From Pseudomonadota bacterium (GTDB lineage: Bacteria > Pseudomonadota > Gammaproteobacteria > Xanthomonadales > Rhodanobacteraceae), in assembly GCA_021805685.1 (NCBI GenBank), contig JAJZET010000093.1:1-64000 (forward strand): DNA of 64,000 bases. Reading direction: 5' to 3'. The translations under genes were made by a program, and so were the position numbers. Under the pieces are notes generated by a model, which saw nothing but the letters and a program-made list of their open reading frames with translations, was not told where the DNA came from and did not search any database. Shown here piece by piece: positions 1 through 64,000 of this stretch. How positions within the stretch are numbered: position 1 is the stretch's first letter; the number at the start of each line of letters is the position of its first letter.

Positions 1-1023
1 GTCCATCAGCGCGCCCGGCGCCACCGGCAGGCGCAAGGTGTCTTCCGGCGCATTCAGCGCGCCGCGGACCGCCCGCTTCAGCAGCACGTCGAGCTTTTGC
101 GGCGCGCGCAGCCGATAGTCGAGAAAGGCCAGCGCGCGGCGGTTGGCCTGGCGGATGTCCTCGTCGAGGCGGCCCAGGTATTCGTCGATGCGCTCCAGTT
201 CGCGCAGCCGGCGCAGGCTGCGTTGCAGGCGCTCCGCCGCGCGCGCGTCGTCGCCGCCGGCGAGGTGTTCGCGGTACCAGCCGAGCAGGCTGTCGTGCAG
301 CGCCGAGCCTTCCACCTGCTGCGCCATCGCAAGGATCGCGCTGCGCCGCGCCAGCGGGTGGTCGGCGCGGTGCAGGTCGGCGTAATCGCCGAGGAAGAAG
401 CTCGACACGTAGCGCTCGAACCACTGCCGCGCGAACTGCGCGGTGGTCTCCGCGCGGCTCAGCTCCGGCATCAGGTCGCGCACCTTGAGGCTCATCGACG
501 ACAGCGACACCAGCAGGCGCCGCGCCTGGTCGGCGGCCTCGTCCAGCGCATCGCCGAAGGCGTGGCCCTCCACCACTTGCCGCAACTGCAGCTCGATCGA
601 GCGCACCTTGGCCGAGACGAAGGTGGGCCCGTGCTCGGCGAACTCCACCAGCGCGGAGAGGAACTGCGCCACCTGCGGCAGCATCGCCACCATCTCGCGC
701 GCGCCGACGCGCTCCTGGCGCAGCCAGCCGCTGGAACGGAAGCGCTCGTAGATCGCGTTCGCGCGTTCGGGCAGCGAGGCGCCGGGCAGGTCGCCCTCCT
801 CGTTCAGCCACGGATCGTCGGTGAGCAGGTAGCGCTCGATCGCGGCAGTGATCTCGCGGCGCGGGAAACCGATGCTGGGCGGCAGCGGCGCGTCCGGCCC
901 GAACAGCTCGTCGAACAGCCGGCACAGCAGGGCCCAGTAGCGCTCGCGGTTGGGGCCGGCCAACGGCGCGAACAGTCCACCCGGCACGACCGCGAACAGG
1001 GGCGGCGCAACATCGGTGCTCAA
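1..1023 (-). CDS. Wadjet JetA-family protein, partial (runs off left edge)
   Basis: Hand translation of the minus strand is open from about 1023 (TTG; in-frame ATG also at 1083) to base 1: STDVAPPLFAVVPGGLFAPLAGPNRERYWALLCRLFDELF...RANAIYERFRSSGWLRQERVGAREMVAMLPQVAQFLSALVEFAEHGPTFVSAKVRSIELQLRQVVEG...SLKVRDLMPEL...FERYVSSFFLGDYADLHRADHPLARRSAIL...RLRELERIDEYLGRLDEDIRQANRRALAFLDYRLRAPQKLDVLLKRAV. Winged-helix-like N-terminus plus helical kleisin-like body as recalled for JetA. Not in the ORF track because there is no stop inside the window. Confidence 0.62.
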   Translation of the reverse strand, partial: MSTDVAPPLFAVVPGGLFAPLAGPNRERYWALLCRLFDELFGPDAPLPPSIGFPRREITAAIERYLLTDDPWLNEEGDLPGASLPERANAIYERFRSSGWLRQERVGAREMVAMLPQVAQFLSALVEFAEHGPTFVSAKVRSIELQLRQVVEGHAFGDALDEAADQARRLLVSLSSMSLKVRDLMPELSRAETTAQFARQWFERYVSSFFLGDYADLHRADHPLARRSAILAMAQQVEGSALHDSLLGWYREHLAGGDDARAAERLQRSLRRLRELERIDEYLGRLDEDIRQANRRALAFLDYRLRAPQKLDVLLKRAVRGALNAPEDTLRLPVAPGALMD

Positions 1024-1158
1024 GCGGGAATCCGTTCGGTCATGTACAGCAGTCTCTGACGATCCACCGGAATTATGCCGCATGGGGCGACGGAAGCTGG
1101 TGGACTGGCAGCCTTGCGCCGCTACCATGCGGCCTTTCCCGAGAGCTCGAAGCGCGCC

Positions 1159-1728
1159 ATGCCCATCGTCCGACTCGCCGACTGCCCTGCCCGGCCGTGG
1201 AAGAACGGCCACGGCCGCACGCGCGAGCTGCTGGTCCATCCCGCGGGCGCGGCGATGGGCGATTTCCTGTGGCGCGTGAGCGTCGCCGAGGTCGAGAGCG
1301 CCGCGCCGTTCTCCGCCTTCCCCGGCGTTGACCGCGTGATCGCGCTGCTGGCCGGCGACGGCTTCACCATGACGATGGACGACGGCACCCGCCACGAGCT
1401 CACCGCTCCCTGCGAGCCGTACGCGTTCCCTGGCGAGATGGGCGTGGCGGTGGCGCTGGCCGGCGGCCCCAGCCGCGACTTCAACCTGATGCTGCGCCGC
1501 GGCCGTGCGCGCGGCCGCATCGAGGTGTGGCGCGCGGCCGGCGAGCATCGCCTCGGCACGGATGTCGTGCTGGTCTGTTGCGCACGCGGCGCGTTCGACT
1601 GCGCGGCCGGCACGGTACGCGCGGACGAATGCTGGCTGCCCGACGGCAACCGCCTCGTGCTGGCCGCGGGCGCCGTCGCGCTCGCCGTGCGCGTGGAGGA
1701 GCTTGCCGCGCCGCCGATGCGTGCGTAA
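1159..1728 (+). CDS. HutD/Ves family protein
   Basis: MPIVRLADCPARPWKNGHGRTRELLVHP...FLWRVSVAEVESAAPFSAFPGVDRVIALLAGDG is typical HutD/Ves; internal start preferred over 1075. Confidence 0.87.
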   Translation: MPIVRLADCPARPWKNGHGRTRELLVHPAGAAMGDFLWRVSVAEVESAAPFSAFPGVDRVIALLAGDGFTMTMDDGTRHELTAPCEPYAFPGEMGVAVALAGGPSRDFNLMLRRGRARGRIEVWRAAGEHRLGTDVVLVCCARGAFDCAAGTVRADECWLPDGNRLVLAAGAVALAVRVEELAAPPMRA

Positions 1729-1780
1729 CGACGGCCAGCCGCCTACACTCGGCCAGCCATCATCCCGCAAGGTAGCCGCC

Positions 1781-2359
1781 ATGCTCGTGCTGATCCTTGG
1801 CCTCGTGCTGTTCCTCGGCGTGCATTCGCTGCGCATCGTCGCCGACGACTGGCGCACGCGACAGGTCGTGCGACTGGGCGCGAGGCGCTGGAAGGCGCTG
1901 TATTCGCTGGTATCGCTGCTCGGCTTCGTGCTGATCTGCTGGGGCTTCGGGCTGGCCCGGCACACGCCGGTGGTGCTGTATTCGCCGCCGGCCTGGCTGA
2001 TCCGGCTCAACGCACTGTTCACCCTGGTGGCGTTCGTCTTGCTTGCCGCCGCGCGGGTGCCGCGCAACGGCATCAAGGCGCGGCTGCACCACCCGCAGGT
2101 GCTGGCGGTGAAGACATGGGCGTTCGGCCACCTGCTCGCGGCAGGCATGCTGCACGACGTGGTGCTGTTCGGCGCGTTCCTGCTGTGGTCGGTGCTGCTG
2201 TTCACCGCCTCGCGCCGGCGCGACCGCCGCGAGGGCACCACGTATCCACCCGGCACGACCAAGGGCACGGTCATCACCATCGTCGTCGGCGTCGCGGCAT
2301 GGGCGGCTTTCGTGTTCTGGCTGCATGCACTGCTGATCGGCGTGAAGCCGGTGATGTAG
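1781..2359 (+). CDS. NnrU family membrane protein
   Basis: [25 protein letters not shown]...[23 protein letters not shown]...[19 protein letters not shown] matches NnrU; start chosen within the longer ORF 1505..2359. Confidence 0.88.
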
Positions 2360-2448
2360 CCGCCGCGCGGCGCCGTGCCAAAAGCCATCTGCGCAGCCGC
2401 CGCGGATCGCGCTAGAGTGCAGGCACCCTTTCACCGCGAGGTCGCGCC

Positions 2449-2646
2449 ATGGCCGCCTTCCTGCTCTGGTTGTTGCTGCTGGTGTTCTGCTGGCCGCTGG
2501 CCCTGCTGGCGCTGGTGCTCTACCCCATCGTGTGGCTGGTCTGCCTGCCGTTCCGGCTGGTGGGCATCACGGTGAGCGCGGTGTTCGCCTTCCTCGGTGC
2601 GCTGCTGATGCTGCCGGCCCGCGTGCTGCGCGGCCGGCCCGCCTGA
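2449..2646 (+). CDS. small hydrophobic membrane protein
   Basis: 65-aa ORF with two hydrophobic segments ([39 protein letters not shown]...), directly upstream of the YchJ-like gene. Confidence 0.6.
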
Positions 2647-2651
2647 TCGCC

Positions 2652-3056
2652 TTGAAGGCGATCGACACGCTCACGCCCTGCCCCTGCGGCAGCCCCGCCG
2701 GCTACGCCAACTGCTGCGGCCCACTGCATGACGGCGCGGCGCTCGCCGCCAGCGCCGCGCAGCTGATGCGCTCGCGCTACAGCGCATACGTGCTCAAGCG
2801 CGAGGATTACCTGCTGGCCAGCTGGTACGCCGACACACGCCCCGCCTCGTTGCGGCTGGCCGCACAGCAGCCGGCGCCGACCTGGCTGGGCCTGGAGGTG
2901 CGCCGCGAACAACACATCGACGACGCGCACGCCATCGTCGAATTCGTGGCCCGCTACCGGCTTGGCGGCGGCCGCGCACAGCGTCAGCACGAGATCAGCC
3001 GCTTCGTGCGCGAGGCGGGCCGCTGGTTCTACGTCGACGGCGAATTCGGCGGCTGA
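2652..3056 (+). CDS. YchJ family protein (SEC-C motif)
   Basis: TTG start; [27 protein letters not shown]...[22 protein letters not shown] is diagnostic of YchJ. Confidence 0.88.
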
Positions 3057-3065
3057 GCGCCCCGC

Positions 3066-4778
<1,713 letters not shown>

Positions 4779-4840
4779 CTAGCCGCGATGTCGCCCGGAA
4801 TCAGGCGGCCTGCTGCGCACCGCCGCGTAGGTGCACTGCG

Positions 4841-5617
4841 TCAGGCCGTAGCGGCCGGCGCACCGATCGGCAGTCGGCTCTCGCCGAGGATGCGGCCCTC
4901 GGGACCGAAGCGACGCTCCACGATCACACCGCGGCCATCGCGGGCGATCGCCACCAAGGTGCTGGCACGGGTGCCGTACTCGCTGCCACGGATGAAGGCC
5001 GAGGACAGCCAGCGCTCGCGCGGCAGGCCGATGCCGGTATCGGGCAGCTCGGCATCCGGCGCCTGCCGCTCATCGGCGAGCGCTTCGAACAGCGGCGCGA
5101 AATCCTCGCTGTCGCCTTGGTCCAGCCATGCTTCGAGGCGCGCCATCAGCGCACGCGTCTTCGGCCACGGCGTGTTGAAGTCGGCATTCGACAGGCCGTG
5201 CACGCCGGGCGTCACCGCCTCGGCGCGCGGTTCGGGACGGTTGCCGAGATAGAACGCGGCCTGCGCATCGAAGGTGAGCAGGTTGAACGGGCGATAGCCG
5301 GCCGCGTTGGCCAGCAGCGCCTGCGCATGCGTCGCGGCATCCGCGTCGCCCGCGAGGTAGTCGGTGGCGAGCAGCCCGCGCGAGGCGCCAATATGCGGAT
5401 CGCTCGGATCGCGCACGTTGGTGACCACGCAGCAGCGCCCCGCATCGGTCGCGCCCAGCCACGTGCCGCCGGCTTCGAGGTCGCGCCCGCCGACGATGGG
5501 CCGATCGCTCCAGCGCGCCAGCGCGGCGCTGGGCCGCGCGTGGAATTCGTCGCGATTGCCCGCCAGCACCAGCCGCCAGCGCGGGTGCGACTGCCAGGCG
5601 AAGGCGATCAGGCACAT
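4841..5617 (-). CDS. NRDE family protein (TANGO2-like)
   Basis: MCLIAFAWQSHPRWRLVLAGNRDEFHARPSAALARW...GGRDLEAGGTWLG: NRDE motif and family signature. Confidence 0.9.
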   Translation of the reverse strand: MCLIAFAWQSHPRWRLVLAGNRDEFHARPSAALARWSDRPIVGGRDLEAGGTWLGATDAGRCCVVTNVRDPSDPHIGASRGLLATDYLAGDADAATHAQALLANAAGYRPFNLLTFDAQAAFYLGNRPEPRAEAVTPGVHGLSNADFNTPWPKTRALMARLEAWLDQGDSEDFAPLFEALADERQAPDAELPDTGIGLPRERWLSSAFIRGSEYGTRASTLVAIARDGRGVIVERRFGPEGRILGESRLPIGAPAATA

Positions 5618-5659
5618 GGACGACTCCGACAAACACGAATCGCGCGCGCAGTCATGGCG

Positions 5660-7786
5660 TCACAACCCGGCCTGCACCTGCGCGTTGGCCTTGCGTACCG
5701 CCTCGACGAAGCCCGCAAACGGGATGTCGGTGATGCCGACCAGACTGAAGTGCCCGTTCTCGCCATCCAGCAGGCGGCCGGTCACCGGCTCATCCACGTA
5801 TTCAAACCAGTGCGTGCCGACGATCTCCGGATCGCCCGCCGCCGCCTGCAGGTAGCGTGCGTAGGCTTGGCCGCGTTGCGCCTCGCTCGCCACCGACACC
5901 ACGCCCTTGCCGAACGGGCCGCGGTCATCGGACCCGAAGTGGAACTCGGAAATCAGCACCGGCTTGTCCAGCTTGCGCATCGCTGCCGCGTCGAAGCCGT
6001 GCTGCGGCACGTCGGCGTAGATATTGAAGCTCACCACGTCGCAGTACCTGGCGCACGCCGCGACGGCCTCGGGCGTCTTCACCGCGAAGCGGCTGCCCAG
6101 GTAGAGATGGTGTGGATCGTGGCGATGGATCGCCTCGGCCACGGTGCGGAAGAACCGGCTCGCATACCGGGTCAACCAGGCGCTGTAGTCGGCGGCGATG
6201 GCTGGGTGCGCTGCGCTCGGCGCGGGCGCGGGGAAGTTGGTGGCGTCCAGCGCATCCCACGAGGCCAGCGTGATGCCCCAGGCCGCCGCGAGCTTGTCCG
6301 GGGTACCGTATTTTTTCTTCAGGTCGGCGATGAAGGCCTGCTTGGCCGCACTGCGCGCCGCGCCGTGCAGGGTGCCCATGGCGAGCGCCCAGCGACCTTC
6401 CGGGCCGTAGGCGGACCACGACAACTCGTTGTCGGCGAAATAGCCCAGCAACCACGGATCGTCGCGCACGCCACGCGCGGCCCGTGCCGCCGCCGCGTCC
6501 GCCGCCGGCGCGAAACGCGGATCGAACGGATCGGGCATGCGGCCCCACCAGTCGTAGCCGGTGGCGACGGTGCCGAAATCGCCGCGGATATCCAGCTCGC
6601 GCGTGTACGGCAGCTTGTGCAGCGCGCCCAGCGCAGGGTCGCTCCAGTTGGCGATGGTGTTGAAGCCCCACGCCTGCAGCCGCGCCAGGGTGCGCTTGCG
6701 CCACGCGGCCAGCCAGTCCGAGCCATCCACCCGGTACAGGTTGGCGGCGTAGAAGTCGAACCACTGCCCATGGTCGCAGCAACGGCCCGCGCCCGCGCCC
6801 TGCTGCGCGTTGCGGTTGTCGCCGGTGCCGTAGAACGCCGCCCACGCCCCACGGTCCGGCGGCAGGTCGCGGAACATGTACGCGCGGCCCTGCACGTAGG
6901 TGCGGGTATCGTCGGCCTTCACGGTGTTCACGCCCAGCGAAAAGAAGCCGTGGCCCTCCGGCGTGACCAGCCACCAGCGACCCTTGGCCTTCTGCGTGTG
7001 GAACCAGCCGGTCGCCTGCAGACGGACGTCCAGACGTCCGCCGTAGCGGTCCTCGTTGCCGGGCGATCCGGCGGGTGGCGTACGCCGGACGGCAGCGCGC
7101 AGCGCGGCATCGTCGGCGACCTTCTCCGGCCACTCTTCCCGGGTGTACTGGCCGTAGCGGTCGACGATGCCGGTATAGGCTTCGTGCAGCGCGGCCTCGC
7201 CCGGCACCACGTCGATGCGGCCGAACAGCAGGGATTGCGCGGCTTGCGGCGCCGGCACCGAGAGCCGCACGTCATGAACCGCCGAGAGATCGAGCGCGCC
7301 CGCCACGGTGTTCGCCACCAGCACGCGCCTGCCGTGATCATCGAACGGCCGGGTCGGCCCGGCCTGCATGCCGAAGGTCAACGGCGAGACGGCGCGCAGC
7401 GGCACCACCAGGGTCTGCGCGGGGCCGGCGGGCAAACCCACCACGGCGTGCAGGTGCTGCTTCGTATCCGCGCCGTCGATATCGACCACCAGGGTCACCG
7501 CCCACGGCATCGCGTTCTGCACGCGCAGGTGCAGCTCGCCCTGCCCCTGCCAGTTCCACACGCCCTGCGCAGGCATCACCACGACCTGCGGTTGGGTGGC
7601 CGGCTGGAAGGTGTAGCGCTGCTGCTTCGCGCCATCCTGCGCGGTTTCCATGACGACGGCCCGCGCAACGTGCTGCAGTCCGGGATGGGCCGATGCCGCG
7701 GCCAGATCCGCCACCTTCATCGCCTCCACCGCCACTGCATTTGTGGTGAACAGCGCAACGACACCCGCCAGCCAGATCCGCTTCAT
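5660..7786 (-). CDS. secreted agarase-like glycoside hydrolase (GH50/GH42-like)
   Basis: Signal peptide MKRIWLAGVVALFTTNAVAVEA; WLVTPEGHGFFSLGVNTVKADDTRTYVQGRAYMFRDLP; WGFNTIANWSD; GYFADNELSW; DKPVLISEFHFG. Confidence 0.72.
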   Translation of the reverse strand: MKRIWLAGVVALFTTNAVAVEAMKVADLAAASAHPGLQHVARAVVMETAQDGAKQQRYTFQPATQPQVVVMPAQGVWNWQGQGELHLRVQNAMPWAVTLVVDIDGADTKQHLHAVVGLPAGPAQTLVVPLRAVSPLTFGMQAGPTRPFDDHGRRVLVANTVAGALDLSAVHDVRLSVPAPQAAQSLLFGRIDVVPGEAALHEAYTGIVDRYGQYTREEWPEKVADDAALRAAVRRTPPAGSPGNEDRYGGRLDVRLQATGWFHTQKAKGRWWLVTPEGHGFFSLGVNTVKADDTRTYVQGRAYMFRDLPPDRGAWAAFYGTGDNRNAQQGAGAGRCCDHGQWFDFYAANLYRVDGSDWLAAWRKRTLARLQAWGFNTIANWSDPALGALHKLPYTRELDIRGDFGTVATGYDWWGRMPDPFDPRFAPAADAAAARAARGVRDDPWLLGYFADNELSWSAYGPEGRWALAMGTLHGAARSAAKQAFIADLKKKYGTPDKLAAAWGITLASWDALDATNFPAPAPSAAHPAIAADYSAWLTRYASRFFRTVAEAIHRHDPHHLYLGSRFAVKTPEAVAACARYCDVVSFNIYADVPQHGFDAAAMRKLDKPVLISEFHFGSDDRGPFGKGVVSVASEAQRGQAYARYLQAAAGDPEIVGTHWFEYVDEPVTGRLLDGENGHFSLVGITDIPFAGFVEAVRKANAQVQAGL

Positions 7787-9114
7787 GCCGCTTTTCTCCG
7801 CAACGATTGCCACAACCAGTACACCGGCGCACCGAGCGCGATGATCAGCAGGCTCATGCCGGCATCGTGCGGCGAGGAAACCGCCGTCGCCACGATCACG
7901 CCCAGCACGGTGAGCACGAACACCAGCGGCATCAGCGGGAACCACGGCACGCGGTACGGCGCCGGCTCGTCCACGAACTTCCAGCGGTACCAGAACAGCG
8001 TACCGATGCCGAAGGCATGGCCCAGCCACTCGCCCACCGTGGTGTAGTCCACCAGCTGGCCGAAGTTGCCCCACAGCATCAGCACGATGGTCCAGCCGCC
8101 CAGCAGCGCCAGCGCCACGCGCGGCGCGCGGCTCACCGGGTCGATGCGGCCCACCGCGCGGAACAGCGCGCCGTCCGCGCCCATCGTCTGCAGCACGCGC
8201 GCACCGCCGGCGATGGCGATGCTGCAGTAGCCGAAGGTGGAGCAGGCGATGCCGATGGCCATCACCTTCTCGCCGGCGGTGCCGAACAGGCGGTGCATCA
8301 GGTCGGCCGCGGGCGCGGTGCTGGCTGCCAGGCCAGCGTGGCCCATGCCGGTGAGGTAGGCGACATTGGCCAGCACGTAGGCCGCCACCACGCCGAGCAT
8401 GCCCAGCAGCAGCGCGCGCGGCAGGGTGCGCTGCGGGTCGCGCACTTCGCCGGCAAGATCGTTGAGGTAATGGAAGCCACCGTAGGTGAACAGCACCGGC
8501 AGCAGCGCGCCCACGAAGGCGCCATGGGAAACCGTGCGCGTGGTGTCGGTCGCCAGTACGCCGCCCAGGTGTCCGTGCGCCAGCACCAGGCCCACCGCCA
8601 CCAGCAACGCCACCGCCGCCAGCTTCAGCACCGCGAAGACGTTCTGCAGAATCGCGCCGGCGCGGATGCCGGTGAAATTCACCCCCACGATGAACACGAT
8701 GGCCGCCACGCCCACCGGCGTCACCCATTCGGTGGAGAGCCCCGCAGCCTTGCACAGGTAGTCGGCGAAGGTGATCGCCACCGCCGCCACGCTGCCGGGG
8801 TAGTTGATCAGCGCCATCGTCCAGCCGAACAGGAAGGCCGGCAGCATGCCGAACGCTTCGCGCAGGTAGAGGTAGATGCCACCGGCCTGCGGTCGCCGCG
8901 AACCGAGCTCGGCATAGCACAGCACGCCAGTCAGCGTGAGCAGGCCGCCCAGCACCCACAGCGCCAGCAGCGGCAGGCCCGAGGCCGTGCGCTCGGCCAC
9001 CGTGGCCGGGGTGCGGAAGATGCCGGCGCCGATCACGCCGCCGACCACGATCATGGCGCCATCCCACACGCCGAGGCGGCGCAGGTAGGCGGGGGAGCTG
9101 TCAGTCGTCGTCAT
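7783..9114 (-). CDS. APC family amino acid permease
   Basis: LGVWDGAMIVVGGVIGAGIFRTPATVAERTAS...GGIYLYLREAFGMLPAFLFGW; multiple TM segments; 4-nt ATGA overlap with the downstream glycosidase gene. Confidence 0.9.
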   Translation of the reverse strand: MTTTDSSPAYLRRLGVWDGAMIVVGGVIGAGIFRTPATVAERTASGLPLLALWVLGGLLTLTGVLCYAELGSRRPQAGGIYLYLREAFGMLPAFLFGWTMALINYPGSVAAVAITFADYLCKAAGLSTEWVTPVGVAAIVFIVGVNFTGIRAGAILQNVFAVLKLAAVALLVAVGLVLAHGHLGGVLATDTTRTVSHGAFVGALLPVLFTYGGFHYLNDLAGEVRDPQRTLPRALLLGMLGVVAAYVLANVAYLTGMGHAGLAASTAPAADLMHRLFGTAGEKVMAIGIACSTFGYCSIAIAGGARVLQTMGADGALFRAVGRIDPVSRAPRVALALLGGWTIVLMLWGNFGQLVDYTTVGEWLGHAFGIGTLFWYRWKFVDEPAPYRVPWFPLMPLVFVLTVLGVIVATAVSSPHDAGMSLLIIALGAPVYWLWQSLRRKAA

Positions 9115-9230
9115 CGGGCAACCTTGGCATGGTCGGCGGGGGTTCGACCAGTCCCCATCGTCCGGGACGGCTTGCGCGGGCGCACGACACGGCTCACGCT
9201 GCGCATGGGAATCCATGGGGGAGCGTGGCA

Positions 9231-9554
9231 ATGGCCCGAACCACACCGTTGCTGTTCGTGCTGCTGATCGCCGCGGGCATCTGGCTGAGCTGGCGCCATT
9301 ACAGGAATGCCAGGGCACTCCTGCAGGAATGGGCCCAGGCCAATGGCCTGCGCATCCTGCACGCCCGGCAAAACTGGGGCTTCTTGCCGCTGTCGATGTG
9401 GTTCACCACCTCGAAGTACCAGCTGGTCTATCGCATCTCGGCCTACGACGAATCCACCCATCGCATCCGCAACGGCCTGGTGCGGCTGGGCACGCCGATC
9501 TGGGGTTTCATGAACCCCGACGCGGTCGAGGTGTTCTGGGACGACGCCAGCTGA
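9231..9554 (+). CDS. hypothetical protein with N-terminal TM helix
   Basis: 107 aa MARTTPLLFVLLIAAGIWLSWRHYRNARALLQEWAQANGLRILHARQNWGFLPLSMWFTTSKYQLVYRI; coherent codon usage. Confidence 0.6.
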   Translation: MARTTPLLFVLLIAAGIWLSWRHYRNARALLQEWAQANGLRILHARQNWGFLPLSMWFTTSKYQLVYRISAYDESTHRIRNGLVRLGTPIWGFMNPDAVEVFWDDAS

Positions 9555-9645
9555 AATCCGCCCTTGCGGTGGCGATGAAGAAAATCCGTGCCCGCGTGTA
9601 TACAGTCGGGAAGGCGGCCATCCGGTCGCCGCGAGGGGATACCCC

Positions 9646-10458
9646 ATGAAGCTTCAGATTCGATGCGCCGCCATCGGCGCGACGGCAGTGATTGCGTTGG
9701 CCGGCTGCCAAGGTCGTGGACACGAGGTTGATGAAGCCACAAACGCCAAGACAGTCCCAAACCTCACTCTACAGGCCTATTCGGTGCCTGCCGACCGCAG
9801 CCAGTCGATAGAGAACTCGATAGACAGTGCGTTGGGCGGGATCGACGTCAAACTTTTCGGTGGTGCACGAGCCAGCATCACCAGCGCCGGCCCGGGAAAA
9901 CTGTTGGTGTACGCCCCGCGCGACGCACAAGCTTCGATTGGTAACGTGATCGAGACGCTGGCCAAAACAATCGCACCGCAGACATCACCTGTGCAGGTAG
10001 GCGTGCACTTCTGGGTCATCGACGGCCAGCCCGGCGCCGGCGCGGACGATCCCGCGCTGAAGAACCTCGCCGGCAGTCTGGCCTCGCTGCAACAATCGAT
10101 GGGGCCGCTGCATTTCCATCTCGACCAGACCGCGACGCTAGTCGGGGTCAGCAACCAGACCGGCAGCATGACCACCGCCGATGGCTCCTACCGGCGCGTC
10201 TTCGACTTTCGCGTCGGAACGGTTAACGGCGATACGGCACGGCTGCAACTCGGCTACCAGGACACCGGCAACCGCGGCCTGGGCATGCTCCATACCGAGA
10301 TCGACGCCACCTTCGGCCAATACCTCGTGCTGGCCATGGCGCCCGGTGCGTGCCCGACTGGATCGAGTGGGGGGATTCCTGCTCCAACGACCTGTCGCGA
10401 CAAACCCGCCTTGCGCCTACTCGCCGTGCGCGTGGATCGCCTGCCCGCCAAAGCCTGA
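9646..10458 (+). CDS. putative lipoprotein with secretin-N-domain-like segment
   Basis: Lipobox-like MKLQIRCAAIGATAVIALAGCQG; LTLQAYSVPADRSQSIENSIDSAL...GKLLVYAPRDAQASIGNVIETLAKT resembles the short repeat domains of secretin N-termini. Confidence 0.7.
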   Translation: MKLQIRCAAIGATAVIALAGCQGRGHEVDEATNAKTVPNLTLQAYSVPADRSQSIENSIDSALGGIDVKLFGGARASITSAGPGKLLVYAPRDAQASIGNVIETLAKTIAPQTSPVQVGVHFWVIDGQPGAGADDPALKNLAGSLASLQQSMGPLHFHLDQTATLVGVSNQTGSMTTADGSYRRVFDFRVGTVNGDTARLQLGYQDTGNRGLGMLHTEIDATFGQYLVLAMAPGACPTGSSGGIPAPTTCRDKPALRLLAVRVDRLPAKA

Positions 10459-10467
10459 GCGCGCCGC

Positions 10468-10962
10468 ATGACGCTGCGCGAGGAAGCGCTCGAGGATTGC
10501 TACCGGCGACTGGAGCGGCCGCTGTACAACGTGCTGTACCGCCTGCTGTGGCAGGCGCAGGACTGCCAGGACGTGATCCACGACGCCTGCATGCGTGTGT
10601 GGGCCCAGCGCAAAGGCGTGGACGAAGCAACGCTCGATGCCTTGCTGTGGACCACCGCGCTCAACCTGGCGAAGAACCGGCTACGCTGGCGCGGTGTGTG
10701 GCGCTTCGCGCCGTTGGACGAGGCGGACGGCTTGGCGCACGAAGGCGGCGAGAGTGATTTCCTCGCTGCGCGCCGCCTGCGCCAGGCCTTGCGCCGGTTG
10801 CCGGCAAGCTCGCGCGACGTGCTGCTGCTGGCCGAATTCAGCGGCCTCGCCGGCGCCGATATCGCCAGCGTGCTCGGCATCCCTGCCGGCACGGTAGCTT
10901 CGCGCAAACACCACGCCATGCAGCGCCTGAAAGCCCTGCTGGGAGAACCCGACCATGCGTGA
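10468..10962 (+). CDS. RNA polymerase ECF-type sigma factor
   Basis: Region 2 LYNVLYRLLWQAQDCQDVIHDACMRVW and region 4 LRRLPASSRDVLLLAEFSGLAGADIASVLGIPAGTVASRKHHAMQRLKALL. Confidence 0.88.
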   Translation: MTLREEALEDCYRRLERPLYNVLYRLLWQAQDCQDVIHDACMRVWAQRKGVDEATLDALLWTTALNLAKNRLRWRGVWRFAPLDEADGLAHEGGESDFLAARRLRQALRRLPASSRDVLLLAEFSGLAGADIASVLGIPAGTVASRKHHAMQRLKALLGEPDHA

Positions 10963-11308
10963 ACTCGCACACCTATTGCCCGAACTCACCCCGCCACCCG
11001 GCGGCCTCGCGCGCCTGCGACAGAGCCTGCACCGGCAACGCGAACCAGCCCGTCGACGCCTCTCGCGCTGGTTGCCCGCGATGGCCGGCGCCGGCGCAAT
11101 GGTACTGCTGGCACTGGCCTGGCTACCCGGCTTCGTCGGCCACGAACGCGCCACCGCTGCCCTGACGCAAGCCCTGCTCCGGGCCGCGACACCGCCGCCA
11201 CTGCCCCACGGCATCCATGTCGAACATGGAGCCGCCTTGCTATTGGCAGACGGCCAACCCAATGCGCGCGTCTACCTGATCGCTTCGGCTCCACCAGCCG
11301 CACAGTGA
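10955..11308 (+). CDS. small single-TM protein, candidate anti-sigma factor
   Basis: 8-nt overlap with the sigma gene; cytosolic basic N-terminus, one TM (MAGAGAMVLLALAWLPGF), short exported tail. Confidence 0.65.
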   Translation: MRELAHLLPELTPPPGGLARLRQSLHRQREPARRRLSRWLPAMAGAGAMVLLALAWLPGFVGHERATAALTQALLRAATPPPLPHGIHVEHGAALLLADGQPNARVYLIASAPPAAQ

Positions 11309-11310
11309 AT

Positions 11311-11517
11311 TCAGCGCCGCTCGCGACGCAACACGCTGCCGGCCAGGATCGCCAGCAGGCCCGCCGCGAAGACCAGCGCGTCCCATCCGCCACCGAGGCC
11401 AAGCAGCGGCAACGCCCGCCATGCCAGCAGCAGCCATGTCACGATAGCCAGCGCATAGCGGCCATCATCGACGAACAGGCCCCACAGTTCCGACAGCACT
11501 GCACGCAGCCAGCTCAT
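11311..11517 (-). CDS. small membrane protein
   Basis: MSWLRAVLSELWGLFVDDGRYALAIVTWLLLAWRALPLLGLGGGWDALVFAAGLLAILAGSVLRRERR; overlaps the upstream membrane-protein gene by 4 nt. Confidence 0.65.
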   Translation of the reverse strand: MSWLRAVLSELWGLFVDDGRYALAIVTWLLLAWRALPLLGLGGGWDALVFAAGLLAILAGSVLRRERR

Positions 11518-12278
11518 CGCGCGAGCCCCTTCGCGCCGGCGAGGGCCTGACGGCGGCGCCACTGCACGCTCAGCAGGGACACCGCGAGAAATCCGCCGAC
11601 CAGGCCCAGCAGCGCCCCATCGCCGCCGGGCCACGCATAGCCCATGCCTTCGCCCGCCCAGAACGTGCCGAACGCGGAAAGCATCACGCCCACCGCGAAC
11701 TTCAGCGTGTTTTCCGGCACGCGCGCCAACGGGCGATGCACCACGACGCCCAACGCGATCACCACCAGCAGCGCGGCCAGCGCGCCGAGGCTGGCGGGCC
11801 ACAGCAGGCCGGGATGACCCGCGCCGACGGCGAGCACGATGAACACCACCTCGACGCCTTCGAGCAAGGTGATCTTGAGCGCGGTGGCGAAGGCCAGCCG
11901 GTCCCATGCGTGCGCCGCCGCGGCCTGGCCGCGCAAGGCCTGCGTCTCGCGCGCGTAGATCGCCGCCTCGTCGTGCAGCGGCAGCACGCCCGCCGCGCGC
12001 AGCACGGCCTTGCGCAACCAGCGCATGCCGAACAGCAGCAACAAGGCGCCCACCACCAGTTGCAGGCCATGCAGCGGCACGCGATCAAGCGCTCGCCCCA
12101 GCACCACCACCAGCAACAGCAATACCAGCAGCGCCGCCGCGCTGCCGGCCAGGGCGCTGCGCCAGCCGCGTACCGCACCCACCGCCAGCACCACGGTCAA
12201 CGCCTCCACGCACTCCACCAGCGAGGCGAGAAAGGCAGCGAGCATCGACGGCCCGGCATGGATCGAATCGAAAAGCAT
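11514..12278 (-). CDS. COG4280-type predicted membrane protein
   Basis: MLFDSIHAGPSMLAAFLASLVECVEALTVVLAVGAVRGWRSAL...FATALKITLLEGVEVVFIVLAVGA: duplicated V-E-x-hydrophobic motifs in TM helices. Confidence 0.75.
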   Translation of the reverse strand: MLFDSIHAGPSMLAAFLASLVECVEALTVVLAVGAVRGWRSALAGSAAALLVLLLLVVVLGRALDRVPLHGLQLVVGALLLLFGMRWLRKAVLRAAGVLPLHDEAAIYARETQALRGQAAAAHAWDRLAFATALKITLLEGVEVVFIVLAVGAGHPGLLWPASLGALAALLVVIALGVVVHRPLARVPENTLKFAVGVMLSAFGTFWAGEGMGYAWPGGDGALLGLVGGFLAVSLLSVQWRRRQALAGAKGLAR

Positions 12279-12502
12279 GGGGCCTCCATCGCGACCGCAG
12301 GTACGCGCCCCAGCATACGCCCGATTGACAGCCGCCCCGCGCCACCGAAGAATGCGCGCCACGCATCGCCTGGCGATGCTCCCTGTTGCGTCGGCATTCG
12401 CGCCGCGCAGTCCGTGCCGAGGGGTGCTGCGACGGAGCCATCCGCCACGCTCGGCCCGCGATCCTCGTCGACAAGGGCGCCCTCGCTATCGAGAGGGTTC
12501 GC

Positions 12503-13384
12503 ATGTCCATCCAACTTGCGCTTGCCACCGACGCCGCCCATCCCGGCGTGTATCCCGACGATGCGTACTTCGTCGCCACGCTCGCCCGCCTCGGCGTGCA
12601 TGGCGTGCCCTGCACCTGGAACGACCCGGACCTGGACTGGACACGCTTCGACGCCGTACTGGTGCGCACCGTATGGGACTACTTTCAGCGTTACACCGAA
12701 TTCCTGCATTGGCTGGACCAGCTCGATGCGTTGGGCGTGCCCACCGTCAACGACAGCCGCCTGCTGCGCTGGAACAGCGACAAGCGCTACCTGCTGGAAC
12801 TGGCCCGGCTCGGCGTGGAGATCATCCCCACGCGGCTCGCGCATACGACCGAGCTGCCCGCGACGCTGCAGGCCCTGCAGGCGCAGGAGGTGGTGGTGAA
12901 ACCTGCGGTAAGCGGCGGCGCATGGCGCACGCTGCGCGGCACTGCGGGCGATGCAGCGTTCGCGCAGGCCGTCGCCGCGCTGCCCGAGGGCGACTGGCTG
13001 GTGCAGCCGTTCGTGGCGGAGATCCAGCGCGATGGCGAATGGTCGCTGCTGTTCTTCGACGGCGACTACAGCCACGCCGTGCGCAAGCTGCCCAAGCCCG
13101 GCGACTATCGCGTGCAGGGCGAACACGGTGGCAGCGCGGAACTGGCCGAAGCACCCGCGCCTGCGCTCGCCGCGGCGCAGGCCGTGCTGGCCGCCGTGGC
13201 TCGCGCCGGCCACGCCGAGACCGCCTATGCGCGCATCGACGGCGTGATGCAGGGCGGCCGCTTCCTGCTGATGGAGGCGGAGCTGATCGAGCCCTTCCTG
13301 CATCTTGCGATGCGGCCCGACGCCGCCGAACGCTACGCGGAACGGCTCGCCGCGCGACTCGCCACCCGCGTGCGGCGCCCGTAG
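12503..13384 (+). CDS. ATP-grasp domain protein (RimK/cycloserine ligase-like)
   Basis: MSIQLALATDAAHPGVYPDDAYFVATLARLGV...VVVKPAVSGGAWRTLRG...RIDGVMQGGRFLLMEAELIEPFLHL. Confidence 0.78.
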   Translation: MSIQLALATDAAHPGVYPDDAYFVATLARLGVHGVPCTWNDPDLDWTRFDAVLVRTVWDYFQRYTEFLHWLDQLDALGVPTVNDSRLLRWNSDKRYLLELARLGVEIIPTRLAHTTELPATLQALQAQEVVVKPAVSGGAWRTLRGTAGDAAFAQAVAALPEGDWLVQPFVAEIQRDGEWSLLFFDGDYSHAVRKLPKPGDYRVQGEHGGSAELAEAPAPALAAAQAVLAAVARAGHAETAYARIDGVMQGGRFLLMEAELIEPFLHLAMRPDAAERYAERLAARLATRVRRP

Positions 13385-13420
13385 GCCAGGCCACGGGCAG
13401 GCTCTAGAATCGCCTGCACC

Positions 13421-14503
13421 GTGCCCACTCCCCTGCGCAAAATCCTCCACGTCGACATGGACGCGTTCTACGCGTCGGTGGAGCAGCGCGACGACCCTTC
13501 GCTGCGCGGCCGCCCGGTGGTGGTCGCGTGGCGCGGGGCGCGTTCGGTGGTGTGCGCGGCCAGCTACGAGGCGCGCAAGTTCGGCGTGCGCTCGGCGATG
13601 CCGGCGGTGCGCGCGGAGCGGCTGTGCCCGCAGGCGATCTTTGTGCCGCCGGACTTCACGCGCTACAAGGCGGTGTCACGCCAGGTGCAGGCGATCTTCG
13701 CGCGGCACACCGAGCTGATCGAGCCGCTGTCGCTGGACGAGGCCTACCTCGACGTCACCACGACCAAGACCGGCCTGCCCTCGGCCACCGCCACCGCCGA
13801 GGCGATCCGCGCGGCGATCCGCGAGGAGACGCAGCTCAGCGCCTCCGCCGGCGTGGCGCCGAACAAGTTCCTCGCAAAGATCGCCTCGGATTTCCGCAAG
13901 CCCGACGGCCTGTTCGTGGTGCGTCCGCGCGAGGTGCTGGATTTCCTCGCGCCGCTGCCGATCGGCCGCCTGCCCGGCGTGGGCAAGGTGATGGAAGGCA
14001 AGCTCGCCGCGCTGGGCCTGGCCACCGTGGGCGACCTGCGCGCCTTCGCCGCCGAGGAACTGGAACAACGCTTCGGCCGCTGGGGCCGGCGCCTGCACGA
14101 GCTGTCGCTGGGCATCGACGAGCACCCGGTGACGCCGGACCGCCCCACCCTGCAGGTCTCCGCCGAAGACACCTTCGAGCACGACCTCACGCTGGACGAA
14201 CTGGAACCGCACATCCGCCGGCTCGCCGGCAAGACCTGGGCCGCGCACCAGCGTGAGGCCGACGAAGGCCGCATCGCACGCACCGTGGTGCTCAAGCTCA
14301 AGACCGCCGACTTTCACACCCTCACACGCAGCCTCACGCCCACGCAGCGCCCGGCCTCCGAGCACGAGCTGGCCGAGATCGCCTGCGCCCTGCGCGAACG
14401 GGTGGAGCGCCACGCCGACACACTCTACCGCCTGGTCGGCGTGGGCCTAGCCGGCTTCATCGATGCCGACAGTTACGCAGCGCAGTACGAGTTGTTCGGG
14501 TGA
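13421..14503 (+). CDS. dinB: DNA polymerase IV
   Basis: GTG start; KILHVDMDAFYASVEQRDDPSLRGRPVVV...SLDEAYLDVT...GVGKVMEGKLAALGLATVGDL. Confidence 0.96.
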   Translation: MPTPLRKILHVDMDAFYASVEQRDDPSLRGRPVVVAWRGARSVVCAASYEARKFGVRSAMPAVRAERLCPQAIFVPPDFTRYKAVSRQVQAIFARHTELIEPLSLDEAYLDVTTTKTGLPSATATAEAIRAAIREETQLSASAGVAPNKFLAKIASDFRKPDGLFVVRPREVLDFLAPLPIGRLPGVGKVMEGKLAALGLATVGDLRAFAAEELEQRFGRWGRRLHELSLGIDEHPVTPDRPTLQVSAEDTFEHDLTLDELEPHIRRLAGKTWAAHQREADEGRIARTVVLKLKTADFHTLTRSLTPTQRPASEHELAEIACALRERVERHADTLYRLVGVGLAGFIDADSYAAQYELFG

Positions 14504-14839
14504 ACTGACCACCGACCGGATTCCGCCGGTTGTGGTGGAAATGACCAAATCACGCTGGCCGCGGCCGCTCGCCGTGGCTGAGACCGCACTCGCGTAGAAT
14601 GCACAGCTGCATGCATCGCCCGTCATCGAGTCCATCTTGCCGTACCCTAGAAGATCGTTGGACCGCTTCGTAGTTGTTGTCGCAAGTAATGAGCCTAAAC
14701 CGGCACTGTTGCTCGACAAGATCGTCAAGCGGCACGCCCCCATCAGGGATGGTGACTGATTCGGCCGCGCCATCATGCGCGCGTCAGCCCACTATGAGCG
14801 CGGCAACGCCTTGACCTTACAGAAGAGCGCTTTCCGAGG

Positions 14840-15463
14840 ATGGTCGCCATGCCCACTGTACGGCGGCAACCCACTGCGTTACACCCGAAGCCCGGAGGCT
14901 TCTTGCGCTTGAACCCACCAGCCAGTCCTACCAAGGGTGCCGCGCACTGTTCAACGTGCGAGGCGGTTTGTTGTCGTCTCACGGTCGTGCTGCAACCGGA
15001 AGAGCCCATCCCGGGTCATTTGACCACCTACTCGCCCGAAGGCCTGCGTGTCATGAAGCGCGGCAGCGACGGCTGGTGCGTGGCCTTGAGCGGCACGCGC
15101 ATGAACTGCAGCATCTATGAAACCCGACCTTCGGTGTGCCGCCGTTTTGTGATGAACGGGGCCTATTGCAAGGCCGTTCGCGCCGACTACCGTTCGCCCG
15201 TCATCGCCGATACGCAACATGCGTCGGTCGCGCATGGTTTACTTCCCCGCGAGCACGTCGGCGAATGCACTTCGCATATCCAGCCCCTCACCATCCTGCC
15301 CAGGAGTATTCCATTGGCAAAGACAAACTATTCCTTCGAAAAGCGCCAGCGCGAAATCGCAAAGAAAAAGAAACAGGACAATAAGCAGGCCAAGAAGCTG
15401 GCATCGCGCGACGACACCAAGATGGATTCTCTCGCGAAGGCAGCAACCGTCGCTGATGCGTGA
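14840..15463 (+). CDS. YkgJ-like cysteine cluster protein, in-frame with a C-terminal Lys-rich segment
   Basis: HCSTCEAVCCRLTVVL...GWCVALSGTRMNCSIYETRPSVCRRFVMNGAYCKAVR matches the YkgJ Zn/Fe-chelating family; the ORF continues without a stop into MAKTNYSFEKRQ-like sequence. Confidence 0.75.
   Translation: MVAMPTVRRQPTALHPKPGGFLRLNPPASPTKGAAHCSTCEAVCCRLTVVLQPEEPIPGHLTTYSPEGLRVMKRGSDGWCVALSGTRMNCSIYETRPSVCRRFVMNGAYCKAVRADYRSPVIADTQHASVAHGLLPREHVGECTSHIQPLTILPRSIPLAKTNYSFEKRQREIAKKKKQDNKQAKKLASRDDTKMDSLAKAATVADA
15314..15463 (+). CDS. small lysine-rich conserved-type protein (internal TTG start)
   Basis: (M)AKTNYSFEKRQREIAKKKKQDNKQAKKLASRDDTKMDSLAKAATVADA; AGGAG at 15302-15306 lies 7 nt before the TTG; recalled as a standalone small protein in other proteobacteria. 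Confidence 0.65.
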   Translation: MAKTNYSFEKRQREIAKKKKQDNKQAKKLASRDDTKMDSLAKAATVADA

Positions 15464-15836
15464 GCTACGCCGGCACTTTCGGCGTGCGCAAACCAGGCAT
15501 CCGTCGTAAGCGTTCGATGCAAAAGAAAGCACGGCACAAGGGCTTTCTTTCGTTCTGGCAGGGATCCATTTCGACCACCTGAACCTGCTCTGCTTGGCCC
15601 CTGTTTGGCCTCCCTGATCCATGACGACGAACGGCAGCTCATCGTCGGCGACATCGCGCTGCCGATCCAGCCCGACATCCGTATGGCGACCAGGTCGTCA
15701 TCAGAGTCCGACCGACCCCAAGATCTATCCCTGCACGCTGCCCGCCTTCACCACGAAGGCTTAGTCTGCATGCACGTGGGCGGCCCAAAGCTGTCACCAT
15801 GCCCATGTAGCGAATCCTCACGCACCGGAGCACCCC

Positions 15837-15938
15837 ATGAAAGGCATGGAACAGAAAAAGAGCGACAAGAAGAAGCCCCTGAAGACGCCCAAGGAAAAGA
15901 AAGCTGAAAAGGCAGCGAAGAAGGCCGCCAAGCGCTAA
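15837..15938 (+). CDS. 33-aa lysine-rich small protein
   Basis: ATG...TAA encoding MKGMEQKKSDKKKPLKTPKEKKAEKAAKKAAKR; upstream GGAG; below the ORF-track length cutoff. Confidence 0.6.
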   Translation: MKGMEQKKSDKKKPLKTPKEKKAEKAAKKAAKR

Positions 15939-15971
15939 GCGGATGCCTTGCGCGCGACGGTCAGGCCAGCC

Positions 15972-16829
15972 TCAATCTGCTGCCAGTGCCGCCTCGCGCC
16001 CCTGCTGGCGAATGCTGGCTTCTTCGCGCGCATCGATGATCGACTGCATCACGCTGTCGACGTCCACCGCGCCCTCGTCGAACACGAAGTGGCCGGTCAG
16101 TTCGCTGTCCGGCCGCAACTCGCCCTGCTCGAACAGCGCCCACATTTCCTCGGCGTAGTGGGTATCGAGCAATTCCGGCGCGAAACGCGAGAGGCTGATC
16201 GTGATGTTGCCCACGTCCCGCCGCAACATGGTGCGCGCCGCATTGTTGCCGGCGGCGCTGACCACCTGCGGCAAATCGATGACGACCGGGCCGTCGGCCG
16301 CCACCAGCACGTTGTATTCGGACAGGTCGCCATGAACCAGTCCTTCGCACAACATGCAAGCAATCTGGCGGACCAGGAAGCGATGGTATTCGCGCGCCGT
16401 CTGCGCCGACAGCTCCACCTCGCCCAGCCGGGGCGCCGAGCAACCGTCGGCGTCGGTCACCAGCTCCATCACCAGCACACCGCCGAAATAGCCGTACGGC
16501 CGTGGCACGCGCACGCCCGCGGCCGCCAGTTGGTACAGCGCATCCACCTCGGCGCTCTTCCAGGCCGCCTCGGCCTCCTTGCGCCCGAACTGGGTGGCCT
16601 TGCCCATCGCGCGCGCCTGGCGGCTGCCACGCACCTTGCGGCCCTCCTGATACTGCACCCGCTGCTGGAAACTGCGCTGGGCCATGTCCTTGTAAACCTT
16701 GGCGCAGCGGACCTCGTCGCCCGAGCGCACGACATAGACCGACGCCTCCTTGCCGCTCTTCAGCGGGCGAAGGACTTCGTCGATCACACCGTCGTCGATC
16801 AGTGCCTGCAGACTGGCGGGGGATTTCAT
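15972..16829 (-). CDS. RIO-type serine kinase family protein
   Basis: PLKSGKEASVYVVRSGDEVRCAKVYKDMAQRSFQQRVQYQEGRKVRGSRQARAMGK...LVHGDLSEYNVLVAADGPVVIDLPQ. Confidence 0.92.
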   Translation of the reverse strand: MKSPASLQALIDDGVIDEVLRPLKSGKEASVYVVRSGDEVRCAKVYKDMAQRSFQQRVQYQEGRKVRGSRQARAMGKATQFGRKEAEAAWKSAEVDALYQLAAAGVRVPRPYGYFGGVLVMELVTDADGCSAPRLGEVELSAQTAREYHRFLVRQIACMLCEGLVHGDLSEYNVLVAADGPVVIDLPQVVSAAGNNAARTMLRRDVGNITISLSRFAPELLDTHYAEEMWALFEQGELRPDSELTGHFVFDEGAVDVDSVMQSIIDAREEASIRQQGREAALAAD

Positions 16830-17397
16830 GCGCGGAAAAGCTCGTTGGCGGGTAGATAGCACGCCATTATGACCGACTGGCCGATGCCGACCGACCGCGC
16901 ACCTCGGACGCCGGTCCAACACCCGCGGCTGGCGCGAGAGCAAACGCACCTACGACGAGGTTGAGCCGCCCCAGCGGCACGATCAGTTCGCGCGGCGGGC
17001 GGTGGTTCGCCACCGCCAGTGTCGTCAGCATGTCGAACATCTCCGACAGACTTGGCTGTCTGCTTCGGGGCGATTTCCGCCGATCCTACTGGCCGGCGGA
17101 TCGATCCTCGTCCGACCAGTCGTGTGATGCATGTAATCCGGTGCATGCACCGAGGTCTGGACGGCCTGCGGCAGGAGTTTTCCACCCGCTTCGCCAAGAC
17201 CCGCCACCCCGCCACTGCGCCCGCGGCTTGAGCGCTCCACCCCGCGGGCCAGTCGCCGCAGCGGCCGCCCCGCACCGCTGAACCCCTCGACCTGACGCGA
17301 CCCGCCCAGCGGGCAGCCAGCCAGGCCTTTTCATGGGCAGGTAAGTCGCGGAGTGTCATCGATCAGGCCACCGCACCTCGTCGATGGCACTTTTTCA

Positions 17398-17641
17398 CTC
17401 ACCGATGAGTCCTTTTGCCTCAACGCTGAGCCGAAAAGACTCAAGCCTGAAGCTGTGGATGCTCAGCGTTGAACCTCGCAGGCTCATGCACGAGTCTTTT
17501 TCGCTCATCGGTGAGCCGCTTTGCCTCAGCGACGACTTGCCCGAACCTGATGCGTGAGTCTTCTTGCCTCATCGTTGAGCCTCCGCGGCTGATCGATGAG
17601 GTTTTTTGCCTCACGCATTACACCTTCCCGCCTCACGCCCG
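17398..17641. repeat. degenerate tandem array, about 11-12 units of 21/22 bp, each headed by an imperfect palindrome CTCAnCGnTGAG
   Basis: Unit starts by eye at 17398, 17419, 17440, 17462, 17483, 17504, 17525, 17547, 17568, 17589, 17610 and 17632; spacing 21 or 22 bp. The last unit overlaps the ABC permease stop codon. Confidence 0.85.
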
Positions 17642-18949
17642 AATCCACCGCCACAGCTCGCCCCACGTCGGCTTCTTGCCGTACATCAGGATGCCGGTGC
17701 GGTAGATGCGTCCGGCCAGCCACACGCAGGCGAGCAGGCCCAACACCATCAGGCCCAGCGACAGCGCGAGCTGCAGCGGCGGCACGGCGGTCATCGACCA
17801 GCGCACCGGCATGGTGAACGGGGCAAACAGTGGGATGAAGGACATCGTGGTACCCAGCGCGCCCGAGGGGTCGTTGATCAGGCCGAACATCGACATGAAG
17901 CCGACGAGGATGCTCATGGTGACGAACACCGCGTACTGCTGCGCCTCCTGGATGGTGTTGCACATCGCACCGATCGCCGCGTAGAGCGAACCGTAGATCA
18001 GGAAGCCAAGCGTGAAATAGAGCAGGAACACCACCAGCAGCATCGGCGGCACGCTGGGAATGGCGAACTTGCCTGCCGCCTCGGCCCCCATGCCGAACGC
18101 GCCTGCTAGGTGCGGGCCCTGGCCGCCGAGCACGAACGCGGTGCCCACCCAGATCGCCATCTGGGTCAGCCCGGCCAACCCCACGCCGAGCACCTTGCCC
18201 ATCAGCATCTGGAACGGGGTTAGCGAGGAGGTGAGCACCTCCATGATGCGCGAGTTCTTCTCCTCGATCACCGAGGTGAGCGTGCGGCTGCCGTAGGTGA
18301 TGATCGCGATATAGAGGATGAAGCCCATCGCGTAGGCGAGCGCGAACGAGGCCTCGCCACTCTGGCCGGTGAGCTTGCCGTCGGTGACCTTGGCGGTGTC
18401 CATGTCTGCCGGCACCATCGCCTTGGCGACCAGCAACTGGTCCACGCCGGCATGCGCCAGCCGCACACCGGCCAGCGCCTTGGAAATATCGCGCTGCAGC
18501 CGGTTCATGCCTTCGGGCGAGCTGACGTTGTCGCCGTAGTAGTGCAGCTTGCCGCTTGCGAGGGTGTCGGCATCGAGCACCAGCACGCCGTCCCAGCCGT
18601 GCTGCCCGCTGCCCTTGGCGAAGCCGGCCTTGGCGATCAGGCCGTCGCGCACCTGCGCGAGGTTCGCTGCAGTGGCGGGGAACAGCGTCGCGTCGTAGCG
18701 CGGCCTGGCGGCCCTGCCATGGCCGATGGTGGCGGCCTTGAGCGCGGCCACCACCGGCTGACCCAGGCCGCTGCCGGACGCGTCCACCACCGCCACGCGG
18801 GTGGTGTGGTCGCCACCGCTCATCAGCAGCGCCGGCAGCACCGCCATCGCCAGCATGAACACCGGCAGCAGCAGGGTGGAGATCAGGAAGGCCTTGGTGC
18901 GCACGCGCTCCACGTACTCGCGCCGGATCACGGCAAGCGTCTTGTTCAT
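17633..18949 (-). CDS. ABC-2 type transporter permease (NatB-like)
   Basis: MNKTLAVIRREYVERVRTKAFLISTLLLPVFMLAMAVLP...NSRIMEVLTSSLTPFQMLMGKVLGVG; ATGA overlap with the ATPase gene. Confidence 0.9.
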   Translation of the reverse strand: MNKTLAVIRREYVERVRTKAFLISTLLLPVFMLAMAVLPALLMSGGDHTTRVAVVDASGSGLGQPVVAALKAATIGHGRAARPRYDATLFPATAANLAQVRDGLIAKAGFAKGSGQHGWDGVLVLDADTLASGKLHYYGDNVSSPEGMNRLQRDISKALAGVRLAHAGVDQLLVAKAMVPADMDTAKVTDGKLTGQSGEASFALAYAMGFILYIAIITYGSRTLTSVIEEKNSRIMEVLTSSLTPFQMLMGKVLGVGLAGLTQMAIWVGTAFVLGGQGPHLAGAFGMGAEAAGKFAIPSVPPMLLVVFLLYFTLGFLIYGSLYAAIGAMCNTIQEAQQYAVFVTMSILVGFMSMFGLINDPSGALGTTMSFIPLFAPFTMPVRWSMTAVPPLQLALSLGLMVLGLLACVWLAGRIYRTGILMYGKKPTWGELWRWIRA

Positions 18950-19908
18950 GCGGCGGCTCCGGCAACGGCAGGCAGGGGTTCGGCATCGGGGTCGGCGCCG
19001 ACCTTGGCGACGAAGATGGCGTGCAGCGAGGGTTCCACCACCTCGAAGCGGCGCAGGCCCACGCCGGCAGCGACCAGCGCGGCAAGCAACTGGCCGGGCT
19101 CGGCACCCTCGGCCATCTTCAACTCGGCGCTGGCGCCGTAGTCGTCCAGCCGCGCCACCAGGCGCGGGTCGGCAAGGATGGCGTCGGCCTGGTGGCGGTC
19201 GCCAGCGAAACCCAGCGCCACGTGGCGGCCGCCGAAGTCGGCCTTGACCTGCGCCACCGTGCCGTTGGCCACCAGCTTGCCGCGCGCGATGATCGCCACG
19301 CGGTCGCACATGCGTTCGGCCTGCTCCATCGCGTGCGTGGAGAACAGCACGGTGCGGCCACCGGCGGCGATCTCCACCACGATGTCCTTCATCACCTGCG
19401 CGTTGATCGGGTCAAGCCCGGAGAACGGCTCGTCCAGGATCACCAGCTCCGGCTCGTGCAGCAGCGCACCGGCGAACTGCACCTTCTGCTGCATGCCCTT
19501 GGAGAGATCCTCCACCTTTTTCTGCGCCCAACCGGCGATCTCCAGCCGCTCCAGCCAGGCCTGCGCGCGACGTTTCGCTTCCGCGCGCGCGATGCCCTTC
19601 ACCTCGCCCAGGAACACCAGGTGGTCGAGCACCCTCATCTTCTTGTACAGGCCGCGCTCCTCGGGCAGGTAGCCGATGCGGGCCGACAGGTCGCGGCTGT
19701 TGCGACTGTCGCCGAACAGCGCGATGCGCCCTTCGTCCGGCTGCAGGATGCTCATGATGAGGCGGATGGTGGTGGACTTGCCGGCCCCGTTGGGGCCGAG
19801 CAGGCCGTAGATGCCGCCGGACGGCACCTGCAACGACAAATCGCTCACTGCGGTATGGCCGGCGAACCGCTTGGTCACCGATTCGACACTGACGCTGGGC
19901 GTGGACAC
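18946..19908 (-). CDS. ABC transporter ATP-binding protein (NatA-like)
   Basis: Walker A GLLGPNGAGKST, signature LSKGMQQKVQFAGALLHEP, Walker B LVILDEPFSGLDP. Confidence 0.94.
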   Translation of the reverse strand: MSTPSVSVESVTKRFAGHTAVSDLSLQVPSGGIYGLLGPNGAGKSTTIRLIMSILQPDEGRIALFGDSRNSRDLSARIGYLPEERGLYKKMRVLDHLVFLGEVKGIARAEAKRRAQAWLERLEIAGWAQKKVEDLSKGMQQKVQFAGALLHEPELVILDEPFSGLDPINAQVMKDIVVEIAAGGRTVLFSTHAMEQAERMCDRVAIIARGKLVANGTVAQVKADFGGRHVALGFAGDRHQADAILADPRLVARLDDYGASAELKMAEGAEPGQLLAALVAAGVGLRRFEVVEPSLHAIFVAKVGADPDAEPLPAVAGAAA

Positions 19909-20044
19909 TCGCGCTGCTCCCTGTTCGTGGGCCTCCCCGACCCGTCGCCGCCCAACTTAGCACGGCGCGAGCGGCGAGCCACCCTGCCCTTGGTCATCCC
20001 TGTGCATGCGCAGGCGGGCCGGCGATGCCTGCCCGGAACCGCTT

Positions 20045-20371
20045 TCAGCCCAGCCGGCGTGACACCGCGAAGAACACCAGGTTGCCGAGGCCGGTGGCGC
20101 CCGCCAGCACGGCGACCAGGCCGGGGGTGACCTCCTGCCAGCCGAACCACTGGATCAGGCCGAAGCCCAGCGCCACCGACAGCAGCACGATGCCCCAGCG
20201 CAGCGAGGAATGGCGCCGGCGCAGCTCCTCGTCGCGCAGCACCGAGGCGACCAGGTCGGGCGAGCCGCCCGTGGCCACCATGCGTTTGCGCACCATCGCA
20301 TCCACGCAGACCTTGATGGTGTAGGCGATGCAGACAAACAGGCTGATCGGGATGAAGTCGCCGAAATCCAT
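20045..20371 (-). CDS. small membrane protein (DUF6249-like)
   Basis: MDFGDFIPISLFVCIAYTIKVCVDAMVRKRMVATGGSPDLVASVLRDEELRRRHSSLRWGIVLLSVALGFGLIQWFG...; AGGAGA upstream of the start. Confidence 0.75.
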   Translation of the reverse strand: MDFGDFIPISLFVCIAYTIKVCVDAMVRKRMVATGGSPDLVASVLRDEELRRRHSSLRWGIVLLSVALGFGLIQWFGWQEVTPGLVAVLAGATGLGNLVFFAVSRRLG

Positions 20372-20420
20372 GAAGCTCTCCTTGGGAAGCGCCGGCGGAA
20401 TGCCTGGCTGTCGGGAGCAT

Positions 20421-20486
20421 GGATACGGTCGGCCGTGCAACGGTTGCAGGCGTCCGCTTGCAACCGTTCGGTCGATGCGCGTATCC
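20421..20486. promoter_or_regulatory. paired divergent ECF-type promoters forming a 66-bp dyad
   Basis: Plus arm TGCAACCGTTCGGTCGATGCGCGTATCC (20459-20486); minus arm TGCAACCGTTGCACGGCCGACCGTATCC (20448-20421): identical 10-bp and 7-bp ends, same N11 spacing. AAC -35 core and CGTA -10 are ECF-like. Confidence 0.7.
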
Positions 20487-20494
20487 CTTGCGGG

Positions 20495-21073
20495 ATGGAA
20501 GGTGCCCCCGACAACCCGGACCGCGAACTGGTCGAGGCCGTGCTGGCCAACCGGCCGGGCGCGTTCGAGCGCCTGGTGCGCGAGCACCAGGGGCTGTGCT
20601 GGCACATCATCCAGCGCATGGTGCGCAACCCCGAGGACGCGCGCGAGCTGTGCCAGGACACCTTCCTGCGCGTGCACCAGTGCCTGCACCAGTACCGCGG
20701 CGAGAGTGCGCTGAAATCCTGGATCGGGCGCGTGGCTTACACCATCGCCCTGCGCCACCTGCAGCACAAACGCATCCCGCTGGCCGAGGGGCACGACGAG
20801 GAGGGCGCTTCGCTGGTCGAAGGCGTCGCCGACGAGTTCGACCTGGAGGCTGCCTGCGCGGACGAGGAAATCGCCGCGCACCTGCACGCGGCGATCGAGG
20901 CGCTGCCGCCCCTGCAGCGCACGGTGCTGACCCTGTACTACCTCGAGGAAAACTCCATCCCCGAGATCGCCCACATCACCGGGCTGGCCAGCGGTACCAT
21001 CAAGAGCCACTTGTTCCGCTCACGCCTGCGCCTGCGCGAGGCGCTGGAAAACCGGACAGGAGTTACAGCATGA
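20495..21073 (+). CDS. RNA polymerase ECF-type sigma factor
   Basis: DRELVEAVLANRPGAFERLVREHQGLCWHIIQRMVRNPEDARELCQDTFLRVHQCLHQYRGESALKSWIGRVAYTIALRHL; region 4 PPLQRTVLTLYYLEENSIPEIAHITGLASGTIKSHLFRSRLRLREAL. Confidence 0.94.
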   Translation: MEGAPDNPDRELVEAVLANRPGAFERLVREHQGLCWHIIQRMVRNPEDARELCQDTFLRVHQCLHQYRGESALKSWIGRVAYTIALRHLQHKRIPLAEGHDEEGASLVEGVADEFDLEAACADEEIAAHLHAAIEALPPLQRTVLTLYYLEENSIPEIAHITGLASGTIKSHLFRSRLRLREALENRTGVTA

Positions 21074-21546
21074 ACCACGACCTTCCTCCCTTCGACGACG
21101 CTCCCTTTGAAAGCCCCGCGCAGGAGCGCGAATGGCAGGCGCAGGAGCGCGCGCTGCGGGCCGAGCGCCTTGGCCTCGATCCGTCGAACGGCGACGGCCG
21201 CGTGCGCCGCTACCGCCTGCTGGCGCGCACCTTGCGCGAACCCCTGCCCGATGCGCTGCCGGCGGACTTCGCGCGGCAGATGGCGGCGCGGGTCGCCGCC
21301 GCACCGGCGCATGAACCGGCTGCGGAATCGCGCTTCGAATGGGTGCCCACGACCGCCTTGATCGCGGTGCTGGCCGTGTCGGCCGGCGTGGTGACCGTGC
21401 TCTACGGCGATGCCTGGCTGCCCACCTTCCGCCAGCTGCTGCCGCCCCCGGGCACGCCAGCCCTGCAATGGCTGCTGGCGCTGGGTGCCTGCATGGCCGC
21501 GACCTGGCTGCTCGGCCTGCGGCCGGTGCATCGCCCGGCACACTGA
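21070..21546 (+). CDS. putative anti-sigma factor / membrane protein
   Basis: ATGA overlap with the sigma gene; soluble N-terminus then two TM segments (TTALIAVLAVSAGVVTVLYG; WLLALGACMAATWLLGL). Confidence 0.7.
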   Translation: MNHDLPPFDDAPFESPAQEREWQAQERALRAERLGLDPSNGDGRVRRYRLLARTLREPLPDALPADFARQMAARVAAAPAHEPAAESRFEWVPTTALIAVLAVSAGVVTVLYGDAWLPTFRQLLPPPGTPALQWLLALGACMAATWLLGLRPVHRPAH

Positions 21547-21632
21547 GCGATCCGCCACGGGGCGGGGCCAGACCGCGGAAGGCACCCGCGAATCTGCGAA
21601 AATCCGCCGTCTCGCCTTGCCAAGCCTTGCCG

Positions 21633-23258
21633 ATGCTCCGCCTTACCGACCTCAAGCTGCCGCTGGACCACCCCGCGGACGCCCTGCCCGCCGCCATCCG
21701 CGCCAAGCTCGGCATCAAGCCCGCGGCCTTGCGCGGCTTCAGCGTGTTCCGCCGCGGCTACGACGCGCGCAAGCGTGGCGCCATCGCGCTGATCTACACG
21801 GTGGACGTGGACGTGGCCGACGAGGCCGCGCTGCTCGCACGCCATACCGATGACCGCCACGTGCAGCCTACGCCGGATACCGGCTACCACTTCGTGGCGC
21901 GGGCGCCGGCGCAGCTGGAACATCGGCCCATCGTGATCGGCTTCGGCCCCTGCGGCATCTTCGCCGCGCTGATCCTGGCGCAATCGGGCTTCCGTCCCAT
22001 CGTGCTGGAACGCGGCAAGGCGGTACGCGAGCGCACCCAGGACACCTGGGACCTGTGGCGCAAGCGCAACCTGCACCCCGACTCCAACGTGCAGTTCGGC
22101 GAAGGCGGCGCGGGCACCTTCTCCGACGGCAAGCTGTACAGCCAGATCCGCGACCCGAAACACCACGGCCGCAAGGTGCTGGCCGAGTTCGTCAAGGCCG
22201 GCGCGCCGGAGGAAATCCTCTACGTCAGCAAGCCGCACATCGGCACGTTCCGGCTGGTGACGATGGTGGAGAACATGCGCGGCACCATCGAGGCGCTCGG
22301 CGGCGAGATCCGTTTCGGCCAGCGCGTGGACGACCTGCTGGTGGAAACCGACGCGCAGGGCGAACGCCACGTGCGCGGCGTGCGACTCGCCGACGGCGGC
22401 GAGCTGCGCAGCGACCACGTGGTGCTGGCGCTGGGCCACAGCGCGCGCGACACGTTCGCCATGCTGCACGCGCGCGGCGTCTACGTGGAGGCGAAGCCGT
22501 TCTCGATCGGCTTCCGCATCGAGCACCCGCAGTCGCTGATCGACCAGGGCCGCTTCGGCCCGCAGGCCGGCCACCCGATCCTGGGCGCGGCGGACTACAA
22601 ACTGGTGCACCACGGCACCGACGGCCGCTCGGTGTACAGCTTCTGCATGTGCCCCGGCGGCACCGTGGTGGCCGCCACCAGCGAGCCGGAGCGCGTGGTT
22701 ACCAACGGCATGAGCCAGTACTCGCGCAACGAACGCAATGCCAACGCGGCGATCGTCTGCGACATCACGCCCGCCGATTACGCGCCGTATGGCGAAGGCC
22801 CGCTGGCCGGCATCGCGCTGCAGCGGCACTGGGAGTCCAACGCATTCCGCCTGGGCGGCGGCGACTACAGCGCGCCGGGCCAGCGCGTGGGCGATTTCCT
22901 CGCCGGGCGGCCTTCGCGCGCGCTGGGCGACGTGCTGCCCTCGTACAAGCCGGGCGTGCAGCTCACCGATCTCTCCACCGCGCTGCCCGACTACGCGGTG
23001 GCGGCGATCCGCGCCGCGATCCCCGCGTTCGACCGCCAGATCCGCGGCTACGCGCTGCCCGACGCCATGCTCACCGGCGTGGAGACGCGCACCTCGTCGC
23101 CGGTGCGCGTCCGCCGCAACGACGACGACCTGCAGAGCCTCAACACCCGCGGGCTGTATCCGGCCGGCGAAGGTGCCGGCTATGCCGGCGGCATCCTGTC
23201 CGCGGCAGTGGACGGCATCCGCGTGGCGGAGGCGGTGGCGCTGTCGATCGCCGGCTGA
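21633..23258 (+). CDS. FAD-dependent dehydrogenase family protein
   Basis: IVIGFGPCGIFAALILAQSGFRPIVLERG; FGEGGAGTFSDGKLYSQIRDPKHHGRKVLAEFVKAGAPEEILYVSKPHIGT; C-terminal GLYPAGEGAGYAGGILSAAVDGIRVAEAV. Confidence 0.92.
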   Translation: MLRLTDLKLPLDHPADALPAAIRAKLGIKPAALRGFSVFRRGYDARKRGAIALIYTVDVDVADEAALLARHTDDRHVQPTPDTGYHFVARAPAQLEHRPIVIGFGPCGIFAALILAQSGFRPIVLERGKAVRERTQDTWDLWRKRNLHPDSNVQFGEGGAGTFSDGKLYSQIRDPKHHGRKVLAEFVKAGAPEEILYVSKPHIGTFRLVTMVENMRGTIEALGGEIRFGQRVDDLLVETDAQGERHVRGVRLADGGELRSDHVVLALGHSARDTFAMLHARGVYVEAKPFSIGFRIEHPQSLIDQGRFGPQAGHPILGAADYKLVHHGTDGRSVYSFCMCPGGTVVAATSEPERVVTNGMSQYSRNERNANAAIVCDITPADYAPYGEGPLAGIALQRHWESNAFRLGGGDYSAPGQRVGDFLAGRPSRALGDVLPSYKPGVQLTDLSTALPDYAVAAIRAAIPAFDRQIRGYALPDAMLTGVETRTSSPVRVRRNDDDLQSLNTRGLYPAGEGAGYAGGILSAAVDGIRVAEAVALSIAG

Positions 23259-23289
23259 AGGTCCTGGCGGAGCGAACTCTTGCCCGCCT

Positions 23290-23915
23290 ATGCCGGGCAG
23301 AGGCGCAACCGTGTTTTGGTTCGGTGGTTTTGGAGCTGCTGCGGCAGCCGGGGTGAGGCCTTCGCAACGTCGGGTGTTTTTTGCCCAGACGACAAAACGC
23401 TTTCGTGCGGCTACTGCTCGGGACAAAGCGGTTTCGTCCACCTGCCGGTGGCCGAGCTACTTTCTCTTTGCGTGCTCAAAGAGCACCCCGAGGCGGCGCT
23501 CTCCGGGCCTCCTGCCCTGCGAGTGCGTGAGGCGGTGTCCGGCTTTTCGGCCGGGCTCCTGCCCGGTCGAAAAGGCGAGAACCCTCCCTGGCCTCGCCCG
23601 CTGCGCGGCCTGATCGCCCCCACCTCACCGCCGCCCAGCGGCCCCGAAACAGCAGCGCGCCTCCAGCGCGCAGAAGCAAAAAGCAAAGCTAAGGTGCCGG
23701 CAATGCCAAAGCCAATGCGGTGCACCGAGCCGCGAGGCTCTGCTCCCCTCAGTTCCCAGATACGGCGTGGCGTGGCCGCACCGTCTATCGCACAGGCGGG
23801 AGTCGTTCCGACGTCCTCAACACGGCTTGCTTGTAGTCGCGGCGTATCCAACCAGGCCTTCTCTTTGGGCCACCTTAGCTCTGGGCTGCCGATAAACCGA
23901 ACGCGCAGGGTCATC
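23290..23915. repeat. candidate dispersed intergenic element, no convincing CDS
   Basis: About 0.6 kb between two well-defined genes with implausible ORFs on both strands; composition (CTTTCTCTTTGCGTGCTCAAAGAG, GCAAAAAGCAAAGC) resembles intergenic filler recalled from Xanthomonadales genomes. Confidence 0.35.
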
Positions 23916-23921
23916 GCCTAA

Positions 23922-23949
23922 GAAAAAGCCCGCCTTGCGGCGGGCCTTT
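23922..23949 (-). terminator. Rho-independent terminator of speD
   Basis: GCCCGCC-TTGC-GGCGGGC (23928-23945) followed on the minus strand by TTTTTC. Confidence 0.88.
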
Positions 23950-23951
23950 CG

Positions 23952-24737
23952 TCACATCAGGTTGCGGCCGTGGAACAGCTCCTCGATCTCGCGGCGCAGC
24001 AGCGACTCGATGCGCTGGCGCTCCTTGAACGAGAGGTCGTCGGCGTGGGCGTCGAACAGGTAGGTGTCGAGGTCGAAGTCCTTCACGTGCATCTTCGTGT
24101 GGAAGATGTTTTCCTGGTACACGTTGACGTCGAACATCTCGTACTTCTGGCGGATGTGGCGCGCCAGGTAGTCCTGCACCGAGTTGATCTTGTGGTCGAT
24201 GAAGTGCTTCTTGCCCTTCACGTCGCGGGTGAAGCCGCGCACGCGGTAGTCGCACACCACGATGTCCGACTCGAAGCTGTCGATCAGGTAATTCAGCGCT
24301 TTCAGCGGCGAGATCACGCCGCAGGTGGCCACGTCGATGTCCGCGCGGAATGTCGCGATGCCATTGTGCGGGTGCGTTTCGGGGTAGGTGTGGACGGTGA
24401 TGTGGCTCTTGTCCATGTGCGCCACGACGGCGCCGGAGATGGTGTCGCGCCCCAGCTTCTCGACCACCGGCTCCTCGGAGATCAGGATGGTCACCGAGGC
24501 GCCCTGCGGGTCGTAGTCCTGGCGGGCCACGTTCAGGATGTTCGCGCCGATGATTTCGGCCACGTCGGTGAGGATCTGGGTGAGGCGATCGGCGTCGTAC
24601 TGTTCGTCGATGTACTCAATGTAGCGCTGGCGCTGCTCTTCCGACACCGCGTAGCAGATGTCGTAGATGTTGAAGCTCAAGGCCTTGGTGAGGTTGTTGA
24701 AACCCTGCAGGCGCAGGCGGGGAAGCGGCTTGACCAC
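23952..24737 (-). CDS. speD: S-adenosylmethionine decarboxylase proenzyme
   Basis: [69 protein letters not shown]. Confidence 0.96.
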
Positions 24738-24989
24738 GGCGACTCTCCATGACCGGATCGACGGTCAGCAGGATGAGGCGGGTTAGCAGCAAGGGTCCCC
24801 GCGGGAATTCGGACCATGGGGACCCTTGTCTCCCGTGACCCGGTGAACGCCCCGACCATAGGTACGCGAGCGAAAGACTGCGAAGTATGCGGCAAAATTG
24901 CCGAAAACAGAACCTCCGTCAATCCGCTCGCGTTTGCCATAATGGGGAACGCGGGGGTGGAACCACCCCACTGAGGGGAAACCAGCACA

Positions 24990-25685
24990 GTGGCGCTACT
25001 CAAATACCAGCTGCAACAGGCTTTCGAGCGTTCCCAGGCGCCGTTGGCCTTCGCCCCGGATCCGGCCTCGATGGAGCGCTTCCTGGCGCTCTGCCACCGC
25101 CGCCGCTACCCGAGCAAGACCGCGATCATCCGCCCCGGCGACCCGGCCAACACGCTTTACTACGTGATCGACGGCTCGCTGGCGGTATGCACCGAGGACG
25201 AGCAAGGCCGCGAGCTGATCCTCGCCTACATCAATCGCGGCCAGTTCATCGGCGAAATGGGCCTGTTCGTGGAGCAGGCGCAGCGCGAGTCGGTGGTACG
25301 CACGCGCAGCGTGTGCGAGATGGCCGAGGTCAGCTACGAACGCCTGTTCACGCTGATGAAGGGCCCGCTGGCCGAGGAATGCCCGAAGATCCTGTTCGCC
25401 ATCGGCTCCCAGCTCACCCACCGCCTGCTGCGCACCTCGCGCCAGGTGAGCCGCATGGCCTTCATGGACGTCACCAGCCGCATCTCGCGCACCTTGCTCG
25501 ACCTGTGCGAGGAGCCGGACGCGATGAGCCACCCCGAAGGCACGCAGATCCGCATCTCGCGCCAGGAAGTGAGCCGCATCGTGGGTTGTTCGCGCGAAAT
25601 GGTCGGCCGCGTGCTCAAGCAGCTCGAGGAGCAGGGCATGATCGACGTCTCGGGCAAGACCATCGTGGTGCGCGGCACGCGCTGA
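24990..25685 (+). CDS. clp: CRP/FNR-family regulator, Clp-like
   Basis: GTG start; cNMP-binding fold (IIRPGDPANTLYYVIDGSLAVCTEDEQGRELILAYINRGQFIGEMGLF) and HTH ISRQEVSRIVGCSREMVGRVLKQLEEQGMI; next to speD as in Xanthomonas. Confidence 0.93.
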   Translation: MALLKYQLQQAFERSQAPLAFAPDPASMERFLALCHRRRYPSKTAIIRPGDPANTLYYVIDGSLAVCTEDEQGRELILAYINRGQFIGEMGLFVEQAQRESVVRTRSVCEMAEVSYERLFTLMKGPLAEECPKILFAIGSQLTHRLLRTSRQVSRMAFMDVTSRISRTLLDLCEEPDAMSHPEGTQIRISRQEVSRIVGCSREMVGRVLKQLEEQGMIDVSGKTIVVRGTR

Positions 25686-25709
25686 AGCCCGCCGCCGCAC
25701 CCGGAGAAC

Positions 25710-25733
25710 CCCGCAGCGCGACCGCGCTGCGGG
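25710..25733. terminator. hairpin between convergent clp and GGDEF/EAL genes
   Basis: CCCGCAGCGC-GACC-GCGCTGCGGG, perfect 10-bp stem; no clear U-tract. Confidence 0.5.
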
Positions 25734-25757
25734 CCATCTGTCTGCAGCGCAGCGGCG

Positions 25758-28667
25758 TCAACCGCAAGGCTCCGTCGCTGGCCGCCCCCGCAGGAAACCC
25801 TGCCCGAGCTCGCAGCCCATCGCCAGCAACGCGTCGCGCTGCGCCTCCGTCTCGATGCCCTCGGCGATCACCCCGATGCCCAGCGCCCGAGCCAGGGCGA
25901 GGATCGCCACCACCACCGTGTTGGCGCCGACGGCGTCGGCCGAATCCAGTTCGCGCACGAATACCTGGTCGATCTTCAGCCTGCCCAGCGGCAGCGAATG
26001 CAGATAGCTCAGCGAGGAGTAGCCCGTGCCGAAATCGTCCAGCGCGGTCTGCACCCCGGCGTCGCGCAGCCGCTCCAGGGTCTCGCGCACCAGCACCGGA
26101 TCGTCCAGCAGCGCGCCCTCGGTGAGTTCGATCAGCAGGCGCTCCGGCGGCAACCCGCTGCGCGCCAGCTGCTGCAGCAGGCGACGGTCGAAATCCGCAT
26201 GGCGCAGGTGCAGCGGCGAGACATTGATGGTCACGAAACCGGCGCCACCGTCCGGTCGCGCCATGCGTTCGCAGACCATGCCGTACATCTGCCAGTCGAT
26301 GGCCTCCAGTTGGCCGCAGTCGTGCGCCACACGCACGAAATCGCCCGGCGGCAACAGCCCGCGGCGCGGATGGTTCCAGCGCAGCAAAGCCTCGTGGCCC
26401 ACCACCTCACCGCTGTCCAGCCGAAAGATCGGCTGGTAGTACGGCGTGAACTCGCCATGCTGCAGGGCGTGCCGCAACTCGACCTCCAGCGCCAGCTCGT
26501 CCACCGCATTGCGCGCCATCGTCTCGTCGAACATCGCGTAACGGCCTCGCCCCATCTGCTTGGCGCGATAGAGCGCGATGTCGGCGTCGCGCAGCAGCGC
26601 GTCGGCCCGCTCGTGGCGCCCGGCGATCGCGATGCCCACGCTCGCCGAGGGCTCGAGTTCGCGCCCGCCGATGGATAACGACTGGCGCAGCGCGTGCAGC
26701 ACGCCCTGCGCCATGCGTTCGGCCACCACCGGCTCGACCACGGCGTCCAGCAAGATCGCGAACTCGTCGCCGGCCAGCCGCGCCACCACGTCCGGTGCGA
26801 CCACGCAGGCGCGCAGGCGGTTCGCCACGGCCTGCAGGAAAGCATCGCCGGCCAGGTGGCCCAGGCTGTCGTTGATCACCTTGAAGCGGTCCACGTCCAG
26901 GTACAGCAGCGCACAGGGCGCGCCCGCCGACAGCCGCGCCAGTCGCTCGCCCAACCGTTCGCGCAGGAAGCCACGGTTCGGCAGGCCGGTGAGTGGATCG
27001 TGCATCACCTCGTGGCGCAATTGCCGCTGGATCTGCTCGCGCTCGGCGATCTGCTCGCGCAGTTCGCGGGTGCGTTCCTCCACCCGGTGCTCCAGCTGCA
27101 GGTTGGCCTGCAGCAGTGCGGCAGCGGCGCGGCGGCGCTGGATGCTGTTGGCGATCTGCATCGCGGCGAAGCTGAGCAGCTCCTGGTCCGCGATGCCGAA
27201 ATAGGTCTCGTCGACATAGCTCTGCACGGTGACCACGCCGATGACCTTTTCGCCGGTGCGCAGCGGCACGCCCAGCCACGACGAGGACGGCGTGCCGATG
27301 ATGCTGGGCACCACCTCGCCCGCGGCCGCCAGCGCATCGAGCTGGTGCCGGTTGGCCAGCAAGGGTTTGCCGGTGCGCAGCACGTAGGCGGTCACGCCAT
27401 GCTCCATCGGCACGCCGAAGGCGCTCTGCACGCCGGCGTCGACGTAGTACGGGAAGTCCAGCCATTGCCGCTGCTCGTCAAGCAGGGCGATGTAGAAGTT
27501 CGAGGCGTCCAGCAGGCTGCCTACCTCGGCGTGCACGTGACGGTAGAACGCACCTTCGTCGATGTCCGCCGTACCCAGTTCGGCCAGCCGGAACAGTACC
27601 GACTGCAGGCGCTCCGCCCGTTGGCGCTCCTGCACTTCCTCCTGCAACTCGCGGTTGGCGGTGGCCAGCTCGCTGGTGCGCTGTTGCACCCTGCGCTCCA
27701 GTTCGTCCTTGCTCTGCTTGCGCTCCAGCGCGGTGAGCACATGCTGGGCGACGAACTCCAGCACCGCGCGATCCTCGCTGGTGTAGCCGATGCCCGGCCG
27801 GTAGCTCTGCACCACCAGCGCGCCGTGCACCCGACCGTCGCGCAGCATCGGCACGCCCAGCCAGTCCTCGCTGTCCGTGCCGATCACCTCCAGCGGCCCG
27901 CTGGTCTGTGCAGCCAGTTGCTCGGGGCTGCCCATCATCGGCCGGCCGTGCACCAGCAGGTGCCAGGTAAGCGAACCACGCATCGCCTCCAGCGACTCCT
28001 CGCGCACGATGTCGGGACCCTCGACGTCCACCGTGTCGGCGTAATAGAGGAAGCGCGTGGTGCCACGCTCGGCGTCGTGGCGGACGATGTAGAAGTTCTC
28101 CGCGTACATCAGCGTGCCGACGATGCCGTGGATGCCGCGCAGCAGCTCGTCCATGTCGCGGTCGGCGCCGGCGAGGTCGGAAATGGCGAACAGCGCGCGC
28201 TGCAGGTTTTCCGAACGCTCGAGTTGGTCATGCGAATCCCGCAATTCGCCCAGCGCGAGCAATTGCTGCAATTGCCGGCCAGCCAGCGCAAGGCAGGGCG
28301 CCAGCGCCTCGCGCAACCGCTGGCCAACCTGCGCATCCGCCGGCGTCAGCGTCAAGGCGGCGGGCACGCGCGGCGCCAGCCTTATCGCGCATTCGCGGCC
28401 GACCGAAATCGGCGCTTCACGGTCATCATCCGACGCGGACCGAAGCCAGGCTTCCATTCGCGCGTCCGGATCACCACCGGTGGCGCGGCATTCGCCACGT
28501 TCCAGCCACCATACGCGGGCGTTGCTGCATGCCGGACAGCAGCGCACCAGTTCCGCCGTCAAGGCGGCCACCGCCTGCGGCGTGGTCGCACCGATCAACC
28601 GCCCCAACCAGGCCAGTTGATCCGCCTCATTCGGAATCTCAACCTGCGGCCCGTCGAGTCGATTCAT
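25758..28667 (-). CDS. GAF-GAF-GGDEF-EAL protein (c-di-GMP turnover)
   Basis: 969 aa; two GAF-like domains, RLAGDEFAILLD (AGDEF variant), VGHEALLRWNHPRRGLLPPGDFV and DDFGTGYSSLSYLHSLPLGRLKID. Confidence 0.93.
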   Translation of the reverse strand: MNRLDGPQVEIPNEADQLAWLGRLIGATTPQAVAALTAELVRCCPACSNARVWWLERGECRATGGDPDARMEAWLRSASDDDREAPISVGRECAIRLAPRVPAALTLTPADAQVGQRLREALAPCLALAGRQLQQLLALGELRDSHDQLERSENLQRALFAISDLAGADRDMDELLRGIHGIVGTLMYAENFYIVRHDAERGTTRFLYYADTVDVEGPDIVREESLEAMRGSLTWHLLVHGRPMMGSPEQLAAQTSGPLEVIGTDSEDWLGVPMLRDGRVHGALVVQSYRPGIGYTSEDRAVLEFVAQHVLTALERKQSKDELERRVQQRTSELATANRELQEEVQERQRAERLQSVLFRLAELGTADIDEGAFYRHVHAEVGSLLDASNFYIALLDEQRQWLDFPYYVDAGVQSAFGVPMEHGVTAYVLRTGKPLLANRHQLDALAAAGEVVPSIIGTPSSSWLGVPLRTGEKVIGVVTVQSYVDETYFGIADQELLSFAAMQIANSIQRRRAAAALLQANLQLEHRVEERTRELREQIAEREQIQRQLRHEVMHDPLTGLPNRGFLRERLGERLARLSAGAPCALLYLDVDRFKVINDSLGHLAGDAFLQAVANRLRACVVAPDVVARLAGDEFAILLDAVVEPVVAERMAQGVLHALRQSLSIGGRELEPSASVGIAIAGRHERADALLRDADIALYRAKQMGRGRYAMFDETMARNAVDELALEVELRHALQHGEFTPYYQPIFRLDSGEVVGHEALLRWNHPRRGLLPPGDFVRVAHDCGQLEAIDWQMYGMVCERMARPDGGAGFVTINVSPLHLRHADFDRRLLQQLARSGLPPERLLIELTEGALLDDPVLVRETLERLRDAGVQTALDDFGTGYSSLSYLHSLPLGRLKIDQVFVRELDSADAVGANTVVVAILALARALGIGVIAEGIETEAQRDALLAMGCELGQGFLRGRPATEPCG

Positions 28668-28778
28668 GCGCTGACGATTCCCCCTGGGAGCGATGGTAGC
28701 GCGCCGCTACGGTGTCGCCCAGCGTGCCCCGGTGAATTCTCCGCCCACTAGAATGGCCGACTCGCCCCGGATTCCCCC

Positions 28779-30875
28779 ATGCTTGCCGACGCCACCAAGG
28801 ACGCCATCCGCGCCGCCTACGCGCGCCTGAAAGACGGCCTGCCCGGCTTCCGCCCCCGCGCATCGCAGGGAAAGATGATCGCCGAGGTGGCCAAGGCGCT
28901 GGCCAGCGAGGGTGGCGTCGCCGCGATCGAGGCGCCCACCGGCACCGGCAAGTCCATGGCCTACCTGATCGCTGGCCACGAAGTGGCGCGCGCGCAGAAG
29001 AAGAAGCTGCTGATCGCCACCGCCACCGTGGCACTGCAGGAGCAACTGGTCGAGCGCGACATCCCGCTCTACCTGCAGCTCTCCGGCCACGCCGCGAAGG
29101 TGGCATTGGCCAAGGGCCGCGGCCGCTACCTGTGCCCGCGCAACCTGGCGATGGCACGCAACAGCCTCGCCGGATCGGCGCAATCGAGCTTCGGCTTCGA
29201 CGCCGACCTCGCGCTGTGGAGCAAGCCGCCGGCGGAGCGCGACAAGCAGGCCTTGTCGAAGCTCGCGCAGGCCTATGACGAGGGCACGTGGAACGGCGAC
29301 ATGGACGCCGCGCCCGAGCCGGTGGGCGACCTGCTGCGCCCCCTGCTCACCACCAGCGCCGGTGGCTGCACCAACCGCAAGTGCGGCCAGTTCATGGTCT
29401 GCCCATTCTTCGCCGCGCGCCGCGCGGTGGACGACGCCGACATCATCGTAGCCAACCAGGACCTGGTGCTGGCCGACCTCACCATGCCTGGCGAGGACGA
29501 CCAATGGGGCGGCGTGATCCTGCCCCGTCCGGACGAGACGCTGTACGTGTTCGACGAGGCCCACCACATCCCCGGCAAGGCGATCGACCGCGGCGCCTCC
29601 GACGTGCACCTGGCTTCCACCGTGCGCCAGCTGAGCCGGCTCGGACGGCAGGTGCATGCGGCCTATTCGCTCACCGACAAGGAAAACCTCGGCAAGCTCA
29701 CGCTCGACGCCGGCGACGCGAAACTGCAGGAACTGGGCGAGGCGCTGGAAGCCCTGGAAAAGGAGATCCGTCTCGGCTGGCTGCCCGATCCTGCCGAAAG
29801 CGAACCGATGTACCGCGGTTCGCTCGGACGATTGCCGGAAGCCTGGGTGGAGCACGCGCGGATGCTCAGCGTGCAGACCAGCGAGGTACAGCGCTGGCTC
29901 GCCGCCGTGCGCCGCGCAGTGGTGGAGATGACCGATGGCGGCCCCACCCAGGACGCCTTGTCGCGCGAGCTGGGTATCGCGCTGGAACGGATCGGCAAGC
30001 AGGCCGCCTGCTGGCAGGCGTGGGCCGCGGAAGACCCCGCCAACGCACCGCCACTGGCACGCTGGGTCACGCTCACCGGGGACCAGCAACTGGTCTGCCA
30101 CGCATCGGCGGTGTCCGCTGCGGGCCTGCTGCGCAGCGTGTTGTGGGGCAACGCCAGCGGTGTGGCGCTGACCTCGGCCACGCTGAGCGCAGGCGGTAAC
30201 TTCCGCGGCTACGCCGATGCCGTGGGCCTGCCCGACGACGCGGCCACGCTCAGCCTGCCCTCGCCGTTCGATCTCGCGGCGCAAGCCCGGCTTGAGGTGC
30301 CGGCGATGGACGCCCTGCCCGACGCGCGCGAGGAGCACGCGCTGGCGATCAGCGACTGGTTGGCCGAACACCTGGACTGGAACGCCGGCAACCTGGTGCT
30401 GTTCACCTCGCGCGCCAAGCTGGACCGCGTGCTGCAGAAGCTGCCGATCGACAAGGTGCGCAAGGTGCGCGCGCAGGGCTCGCTCGGCAAGACGCAGCTG
30501 ATCGCCGAGCACGTCGCCGACGTGGCGGCCGGCAAGGGCAGCACGCTGTTCGGCCTGGCCAGCTTCGGCGAAGGCCTCGACCTGCCCGGCAAGCTGTGTG
30601 AGACGGTGGTGATCACCCAGTTGCCGTTCGCCGTGCCCACCGACCCGGTGGGCGCCACCTACGCGGAGTGGCTGGAGTCGCGCGGCCGCAATCCCTTCCT
30701 TGAGGTGAGCATCCCCGAGGCCACCCGCCTGCTCACCCAGTATTGCGGCCGCCTGATCCGCAACGAGAACGACAGCGGCCGCATCGTGCTGCTGGACCGC
30801 CGTGTGGTCACCAAGCGCTACGGCGCCGGCATGCTGCGCGCGTTGCCGCCATTCAAGCGAGTGATAGAGCGCTAG
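28779..30875 (+). CDS. dinG: ATP-dependent DNA helicase DinG
   Basis: RASQGKMIAEVAKAL...AIEAPTGTGKSMAYLIAG; Fe-S cysteine region; VFDEAHHI; LFGLASFGEGLDLPG. Confidence 0.94.
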   Translation: MLADATKDAIRAAYARLKDGLPGFRPRASQGKMIAEVAKALASEGGVAAIEAPTGTGKSMAYLIAGHEVARAQKKKLLIATATVALQEQLVERDIPLYLQLSGHAAKVALAKGRGRYLCPRNLAMARNSLAGSAQSSFGFDADLALWSKPPAERDKQALSKLAQAYDEGTWNGDMDAAPEPVGDLLRPLLTTSAGGCTNRKCGQFMVCPFFAARRAVDDADIIVANQDLVLADLTMPGEDDQWGGVILPRPDETLYVFDEAHHIPGKAIDRGASDVHLASTVRQLSRLGRQVHAAYSLTDKENLGKLTLDAGDAKLQELGEALEALEKEIRLGWLPDPAESEPMYRGSLGRLPEAWVEHARMLSVQTSEVQRWLAAVRRAVVEMTDGGPTQDALSRELGIALERIGKQAACWQAWAAEDPANAPPLARWVTLTGDQQLVCHASAVSAAGLLRSVLWGNASGVALTSATLSAGGNFRGYADAVGLPDDAATLSLPSPFDLAAQARLEVPAMDALPDAREEHALAISDWLAEHLDWNAGNLVLFTSRAKLDRVLQKLPIDKVRKVRAQGSLGKTQLIAEHVADVAAGKGSTLFGLASFGEGLDLPGKLCETVVITQLPFAVPTDPVGATYAEWLESRGRNPFLEVSIPEATRLLTQYCGRLIRNENDSGRIVLLDRRVVTKRYGAGMLRALPPFKRVIER

Positions 30876-31213
30876 CCGCGACGCCCCGGCGGAGCTTGAC
30901 GCCAGCGCATTGCCGCGGCATCTCCAGGCAGACCCGGCTCACCGCTGCCAGCGCCCTGGAAACCGGCAGGCAGCCCACGACCGCGAGGCTGGTCGCACCG
31001 GCTCGCCGGTATTCGATCGACGGACTGCCGGGAGAGTACTGCCGACTCCGGATTGCCCGCTCCGCCGACGAGGGGGCGGTGATCGGCGCTGGCGAGGCAT
31101 CAATGCCAGCGCCACGCGACCGTGCGTTGAAGGTCAATATGCAGCCGCGCCGCGCCGACGCCGCAGTGTCCACGCCCTGCAGCACTGGCAGGCACTGGCG
31201 GATGCGGGGCCGC

Positions 31214-31678
31214 TCAGTCCTTGCGCAGGAGCGGCTCCTCGGTCGCATCCAGCGCCTGCAGGTTTTCCTTGAGCCGGCCGATGACTTCCAGCGCGTGCTT
31301 CAGCTCGTCGTACTCGATGCCCACGGTGGCCTCGCGGCGCAACTCGCACGCGATGCGTTCCATGTCGTCAACCACGTCGTGCGCCTGCGTGGTGACGTGC
31401 AGCCGCCAGGCGCGGCGATCGTTGGGGTCGGGCCGGCGCTCCACGAAACCGGCCGCCTGCAGGCGGTCGATCACCCGGCCCACCGCGATGGGCTCCATTT
31501 CCAGCGCCTCGGCCAGCTCGTTCTGGCGCAGGCCGGGCCGGTGGTAGAGCATCTTGGTGGCGCGCCACTGCGCACGGGTCAGGCCAAACTTCACCGCGCG
31601 CCGATCGAAGTGCTTGCGGAACAGCAAGGTCACGTCGTTCAGCAGGTAGCCGAAGGAAAGCTCTTCCGTTTTCGCCAT
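31214..31678 (-). CDS. MarR family transcriptional regulator
   Basis: LTRAQWRATKMLYHRPGLRQNELAEALEMEPIAVGRVIDRLQAAGFVERRPDPNDRRAWRLHVT. Confidence 0.95.
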   Translation of the reverse strand: MAKTEELSFGYLLNDVTLLFRKHFDRRAVKFGLTRAQWRATKMLYHRPGLRQNELAEALEMEPIAVGRVIDRLQAAGFVERRPDPNDRRAWRLHVTTQAHDVVDDMERIACELRREATVGIEYDELKHALEVIGRLKENLQALDATEEPLLRKD

Positions 31679-31722
31679 GATCGTCGCAACCTCGCCGTTA
31701 CCGGACCAAGCATAGCGCGGAC

Positions 31723-32244
31723 ATGCCTCTCGCCGTTGTCGCCGCCGACATCACCACGCTGACCGTGGACGCCATCGTCAACGCTGCCAACGAAACCCTG
31801 CTCGGCGGTGGCGGGGTCGACGGCGCCATCCATCGCGCCGCGGGTCCGGCGCTGGTGGACGCCTGCCGCGCGATTCCTCAGGTCGCGCCGGGCGTGCGCT
31901 GCCCCACCGGCGAGGCGCGCATCACACCCGGCTTCGGCCTGCCCGCGCACTGGGTGATCCATACCGTGGGGCCGGTCTGGCGGGACGGCGAACACGGCGA
32001 AGCGACCCTGCTCGCGAACTGCCATCGCAACGCGCTGCGGCTTGCACGCGAACACGGCCTCCGCCGCGTTGCGTTTCCGGCGATCAGTTGCGGCGTGTTC
32101 GGCTACCCGCCGCCGCTGGCTGCGGCCGTGGCCATCGGCACGCTGCATGCCGCGCTGACCCGGGACGGCTCGCTCGACATCCTCCTGTGCTGCCGCGGCG
32201 AGCCGATGCGTGCCGTGTTCCAGCTGGCGCTTGACCAGGCTTGA
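31723..32244 (+). CDS. macro domain O-acetyl-ADP-ribose deacetylase-like
   Basis: ITTLTVDAIVNAANETLLGGGGVDGAIHRAAGPALVDAC...VAFPAISCGVFGYP. Confidence 0.95.
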   Translation: MPLAVVAADITTLTVDAIVNAANETLLGGGGVDGAIHRAAGPALVDACRAIPQVAPGVRCPTGEARITPGFGLPAHWVIHTVGPVWRDGEHGEATLLANCHRNALRLAREHGLRRVAFPAISCGVFGYPPPLAAAVAIGTLHAALTRDGSLDILLCCRGEPMRAVFQLALDQA

Positions 32245-32297
32245 TCCACGGGCACGGAGACCCGCTGCGCCGGGCCACCGCGCGCGGTCCCGGGCAG

Positions 32298-34055
32298 CTA
32301 GAGCTTGAACGGGTACAGCGGCGGCAAGCCATCGTCGTCCTTGCGCTCCTCGCTGCGCCACGCGAAGCCGCGCTGGAAGACTTCCACCAGGTCGTCGCCC
32401 GCCGTCGCCGGCGCGCCGCCGTAGCAGCGGCGCTGCAATGCGGCGATGGCCTGCCGCTGCTCCCCGTCCGCCAGCGCAGCGTCGAGTTCGCCGGCATGAC
32501 GGATCGCCGGCCGCTCGGCCTGCGCCCACGCCAGCAAGGCGCGCAACTGCGCTGATGCATCGCCGCCGCGCGCCACGGCGAGGAATGCCTGCTTCAACTG
32601 GCGCACGGAATCGCTGGCGGCGGCACCCGGCACGACGGCCGCCGGTCGACGCGGCGCACGGCGGCGCCACAGCCACCACATCAGCACGGTGAGCAGCCAC
32701 AGCAGCAGGCTGGCCAGCGCGATCCAGCGCCAGGGCGCGCCTTGTTCCCTGGCAGCGGCTGCGGGCGTCGCAGGGACAGCGGCCGCGGGCGCTGCTGCCG
32801 GCGCCGCGGCGGACGATGATGTCGCCATGCCCGCCGCCGGCAGCACGGCGATGCTGCACGCGGGAATCTCGGCGGTGCGCTCCTGCCCCGACGTCACGTC
32901 GAACCAGCGCAATGTGGTCGCGGGCAAGGTCAGCATGCCGGCCCGCTCCGGCACCACCGCGAAGCCGCGCGCGACGCTGCCCTGCAGCCACGCGCCGTCC
33001 TCGGCGGTAGCCGTCTTGGGCTGGTCGGGATACACCGTGGCGCCCTGTATCGCGGGCAGGCTGAGCTGCGGCAGCGCGTCGGCGGACAGGCCGGTGGCGC
33101 TGAGTGTCATGGTGAGGTTGATCGGCTGGCCCACCCGCACCGGCGTACCCGCATCCGGCCACCCGGTGAGCGTGAGGCTGAGCGCGCGCGCCGGCAGCCA
33201 TGCCGACTGCCCCCAGTTCGCCGGCACGGCCTGCACCTGCACCGTCTGCGCAGGAGCGCTGGCGCTGACCTGCATGCCGGCGCCGAAGAAGCTGTTGGGA
33301 TCGTTGGGGTCCAGCGCCACGCCCTGGAAACCCAGCGCGGGGATCGTCAGCGTGCCCGCGTGCTGCGGCACCAGCGCGTAGCGCCGCTCGATCACGCGGT
33401 AATCGCGGCCACCGCGCATCTGGTCGTACCGCAGGTCGTTGCCGACCTGGCGCAGCTGCACGCCACCGACCTGCGGCGCATCCAGCGTGCCGTTCGTGAT
33501 GTCGCCGCTGACGTACAGCCGGACCACATAGCTCAGCTGCTCGCCTACCCACGCCTGCCTGGGCTTGACCTCGGCCTCCATGAACACGCTCTTGCCGGAC
33601 GCCGCCGCGGTTGCCGGATTCGGTGGATCGACCTGCAACCGCAGCGGCGCGGTCTGCGCCCCGGCCACGGCGAGCGACGGGATGACGATCGTCCCTACAT
33701 GCTTCGGCCGCAGCACCACGCCGATCACCAGCTCGGCGCTGCGTTGACCGTTGATGATGCTGAGGTTGCTGCTCTGCGAACTGCCGAGGATGTCGAAGTC
33801 CTGCGTCAACGGGCCGAGGTCGGGCATCGCCGCGCTGCCGCTTCCCGCGATGTGCAGGTTCAGCGTCACTGTCTCGCCCAACTGCACGGTGCTGCGATCC
33901 AGCGTGGCCTGCACGCTGGCGGCGCTCGCCACCAGCGGCACCGCGAGGAGCAGCAGCAGGCACAGCCACGGGAGCATGCGGCCAGGAACGGCCGGCCGTC
34001 TGACCTTCACGGTCAAAGCCGGCCGCCGAAATGAAATCAGTCGTCGAAGCATCAC
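32298..34055 (-). CDS. BatD-like oxygen-tolerance protein
   Basis: Signal peptide; VQATLDRSTVQLGETVTLNLHIAGSG...LTQDFDILGSSQSSNLSIINGQ; C-terminal TM; in Bat operon. Confidence 0.92.
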   Translation of the reverse strand: MMLRRLISFRRPALTVKVRRPAVPGRMLPWLCLLLLLAVPLVASAASVQATLDRSTVQLGETVTLNLHIAGSGSAAMPDLGPLTQDFDILGSSQSSNLSIINGQRSAELVIGVVLRPKHVGTIVIPSLAVAGAQTAPLRLQVDPPNPATAAASGKSVFMEAEVKPRQAWVGEQLSYVVRLYVSGDITNGTLDAPQVGGVQLRQVGNDLRYDQMRGGRDYRVIERRYALVPQHAGTLTIPALGFQGVALDPNDPNSFFGAGMQVSASAPAQTVQVQAVPANWGQSAWLPARALSLTLTGWPDAGTPVRVGQPINLTMTLSATGLSADALPQLSLPAIQGATVYPDQPKTATAEDGAWLQGSVARGFAVVPERAGMLTLPATTLRWFDVTSGQERTAEIPACSIAVLPAAGMATSSSAAAPAAAPAAAVPATPAAAAREQGAPWRWIALASLLLWLLTVLMWWLWRRRAPRRPAAVVPGAAASDSVRQLKQAFLAVARGGDASAQLRALLAWAQAERPAIRHAGELDAALADGEQRQAIAALQRRCYGGAPATAGDDLVEVFQRGFAWRSEERKDDDGLPPLYPFKL

Positions 34056-36043
34056 GGCCCATCCTCGTCCGGCACGCCGCCATGGCGGCGCTCGTATTCC
34101 AGCTCAAACTTGCGGCGCAGCAGTGCACCCGGATCGTCGGGCACGCCTTGCAAGGCCTGGCGCAGGTCCGCCGGGAGCTTCGATCGCGGATCGTCGGCAC
34201 CTACCGCACCAAGTTCATGGGGCGGCGGCGGCTTGGCTGCCTGCTGGCCCGGTACGCCCAGTTGCTGGTCGAGCTGCCGCTTCAGCGCCTGCTGCGCCCG
34301 CTCGGCCTGCGCCTGCTGGGCCGCCTGCTGCGCAGGTGTCGGTAGCTGCTGGCTGCCTTGCTGAGCGCCGGTCTTTCCAGGGGCTTGCCGATCGCCCTGC
34401 GGTGTTTTGTCCGGCGACGACTGCCCGGCCCCGCCCGAGGGATTCTGCGGGTCCTGCCGCTTCGAACCGTTGCCTTGCTGCGACTTGGCGGACTGGCTGT
34501 CGTTCTGGCCCTGCCCTTGTCGATCCTTGCCATGCTGGCCCTGCTCGCCCTGGCTCTTGTTGCCGGCCTCCTTCCCGTTGCCGCCTTTTCCCTGTGGCGA
34601 GGACGATCCGCCTCGCTTCTGCTGCGGCGACGAGGATGGGTTCTGTTGTTGCTGTTGCTGTTGCTGCTTCTGCTGCTTTTGTTGTTTGCGCAGCCAGTCC
34701 TCGATTGCCTGCCTGTTGGCCTTCGCGTCCGCATTGGCGGGATTGCGCTTCAAGGCCTCGTCGTAGGCCCGGATCGCATCCTTGTACTTGCCCTCGCGCG
34801 CCAGCGCGTTGCCCAAGTTGTAGCTGGCATCGCTACCCCTGGCCTTGCGCAGTGCCTGTACGGCTGCGGCGTAGTCGCCGGCGCGATAGGCCGCAGCACC
34901 GCGAAGGGCTGGGTCGGTCGCCAGTTGCATCGCTCGTTTGGCGTCGCCATGCCCGAGCGCCATGGCAGCCTGCTGGTTCTTGTTGCGCCAGAGGTCGCGC
35001 CAGCCCGTTGCGTGCGCCGTACCCGGCAGCAGCGGCAACAATGCCAGTGGCAGCAGCAGCAACCAGCCGCGGCGGAAAGCCAGCGCGGCCAGCGGCAGCA
35101 GCGGCAACAGCAACCAGGGGCCGCGGTCCTGCCATTCGTCGCCGAGCCGGCCGTGCGCGGACTGCACGGAATCCGCGCGCAACTCACCCTTGAGCGCTGC
35201 GATGTCGCCTTCGCCCACCGTTGCCGCGACATATCGACCACCGCCCGCCTGGGCCAGCGCCGACAGCGCCGCATCGTTGCGTCCGGCGAGCTGCAGGTTG
35301 CCGTTCGCATCGTGCAGGAATCCGCCAGTCGGCAATGACACCGGCGCACCCTGCGGCGTACCCACGCCCAGCACCGAAACACGCACGCCTTCGGCCAGCG
35401 CCTTGCGTGCGGCCTGCTGGGCCGAGGCATCGGCGGTGTCGGTGATCAAGACCAGCGAACCGCCGCGTGTCTTGGCGCCGCGAATCAACGCAACCCCTCG
35501 CGCGATGGCGGCCGCTGCGTTCTCGCCATCCACCGGCATGGTGTCGGGCGCCATCGCATCGAGCAAGGTCGACAAGCTGTGCGTGTCGGAGGTGAGCGGC
35601 GCCACCACGAAAGCCTCGCCGGCATAGCCGATCAGCGCATTGAGGCCATCGCGGTTCGCCGCCAGCAAGTCATGCGCTTTGTAGCGCGCGAGGGCGATAC
35701 GGCTGGGTGCCACGTCATGCGACAGCATGCGCTGCGACAACGAGATCGCCACCACCTGCGCGGCGCGACGCGCATACAGCGGCTGCTCGATCCGGCTCCA
35801 CGTCGGACCGGCCAACGCCAGCACCGCGAGCGGCCAGCCCAGTGCGAGCAGGCCCAACGGCAGGCGCTGTCGTGCGGCACGCCCTTGCAGCAATACCGGC
35901 AGCAGTTCCGCATCCACCAGTCGCGACAAGGCCTGCAGTGCGCGACTGCGCCGCGAGGCCAGCCACAGCAGCCATGGCAATGCGAACAGCGCGCACAGCC
36001 ACCACGGACGCAAAAAGTGGAATTGCGCCAGCGCCGCGCTCAT
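34052..36043 (-). CDS. BatB/BatC fusion: VWA domain + TPR + Gln-rich tail
   Basis: FLRPWWLCALFALPWLLWL; VWA-like region with degenerate MIDAS AISLSQRM; TPR SYNLGNALAREGKYKDAIRAYDEALKRNPANADAKANRQAIEDWL; Q/G/S-rich tail. Confidence 0.9.
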   Translation of the reverse strand: MSAALAQFHFLRPWWLCALFALPWLLWLASRRSRALQALSRLVDAELLPVLLQGRAARQRLPLGLLALGWPLAVLALAGPTWSRIEQPLYARRAAQVVAISLSQRMLSHDVAPSRIALARYKAHDLLAANRDGLNALIGYAGEAFVVAPLTSDTHSLSTLLDAMAPDTMPVDGENAAAAIARGVALIRGAKTRGGSLVLITDTADASAQQAARKALAEGVRVSVLGVGTPQGAPVSLPTGGFLHDANGNLQLAGRNDAALSALAQAGGGRYVAATVGEGDIAALKGELRADSVQSAHGRLGDEWQDRGPWLLLPLLPLAALAFRRGWLLLLPLALLPLLPGTAHATGWRDLWRNKNQQAAMALGHGDAKRAMQLATDPALRGAAAYRAGDYAAAVQALRKARGSDASYNLGNALAREGKYKDAIRAYDEALKRNPANADAKANRQAIEDWLRKQQKQQKQQQQQQQQNPSSSPQQKRGGSSSPQGKGGNGKEAGNKSQGEQGQHGKDRQGQGQNDSQSAKSQQGNGSKRQDPQNPSGGAGQSSPDKTPQGDRQAPGKTGAQQGSQQLPTPAQQAAQQAQAERAQQALKRQLDQQLGVPGQQAAKPPPPHELGAVGADDPRSKLPADLRQALQGVPDDPGALLRRKFELEYERRHGGVPDEDGP

Positions 36044-37020
36044 GCCGTCACCTCGTGCGCGCGCCGGCGCGGTACGGCAGCCAGCAACCACAGCAGCAAG
36101 GCCGCCGCCAGCGGCCAGGCAAACCACTCCTTACGCGGCCGCAGGCTGGGACCTTGCTGCCGTAATGGCTCCAGCGCATCGATGGCGCGATAGGCGTCGG
36201 CCAGTTGGGCACTGTCGGTGGCACGGAAGAACCGCCCTCCCGTCTCGTCGGCAATCTTCGTCAGCATCGCCGCATCGAGGTCGGCCGAAGGGTTGATGAT
36301 CTGCGCACCGAAGAAGCCCGGCACGCGCATGCGTTCCGCGCCGATGCCCACGGTGTAGATACGCACGCCGGCCGCCTTGGCGGCGCGTGCCGCCTCCAGC
36401 GGCGAGATGCTGCCTGCATTGTTCACGCCGTCGGTGAGCAGCACCAGCACGCGCGCCTGCTCAGGCAGTGCGGACAGGCGTTTCACCGCAATGGCGATGG
36501 CGTCGCCGATGGCGGTTTCACTACCGGCAAGCCCCACTGCGGCACCCTGCAGCTGTGCCCGCACCGCATCGAGATCGTAGGTAAGCGGGGTCACCAGGAA
36601 AGCCTGGCTGCCGAACAGGATCAGGCCCATTTCGTCGCCGTGGCGGCGGTCGATGAAGTTGCCGGCGATCGCCTTCACCGCGCCGAACCGGCTCACCGGC
36701 TGGCCAGCCAGCTGCATGTCCTGCGTGTTCATGCTGCCGGACAGATCCACCGCCAGCAGCAGGGCTCGACCGCTGCGCTGCTGCGCCTGCGGCGGCCCCA
36801 CCCACTGCGGCCGCGCGGCGGCGGCTACCAGGCACAACCATGACAAGGCCAGCAGCCATGGCGTAACGCTGCGCACCGTGCTGCCGCCCGTGGCCGCAAG
36901 GCGCAGTCCCGGTTGCGGCAGCCGCAACGCCTGCCCCGGCGTCGTCGGCGGCAACATGCGGCGCATCAGCAAGGGCAGCGGCAGCAGCAGGAACAGCCAC
37001 GGCCATGCGAATTCAAACAT
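36040..37020 (-). CDS. BatA-like VWA domain protein
   Basis: FEFAWPWLFLLLPLPLLMRR; intact MIDAS LLLAVDLSGSMNTQDM; LVLLTDGVNNAGSISP. Confidence 0.94.
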   Translation of the reverse strand: MFEFAWPWLFLLLPLPLLMRRMLPPTTPGQALRLPQPGLRLAATGGSTVRSVTPWLLALSWLCLVAAAARPQWVGPPQAQQRSGRALLLAVDLSGSMNTQDMQLAGQPVSRFGAVKAIAGNFIDRRHGDEMGLILFGSQAFLVTPLTYDLDAVRAQLQGAAVGLAGSETAIGDAIAIAVKRLSALPEQARVLVLLTDGVNNAGSISPLEAARAAKAAGVRIYTVGIGAERMRVPGFFGAQIINPSADLDAAMLTKIADETGGRFFRATDSAQLADAYRAIDALEPLRQQGPSLRPRKEWFAWPLAAALLLWLLAAVPRRRAHEVTA

Positions 37021-37528
37021 CGCCGGCCTCCGGGTGTGGCTTCCAGGCTCGCGGTTGCGCCGCGGTGCGCAGCCAGTCCCGTGCCGCGGCCAGCGTCGCA
37101 GGCACGTCGACGCCAGTCTGCGGCCGATAGATCGCCTGCTCGAGCAGCATCAAGCGGTCGAGCACCGCCGTCGCCACCGGCACGCGCGCCAGCGTCTGCC
37201 GCCAGCGTTCGCCGCGCTGCCGCGCCGCGGCCTCGTCGTGGCTGCGCGCCACGCGGCGCAGCAGCTGATGCAGCGCCGCGACCAACGCGGCATCGTCGCT
37301 GTCGCGCACATGGCGTGCCTCGAGCTTTTCCAGTTCGTCCAGCAGCAGGCGACGGCGCAGCTGCTGACGTCGATGGCGACGCCAAAGCCAGGCAATGGCG
37401 GCCAGCCCGAGCAACGCCAGCGCGGCCAGTGCCCACCATCCCGGTGCCAACGGCCACCATGAGGGCGCCGGCGGCAGGTGGATGTCGCGCAGCTGCGGGC
37501 CGCTCGGCAAGGGTGCGGGAGGCGTCAT
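37013..37528 (-). CDS. DUF4381 domain-containing protein
   Basis: LRDIHLPPAPSWWPLAPGWWALAALALLGLAAIAWLWRRHRRQQLRRRLL; position in the MoxR/Bat operon. Confidence 0.88.
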   Translation of the reverse strand: MTPPAPLPSGPQLRDIHLPPAPSWWPLAPGWWALAALALLGLAAIAWLWRRHRRQQLRRRLLLDELEKLEARHVRDSDDAALVAALHQLLRRVARSHDEAAARQRGERWRQTLARVPVATAVLDRLMLLEQAIYRPQTGVDVPATLAAARDWLRTAAQPRAWKPHPEAGDV

Positions 37529-38456
37529 CGCCGTCCCCCTGTCGCTCCCAGCAACCCACCGACGACCGATAGCGGATCGTCGCGGGTATCGACCACGCGG
37601 CAACGCAGTCCGGCACCGCGCGCCATGGCCTCCAGCCGCGCGGATCCGCGGCCCAGGGCCTGCTGGAATTCACGCCGCTGACGTTCGCCCAGCAGCACGA
37701 CATCGCGGCGCTCACCATCGTGCTCCAGTGGATAGTGGCCGGGTGGCGGCAGCTCGCGCTCCAGCGCGTCGGCCAGCACCAGCACGCCGACTCGGGCACG
37801 CGCCTTCAGTTCCAGAAAGTGCTGCCGCGCTTCGTCGTCGGCGCTGAAGCCATCGCTGAGCAGCAACACCCGGCTGGCGCCGTGTTGCAGGCGACGCGCT
37901 CGCAACAAGGCTTCCGACAAGGATTCGGCGCGATCCGACACCGGCAGCGCATCCCATTCCGCCAACGCCCCGCACACGGCAAGCGCGCCGCGTGCCGCAC
38001 CCTGTGGCCGCAGCAAGCGGTCATGCGCACCGAATGCCATCAACCCGACCTTTTCACCCGCACGCACCGCCAGCCACGCGGCGATCGCGGCGGCACGCGC
38101 TGCCTGCACCGACTTGAAACGCACGCGGGTGCCGAAGCGCAGGCTGGCGTGGGTATCCAGCAGGATCAGCAGGCGGCCTTCGCGTTCCTCCTGGAACAGC
38201 TTGGTGTGCAATTTTCCGCTGCGCGCCGTGAGCCGCCAGTCCAGCCGTCGCACGTCGTCGCCGGCCTGATAGACACGCGACTCCGCGTAATCCATGCCCC
38301 GCCCGTACAGGCGGCTGGCATGTCCGCCACTGCGGACGGCCCGGCTCTCCGACGGCAGCAGCTTCGTGCGCCCAATGCCCGTGCCCAGCGCGATCAGCTC
38401 GGCCAGGGAAACGTGCGTACGGCCGTCGGCATCCGCTCGATTCGGCAGCACTGCAC

Positions 38457-38460
<4 letters not shown>
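37525..38460 (-). CDS. DUF58 domain-containing protein
   Basis: SGGHASRLYGRGMDYAESRVYQAGDDVRRLDWRLTARSGKLHTKLFQEERE. Confidence 0.94.
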
Positions 38461-39455
<995 letters not shown>

Positions 39456-39540
39456 GTGATTCCGGCGACAGGTCGCCGCAGTTGACCGCGGCGGGTTCAA
39501 GAAGTTTAGTCGCCACTTTCAGTGCATTCAGGCATGCAAC

Positions 39541-39570
39541 GCAAAGAGGCGGCCGAAGCCGCCTCTTTGC
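39541..39570 (-). terminator. terminator-like hairpin downstream of pilQ
   Basis: GCAAAGAGGCGGC-CGAA-GCCGCCTCTTTGC: perfect 13-bp stem; the minus-strand loop is cUUCGg; weak U-tract. Confidence 0.7.
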
Positions 39571-39591
39571 GTCCTGCACGAGCGTTGCGTC

Positions 39592-41904
39592 CTACTGCAG
39601 CGAATCGTTGAGGATGCGCGGCGTCACGAAGATCAGGAGTTCCGCCTTGGTGTTGGTACGGTTGGTATTACGGAACAGGAAACCGATGCCAGGGATGTCG
39701 CCGAGCCCAGGCACCTTGGTGATCGTGTTGCTCTTATTGACCTCGTAAATACCACCCAAGACCACGGTCTGCCCATTGTCTACCAGCACCGAGGTGTTCA
39801 CCGACTGCGTGTTGATCTCCGGTACCTGGCCATTCGGCGTGGTGAGGAACTTGGCCAGCGAATCCTTCTTCACGTTGATCGCGAGGTAGACACGGTTGTC
39901 GGCGGTGATCGTGGGAGTGACTTTCAGCTCCAGCACGGCATCCTTGAACTGCACCGAGGCCGTCTGGCCGGCGGCGGAGGCGCCGCCAAGGCCGCCCTGG
40001 TAGGTGACATAGCCGATCTCCTGGCCCTGGCGAATCACGGCCTCCTGCTGGTTGGCGGTGATGACGCGCGGGCTGGAGATCACTTCGCCACGCCCCTCGG
40101 TCTGCGCAGCCGACAACTCAAGGTCGACCAGGTAGTTCTTGCCCAGGATTGCCAGGCCAATCTGGCCTGCCGGGTTCGTCACCGGCAAGTTAACGTTGTA
40201 GCCGCTCGGGATGGTCACCGAGCCGGGATGCGGCTGGGCACCCTGGGCACCGTTCGCGGCCCAGTCGCTCAGGGCGTTCTGATAGTTGACGTTGTTGTTC
40301 CAGACACTGGTGGCGTACTGACTGGCGCCATCACCGGTCGGGGCAGCCGAAACGATGTTGTTGCTGTTGACCTTGTTGCCCGATACGCCCCACTTCACGC
40401 CAAGGTCACGGGTGAAACTGTCGGAAGCGATGACGATGCGCGACTCGATCAGCACCTGCTGCACCGGCTTGTCCAGCACTGCCACCAGCTTGCGGATCTG
40501 TTCGGTTTTCTCGGCGGTGTCGTTGAGCAGCAGGGTATTGGTGCGCTCGTCGTAAGAAACGCTGCCACGCGGAGACAGGAAGCCACGCGAGGTAGTTCCA
40601 GCGGCTCCACCGCCACCGCCACCCTGCATGCTGCCCGTGGTCAGCAACTTGGCTATGTCGGCGGCCTTACCGTAGCTGATCGGAATGTAGGTGCTGACCA
40701 GCGGGGCGTTGTCCTGGGCCTTGATGCGGGCCTCGGCAAGGTTTTCCTCGTACTTCGCCAGTTCCTGTTGCGGCGCGATCCAGATCACGTTGCCGTCGCG
40801 GCGCTTGTCCAGACCCTTAGCACGCAGGATCACGTCCAGTGCCTGGTCCCAGGGCACATTCGTCAGACGGAGGGTGATGTTGCCGGTGACGCTATCGGCG
40901 GCGACGATGTTGAGATGCGAGGTGTCGGCGATCAGCTGCAGCACCGAACGCACCGGGATGTCCTGGAAGTTGAAGGTGGCGCGCGTGCCGGTATAGACCG
41001 GCGCCTGGTCCAATGCGCCGATACTGCCGCCGGCGGAAGCATTCGCGCTGCTGCCCTTCTTCGCCGCCACCTCGACCACGTATTGCTTGCCCTCCTGCCA
41101 GGCCGAGGTGTCGACGACGCCCTTGGTGGCGATGGTCATCTGCACGCCGCCACCGAGCCCGGTACGGGTGGTGATGGATTGCACCGGGGTGGCGAAGTCG
41201 ACCGTGTCCAGTCGCTGCGCCAGGTTCGGCGGCACGCTCGCGTTCGGAATGCTGACTTCGACCTTGTCGCCGATGGTGCGCATCTGTGCATCGGCACCGG
41301 CGCCGCTGAAGGTGACCAGCACGCGCCCCTGCCCGTTCGCACCGCGACGGAAGTCGACGTTGGTCACACTGATGGCGCCAGCGGCGGTCGCCGGCAGGCG
41401 CTTGGATGGATCGATGATCGCCGCGGTGGTGATGCTATGTTGCGCCGGTTCGGCGACGGCCGCCATCCGCGATGCGCCCTTGTTGTCGACCGTGAGCACC
41501 AGGCTGTTGCCTTCGATTGCCGACTGGTAGGACGCGGGGCGCATCAGTTCCACGATCACCCGCGTGCGTCCGCCGGCCGACACGGCCGAAACGCCCGAGG
41601 TGGCGCCCTGGCCTATGTCCAAGTGCCGCTGCGCGGTGGTATCGGTGTTGGCGAAGTCGATCGCAATGCGCGCAGGATTGTCGGTGGTGAAGATTCGCGG
41701 CTGCGGCACTGCGCCGGCGAAGTTCAGGTGCAGTTGCACGCTGCCGCCGGACAGGGTGGTGTAGCTGATGTCCTTCAGCGTGCTGTTGCCGGCGGCCAGT
41801 GCGACCTGGCCGAACCCCGCACCGGCGAGCAGCAGCAACGAGAGGAGACTACGAATGGCGTGGCGCATGACCCGGCCCCGGACGGATTGAATGTGGTTGC
41901 TCAT
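39592..41904 (-). CDS. pilQ: type IV pilus secretin PilQ
   Basis: Two AMIN-like domains, NFQDIPVRSVLQLIADTSHLNIVAADSVTGNITLRLTNVPWDQALDVIL, secretin core IGFLFRNTNRTNTKAELLIFVTPRIL. Confidence 0.97.
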   Translation of the reverse strand: MSNHIQSVRGRVMRHAIRSLLSLLLLAGAGFGQVALAAGNSTLKDISYTTLSGGSVQLHLNFAGAVPQPRIFTTDNPARIAIDFANTDTTAQRHLDIGQGATSGVSAVSAGGRTRVIVELMRPASYQSAIEGNSLVLTVDNKGASRMAAVAEPAQHSITTAAIIDPSKRLPATAAGAISVTNVDFRRGANGQGRVLVTFSGAGADAQMRTIGDKVEVSIPNASVPPNLAQRLDTVDFATPVQSITTRTGLGGGVQMTIATKGVVDTSAWQEGKQYVVEVAAKKGSSANASAGGSIGALDQAPVYTGTRATFNFQDIPVRSVLQLIADTSHLNIVAADSVTGNITLRLTNVPWDQALDVILRAKGLDKRRDGNVIWIAPQQELAKYEENLAEARIKAQDNAPLVSTYIPISYGKAADIAKLLTTGSMQGGGGGGAAGTTSRGFLSPRGSVSYDERTNTLLLNDTAEKTEQIRKLVAVLDKPVQQVLIESRIVIASDSFTRDLGVKWGVSGNKVNSNNIVSAAPTGDGASQYATSVWNNNVNYQNALSDWAANGAQGAQPHPGSVTIPSGYNVNLPVTNPAGQIGLAILGKNYLVDLELSAAQTEGRGEVISSPRVITANQQEAVIRQGQEIGYVTYQGGLGGASAAGQTASVQFKDAVLELKVTPTITADNRVYLAINVKKDSLAKFLTTPNGQVPEINTQSVNTSVLVDNGQTVVLGGIYEVNKSNTITKVPGLGDIPGIGFLFRNTNRTNTKAELLIFVTPRILNDSLQ

Positions 41905-41924
41905 TGCATCAGCCCCTGTGTCCC

Positions 41925-42464
41925 CTATTTCTCGCCGAGTGCGATGCTGGCCGGACGTTCCATCCAGCCACCATTGCCGTTGGATACCAGTTCGACCAGG
42001 TCGATGTGGTCGTCGCTGATTGCGGTGATGCGGCCATAGTTCTGGCCCATGTATTCGCCATCGTGTACCGGATGGATCACGCCGCTGGGATCCTTGATGA
42101 GAGCCTCGATGTGCGCGCCGGTGCCGATGGTGCCGACCATCTTCAGGCTGTCCAGCGCAAACATTTCAAGCGGCTGCTTGGGCCGGTTCTGGTCCGGTCG
42201 CGGGCCCACGTTGGCGGTTTCCTGCTCCTCCGCGCTGGGTCCGAACGGGTCGCGCAGGTCCTGATCAGCGTAAGTGAACGATTCGAAGGTCTTGATGACC
42301 GGTAGCGGCGGGATCGGCGCGCCCTTCTTGGCCTTCTGCTGGGCGATCCATTCGCGCAGATCGGAGGTGCCGCGGGTGCAGCCCCCGAGCATCAGCGCGG
42401 CAACCAGCAACAGGGCGATGCGCGACAGGGTTGCCGGCTTCATGGCAGTGGACAGCTTCATCAC
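41925..42464 (-). CDS. pilP: type IV pilus lipoprotein PilP
   Basis: Lipobox LMLGGCTRGTSDLREWIAQQKAKKGAPIPPLPVIKTFESFTYADQDLRDPF. Confidence 0.95.
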   Translation of the reverse strand: MMKLSTAMKPATLSRIALLLVAALMLGGCTRGTSDLREWIAQQKAKKGAPIPPLPVIKTFESFTYADQDLRDPFGPSAEEQETANVGPRPDQNRPKQPLEMFALDSLKMVGTIGTGAHIEALIKDPSGVIHPVHDGEYMGQNYGRITAISDDHIDLVELVSNGNGGWMERPASIALGEK

Positions 42465-43126
42465 TTGCGCCCTCCCGCCTTCTTCCTGGCCGAACCCTTC
42501 GCAGAAGCGGCGGCTTCGTCCTCGTCAAGGTAGCGATACGTTTTCACCGTGCCCTGCAATACCAGCTGGCCATCGGTGGAGGTACCGTCCTTGCTCGCGT
42601 GTTGTGGTGTCAGGGATACGTCGTGCATGGTCAGGATCACCACGCGAGGAAGCGAGGCCACGCCGCTGATGAAGGCACCGAACTGGTGATAGGTGCCCAC
42701 CATCTTCAGCTGGATGGGCTTCTCGGCGTAGAAGTCCTTGGGCACTTCAGGTTGCGGCACGAAGGAATCCACTTGCAGCCCGGCAGACAGGGCGGTTTGT
42801 GAAATGTCGATCAGCAGCTCGGGCATCTCGGTCTTGCTGGGCAGTTGGCGCAACAACTGGCGCAGCATGTCCTTCATCTCGTCAAGCTGCTTCTGCAGCG
42901 CGTCGAGGTTCACCGCCTTGGCCTGCTTCTCGCTGAACTCCTTCCTGAGCTGCAGCTCCTTGTTCGCCAGCGTGGCCAACTCGTCCTGCTGGCCGCTGAC
43001 GTAGGTGTACCAGCCCACCAGTACCACCACCAGGAACAGCAGCGTGGTGAAGAAAACCTTCACCGAATTCGGCCAGCCGCCGATGTTGTTGCGGTCGAGC
43101 CCGCGCAGATCGTCGATAAATTTCAT
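42461..43126 (-). CDS. pilO: type IV pilus protein PilO
   Basis: KVFFTTLLFLVVVLVGWYTYVSGQQDELATLANKE...LLRQLPSKTEMPELLIDISQTALSAGLQ; operon position. Confidence 0.95.
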   Translation of the reverse strand: MKFIDDLRGLDRNNIGGWPNSVKVFFTTLLFLVVVLVGWYTYVSGQQDELATLANKELQLRKEFSEKQAKAVNLDALQKQLDEMKDMLRQLLRQLPSKTEMPELLIDISQTALSAGLQVDSFVPQPEVPKDFYAEKPIQLKMVGTYHQFGAFISGVASLPRVVILTMHDVSLTPQHASKDGTSTDGQLVLQGTVKTYRYLDEDEAAASAKGSARKKAGGRK

Positions 43127-43847
43127 GGCTTCGCCCCCCCTTTGGCCGCTGCAGGGGACGGCTTGGCTTCCGCCTTGGCCGGCATGGCGACCGGCTTCGC
43201 GGCGGGAGTCGCCACTGGCGTCGTCGCCGACGGCGCATGGACTTTGGCTGCATTCGCCGGCGCGGCTGCCGTGCTGGCGCCAGCCGGCATACCGTTGTCC
43301 TCCGTCTTCGGCTTGCTCAGCTTCACGGTCAACCCGAAGTTGTACGGCATGCGCGAGGCATCATGGCTGTTCACGGTGCTGCGCAGGTCCACGTGCCCCA
43401 TCCACGGCGACGCTTCGATGTTGCGCATGTATTCGGCCACGCTGGCGTTGGACTGCGCCACGCCATCCAGCGACATGGTGTTGCCGGCCTGCTTGAGCGC
43501 AGTGAGGCGTGCACTGCTCGGAATCGTCTTCACCAGTTCGTCGAACAGGTGAACCATCTTGGATCGGTCGGACTGCAGTTGCTCGATGATCTGCTTGCGC
43601 GCCAGCAAGTGCTCGCGCACCTTTTCCAGATCCTTGATCTTGGCGATCTTCACGTCGACCTGCTTGATCTCGCCTTGCAGGATGGTGTTGCGGTCGTTCT
43701 GGTTGTCGATGCGCGCGCCCATCCACAGCGCCCACAACAGCACGAAGCCCAGGCCGGCCACGAAAGCCATGCCAAGCTGACCGAAGAATTCGCGCTCGCG
43801 CAGCTTTCGCCGCTCGGCGCGCCATGGCAGGAGGTTGACGTGTGCCA

Positions 43848-43848
<1 letters not shown>
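43123..43848 (-). CDS. pilN: type IV pilus protein PilN
   Basis: MAHVNLLPWRAERRKLREREFFGQLGMAFVAGLGFVLLW. Confidence 0.95.
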
Positions 43849-44978
<1,130 letters not shown>

Positions 44979-45184
44979 TTAACGCCCCCGCAATGGCCTG
45001 GCGAGTTTTTTTCATGTATTTCCCGTGATGGCGCCCACATTTGAATCAACGCTTTCCCGCGGCGTGACGGGGGCCACGTTTCGCCATCGACGCAGCATTT
45101 TGCGGAATTGGAAGGCCTCCATCCGAAAATGTGCCGATTCGGAGCGACCGGCGACACAACCCCTATACTCTGCCGGGTTTCGAC

Positions 45185-47731
45185 ATGAGCGATCCGCAAC
45201 ACATGCACATATTCAAGCGTCTGCTGCGCTGGGGTCTGATCCTGGCGTTCTCGGGGCTTCTGCTGGCGGTTCTCGCGGTCGGCGTAGCGTATTGGCTGGT
45301 GGCGCCCAGGCTACCCTCGGTATCGGTGCTGAAGGACTACCACATGCAGGTCCCGCTGCGCGTGGAGAGCGCCGACGGCAAGCTGATCGCCACGTTCGGC
45401 GAGACGCGGCGCATCCCCGTCGCCATCGCGAATGTGCCAGACAACCTCAAGCATGCCGTGCTGTCGGCCGAGGATGCGGACTTCTACCACCATCCGGGCG
45501 TCGATTGGCGCGGCATCGTGCGCGCCGCTTGGCATGTGATCCTGGCAGGTGGCGACAAGGTGCAGGGCGGCTCCACCATCACCCAGCAGGTGGCACGCAA
45601 CTTCTTCCTCAGCCCCCAGAAGCTCTACTCGCGCAAGCTGATCGAGGTGTTCACCGCGCTGCGCATGGAGCACGAACTGAGCAAGGACCAGATCCTGGAG
45701 CTGTACCTCAACAAGATGTTCCTCGGCCATCGCTCCTACGGTGTGGCCGCGGCAGCCGAATACTATTACGGCAAGACGCTGGACCAGCTCAGCATCGCGC
45801 AATGCGCCGCCATCGCCTCCACGTTCCAGCTGCCCTCGCTGGTCAACCCACTGAACAACCAGCCACGGTTGCTGGCGCGGCGGAACTGGGTGCTGAGCGA
45901 GATGCTGCGGCACGGCTACATCACCCGCGCGCAATACAAGGCTGCGATCGCCGAGCCGAACAATGCCGCGCCGCACGAGGCACCGATCCAGGTGAACGCG
46001 CCCTACCTGGCTGAAATGGTGCGGCGGCAGGTGCTCGATCGCCTCGGCAACGACGCACTCACCGAAGGCTACGTGGTGAAGACCACGATCCAGAGCGCAA
46101 AACAGCAGGTGGCGACGGAAGCCGTACGCAAGGGCCTGATCGACTATGACCGCCGCCATGGCTGGCGCGGCCCCGAAGCGCACCAGGACCTCCCCGCCAA
46201 CGCCACCACGCAGGACTACGCGCATGCGCTGGCCGGTTACAGCGACGTGTCGGGCCTCACGCCCGGCCTGGTCATCGCCAGTTCGCCCAGCGCGGCCACG
46301 GTCTACCTGGCCTCGGGTCAGAACGTGGACCTCGATCTTGCCGCGGTGTCGTGGGCACGCCCCTACATCAACGACAGCCGCCGCGGTCCGGCGCCGAAGC
46401 AGGTCGACTCGGTACTCAAGCGCGGCGACATCGTGCGCGTGTCGCAGGACGACAAGGGCGCCTGGCAACTCGCGCAGATCCCCGCCGTGCAGGGCGCGCT
46501 GGTCTCGCTGCGGCCCGACGATGGCGCCATCGAAGCACTGGTGGGCGGCTTCAGCTTTACCCGCAGCAAGTTCAACCGGGCAGTGATGGCGGCGCGCCAG
46601 CCCGGCTCCAGCTTCAAGCCCTACCTGTACTCGGCGGCGTTCGACCATGGCTTCACGCCGGCCTCCATCCTCAACGACGCGCCGCTGGCGCTGCCCGACC
46701 CCTCGCGCCCGGGCGGCCTGTGGACGCCGAGCAACGACGACGACAAGTTCGCCGGCCCGATGCGCCTGCGCGAGGCGCTGGTACAGTCCAAGAACCTGGT
46801 CTCGATCCGGCTTCTCGACGCGATCGGCATACGCTACGCGCGCGACTTCATCACGCGTTTCGGCTTTCCGCTCGACGCCTTGCCCGACAATCTCTCGATG
46901 GCGCTGGGTACCGCTTCGACCTCGCCGATCAGCATGGCGCGGGGCTACGCGGTGTTCGCCAACGGCGGCTACCTGGTCACGCCCTACTTCATCAGCGAGA
47001 TCGATGACCGCGACGGCAAGCCGGTCTACATCGCCAACCCGGCGCGGGCCTGCCGCGAATGCCAGGAGCGCCTGCTGGAAAACACGCCTGCCGGCCCGCC
47101 ACCTGCGGACATGAGCAAGCATCCGGCGAACCAGCTCGCCACGACTGCCAGCTCGACGGCACCCGCCAGCGCCGCCAGCACGGACGACTCCGGCGTAGGC
47201 ACCCTGCCCGCCGACGCCCATGGCGGCGGCGCGCACGCGCCCGTGCTCGCCCCACATGTGCTCGGTCCTCGCACCGACTTCCTGATCACCTCGCTGATGA
47301 AGGACGTGATCCTGCACGGCACCGGCTTTGCAGCCAAGTCGTTGAATCGCAGCGACCTCGCCGGCAAGACCGGCACCAGCAACGACTTCCGCGATGCGTG
47401 GTTCATGGGCTTCAACGGCGACGCTTCCACCGCGGTATGGGTGGGCTTCGACAACTACGGCTCGCTGGGCCACGACGAGTTCGGTGCCACGGCGGCCCTG
47501 CCGATCTGGATGGACTACATGGGCACCACACTGAAGGGCCAACCGGAAGATTCGCTGCCGATGCCGCCGGGCATCGCCACCGCCCTGATCGACCGCTCCA
47601 GCGGCCTGCCCACCACGCCGGACGATCCGGACAGCATGACCGAATACTTCAAGGTCGAGGACCTGGACCGCCTGCGCAGCCAGGCCACCCAGCAGCAACA
47701 GGAGCAGCAGAACCCGTTCAACATCTTCTGA
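45185..47731 (+). CDS. mrcA: penicillin-binding protein 1A
   Basis: AVLSAEDADFYHHPGVDWRGIVRAAW...GGSTITQQVARNFFL (GT51); RQPGSSFKPYLYSAAFDHGFTPAS, GKTGTSNDFRDAWFMGF (transpeptidase). Confidence 0.95.
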   Translation: MSDPQHMHIFKRLLRWGLILAFSGLLLAVLAVGVAYWLVAPRLPSVSVLKDYHMQVPLRVESADGKLIATFGETRRIPVAIANVPDNLKHAVLSAEDADFYHHPGVDWRGIVRAAWHVILAGGDKVQGGSTITQQVARNFFLSPQKLYSRKLIEVFTALRMEHELSKDQILELYLNKMFLGHRSYGVAAAAEYYYGKTLDQLSIAQCAAIASTFQLPSLVNPLNNQPRLLARRNWVLSEMLRHGYITRAQYKAAIAEPNNAAPHEAPIQVNAPYLAEMVRRQVLDRLGNDALTEGYVVKTTIQSAKQQVATEAVRKGLIDYDRRHGWRGPEAHQDLPANATTQDYAHALAGYSDVSGLTPGLVIASSPSAATVYLASGQNVDLDLAAVSWARPYINDSRRGPAPKQVDSVLKRGDIVRVSQDDKGAWQLAQIPAVQGALVSLRPDDGAIEALVGGFSFTRSKFNRAVMAARQPGSSFKPYLYSAAFDHGFTPASILNDAPLALPDPSRPGGLWTPSNDDDKFAGPMRLREALVQSKNLVSIRLLDAIGIRYARDFITRFGFPLDALPDNLSMALGTASTSPISMARGYAVFANGGYLVTPYFISEIDDRDGKPVYIANPARACRECQERLLENTPAGPPPADMSKHPANQLATTASSTAPASAASTDDSGVGTLPADAHGGGAHAPVLAPHVLGPRTDFLITSLMKDVILHGTGFAAKSLNRSDLAGKTGTSNDFRDAWFMGFNGDASTAVWVGFDNYGSLGHDEFGATAALPIWMDYMGTTLKGQPEDSLPMPPGIATALIDRSSGLPTTPDDPDSMTEYFKVEDLDRLRSQATQQQQEQQNPFNIF

Positions 47732-47808
47732 GCGGGGACGCGGATCGGCCCGTTTCGGTATCGCGTCGCGTGCGCTAGTCTGGCGACGCACGCGGCGGAG
47801 GAATCGAC

Positions 47809-48489
47809 ATGGCACGAGGCGAACATCACCGCATCCATGCAAGCGACCGTCAGCAGCGCAACCGGCTGCGCGTGGCGCAGGAGGCAGCCCGCCTGATGAG
47901 CGAGCACGGCATCCGCGATTTCCACCGCGCCAAGCTGAAGGCCGCCGAACGGCTGGGCATCCTCGACGAACAGGCGCTGCCGCGCAACCACGAAATCGAA
48001 CAGGCGCTGCGCGAACACCAGCGCCTGTTCCAGGGCGGCAGCCAACCGCAGCTGTTGCAGGAACGCCGCGAGGCGGCGGTGGAGGCCATGCGCTTCCTCG
48101 CCCGCTTCGAACCGCGCCTGGTCGGCGCGGTGCTCGACGGCTCGGCCGACGCACACTCGGCGGTCTGCCTGCACGTGTTCAGCGACGACCCCGACGCCGT
48201 GCATCGCTACCTGCACGAACATGGCGTGCCGTTCGAGACGCAGACGCGCCGCCTGCGCACAAGCCGGGACGAACAGGCTGAATTCCCGGTGTTGCTGTTC
48301 GCCGCCGATGCGCTGCCCTTCGACCTCACCGTGCTTCCACGCAATGCATTGCGCCAGGCGCCGCTGGACCGCGTGGACGAAAAGCCGATGCGCCGTGCCG
48401 CGCTGGCGGCAGTGGAGGAGTTGTTGGACAGCGGTGACGGTCCGGACGATCTGGAACGCATGCTGGCGCACGCCAACCGCCGCGGATAG
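47809..48489 (+). CDS. hypothetical protein, possibly nucleotidyltransferase-like
   Basis: 226 aa; RFEPRLVGAVLDGSADAHSAVCLHVFSDDPDAVHRYL is weakly reminiscent of a GS-type nucleotidyltransferase core. Confidence 0.6.
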   Translation: MARGEHHRIHASDRQQRNRLRVAQEAARLMSEHGIRDFHRAKLKAAERLGILDEQALPRNHEIEQALREHQRLFQGGSQPQLLQERREAAVEAMRFLARFEPRLVGAVLDGSADAHSAVCLHVFSDDPDAVHRYLHEHGVPFETQTRRLRTSRDEQAEFPVLLFAADALPFDLTVLPRNALRQAPLDRVDEKPMRRAALAAVEELLDSGDGPDDLERMLAHANRRG

Positions 48490-48560
48490 GGGCACTTACT
48501 CTTGCGCCCCTCGATGCCCGCGAGCCTCGAGCGGCAATCAGCCCGGCTGGTGACATCCAG

Positions 48561-48592
48561 AAAAAACTCCCCGGCAAGCCGGGGCGTTTTTT
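48561..48592. terminator. bidirectional Rho-independent terminator
   Basis: GAAAAAACT CCCCGGC-AA-GCCGGGG CGTTTTTTC between convergent 47809..48489 and gltA. Confidence 0.88.
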
Positions 48593-48617
48593 CTGGGTAG
48601 GTCAGGCACGGATCAAC

Positions 48618-49913
48618 TCAGCGCTTGGCGGAATCCAGATAGTCGCGCACGCCGTGACCGGTATAGATCTGGCGCGGGCGCCCAATGCGCGAGCCAGGGG
48701 TTTCGTGCTGCTCGATCCAGTGCGCGATCCAACCGGCGGTGCGGGCGATGGCGAACATCACGGTGAACATCTCGGTGGGGATGCCCAGCGCCTTATAGAT
48801 GATGCCGGAATAGAAGTCGACGTTCGGGTACAGCTTGCGCTCGACGAAATAGTCGTCCTTCAGCGCGGCTTCTTCCAGCTTCATCGCGACGTCCAGCAGC
48901 GGGTCGTTGACGCCGAGCTCGGCCAGTACCTTGTGGCACATCTCGCGGATAATCTTGGCACGCGGATCGAAGTTCTTGTACACCCGGTGGCCGAAACCCA
49001 TCAGGCGGAAGCTGTCGTTCTTGTCCTTGGCGCGCAGCACCGCCGACTCCACGTTGTCCGGCGTGCCGATCTCCTCCAGCATCTTCAGCACCGCCTCGTT
49101 GGCGCCGCCGTGAGCGGGCCCCCACAGCGCGGTGATGCCCGCCGCCACAGAGGCGTACGGATTGGCGCCGGTGGAGCCAACCAGGCGCACGGTGGAGGTG
49201 GAGGCATTCTGCTCGTGGTCGGCGTGCAGGATGAACAGCAGGTCCAACGCCTTCGCAGCCACCGGGTTCATCTGCAGCGGCTCGCTCGGCACCTCGAACA
49301 TCATGTGCAGGAAGCGGTCGACGTACTCGAGGTTGTTGCGCGGATAGCGGAACGGCCAGCCGATCGAGTAGCGGTAGCAGGCCGCGGCGATGGTCGGCAT
49401 CTTCGCGATCAGGCGGATCGCGGCGAGCTTGCGGTCGGCCGGGTTCTCGACGTCGAGATCGTCGTGGTAGAACGCCGACAGCGAAGCCACTGCGGCGGCC
49501 AGCATCGCCATCGGGTGCGCGTTGTGGTGGAAGCCCTGGAAGAAGTTCTTCAGCGACTCGTGCATCATCGTGTGATGCGAGACGTCGTGCTCGAAGGTGG
49601 CGAACTCGGCCGGCTTCGGCAGCTCGCCGTTGAGCAGCAGGTAGGCCACCTCGAGGAAGCTCGACTTCTCGGCCAGCTGCTCGATCGGGTAACCGCGGTA
49701 CAGCAGCACGCCCTGGTCACCGTCGATGTAGGTGATCGCGCTCTTGGTGCTGGCGGTCGAACCGTAGCCGACGTCGTAGGTGAAGTGGCCGGTGTCCTTG
49801 TACAGCGAACTGATGTCGATGCAGGCCGGGCCAAGGGTGCCGGAAACCAGCGGCATGGTGCTGCTGCGCTGGGTCGACTCGTCCACCAGCTTCACAGTCT
49901 TGGAATCGGACAC
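48618..49913 (-). CDS. gltA: citrate synthase
   Basis: [30 protein letters not shown]...[51 protein letters not shown]...[17 protein letters not shown]. Confidence 0.98.
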
Positions 49914-50152
49914 GGGAACCTCCTTAGCTTGGGTCGTCGCCCGGGCCGTGGGGCGGCGCCGAGGCGAAGGGGAACAGGCACCGAATCAGCGAATGCCTCG
50001 ATGTAATCCGCTCATTATCGCACAACGGCCAGCAGCCATGCGTTCGCGGATGGCCGGACGGCGACCGCAAGAAGACGGCCGCAGACGCTTTGCTTATCGG
50101 CGCCGCATCGGCAATGACCGCACTACACCCATCCACTGCAAGGCACGCAAAA

Positions 50153-50186
50153 ACACACGGGGCAGGCTGACGCCTGCCCCGTGTGT
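50153..50186 (-). terminator. terminator of rpmE2
   Basis: Perfect 15-bp stem ACACACGGGGCAGGC-TGAC-GCCTGCCCCGTGTGT followed on the minus strand by TTTTTG. Confidence 0.87.
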
Positions 50187-50228
50187 AAATGCTTCAACCC
50201 GGCGCGGTGCGGCGGGCGCAGAGCGCGC

Positions 50229-50474
50229 TTACTTCTGCGCGTAACGCTTGCGGAACTTGTCGACGCGACCGCCGACGTCCAGCGTCTTCTGCTTGCCGGT
50301 GTAGAACGGGTGCGAATGGCTGGAGATATCCACCTTGATCAGCGGGTACTCGTTGCCATCTTCCCACTTGACGGTTTCCTTTGCGGCAATCGTCGAACGC
50401 GTCAGGAACGCGAAGTCGGACGACAGATCCTGGAACACCACCGGGCGGTAATTCGGATGGATATCGGGCTTCAT
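50229..50474 (-). CDS. rpmE2: 50S ribosomal protein L31 type B
   Basis: [78 protein letters not shown]; no cysteines. Confidence 0.96.
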
Positions 50475-50532
50475 GACGGGCTCTGTTGCAACGTGAAAAG
50501 AGAGCAAGTGTAACTAGCCGCGCGGCGATGCG

Positions 50533-51465
50533 TCAAGCCGCGCCCAGCGCCTTGCGCACCATTGCCTGGAAGCGCAGCTGATCCACCTCCAGCACGATGC
50601 GCGCCTGCGCAGGCCGACCCAGCCGCCGGGCCCAATCCACCACGGTGGCGCCACGGGTGAGCCGACCGTCCAGCTCCACACCCACCGCACGTGTCTCGCT
50701 GCGCACGATGATGTCGGGATCAATCGCCACTGCCATTCCCAGCGCATCGGCGGCGAGCACGCCGTTGCGCTCATGCGTGGCGTTGTAGTCGCGCGCCGTA
50801 CGAAACACCTTCTGGAAGAATTTTGCGCGATGGTCGCCGGAAGCGATCCAGCCCTCGAACTCGGTGTCGTCGAAGGCGTGGCGCAACGTGGCCTCCCAGT
50901 CGACCAGGTCGAACGCCGGAAAAGCCTCGAACACCACGTGCGCAGCCTCGGGGTCGAAGCCCACGTTGAATTCGGCAGGCACCCTGCCGGTGTTGCCGTG
51001 GCCAGTCACCGCGCCCCCCATCACCACCAGCCGCTTCACCCGCCGCGGCAACGCCGGGTCGAGCTTCAACGCGAGCGCGAGATTGGTCAGCGGCGCCAGC
51101 GCCACCAGGGTCAACTCGCCCGGACGCTCGCGCGTGAGCCGCAGCAGCGCCAGCGCAGCGGCCTCGCCCTCGGCCGCCGCCTTGGGTTCCGGAAATCCCA
51201 CGTCGCCCAGGCCATCCGCCCCATGCACGAACGCCGCATCCTCCTCCGGCGCGCGCACCAGGGGCGAGGCGCAACCGGGAAACACCGGGAACGAGGCGCC
51301 CAGGAGCTCGCGCAGCGTTCGCGCGTTGCGCACGGTGTGATCCAGCCCCACGTTGCCGGCGGCCACGCTCAACGCGGCGATGTCGGCATGGGCGTGCGCC
51401 ATCATGATGGCCAGCGCGTCGTCCACGCCAGGATCGGTGTCGATCAGCAGTTGCGGTTTGCTCAT
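50533..51465 (-). CDS. inosine-uridine preferring nucleoside hydrolase family
   Basis: PQLLIDTDPGVDDALAIMMAHAH...LVALAPLTNLALALKLDPALPRRVKRLVVMGGAVTGHGN...EFNVGFDPEAA. Confidence 0.95.
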   Translation of the reverse strand: MSKPQLLIDTDPGVDDALAIMMAHAHADIAALSVAAGNVGLDHTVRNARTLRELLGASFPVFPGCASPLVRAPEEDAAFVHGADGLGDVGFPEPKAAAEGEAAALALLRLTRERPGELTLVALAPLTNLALALKLDPALPRRVKRLVVMGGAVTGHGNTGRVPAEFNVGFDPEAAHVVFEAFPAFDLVDWEATLRHAFDDTEFEGWIASGDHRAKFFQKVFRTARDYNATHERNGVLAADALGMAVAIDPDIIVRSETRAVGVELDGRLTRGATVVDWARRLGRPAQARIVLEVDQLRFQAMVRKALGAA

Positions 51466-51473
51466 GGATGCAT

Positions 51474-51609
51474 GATCGCAAGAATTGAAAATACGGCCAA
51501 GGATGGCCGCCTATTTGAACCTCGCGATCGCGGGTGGTCGCAAGCGCACTGAAGAGCACGACCAGCCAAGGCCGCCCATTTGATCCTGCCGATCCAAGGG
51601 CGATCGCAA
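51474..51609. repeat. two imperfect direct repeats of about 62-66 bp in intergenic space
   Basis: GATCGCAAG..CGGCCAAGGATGGCCGCCTATTTGAACCTCGCGATC and GGTCGCAAG..CAGCCAAGGCCGCCCATTTGATCCTGCCGATC, then GATCGCAAC. Confidence 0.6.
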
Positions 51610-51612
51610 CAA

Positions 51613-53715
51613 TCAGGCACGCGCGTAACGCGCCGCGCCGCCGATCCAACGGGCGATCAGCCGATCCGCCTCATGCGGGTGCGCCGCCAGCAGGCGTTCG
51701 CCCACTTGCTGCACGGCAGGCAGCAAGTGGGCATCGCGCACCAGGTCGGCGATGCGGAAGCTGAGCAGGCCGGTCTGCCGCGTGCCAAGCACTTCGCCCG
51801 GGCCGCGCAGTTCCAGGTCCTTCTCGGCGATACGGAAACCGTCGCTGGTTTCGCGCATCACTGCCAGCCGCTCGCGCGCGAGTTGCCCTAGCGGGGGCTG
51901 GTAGAGCAGCACGCAGTTGGAGGCCACTGCGCCGCGTCCCACGCGCCCGCGCAACTGGTGCAGCTGGGCAAGACCCAGCCGCTCGCTGTTCTCGATCACC
52001 ATCAGGCTGGCATTGGGTACGTCCACGCCCACCTCGATCACGGTGGTGGCGACCAGCACCGCAAGCTCGCCCGCCTTGAACCCATCCATCACCGCCTGCT
52101 TGTCCTTCGGCTTCAGTCGGCCGTGGATCAGGCCTACCTTGCAACCGACCAGCGCGGCGGAGAGTTCCGCATGGGCCACTTCGGCGGCCTGCGCGCGCAA
52201 CTGCTCGGACTCCTCGATCAGCGTGCATACCCAGTACGCCTGCCGCCCCTCGGCGCAGGCCGCGCGGATGCGCTCGATCACCTCGGCACGGCGTGCGTTG
52301 GACACCGCCACCGTCTGCACCGGCGTACGGCCCGGCGGCAGCTCGTCGATGGCGGAAACGTCGAGGTCGGCATAAGCGCTCATTGCCAGCGTGCGTGGGA
52401 TCGGCGTGGCGGTGAGCACGAGCTGGTGCGGCACCTCGCCGCGCGCATGATCGGCACCTTTGTCGTGCAGCGCCAGGCGTTGCTGCACCCCGAAACGGTG
52501 CTGCTCGTCGACGATCACCAACCCCAGCCGCGGGAAGTCGACCCCTTCCTGCATCAGCGCATGGGTACCCACCGTAACCGGCACACCCCCGGCCACGCGG
52601 CGCAGCGCCGCCTGACGCGCCTTGCCCTGCTGCTTGCCGGCCAGCCATTCCACCTCGACGCCCAGCGGCGCCAGCCAATGCCGGAAGTTGCGCAGGTGTT
52701 GCTCGGCGAGCAGCTCGGTAGGCGCCATCAGCGCCACCTGGTATCCCGACTCCACGGCGGCCAGTGCAGCCAGCGCGGCGACCACGGTCTTGCCGCTGCC
52801 CACGTCCCCCTGCACCAGCCGCAACATCGGCTTCGCCTCGGCAAGATCGCGGCGCACCTCCTCGTCCACGCGCCGCTGCGCGGCGGTGAGCGCGAACGGC
52901 AGCGAATCAATCAATCCCCTGCGCAGGGGACCGGCTCCGGCGAGCTTCGGCGACCTGCGCCGCCGCACTGCCGCGCGCATCCGCTTCAGGCTGAGGTGCT
53001 GGGTCAGCAGTTCCTCGAAGGCCAGACGCTGCTGCGCGGGATGCCGGCCGTGCAGCAGCAGGTCCAGCCGGGCATCGGGCGCCGGACGGTGGACGGTGAG
53101 CAGCGCCTCGCGCAACGAGGCGAGGCCATGCGCCACACACAGCTCGCGCGGAATCAGCTCCAGCGCCGCCTCCGGCGGCAGCAGCGCCAGCGCCTTGGCG
53201 ACTACGCCCGCCAGGCGCTTCTGGCCAAGTCCTTCGGTGGTCGGATAGACCGGGCTCAGACGATCCTCCACCACCACGGCCTCGCCGGCACCGAGCCGGC
53301 GATACTGCGGATGCACCATCTCCAGGCCCTGCGCCGCCTGGCGCACTTCGCCGAAGCAAAGCAGGCGCGCGCCAGGCACGAGCTGTTCGGCCTGCGCGCG
53401 ATTGAAATGAAAGAAGCGCAGCTGCAGGCCCTGCCGCGAGTCGTCGCCAATCGCCACCTTCAACTGCGGGCGGTAACGGAAACCGCGCTCGACCGCCTCG
53501 ACCACGCCCACCACCTGCGCGCCCTGTCCCGGGCGCAGGTCGGCGATCGCGGTGACACGGGTGCGATCCTCGTAACGCAACGGCAGATGGAACCACAAGT
53601 CCTGCACCCGCTCCAGGCCCAGCCTGTGCAGCAAGGCCGCGAGCGCCGGACCCACGCCCGGCAGGGTGGCCACTGGCTGTGCACCCGCATCCAGTGCGGT
53701 GGCGACGTTCGTCAT
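51613..53715 (-). CDS. recG: ATP-dependent DNA helicase RecG
   Basis: MLRLVQGDVGSGKTVVAALAAL; MAPTELLAEQHLRNF; VIVDEQHRFGVQQRLAL; LTATPIPRTLAMSAYADLDVSAIDELPPGRTP. Confidence 0.97.
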   Translation of the reverse strand: MTNVATALDAGAQPVATLPGVGPALAALLHRLGLERVQDLWFHLPLRYEDRTRVTAIADLRPGQGAQVVGVVEAVERGFRYRPQLKVAIGDDSRQGLQLRFFHFNRAQAEQLVPGARLLCFGEVRQAAQGLEMVHPQYRRLGAGEAVVVEDRLSPVYPTTEGLGQKRLAGVVAKALALLPPEAALELIPRELCVAHGLASLREALLTVHRPAPDARLDLLLHGRHPAQQRLAFEELLTQHLSLKRMRAAVRRRRSPKLAGAGPLRRGLIDSLPFALTAAQRRVDEEVRRDLAEAKPMLRLVQGDVGSGKTVVAALAALAAVESGYQVALMAPTELLAEQHLRNFRHWLAPLGVEVEWLAGKQQGKARQAALRRVAGGVPVTVGTHALMQEGVDFPRLGLVIVDEQHRFGVQQRLALHDKGADHARGEVPHQLVLTATPIPRTLAMSAYADLDVSAIDELPPGRTPVQTVAVSNARRAEVIERIRAACAEGRQAYWVCTLIEESEQLRAQAAEVAHAELSAALVGCKVGLIHGRLKPKDKQAVMDGFKAGELAVLVATTVIEVGVDVPNASLMVIENSERLGLAQLHQLRGRVGRGAVASNCVLLYQPPLGQLARERLAVMRETSDGFRIAEKDLELRGPGEVLGTRQTGLLSFRIADLVRDAHLLPAVQQVGERLLAAHPHEADRLIARWIGGAARYARA

Positions 53716-53728
53716 CGAGCGATGCGGG

Positions 53729-54112
53729 TCAGCCCAGCACCATGATCGCGTCCACTTCCACCTGCGCGCCCTTGGGCAACGCCGACACCTCGATGGTGGA
53801 ACGTGCCGGATACGGCTGCTGGAAATACTCGGCCATCACCGCATTTACCTCGGCGAAGTTCGCCAGGTCGGTGACGTAGATGCCCACGCGGACGAACTGA
53901 GCCAGCGAGCCGCCGGCCGCCTGCGCCACCGCCGCCAGGTTGTCGAATACGCGCCGCGCCTGCGCCTTGATGTCGCCCTCGACGAGGTTGCCGGTGGCCG
54001 GATCGAGCGGGATCTGCCCGGAGAAATACACGGTATCGCCGGCGCGCACGGCCTGCGAATACGGACCGATCGCGGCGGGCGCCTGCGTGGTGGATACGAT
54101 GCTGCGAGACAT
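53729..54112 (-). CDS. ridA: RidA family reactive intermediate/imine deaminase
   Basis: [52 protein letters not shown]...[22 protein letters not shown]. Confidence 0.96.
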
Positions 54113-54199
54113 GGGAAACCCCGGTCGTAAGGAACGCCAGGCATTGTAGGCGCGCGTTCCGTGCAGGTGAACCGGCCGGGCGGAAGCCGCGCTGCGCGA

Positions 54200-56365
54200 C
54201 TACAGCGGGTAGCGATAGACGCCACTCACCACGCCGGTGCGCCGCACGCGACGGATGACCTCGGCAAGGTGCTTGCGATTCTTCACCTCGATGGCGAACA
54301 GCAGCGCGGCAGCGGCAAGGTCGCGCTCGATGTACTCCACGTTCTCGATGTTGGAGTCCGCCGCGGCGATGGCCGCCGCGATGGTGGCGAGCACGCCGGG
54401 GCGGTTGATCACCTCGATGCGCAACTCGGCGCGGTAATCGCCCTGCACGTCGCGGTCCCATTCGATATCGACGTAGCGCTCCGGCGACTTGCGCAGCTCG
54501 GCCACGTTCGGGCATTCCTCGCGATGCACCACGATGCCCTTGCCCGGCGACACGTGGCCAATGATCGCGTCGCCCGGCAGCGGATGGCAGCAGTTGGCGA
54601 AACTGAGCACCCCGCGCTCGGCGCCGGTGATGCGGATCTTCTCGCGCGCCATGCCGGCACCCGGCGTGACGTCGTCGGACTGGCCATCGCGCAGCGCCAG
54701 CAGGTGACGTGCGACCACGTCCGGCATGCGGTTGCCCAGTGCGACCTCGGCCAGCAGCTCCTCCAGCCGCTTCAGCCGCGCTTCGTGCAGGAAGCGGTCC
54801 AGCACCTCGGTCGGGATCGCATCGAGACTGCTGCCGCGCGCATCGAGCGCGCGGTCGAGCATGCGATGGCCGAAGTCCACCGCATCCTCGTGCTGCAGGT
54901 GCTTCAGGTACTGGCGGATCGCGGTGCGCGCCTTGCCGGTGACCACCGACTCCAGCCATGCCGGGTTGGGCACCGCGGACGGCGCGGTGATGATCTCCAC
55001 CAGTTGGCCGGACTCCAGCCGCGTACGCAGCGGCAGCAGCTTCTTGTCCACGCGCGCGGCCACCGCATGGTCGCCCACGTCGGTATGCACGGCATAGGCG
55101 AAGTCCAGCGCGGTGGCGTTGCGCGGCAGCGCGAGGATGTCGCCGCGCGGCGTGAACAGGTAGACCTCGTCCGGGAACAGGTCGATCTTGACGTTCTCGA
55201 AGAACTCGGCCGACGAGGCGGTGTTGACCTGGCTGTCGGCCAGCGAGGAAAGCCACTCGCGCGCACGCGCTTGCGCGCTGTTCGCCGGACCGGAATCGGT
55301 CTTGTAGGCCCAGTGCGCCGCCACGCCGCGCTCGGCCACCGAATCCATTTCCGCAGTGCGAATCTGCACCTCGATCGGCGCACCGAACGGCCCCAGCAGC
55401 ACGGTGTGCAGCGACTGGTAGCCGTTCGCCTTCGGGATCGCGATGAAATCCTTGAAGCGCCGGTCCACTGGCTTGTACAGCCCGTGCACCACGCCCAGCG
55501 CCTTGTAGCAATCCAGCGCGCTGTCGACCACCACGCGGAAGCCATACACGTCCATCAGCTGGGCGAAGCTTTTATGCTCGTGTCGCATCTTGGAGTAGAT
55601 GCTCCACGCCGACTTGATCCGGCCCACCACGCGTGCCGGCAATTGTTCGGCACCCAGCCGTTGCGACAGCGCGGACTCGATCTTGCCCATCGCCTCCCGA
55701 CGGTTGCCCAGCGCGGCGCGGATGCGCTCGCTGATGACGCGGTAGCGGTCGGGGTGCAGCGCGCGGAAACCCAGATCCTGCAGTTCGGCCTTGATCGCGT
55801 TCATGCCGAGGCGCTGCGCGATGGGGGCGTAGATCTCCAGTGTCTCGCGCGCGATGCGGCGGCGCGAGGCGGAATCCTTCGCGCCCAGCGTGCGCATGTT
55901 GTGCAAACGGTCGGCAAGCTTGATCAGGATGACGCGCAAGTCGCGCGCCATCGCCAGCAGCATCTTCCGGAAGCTCTCCGCATCCGCCTCCTGGCGGCTC
56001 CCGAAGCGCATCTTGTCCAGCTTGGTGACGCCGTCCACCAGTTCGGCCACGGTCTCGCCGAATTCCCCGGCCAGCGCGCTGCGGCTGAGCGCGGTGTCCT
56101 CCAGCGTGTCGTGCAGGATCGCCGCGATGATGGTCTCGGCATCCATGCCCAGTTCGGCGAGGATGCCGGCCACGGCAACCGGGTGGGTGATGTAGGGTTC
56201 GCCGCTCTTGCGGGTCTGGCCTGCGTGCGCCTCCGCACCGACCTCGAACGCGCGCAGCACGCGCTGGATCTGCGGCGCCGCAAGATAGCCGAGCTGATCG
56301 TTCAGCGCCTGCACGTATTGCGGCAGCGCCGCGGGATCGCTCGCAATGGGGGTGACGGCGGTCAT
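54200..56365 (-). CDS. spoT: bifunctional (p)ppGpp synthetase/hydrolase SpoT
   Basis: HD motif ILHDTLEDT; YSKMRHEHKSFAQLMDVYGFRVVVDSALDCYKALGVVHGLYKPV; TGS and ACT domains. Confidence 0.96.
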   Translation of the reverse strand: MTAVTPIASDPAALPQYVQALNDQLGYLAAPQIQRVLRAFEVGAEAHAGQTRKSGEPYITHPVAVAGILAELGMDAETIIAAILHDTLEDTALSRSALAGEFGETVAELVDGVTKLDKMRFGSRQEADAESFRKMLLAMARDLRVILIKLADRLHNMRTLGAKDSASRRRIARETLEIYAPIAQRLGMNAIKAELQDLGFRALHPDRYRVISERIRAALGNRREAMGKIESALSQRLGAEQLPARVVGRIKSAWSIYSKMRHEHKSFAQLMDVYGFRVVVDSALDCYKALGVVHGLYKPVDRRFKDFIAIPKANGYQSLHTVLLGPFGAPIEVQIRTAEMDSVAERGVAAHWAYKTDSGPANSAQARAREWLSSLADSQVNTASSAEFFENVKIDLFPDEVYLFTPRGDILALPRNATALDFAYAVHTDVGDHAVAARVDKKLLPLRTRLESGQLVEIITAPSAVPNPAWLESVVTGKARTAIRQYLKHLQHEDAVDFGHRMLDRALDARGSSLDAIPTEVLDRFLHEARLKRLEELLAEVALGNRMPDVVARHLLALRDGQSDDVTPGAGMAREKIRITGAERGVLSFANCCHPLPGDAIIGHVSPGKGIVVHREECPNVAELRKSPERYVDIEWDRDVQGDYRAELRIEVINRPGVLATIAAAIAAADSNIENVEYIERDLAAAALLFAIEVKNRKHLAEVIRRVRRTGVVSGVYRYPL

Positions 56366-56492
56366 GCTGCGACCGGCCGCGGCGACCGCGCCGGTGGCGC
56401 GGTCATGCGATGACAACGAATGCGGCAGGTCGCGCGTGCAGGCGCATCGGATGGCCCGATGCGATGCGTGCGCGATCTACAGCCGCCCTCCA

Positions 56493-56783
56493 TCAATCGT
56501 CGCCGACCTTGGAAAGGTCGTCGTCCACCTCGGCGGCGGCCCACTCAAGCGCCTCGCGCTCGGCGCGCTCGCGCTCGGCCTTGTCGATCTCGTCGATGGT
56601 GGCCTGGTCGATACGGCGGCCGGCAATCTCGCGCAGTGCCAGCACGGAAGGCTTGTCGTTGTTCGGGTTCACGGCCGGCTCGGCGCCCTTGGCGAGCTGG
56701 CGGGCGCGCTTGGTCGCCATCAGCACCAGTTCGAATCGGTTGTCGACCACCTCGAGGCAGTCTTCCACGGTAATGCGTGCCAT
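56493..56783 (-). CDS. rpoZ: RNA polymerase omega subunit
   Basis: [36 protein letters not shown]. Confidence 0.97.
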
Positions 56784-56978
56784 GCCAAATCCTTAGATAA
56801 ATAGAGACTTATACAAGATGACAGTTTAGAGCAGCGGGCGCCGGACTGGCAACGCGAGGGCGCGCGATCGCCGCCGGGATGCGAAAGCACGACGAAACGC
56901 GTGCAGGATATAAAACCAAACAGTACACTATTAAGATCCCCAACGCCTCTGCCCCGCTCCCCACCTGGCCGCGCCTCC

Positions 56979-57827
56979 ATGCCGATGCCTTCACTGTCCC
57001 GATCTTTCCTGCGTCGCGGCCTGGCCCTGCTGGCCGTGGCCCTGCTGGCCGGCTGTGCCATCGCGCCGCCGCGTACCGACGATCCGCTGCAGAAGGTCAA
57101 CCGCAAGGTCTACGCGTTCAACGACAAGCTCGACAAGGCCGTGCTGCGGCCCGCGGCCGTGGGCTACCGGAAGGTCACCAATCCGCCGGTACGGCACGCG
57201 GTCGACAACTTCTTCACCAACATCGAGCTGCCCGTCACCATCGCCAACGACCTGCTGCAGGCCCGGCCCTCGCAGGCGCTGGGCAACACCGGGCGATTCC
57301 TGATCAACCTCACCGTGGGCGTGGGCGGTATCTTCGACCCCGCCACCAAACTCGGCCTGCCACAGCAGAGCACCGACTTCGGCATCACCCTCGCGCGCTG
57401 GGGTGTGCCCGAGGGCGACTTCCTGATGTTGCCCCTGCTCGGCCCCAGCACCGTGCGGGACGTGTGGCGTTACCCCGTGGACGGCTATTTCTTCGATCCG
57501 CTCAGCCTGATCGCGAAAAACCATTCCTTCAACTACGGCCAGTATTACCTGCCGCAGGTGCTCTACGTGGTGTCGATGCGCTCGCAGCTGATCGACGCAG
57601 AGGGCTTCCTGCAATCCGCCTACGACCCCTACGCCTTCCTCCGCGACGCCTACCGCCAACGCCGGCTGTACATGTTGTACGACGGCAACCCGCCGTCCGC
57701 GGTGATCGAAAAGATGCAGGGCGTCGACCAGCAGGGCTTCGATCCCGACGAATTGCTGCAACAGCAGAAGCAATGGGAACAGCAACACGGCCCATCATCG
57801 CCGACGACAACGCCGTCGAAGCATTGA
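56979..57827 (+). CDS. mlaA: MlaA/VacJ lipoprotein
   Basis: Lipobox LLAGCAIAPPRTDDPLQKVNRKVYAFNDKLDKAVLRPAAVGYRKVTNPPVRHAVDNFFTNIELPVTIANDLLQ. Confidence 0.94.
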   Translation: MPMPSLSRSFLRRGLALLAVALLAGCAIAPPRTDDPLQKVNRKVYAFNDKLDKAVLRPAAVGYRKVTNPPVRHAVDNFFTNIELPVTIANDLLQARPSQALGNTGRFLINLTVGVGGIFDPATKLGLPQQSTDFGITLARWGVPEGDFLMLPLLGPSTVRDVWRYPVDGYFFDPLSLIAKNHSFNYGQYYLPQVLYVVSMRSQLIDAEGFLQSAYDPYAFLRDAYRQRRLYMLYDGNPPSAVIEKMQGVDQQGFDPDELLQQQKQWEQQHGPSSPTTTPSKH

Positions 57828-57831
57828 AAGG

Positions 57832-57857
57832 AAAACGGGGCCGAAAGGCCCCGTTTT
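57832..57857. terminator. bidirectional terminator between convergent mlaA and mlaB
   Basis: AAAACGGGGCC-GAAA-GGCCCCGTTTT, perfect 11-bp stem. Confidence 0.88.
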
Positions 57858-57880
57858 CACATGCGGCACGTCGGCGTCGC

Positions 57881-58183
57881 TCAATCCAGCAGTGCTTCCA
57901 CGCCGCTGACGCGCGCCAGCGTGCGCATGCCCTCGGGCACGTGGCGCAGGCTTACCGCCTGGCCACGCCCGCGCGCCTCCGCCAGCACCGCCAGCACGCA
58001 GGCAAGCCCGGCGCTGTCGCTGCTGCGCACGCCGGCAAGATCGATCTGCGTGCCATCACCGCCGTGCAACGCCTGCGTGAGGGCCTGCAGGGCCGCCGCC
58101 GCCGTGGCGAAACCCAGCGTGCCGGACAGCGCCAGCGTACCGGGCGTGCCGCGGTCCAGCCGGAACGCGTCGTCAGCCGCCAT
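57881..58183 (-). CDS. mlaB: STAS domain protein MlaB
   Basis: FRLDRGTPGTLALSGTLGFATAAAALQAL...QIDLAGVRSSDSAGLACVLAVLAEAR; overlaps mlaC. Confidence 0.88.
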   Translation of the reverse strand: MAADDAFRLDRGTPGTLALSGTLGFATAAAALQALTQALHGGDGTQIDLAGVRSSDSAGLACVLAVLAEARGRGQAVSLRHVPEGMRTLARVSGVEALLD

Positions 58184-58853
58184 GGGCCTTGCCGTCCTGC
58201 TCCATCGACTTCAGCGCCTGGTCGCCCTGGGTCTGCAGGTTCTTGATCAGCTGGGCAAGGCCGACCTTGCGGATTTCGGCATCGACCTGGTTGCGGTAGT
58301 TGGTGATGTAGGAGATGCCCTCGATCACCACGTCGTAGGCCTTCCACTCACCGCTGGCGGTCTTGCGGAACACGAAGTCCACCGACACCGTCTTGCCGTC
58401 GCCGGTGGCTACCTGGGTGCGCACCACGCTGCGTTTGGTGTTTAGGTCGCTGTCGGCGGTCGGCAACACCTTCACCACGCCCGAGGTGTAATTCAGCAGG
58501 CCCTGCGCGTAACGGCGGGTGATCGAGTTGTAGAACGCCTTGGCGAATTCGACGCGCTGTTCCGGCGAGGCCTCGCGGGCGTGCTGGCCGAGCACCAGGA
58601 TCGCCGCGTAGTCCACATCGAAATGCGGCCGGAACACGCCGTTGATGACGCCGATCAGCTTTTCCCTGTTCTTTTCCAGCTCGGCCTTGTGGCCGGCCAC
58701 AGCGCTGTCGAGCTGGTGGGCGATCTGCTGCACCACCTCGGTCGGGGTCTGCTGCGCAGCGGCCTGCTGCGCTGCTTGCTGCTGGGCGAAGGCCGGCGCG
58801 GCGAGCGTGCCGCCCAAGGCGACGGCGATGGCGATGGCCAGGTGACGCGTCAT
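58173..58853 (-). CDS. mlaC: phospholipid-binding protein MlaC
   Basis: Signal peptide; FRPHFDVDYAAILVLGQHAREASPEQRVEFAKAFYNSITRRYAQGLLNYTSG...WKAYDVVIEGISYITNYRNQVDAEI. Confidence 0.95.
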   Translation of the reverse strand: MTRHLAIAIAVALGGTLAAPAFAQQQAAQQAAAQQTPTEVVQQIAHQLDSAVAGHKAELEKNREKLIGVINGVFRPHFDVDYAAILVLGQHAREASPEQRVEFAKAFYNSITRRYAQGLLNYTSGVVKVLPTADSDLNTKRSVVRTQVATGDGKTVSVDFVFRKTASGEWKAYDVVIEGISYITNYRNQVDAEIRKVGLAQLIKNLQTQGDQALKSMEQDGKAHGG

Positions 58854-58887
58854 GCGGAAACTCCTCTGTGCGATGCGGGGAGCCGGC

Positions 58888-59757
58888 TCAGTGTTTGCCG
58901 GCGGGGGAAGTGGAGGCACCGGCGCCCTGTTTGCCGTCGCCGCTGCCGGAGCCGTTGACCAGGAACTTGCCGATCAGGTCCTCCAGTTGCATCGCAGACT
59001 GGGTGAGGATCATCTCGTCGCCGTTCTTCAGCATGTCCGACGAACCGCCGGGCTGGATCGCAACGTACTGGCTGCCGATCAAACCGCTGGTGAACACCGC
59101 GGCGGCGGAATCGTCGGGGATCTGGTTGTAGCGGTTGTCGATCGCCAGCGTGACCAGCGCATCGAGCTTGTCGGGCTCGGCCTGCACCGACACGACCTGG
59201 CCGATCGGCACGCCTGCCATCTTCACCGGCGAGCCGGCCGACAACGTGCCGACGTTGCTGAAACGGGCGAACACCTTGTAGGTGCCCCCGATGGCGTCGG
59301 CCGTACCGCCGGCACCGAAGAACTTGCCCAGCATCTCTTCCAGCGGCTCGCTGGAGCGGGTGAGCGCCAGCTTGCCGCCGTTGGCCACGTACTTCTTGGC
59401 GTGGCCATACTCGATGCCCACGTACTGGTCGCCAAGCAGGCCACTGGTGAACACCGTGGCCACCGAGTCGGTGGGTATCGTGTCGTAGCGCTTGTCGATC
59501 GACAGCTTCACATCGGCCACCGCCTTGCCCGGCTCCAGCGCGATCGACTGCACCTGGCCCACGCGCACGCCGGCGATCTTCACCGGGGCGCGCTCCTTCA
59601 ACTGGCCGATGTTCTGGAACTGCGCATCCACCGTGTAGCTGTCGCCCTGTTGGCGATTCGCCACCGAACTGGTCTGGGTGGCGAGATAGGCCAGCGCGGC
59701 AAAGCCGAGCACGATGAACAGTCCGGTGCCGACGGCATAGGATTTTCTCTGGCTCAC
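58888..59757 (-). CDS. mlaD: MlaD with two tandem MCE domains
   Basis: GTG start; one TM; FQNIGQLKERAPVKIAGVRVGQVQSI...TSGLLGDQYVGIEYG and FSNVGTLSAGSPVKMAGVPIGQVVSV...TSGLIGSQYVAIQPGG. Confidence 0.93.
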   Translation of the reverse strand: MSQRKSYAVGTGLFIVLGFAALAYLATQTSSVANRQQGDSYTVDAQFQNIGQLKERAPVKIAGVRVGQVQSIALEPGKAVADVKLSIDKRYDTIPTDSVATVFTSGLLGDQYVGIEYGHAKKYVANGGKLALTRSSEPLEEMLGKFFGAGGTADAIGGTYKVFARFSNVGTLSAGSPVKMAGVPIGQVVSVQAEPDKLDALVTLAIDNRYNQIPDDSAAAVFTSGLIGSQYVAIQPGGSSDMLKNGDEMILTQSAMQLEDLIGKFLVNGSGSGDGKQGAGASTSPAGKH

Positions 59758-59937
59758 GGCAACATCCTCGAAGGTTTTTTGGAATCTCGAAAACCCGCCT
59801 TCCCGGCGGTCGCTCGAGTCGGCAGGTCCGGCACAGGCGCCGGCCTGGCTACGCTGACCAGACATTCGTATGCCTGGTCGCGAGCGGCCCTTCCATGCGC
59901 CGTGGGCACCACGATGCTTTCGCGCGTCGTCATGACG

Positions 59938-60711
59938 TCACATCAGGAAGGCGGTCAGCACGAAGTCCAGCGCCAGGATGGCGATGGACGAGGCGACCAC
60001 GGTGCGGGTGGTGGCGTAGGCCACGCCCTCGCTGGTAGGCGGCGCAGTGTAGCCCTGGAACACCGCGATCAGCGCCACCACGGCGCCGAAGGCCAGGCTC
60101 TTCCAGACCACGCCGCTGATGATGTCTTTCCACACGTCCACGGTGGCGGTCATGTTCGACCAGAACGTGCCGTTGTCGATGCCCAGCCAGGTCACGCCCA
60201 CCAGGTGGCCGCCGAAGATGCCCAGCGCGGAAAACACGCAGCACAGCAGGGGCAAAGCGATCAGCCCGGCCAGGAAGCGCGGCGCCGCCACGTAGGCCAG
60301 CGGGTCCACCGCCATCAGCTCCATCGCGGCGATCTGGTCGGTGGCGCGCATCAGGCCGATTTCGGCGGTGATCGCGGTACCGGCACGGCCGGCGAACAGC
60401 AGCGCGGTGATCACCGGGCCGAGCTCGCGGTAGATCGAGATCGCCACCACCGTGCCGGTGGCCGCGGTGCCGCCGAAGATCGACAGCACGTGGTAGAGCT
60501 GCAGCGCCAGCACCATGCCCACGAACAGGCCGCAGACCATGATGATGGTGAGGCTCATGGCACCCACGAACCACAGCTGGCGCACCGTCTCGCGCACATA
60601 GCGCAGGCTGCGCGGGATCGCCGCGAGGATCTGCAGCAGGAACAGCCCGCAGGCGCCGATCTGGCCCAGCGCCTGGGTCACGATGTTGTCGCGTTCGATG
60701 CGTGCGTTCAT
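59938..60711 (-). CDS. mlaE: lipid asymmetry ABC permease MlaE
   Basis: SIYRELGPVITALLFAGRAGTAITAEIGLMRATDQIAAMELMAVDPLAYVAAPRFLAGLIALPLL. Confidence 0.97.
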   Translation of the reverse strand: MNARIERDNIVTQALGQIGACGLFLLQILAAIPRSLRYVRETVRQLWFVGAMSLTIIMVCGLFVGMVLALQLYHVLSIFGGTAATGTVVAISIYRELGPVITALLFAGRAGTAITAEIGLMRATDQIAAMELMAVDPLAYVAAPRFLAGLIALPLLCCVFSALGIFGGHLVGVTWLGIDNGTFWSNMTATVDVWKDIISGVVWKSLAFGAVVALIAVFQGYTAPPTSEGVAYATTRTVVASSIAILALDFVLTAFLM

Positions 60712-61535
60712 GCGCCGCTCCGCGGGAAACCGAGGGCCTCGGCGTAATCGCCGGCCGGATACTGGAACGGCACCGGGCCGTCCGCCTCGCCGCCGAAGAA
60801 CTGCCGCGTCCACGGCGAACCGTCGCCGGCGATGGTCTTCGGGTCGCCCTGCGCCACCACCTTGCCGTTGGCGATCAGGAAGATGTGGTCGGCCACTTGC
60901 TTGATCGCATCCAGCTCGTGGGCCACCAGCACGCTGGTGATGCCCAGCGTCTCGTTGAGCGTGCGGATCAGCTTCAGCACCTGGTTCAGGGCGATCGGAT
61001 CGAGGCCCACGAACGGTTCGTCGTAGAGGATCAACATCGGATCGAACACGATCGCCCGCGCCAGCGCCACGCGCCGCGCCATGCCGCCGGACAGCTCGCT
61101 GGGCGCCAGTTGGGCGGCCCCGCGCAGGCCTACCGCCTGCAGCTTGGTCAGCACGATGTTGCGGATCAGCACCTCGGGCAGCCTGGTGTGCTGGCGCAGC
61201 GGGAAGGCCACGTTCTCGAACACGTCGAAGTCGGTGAGCAGGGCCGAGTTCTGGAACAGGTAGCCGATCTTCTCGCGCAGCGCGTACAGCGCCTCGCGAC
61301 CCAGCTCCGGCACGTTCTTCCCGTCGACCTGCACCTGCCCGGCATCGCCGCGCATCTGCCCGGTGATGTGCTTGAGCAGGGTGGTCTTGCCGGTGCCGCT
61401 GGGGCCCATGATCGCGGTGACCTTGCCGCGCGGGATGTCCATGTCCAGCGCGTCGAAGACCTTCTTGCCGCTGAGCACCGTGGTGAGGCCGCGGATGCGG
61501 ATCAGCGTGTCGTCGGAGGGGGCGGCGGCGTTCAT
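60708..61535 (-). CDS. mlaF: ABC ATP-binding protein MlaF
   Basis: GLTTVLSGKKVFDALDMDIPRGKVTAIMGPSGTGKTTLLKHI...LSGGMARRVALARAIVFDPMLILYDEPFVGLDPI. Confidence 0.97.
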   Translation of the reverse strand: MNAAAPSDDTLIRIRGLTTVLSGKKVFDALDMDIPRGKVTAIMGPSGTGKTTLLKHITGQMRGDAGQVQVDGKNVPELGREALYALREKIGYLFQNSALLTDFDVFENVAFPLRQHTRLPEVLIRNIVLTKLQAVGLRGAAQLAPSELSGGMARRVALARAIVFDPMLILYDEPFVGLDPIALNQVLKLIRTLNETLGITSVLVAHELDAIKQVADHIFLIANGKVVAQGDPKTIAGDGSPWTRQFFGGEADGPVPFQYPAGDYAEALGFPRSGA

Positions 61536-61604
61536 AAGCGGCCTACGTTAGCTGAGCGGCGGGAGGCCGCCAAGCCGGCGAGCTTCCGTGCGATGGCGCG
61601 GCGT

Positions 61605-62228
61605 TCAGGCCAGCAACTCGGCGATCAGGGCCTCGTGCCGGCGGCACTGCAGCGTACCGCGCAGGCGCACGGCGCGCACGATGGCCTGCAATTCGTCCAG
61701 CGCGTCGTCGAAACGGTCGTTGACGATGATGTAGTCGAACTCGTGCGCGTGGGCGATTTCGCCGCGCGAATTGGCCAGGCGACGCTCGATCACATCCGGC
61801 GCGTCCGAACCGCGGCCGCGCAGGCGGCGCTCCAGCTCGGCGCGCGACGGCGGCAGGATGAACACGCTGACGCAGTCCGGCTTGCTGCGGCGGATCTGCG
61901 CCGCGCCCTGCCAGTCGATCTCCAGCAGCACGTCACGCCCCTGCGCCAGCAGCGCGTCCACCTTGTCGCGCGAGGTGCCGTACAGGTTGCCGTGCACCTC
62001 GGCGTGCTCGAGGAAGATGCCCTCGGCGATCTCGCGCTCGAACTCCGCGCGTTCGGTGAAGTAGTAGTGGCGCCCGTACAGCTCGCCCGGCCGCGGCGGC
62101 CGCGTGGTGTGCGAGATCGACAGCGAGATCGCCGGCTCGCGCTCCAGCAGCGCGTTGACCAGGGTCGACTTGCCGGCGCCCGAGGGCGCGGCGACCACGA
62201 ACAGGGTGCTGGCCGCTTCAATCGTCAT
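61605..62228 (-). CDS. gmk: guanylate kinase
   Basis: TLFVVAAPSGAGKSTLVNALLEREPAISLSISHTTRPPRPGELYGRHYYF. Confidence 0.97.
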   Translation of the reverse strand: MTIEAASTLFVVAAPSGAGKSTLVNALLEREPAISLSISHTTRPPRPGELYGRHYYFTERAEFEREIAEGIFLEHAEVHGNLYGTSRDKVDALLAQGRDVLLEIDWQGAAQIRRSKPDCVSVFILPPSRAELERRLRGRGSDAPDVIERRLANSRGEIAHAHEFDYIIVNDRFDDALDELQAIVRAVRLRGTLQCRRHEALIAELLA

Positions 62229-62250
62229 GGCGCAGCGAAGCACGTCTGCT

Positions 62251-62273
62251 CCCACTCCCCGCCGGGGAGTGGG
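62251..62273. repeat. REP-like palindrome between gmk and yicC
   Basis: CCCACTCCCC-GCC-GGGGAGTGGG followed by TCGGGGTGAGGGG, resembling the common CTCTCCCC..GGGGAGAGGG..GGGGTGAGGGG intergenic palindromes of proteobacteria. Confidence 0.6.
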
Positions 62274-62306
62274 TCGGGGTGAGGGGCCTGGTCCTGCCGG
62301 ATGCGC

Positions 62307-63167
62307 TCATTCAATGTTCTGCACCTGTTCGCGCATCTGCTCGATCAGCACCTTCAGCTCCACCGCGGCATTGGTGCTGCGCGCGTCCACCGACTTGGAG
62401 CCCAGCGTGTTGGCCTCGCGGTTGAACTCCTGCATCAGGAAATCGAGGCGGCGGCCCACCGGCTCCTGCAGGCCCAGCACGCGGCGCGTCTCGGCGATGT
62501 GGGTAGCGAGACGGTCGAGCTCCTCGTCCACGTCGCTGCGGGTGATCTGCAGCACCAGTTCCTGCTCCAGCCGACCGGGGTCGGCCGGTTGCCTGAGGTC
62601 GGCCAGCCGGGCCTCCAGCCGTGCGCGCAGCGCGGCGCGGATCTCCGGCATCCACTCGCGCACCTGCGCCACGATGCGCTCGATCGCATCCAGCCGTTCG
62701 CGCAGGATCTGCGCCAGCTTGGCACCCTCGCGCTCACGGGTGGCGGCGAGCGCGTCGAGCGCACGGTCCAGCACGTCGAACAGGGCCACCTGCTGCGCCT
62801 CGGGGTCCAGCGACTCGCGCTGCAATACTCCCGGGAAGCGCAACAGCTCGGTGAACTGCACCTGCATGCCGGGGAAGCGCGACACCAGGTCGTGGTTCAA
62901 CCCAGACAGTTGCTGCAGCAGCGCGTCGTTGACCTGCAGCGATTCGCGCTGGGCGTCGGCGTTGAAGCGCACCGTCACGTCCACCTTGCCGCGCGAGAGC
63001 CTGGCCGCGATGCGCTCGCGCAGGGCCGACTCCAGGCTGCGCAACTCGTCGGGCAGGCGCGGCGAAAGCTCGAGGTAGCGATGGTTGACCGTGCGCAGCT
63101 CGCAGCTCAACGCGCCGGCGGGACCGCCGGATTCGGCTGAGGCGTAGGCGGTCATGCTGCGGATCAT
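62307..63167 (-). CDS. yicC: YicC family endoribonuclease
   Basis: [14 protein letters not shown]...[23 protein letters not shown]...[45 protein letters not shown]. Confidence 0.97.
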
Positions 63168-63237
63168 CGGCGGCCTGCGGGCGGGAGGAAAGGGCGCAAT
63201 GGTAAACTTTCCCGCCCAGCCTTGCCCAATCGCCCCC

Positions 63238-63966
63238 ATGACCCAGCCTGTCCGTCCCAGCGGTCGCGCCAGCGACCAGTTGCGCGCTGTCTCCATCGAA
63301 CGCCACTACACCCGCCATGCCGAGGGCTCGGTGCTGGTGAGCTTCGGCGATACCCGCGTGCTGTGCACCGCCAGCGTGGAGAACAAGGTGCCGGCCTTCC
63401 TGCGCGGCAAGGGTGAAGGCTGGGTTACCGCCGAATACGGCATGCTGCCGCGCGCCACCCACACCCGCAGCGACCGCGAGGCCGCGCGTGGCAAGCAGGG
63501 CGGGCGCACGCTGGAAATCCAGCGCCTGATCGGCCGCAGCCTGCGCGCCTGCGTGAACCGCCAGGCGCTGGGCGAACGCGTGATCACGCTGGACTGCGAC
63601 GTGATCCAGGCCGACGGCGGCACGCGCACCGCGGCGATCACCGGCGCCTACGTGGCCCTGGTCGACGCGGTGAACGACCTGGTCAAGCGCGAGAACCTCA
63701 AGCGCAACCCCATCGTGGGCGCCGTGGCCGCAGTCTCGGTGGGCATCTACAAGGGCCTGCCCGTGCTCGACCTCGACTACGCCGAGGATTCGGACTGCGA
63801 CACCGACATGAACGTGGTAATGAACGACGGCGGCGGCTTCATCGAGGTGCAGGGCACCGCCGAAGGCCACGCCTTCCGCCGCGAGGAAATGGACGTGCTG
63901 CTGGAGCTGGCCGGGAAGGGCATCGCCGAACTGGTCGCCGCCCAGCGCGCCGCACTGGGGCTTTGA
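63238..63966 (+). CDS. rph: ribonuclease PH
   Basis: [99 protein letters not shown]. Confidence 0.98.
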
Positions 63967-64000
63967 CGCCAGCGCCCATGGCCCAGCACATCGCCAGCTT

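What the first reader, a model, noticed from the sequence alone, without database searches (positions are those of the whole stretch)
1..1023. Hidden, truncated Wadjet JetA-like gene at the left edge; a defence locus may lie just outside the window
Seen: a minus-strand frame open from about 1023 to base 1, missing from the supplied ORF track because it never meets a stop. Its translation has the layout I associate with JetA, the kleisin-like subunit of the SMC-related Wadjet anti-plasmid/anti-phage system: N-terminal LF..PL..nR..Y, a RANA..ER....GWLR winged-helix segment, then helical FVSAKVRSI, LKVRDLMPEL, FERYVSSFF..DY..L...DHPL, IDEYLGRLD. Established: jetA normally precedes jetB, jetC and jetD in one operon. 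Inference: jetBCD would follow leftward, outside this window.
Basis: partly seen in the sequence, partly recalled or inferred. Interest (0 to 1): 0.8.

Follow-up and report, generated by a model that had tools for sequence, protein, structure and literature searches.

The report
Truncated Wadjet jetA at contig end
The left edge of the window carries the first two thirds of jetA, the first gene of a well-known bacterial anti-plasmid system (type I Wadjet); it is cut by the end of an assembly contig and its partner genes, present in sister species, fall in an assembly gap here, so the finding is real but ordinary.

Summary
Window 1-1023 on the minus strand is the N-terminal ~341 codons of jetA (PADLOC type I JetA model E 1e-171; Pfam JetA 132 bits, cut-off 26.2), 83-91% identical to JetA of Rhodanobacter species. 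Base 1 is the end of contig C103 of a fragmented genome (87% complete, 294 contigs), so the contig cannot be extended left. JetB, JetC, JetD and the JetA C-terminus are nowhere else in this assembly. Three congeners carry complete jetABCD. A second contig of the same genome (C170) holds the genes that follow the operon in sister species; a single-contig congener has the same site without the operon, and another keeps only a decayed 5' stub of jetA. The predicted gap, about 6.7 kb, fits the end of jetA plus B, C and D. This is a new member of a known kind. In passing: 12 of 36 related loci with a full jetC keep intact jetABC but have no jetD after it, a trait that changed at least seven times on the tree. 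That is the more interesting lead, and it means that jetD in this genome is likely but not shown.

The parts
1..1023 (-). jetA (type I Wadjet kleisin subunit), first ~341 codons; cut at base 1 by the contig end; about 135-150 C-terminal codons missing
   Evidence: PADLOC PDLC00456 E 1.1e-171, profile 6-345 of 482; Pfam PF18982 132 bits; orthologues in complete operons; coding GC pattern
1075..1728 (+). hutD-family gene, divergent from jetA: the flank of the insertion site on this side (context, not part of the system)
   Evidence: Pfam PF05962 163 bits; same flank adjoins the empty site in G002 and the decayed site in G008

Best explanation
It is the first gene of a chromosomal type I Wadjet operon (jetABCD) in a Rhodanobacter species, at a site between a hutD gene and a chemoreceptor-mscL block, truncated by a contig break. 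Shown here: the gene is jetA; in complete relatives it is the first gene of the operon; the site is empty in one congener and decayed in another. Inferred from published work on the family: JetA is the kleisin that links two JetC SMC motors with JetB KITE subunits; the complex extrudes DNA loops by ATP hydrolysis; on small circular DNA, completed extrusion activates the JetD Toprim nuclease, which cuts the plasmid. Inferred from synteny: the end of jetA plus jetB, jetC and jetD lie in a gap of about 6.7 kb between contigs C103 and C170.
For: JetA models. Complete jetABCD with type I models for all four subunits in G013 and the same order in G014, G009 and more distant relatives. Contig C170 of the same genome carries the downstream flank of the operon. 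Empty site in G002 and decayed jetA stub in G008. Mechanism from PMC10586767.
Against: jetB, jetC, jetD and the end of jetA were not found in this genome. 12 of 36 relatives with full jetC lack jetD. No function was tested. The structure model is too weak to confirm the fold.
Confidence: 0.9

Rival explanations
1. jetABC is present but jetD is missing, so the locus is a nuclease-free SMC complex (MksBEF-like) rather than an armed plasmid-defence system.
For: 12 of 36 relatives with full jetC have jetABC and no jetD; losses are scattered over the tree; one keeps a 37-codon jetD stub.
Against: The closest JetA relatives, G013, G014 and G009 and the other Rhodanobacter and Frateuria loci, all have jetD.
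Confidence: 0.1
2. The operon is decaying: jetA is a leftover and jetBCD have been deleted, as in congener G008.
For: G008, 91-92% identical over the flanks, keeps only a ~180-base jetA stub with stop codons. The partner genes are not in the assembly.
Against: The window's jetA is open over 341 codons, has a coding GC pattern, and matches intact relatives at 83-91%. A contig break explains the absence.
Confidence: 0.05
3. The C103 contig is contamination from another organism in the sample.
For: The assembly is fragmented, with 2% estimated contamination.
Against: C103 aligns over more than 6 kb with congener G008 at 91-92%, and the other flank on C170 matches the same G008 contig at 92%.
Confidence: 0.02

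Closest known systems
Type I Wadjet (JetABCD, also MksBEFG), JetA1 subfamily PADLOC PDLC00456
   Same: Subunit family, gene order jetA-B-C-D in congeners, type I models for all four subunits
   Different: In this genome only part of jetA is assembled; the other subunits are inferred
jetABCD of Rhodanobacter sp. DHB23 (G013, L010/L027)
   Same: JetA 91% identical; chemoreceptor and mscL flank shared with contig C170
   Different: The hutD-side flank lies on another contig there, so the left neighbourhood differs
MksBEF (nuclease-free MukBEF-like condensin)
   Same: Kleisin, KITE and SMC subunits of the same superfamily; JetB also reaches the Pfam MksE model
   Different: Best models are Jet type I, and the nearest relatives carry the nuclease gene jetD

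Membership tests
Wadjet type I | JetA (kleisin-like, DUF5716) homologue | tested here: met
   PDLC00456 E 1.1e-171; PF18982 132 bits, cut-off 26.2
Wadjet type I | JetB (KITE), JetC (SMC ATPase) and JetD (Toprim nuclease) in the same operon | tested here: inconclusive
   Present in G013, G014 and G009; absent from this assembly, whose contig ends inside jetA
Wadjet type I | Type I rather than II or III subunits | tested here: met
   All JetA matches are JetA1 models; congeneric B, C and D best match JetB1, JetC1 and JetD1
Wadjet type I | JetA fold: N-terminal dimerising winged-helix kleisin | tested here: inconclusive
   Model mean pLDDT 63.7, pTM 0.34; top PDB match is a JetABC chain (8dk2_B) but E = 1.3, not significant
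Wadjet type I | Cleavage of small circular plasmids, reduced plasmid transformation | not testable with these tools
   Known for other members (PMC10586767); needs an experiment
MksBEF (nuclease-free) | kleisin, KITE and SMC subunits without a JetD/MksG nuclease | tested here: inconclusive
   jetD region not assembled; closest relatives have jetD

The most novel reading that the evidence does not exclude
In the Lysobacterales, type I Wadjet repeatedly sheds its nuclease gene jetD while the SMC core JetABC is kept under purifying selection. The locus would alternate between an armed anti-plasmid system and a nuclease-free SMC complex with another role, a present-day example of the proposed route from Wadjet to MksBEF-like complexes.
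Probability: 0.35. Interest if true: 0.5.

Novelty: new member of a known kind. Interest (0 to 1): 0.2.

Why it matters
As given, the finding adds one more partial Wadjet locus and explains why an ORF track that requires a stop codon misses it. The comparison has more value: it gives an empty, a decayed and (by inference) an occupied version of one chromosomal site within a genus, and a set of sister lineages with and without the nuclease in which the role of a JetABC core without JetD can be tested.

Tried and rejected
Extending the contig left: not possible, base 1 is the contig end. JetA C-terminus, JetB, JetC and JetD on other contigs of the genome: none at E <= 1; the same JetD query finds orthologues of 52-54% identity in other genomes, so the search is sensitive enough. 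Sequence search against PDB, single and profile: only designed coiled coils and other spurious matches. Structure prediction: low confidence; fold comparison not significant. Whether JetB loses a nuclease-contact site in JetD-less lineages: no JetB column conserved with jetD is relaxed without it, and I could not recognise the published IFDR motif (PMC10586767) at the JetB N-terminus of this clade. Whether JetD-less genomes use JetABC in place of canonical Smc: rejected, all 15 genomes tested carry a full-length Smc. Contamination of C103: rejected on synteny. No paper in the library mentions both Rhodanobacter and Wadjet.

Full report
What is there. From a TTG at 1023 it runs open through base 1. 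Open frames are cheap in DNA of 72% GC (the other strand is open over the same stretch), so the frame alone proves nothing. Its codon-position GC of 0.76/0.46/0.93 is that of a coding frame. Its translation matches the PADLOC type I JetA model PDLC00456 at E 1.1e-171 over profile positions 6-345 of 482, and Pfam JetA PF18982 at 132 bits with a cut-off of 26.2. The gene therefore lacks only its last 135-150 codons.

Why it is cut. The window starts at base 1 of contig C103 (68,247 bp) of a genome of 3.07 Mb in 294 contigs, 87% complete. The missing part is not elsewhere in the assembly: a full JetA from a congener, and JetB, JetC and JetD from the same operon, find only the piece at the window edge or nothing.

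What lies beyond the edge. In G013, G014 and G009 the orthologous jetA (91, 88 and 86% identical) is followed by jetB, jetC and jetD in tight order. The G013 proteins match JetA1, JetB1, JetC1 and JetD1 models with E-values from 2e-97 to 0. After jetD in G013 come chemoreceptor-like genes and then mscL, a fumarylacetoacetate-hydrolase-like gene and an efflux system (names read from the sequence, not from a model search). In the window's own genome that flank is on the 3.6-kb contig C170, which ends inside the start of the chemoreceptor gene. In the single-contig genome G002 the hutD side of the window and the chemoreceptor-mscL side of C170 lie next to each other, with 76 bp between the hutD-side match and the chemoreceptor frame and no jet sequence: the empty site. 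In G008 the same two flanks enclose a ~180-base stub of the jetA 5' end with stop codons; the junction falls at window base 814 and base 817 of the reverse complement of C170: a decayed version. So the Wadjet operon is an accessory module at a defined site. The gap between C103 and C170 should hold about 5.7 kb from the rest of jetA to the end of jetD plus about 0.95 kb of chemoreceptor gene, some 6.7 kb in all (estimate from G013 and G002; inference).

How it works. This step rests on published work, not on tests here. [quoted passage not shown] The dimeric motor extrudes DNA loops, and completed extrusion of a small circle is thought to trigger cleavage by JetD, which restricts circular plasmids of up to about 50-100 kb (PMC10586767). 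The fold of the window's fragment could not be confirmed: the model is weak (mean pLDDT 63.7, pTM 0.34), and its top PDB match, a chain of the P. aeruginosa PA14 JetABC structure, is not significant.

A wider pattern. A scan of one genome per species returned 39 loci, 36 of them with a complete jetC. In 24 jetD follows. In 12 it does not, although the contig continues with other genes that differ between most of the loci. A JetD protein search finds nothing in those 12 genomes but does find JetD in three positive controls. Pfam JetD_C finds nothing in 11 of the 12; in the twelfth it finds a different JetD_C protein on another contig, near a second SMC-like frame, probably a separate system. 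Pseudoxanthomonas mexicana keeps a stub of about 37 jetD codons right after jetC, direct evidence of recent loss. On a tree of JetB plus JetC the presence of jetD changes at least 7 times even if only well-supported branches are used (8 by parsimony; 30 of 500 shuffles are as low, so the trait is only loosely clustered; quick tree). jetA, B and C remain open and constrained where jetD is absent (dN/dS 0.06-0.42 in pairs that both lack it, 0.06-0.25 in pairs that both have it), with the ABC signature and Walker B kept, and every such genome also has a normal Smc. [quoted passage not shown] these lineages would be a place to test that. I found no paper in the library that describes this pattern, but the search was small.

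Verdict. It is an ordinary, previously described kind of system seen through a contig break.

Noticed in passing
L037, L040, L046, L047, L050, L051, L052, L055, L057, L059, L061, L063 (downstream of jetC): 12 of 36 related Lysobacterales loci keep intact, constrained jetABC but have no jetD; at least 7 independent changes on the JetB+JetC tree, and one locus (L040) keeps a 37-codon jetD stub.
   Followed up: partly
L016:6066-6248 (G008 contig C132): Decayed jetA 5' stub with stop codons at the same chromosomal site; everything from jetA codon ~70 to the mscL-side flank is gone.
   Followed up: yes
L066:1921-3590 (G002, single-contig genome): Empty version of the site: the hutD-side flank is followed directly by a chemoreceptor gene and mscL, with no jet sequence.
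   Followed up: yes
window 3066-4754 (-): NAD-dependent DNA ligase (LigB-like; adenylation and OB domains by Pfam) whose N-terminus looks like a signal peptide by eye; congener G008, otherwise collinear at 91-92%, lacks about 1.1 kb here (the alignment jumps from window 3604 to 4722).
   Followed up: no
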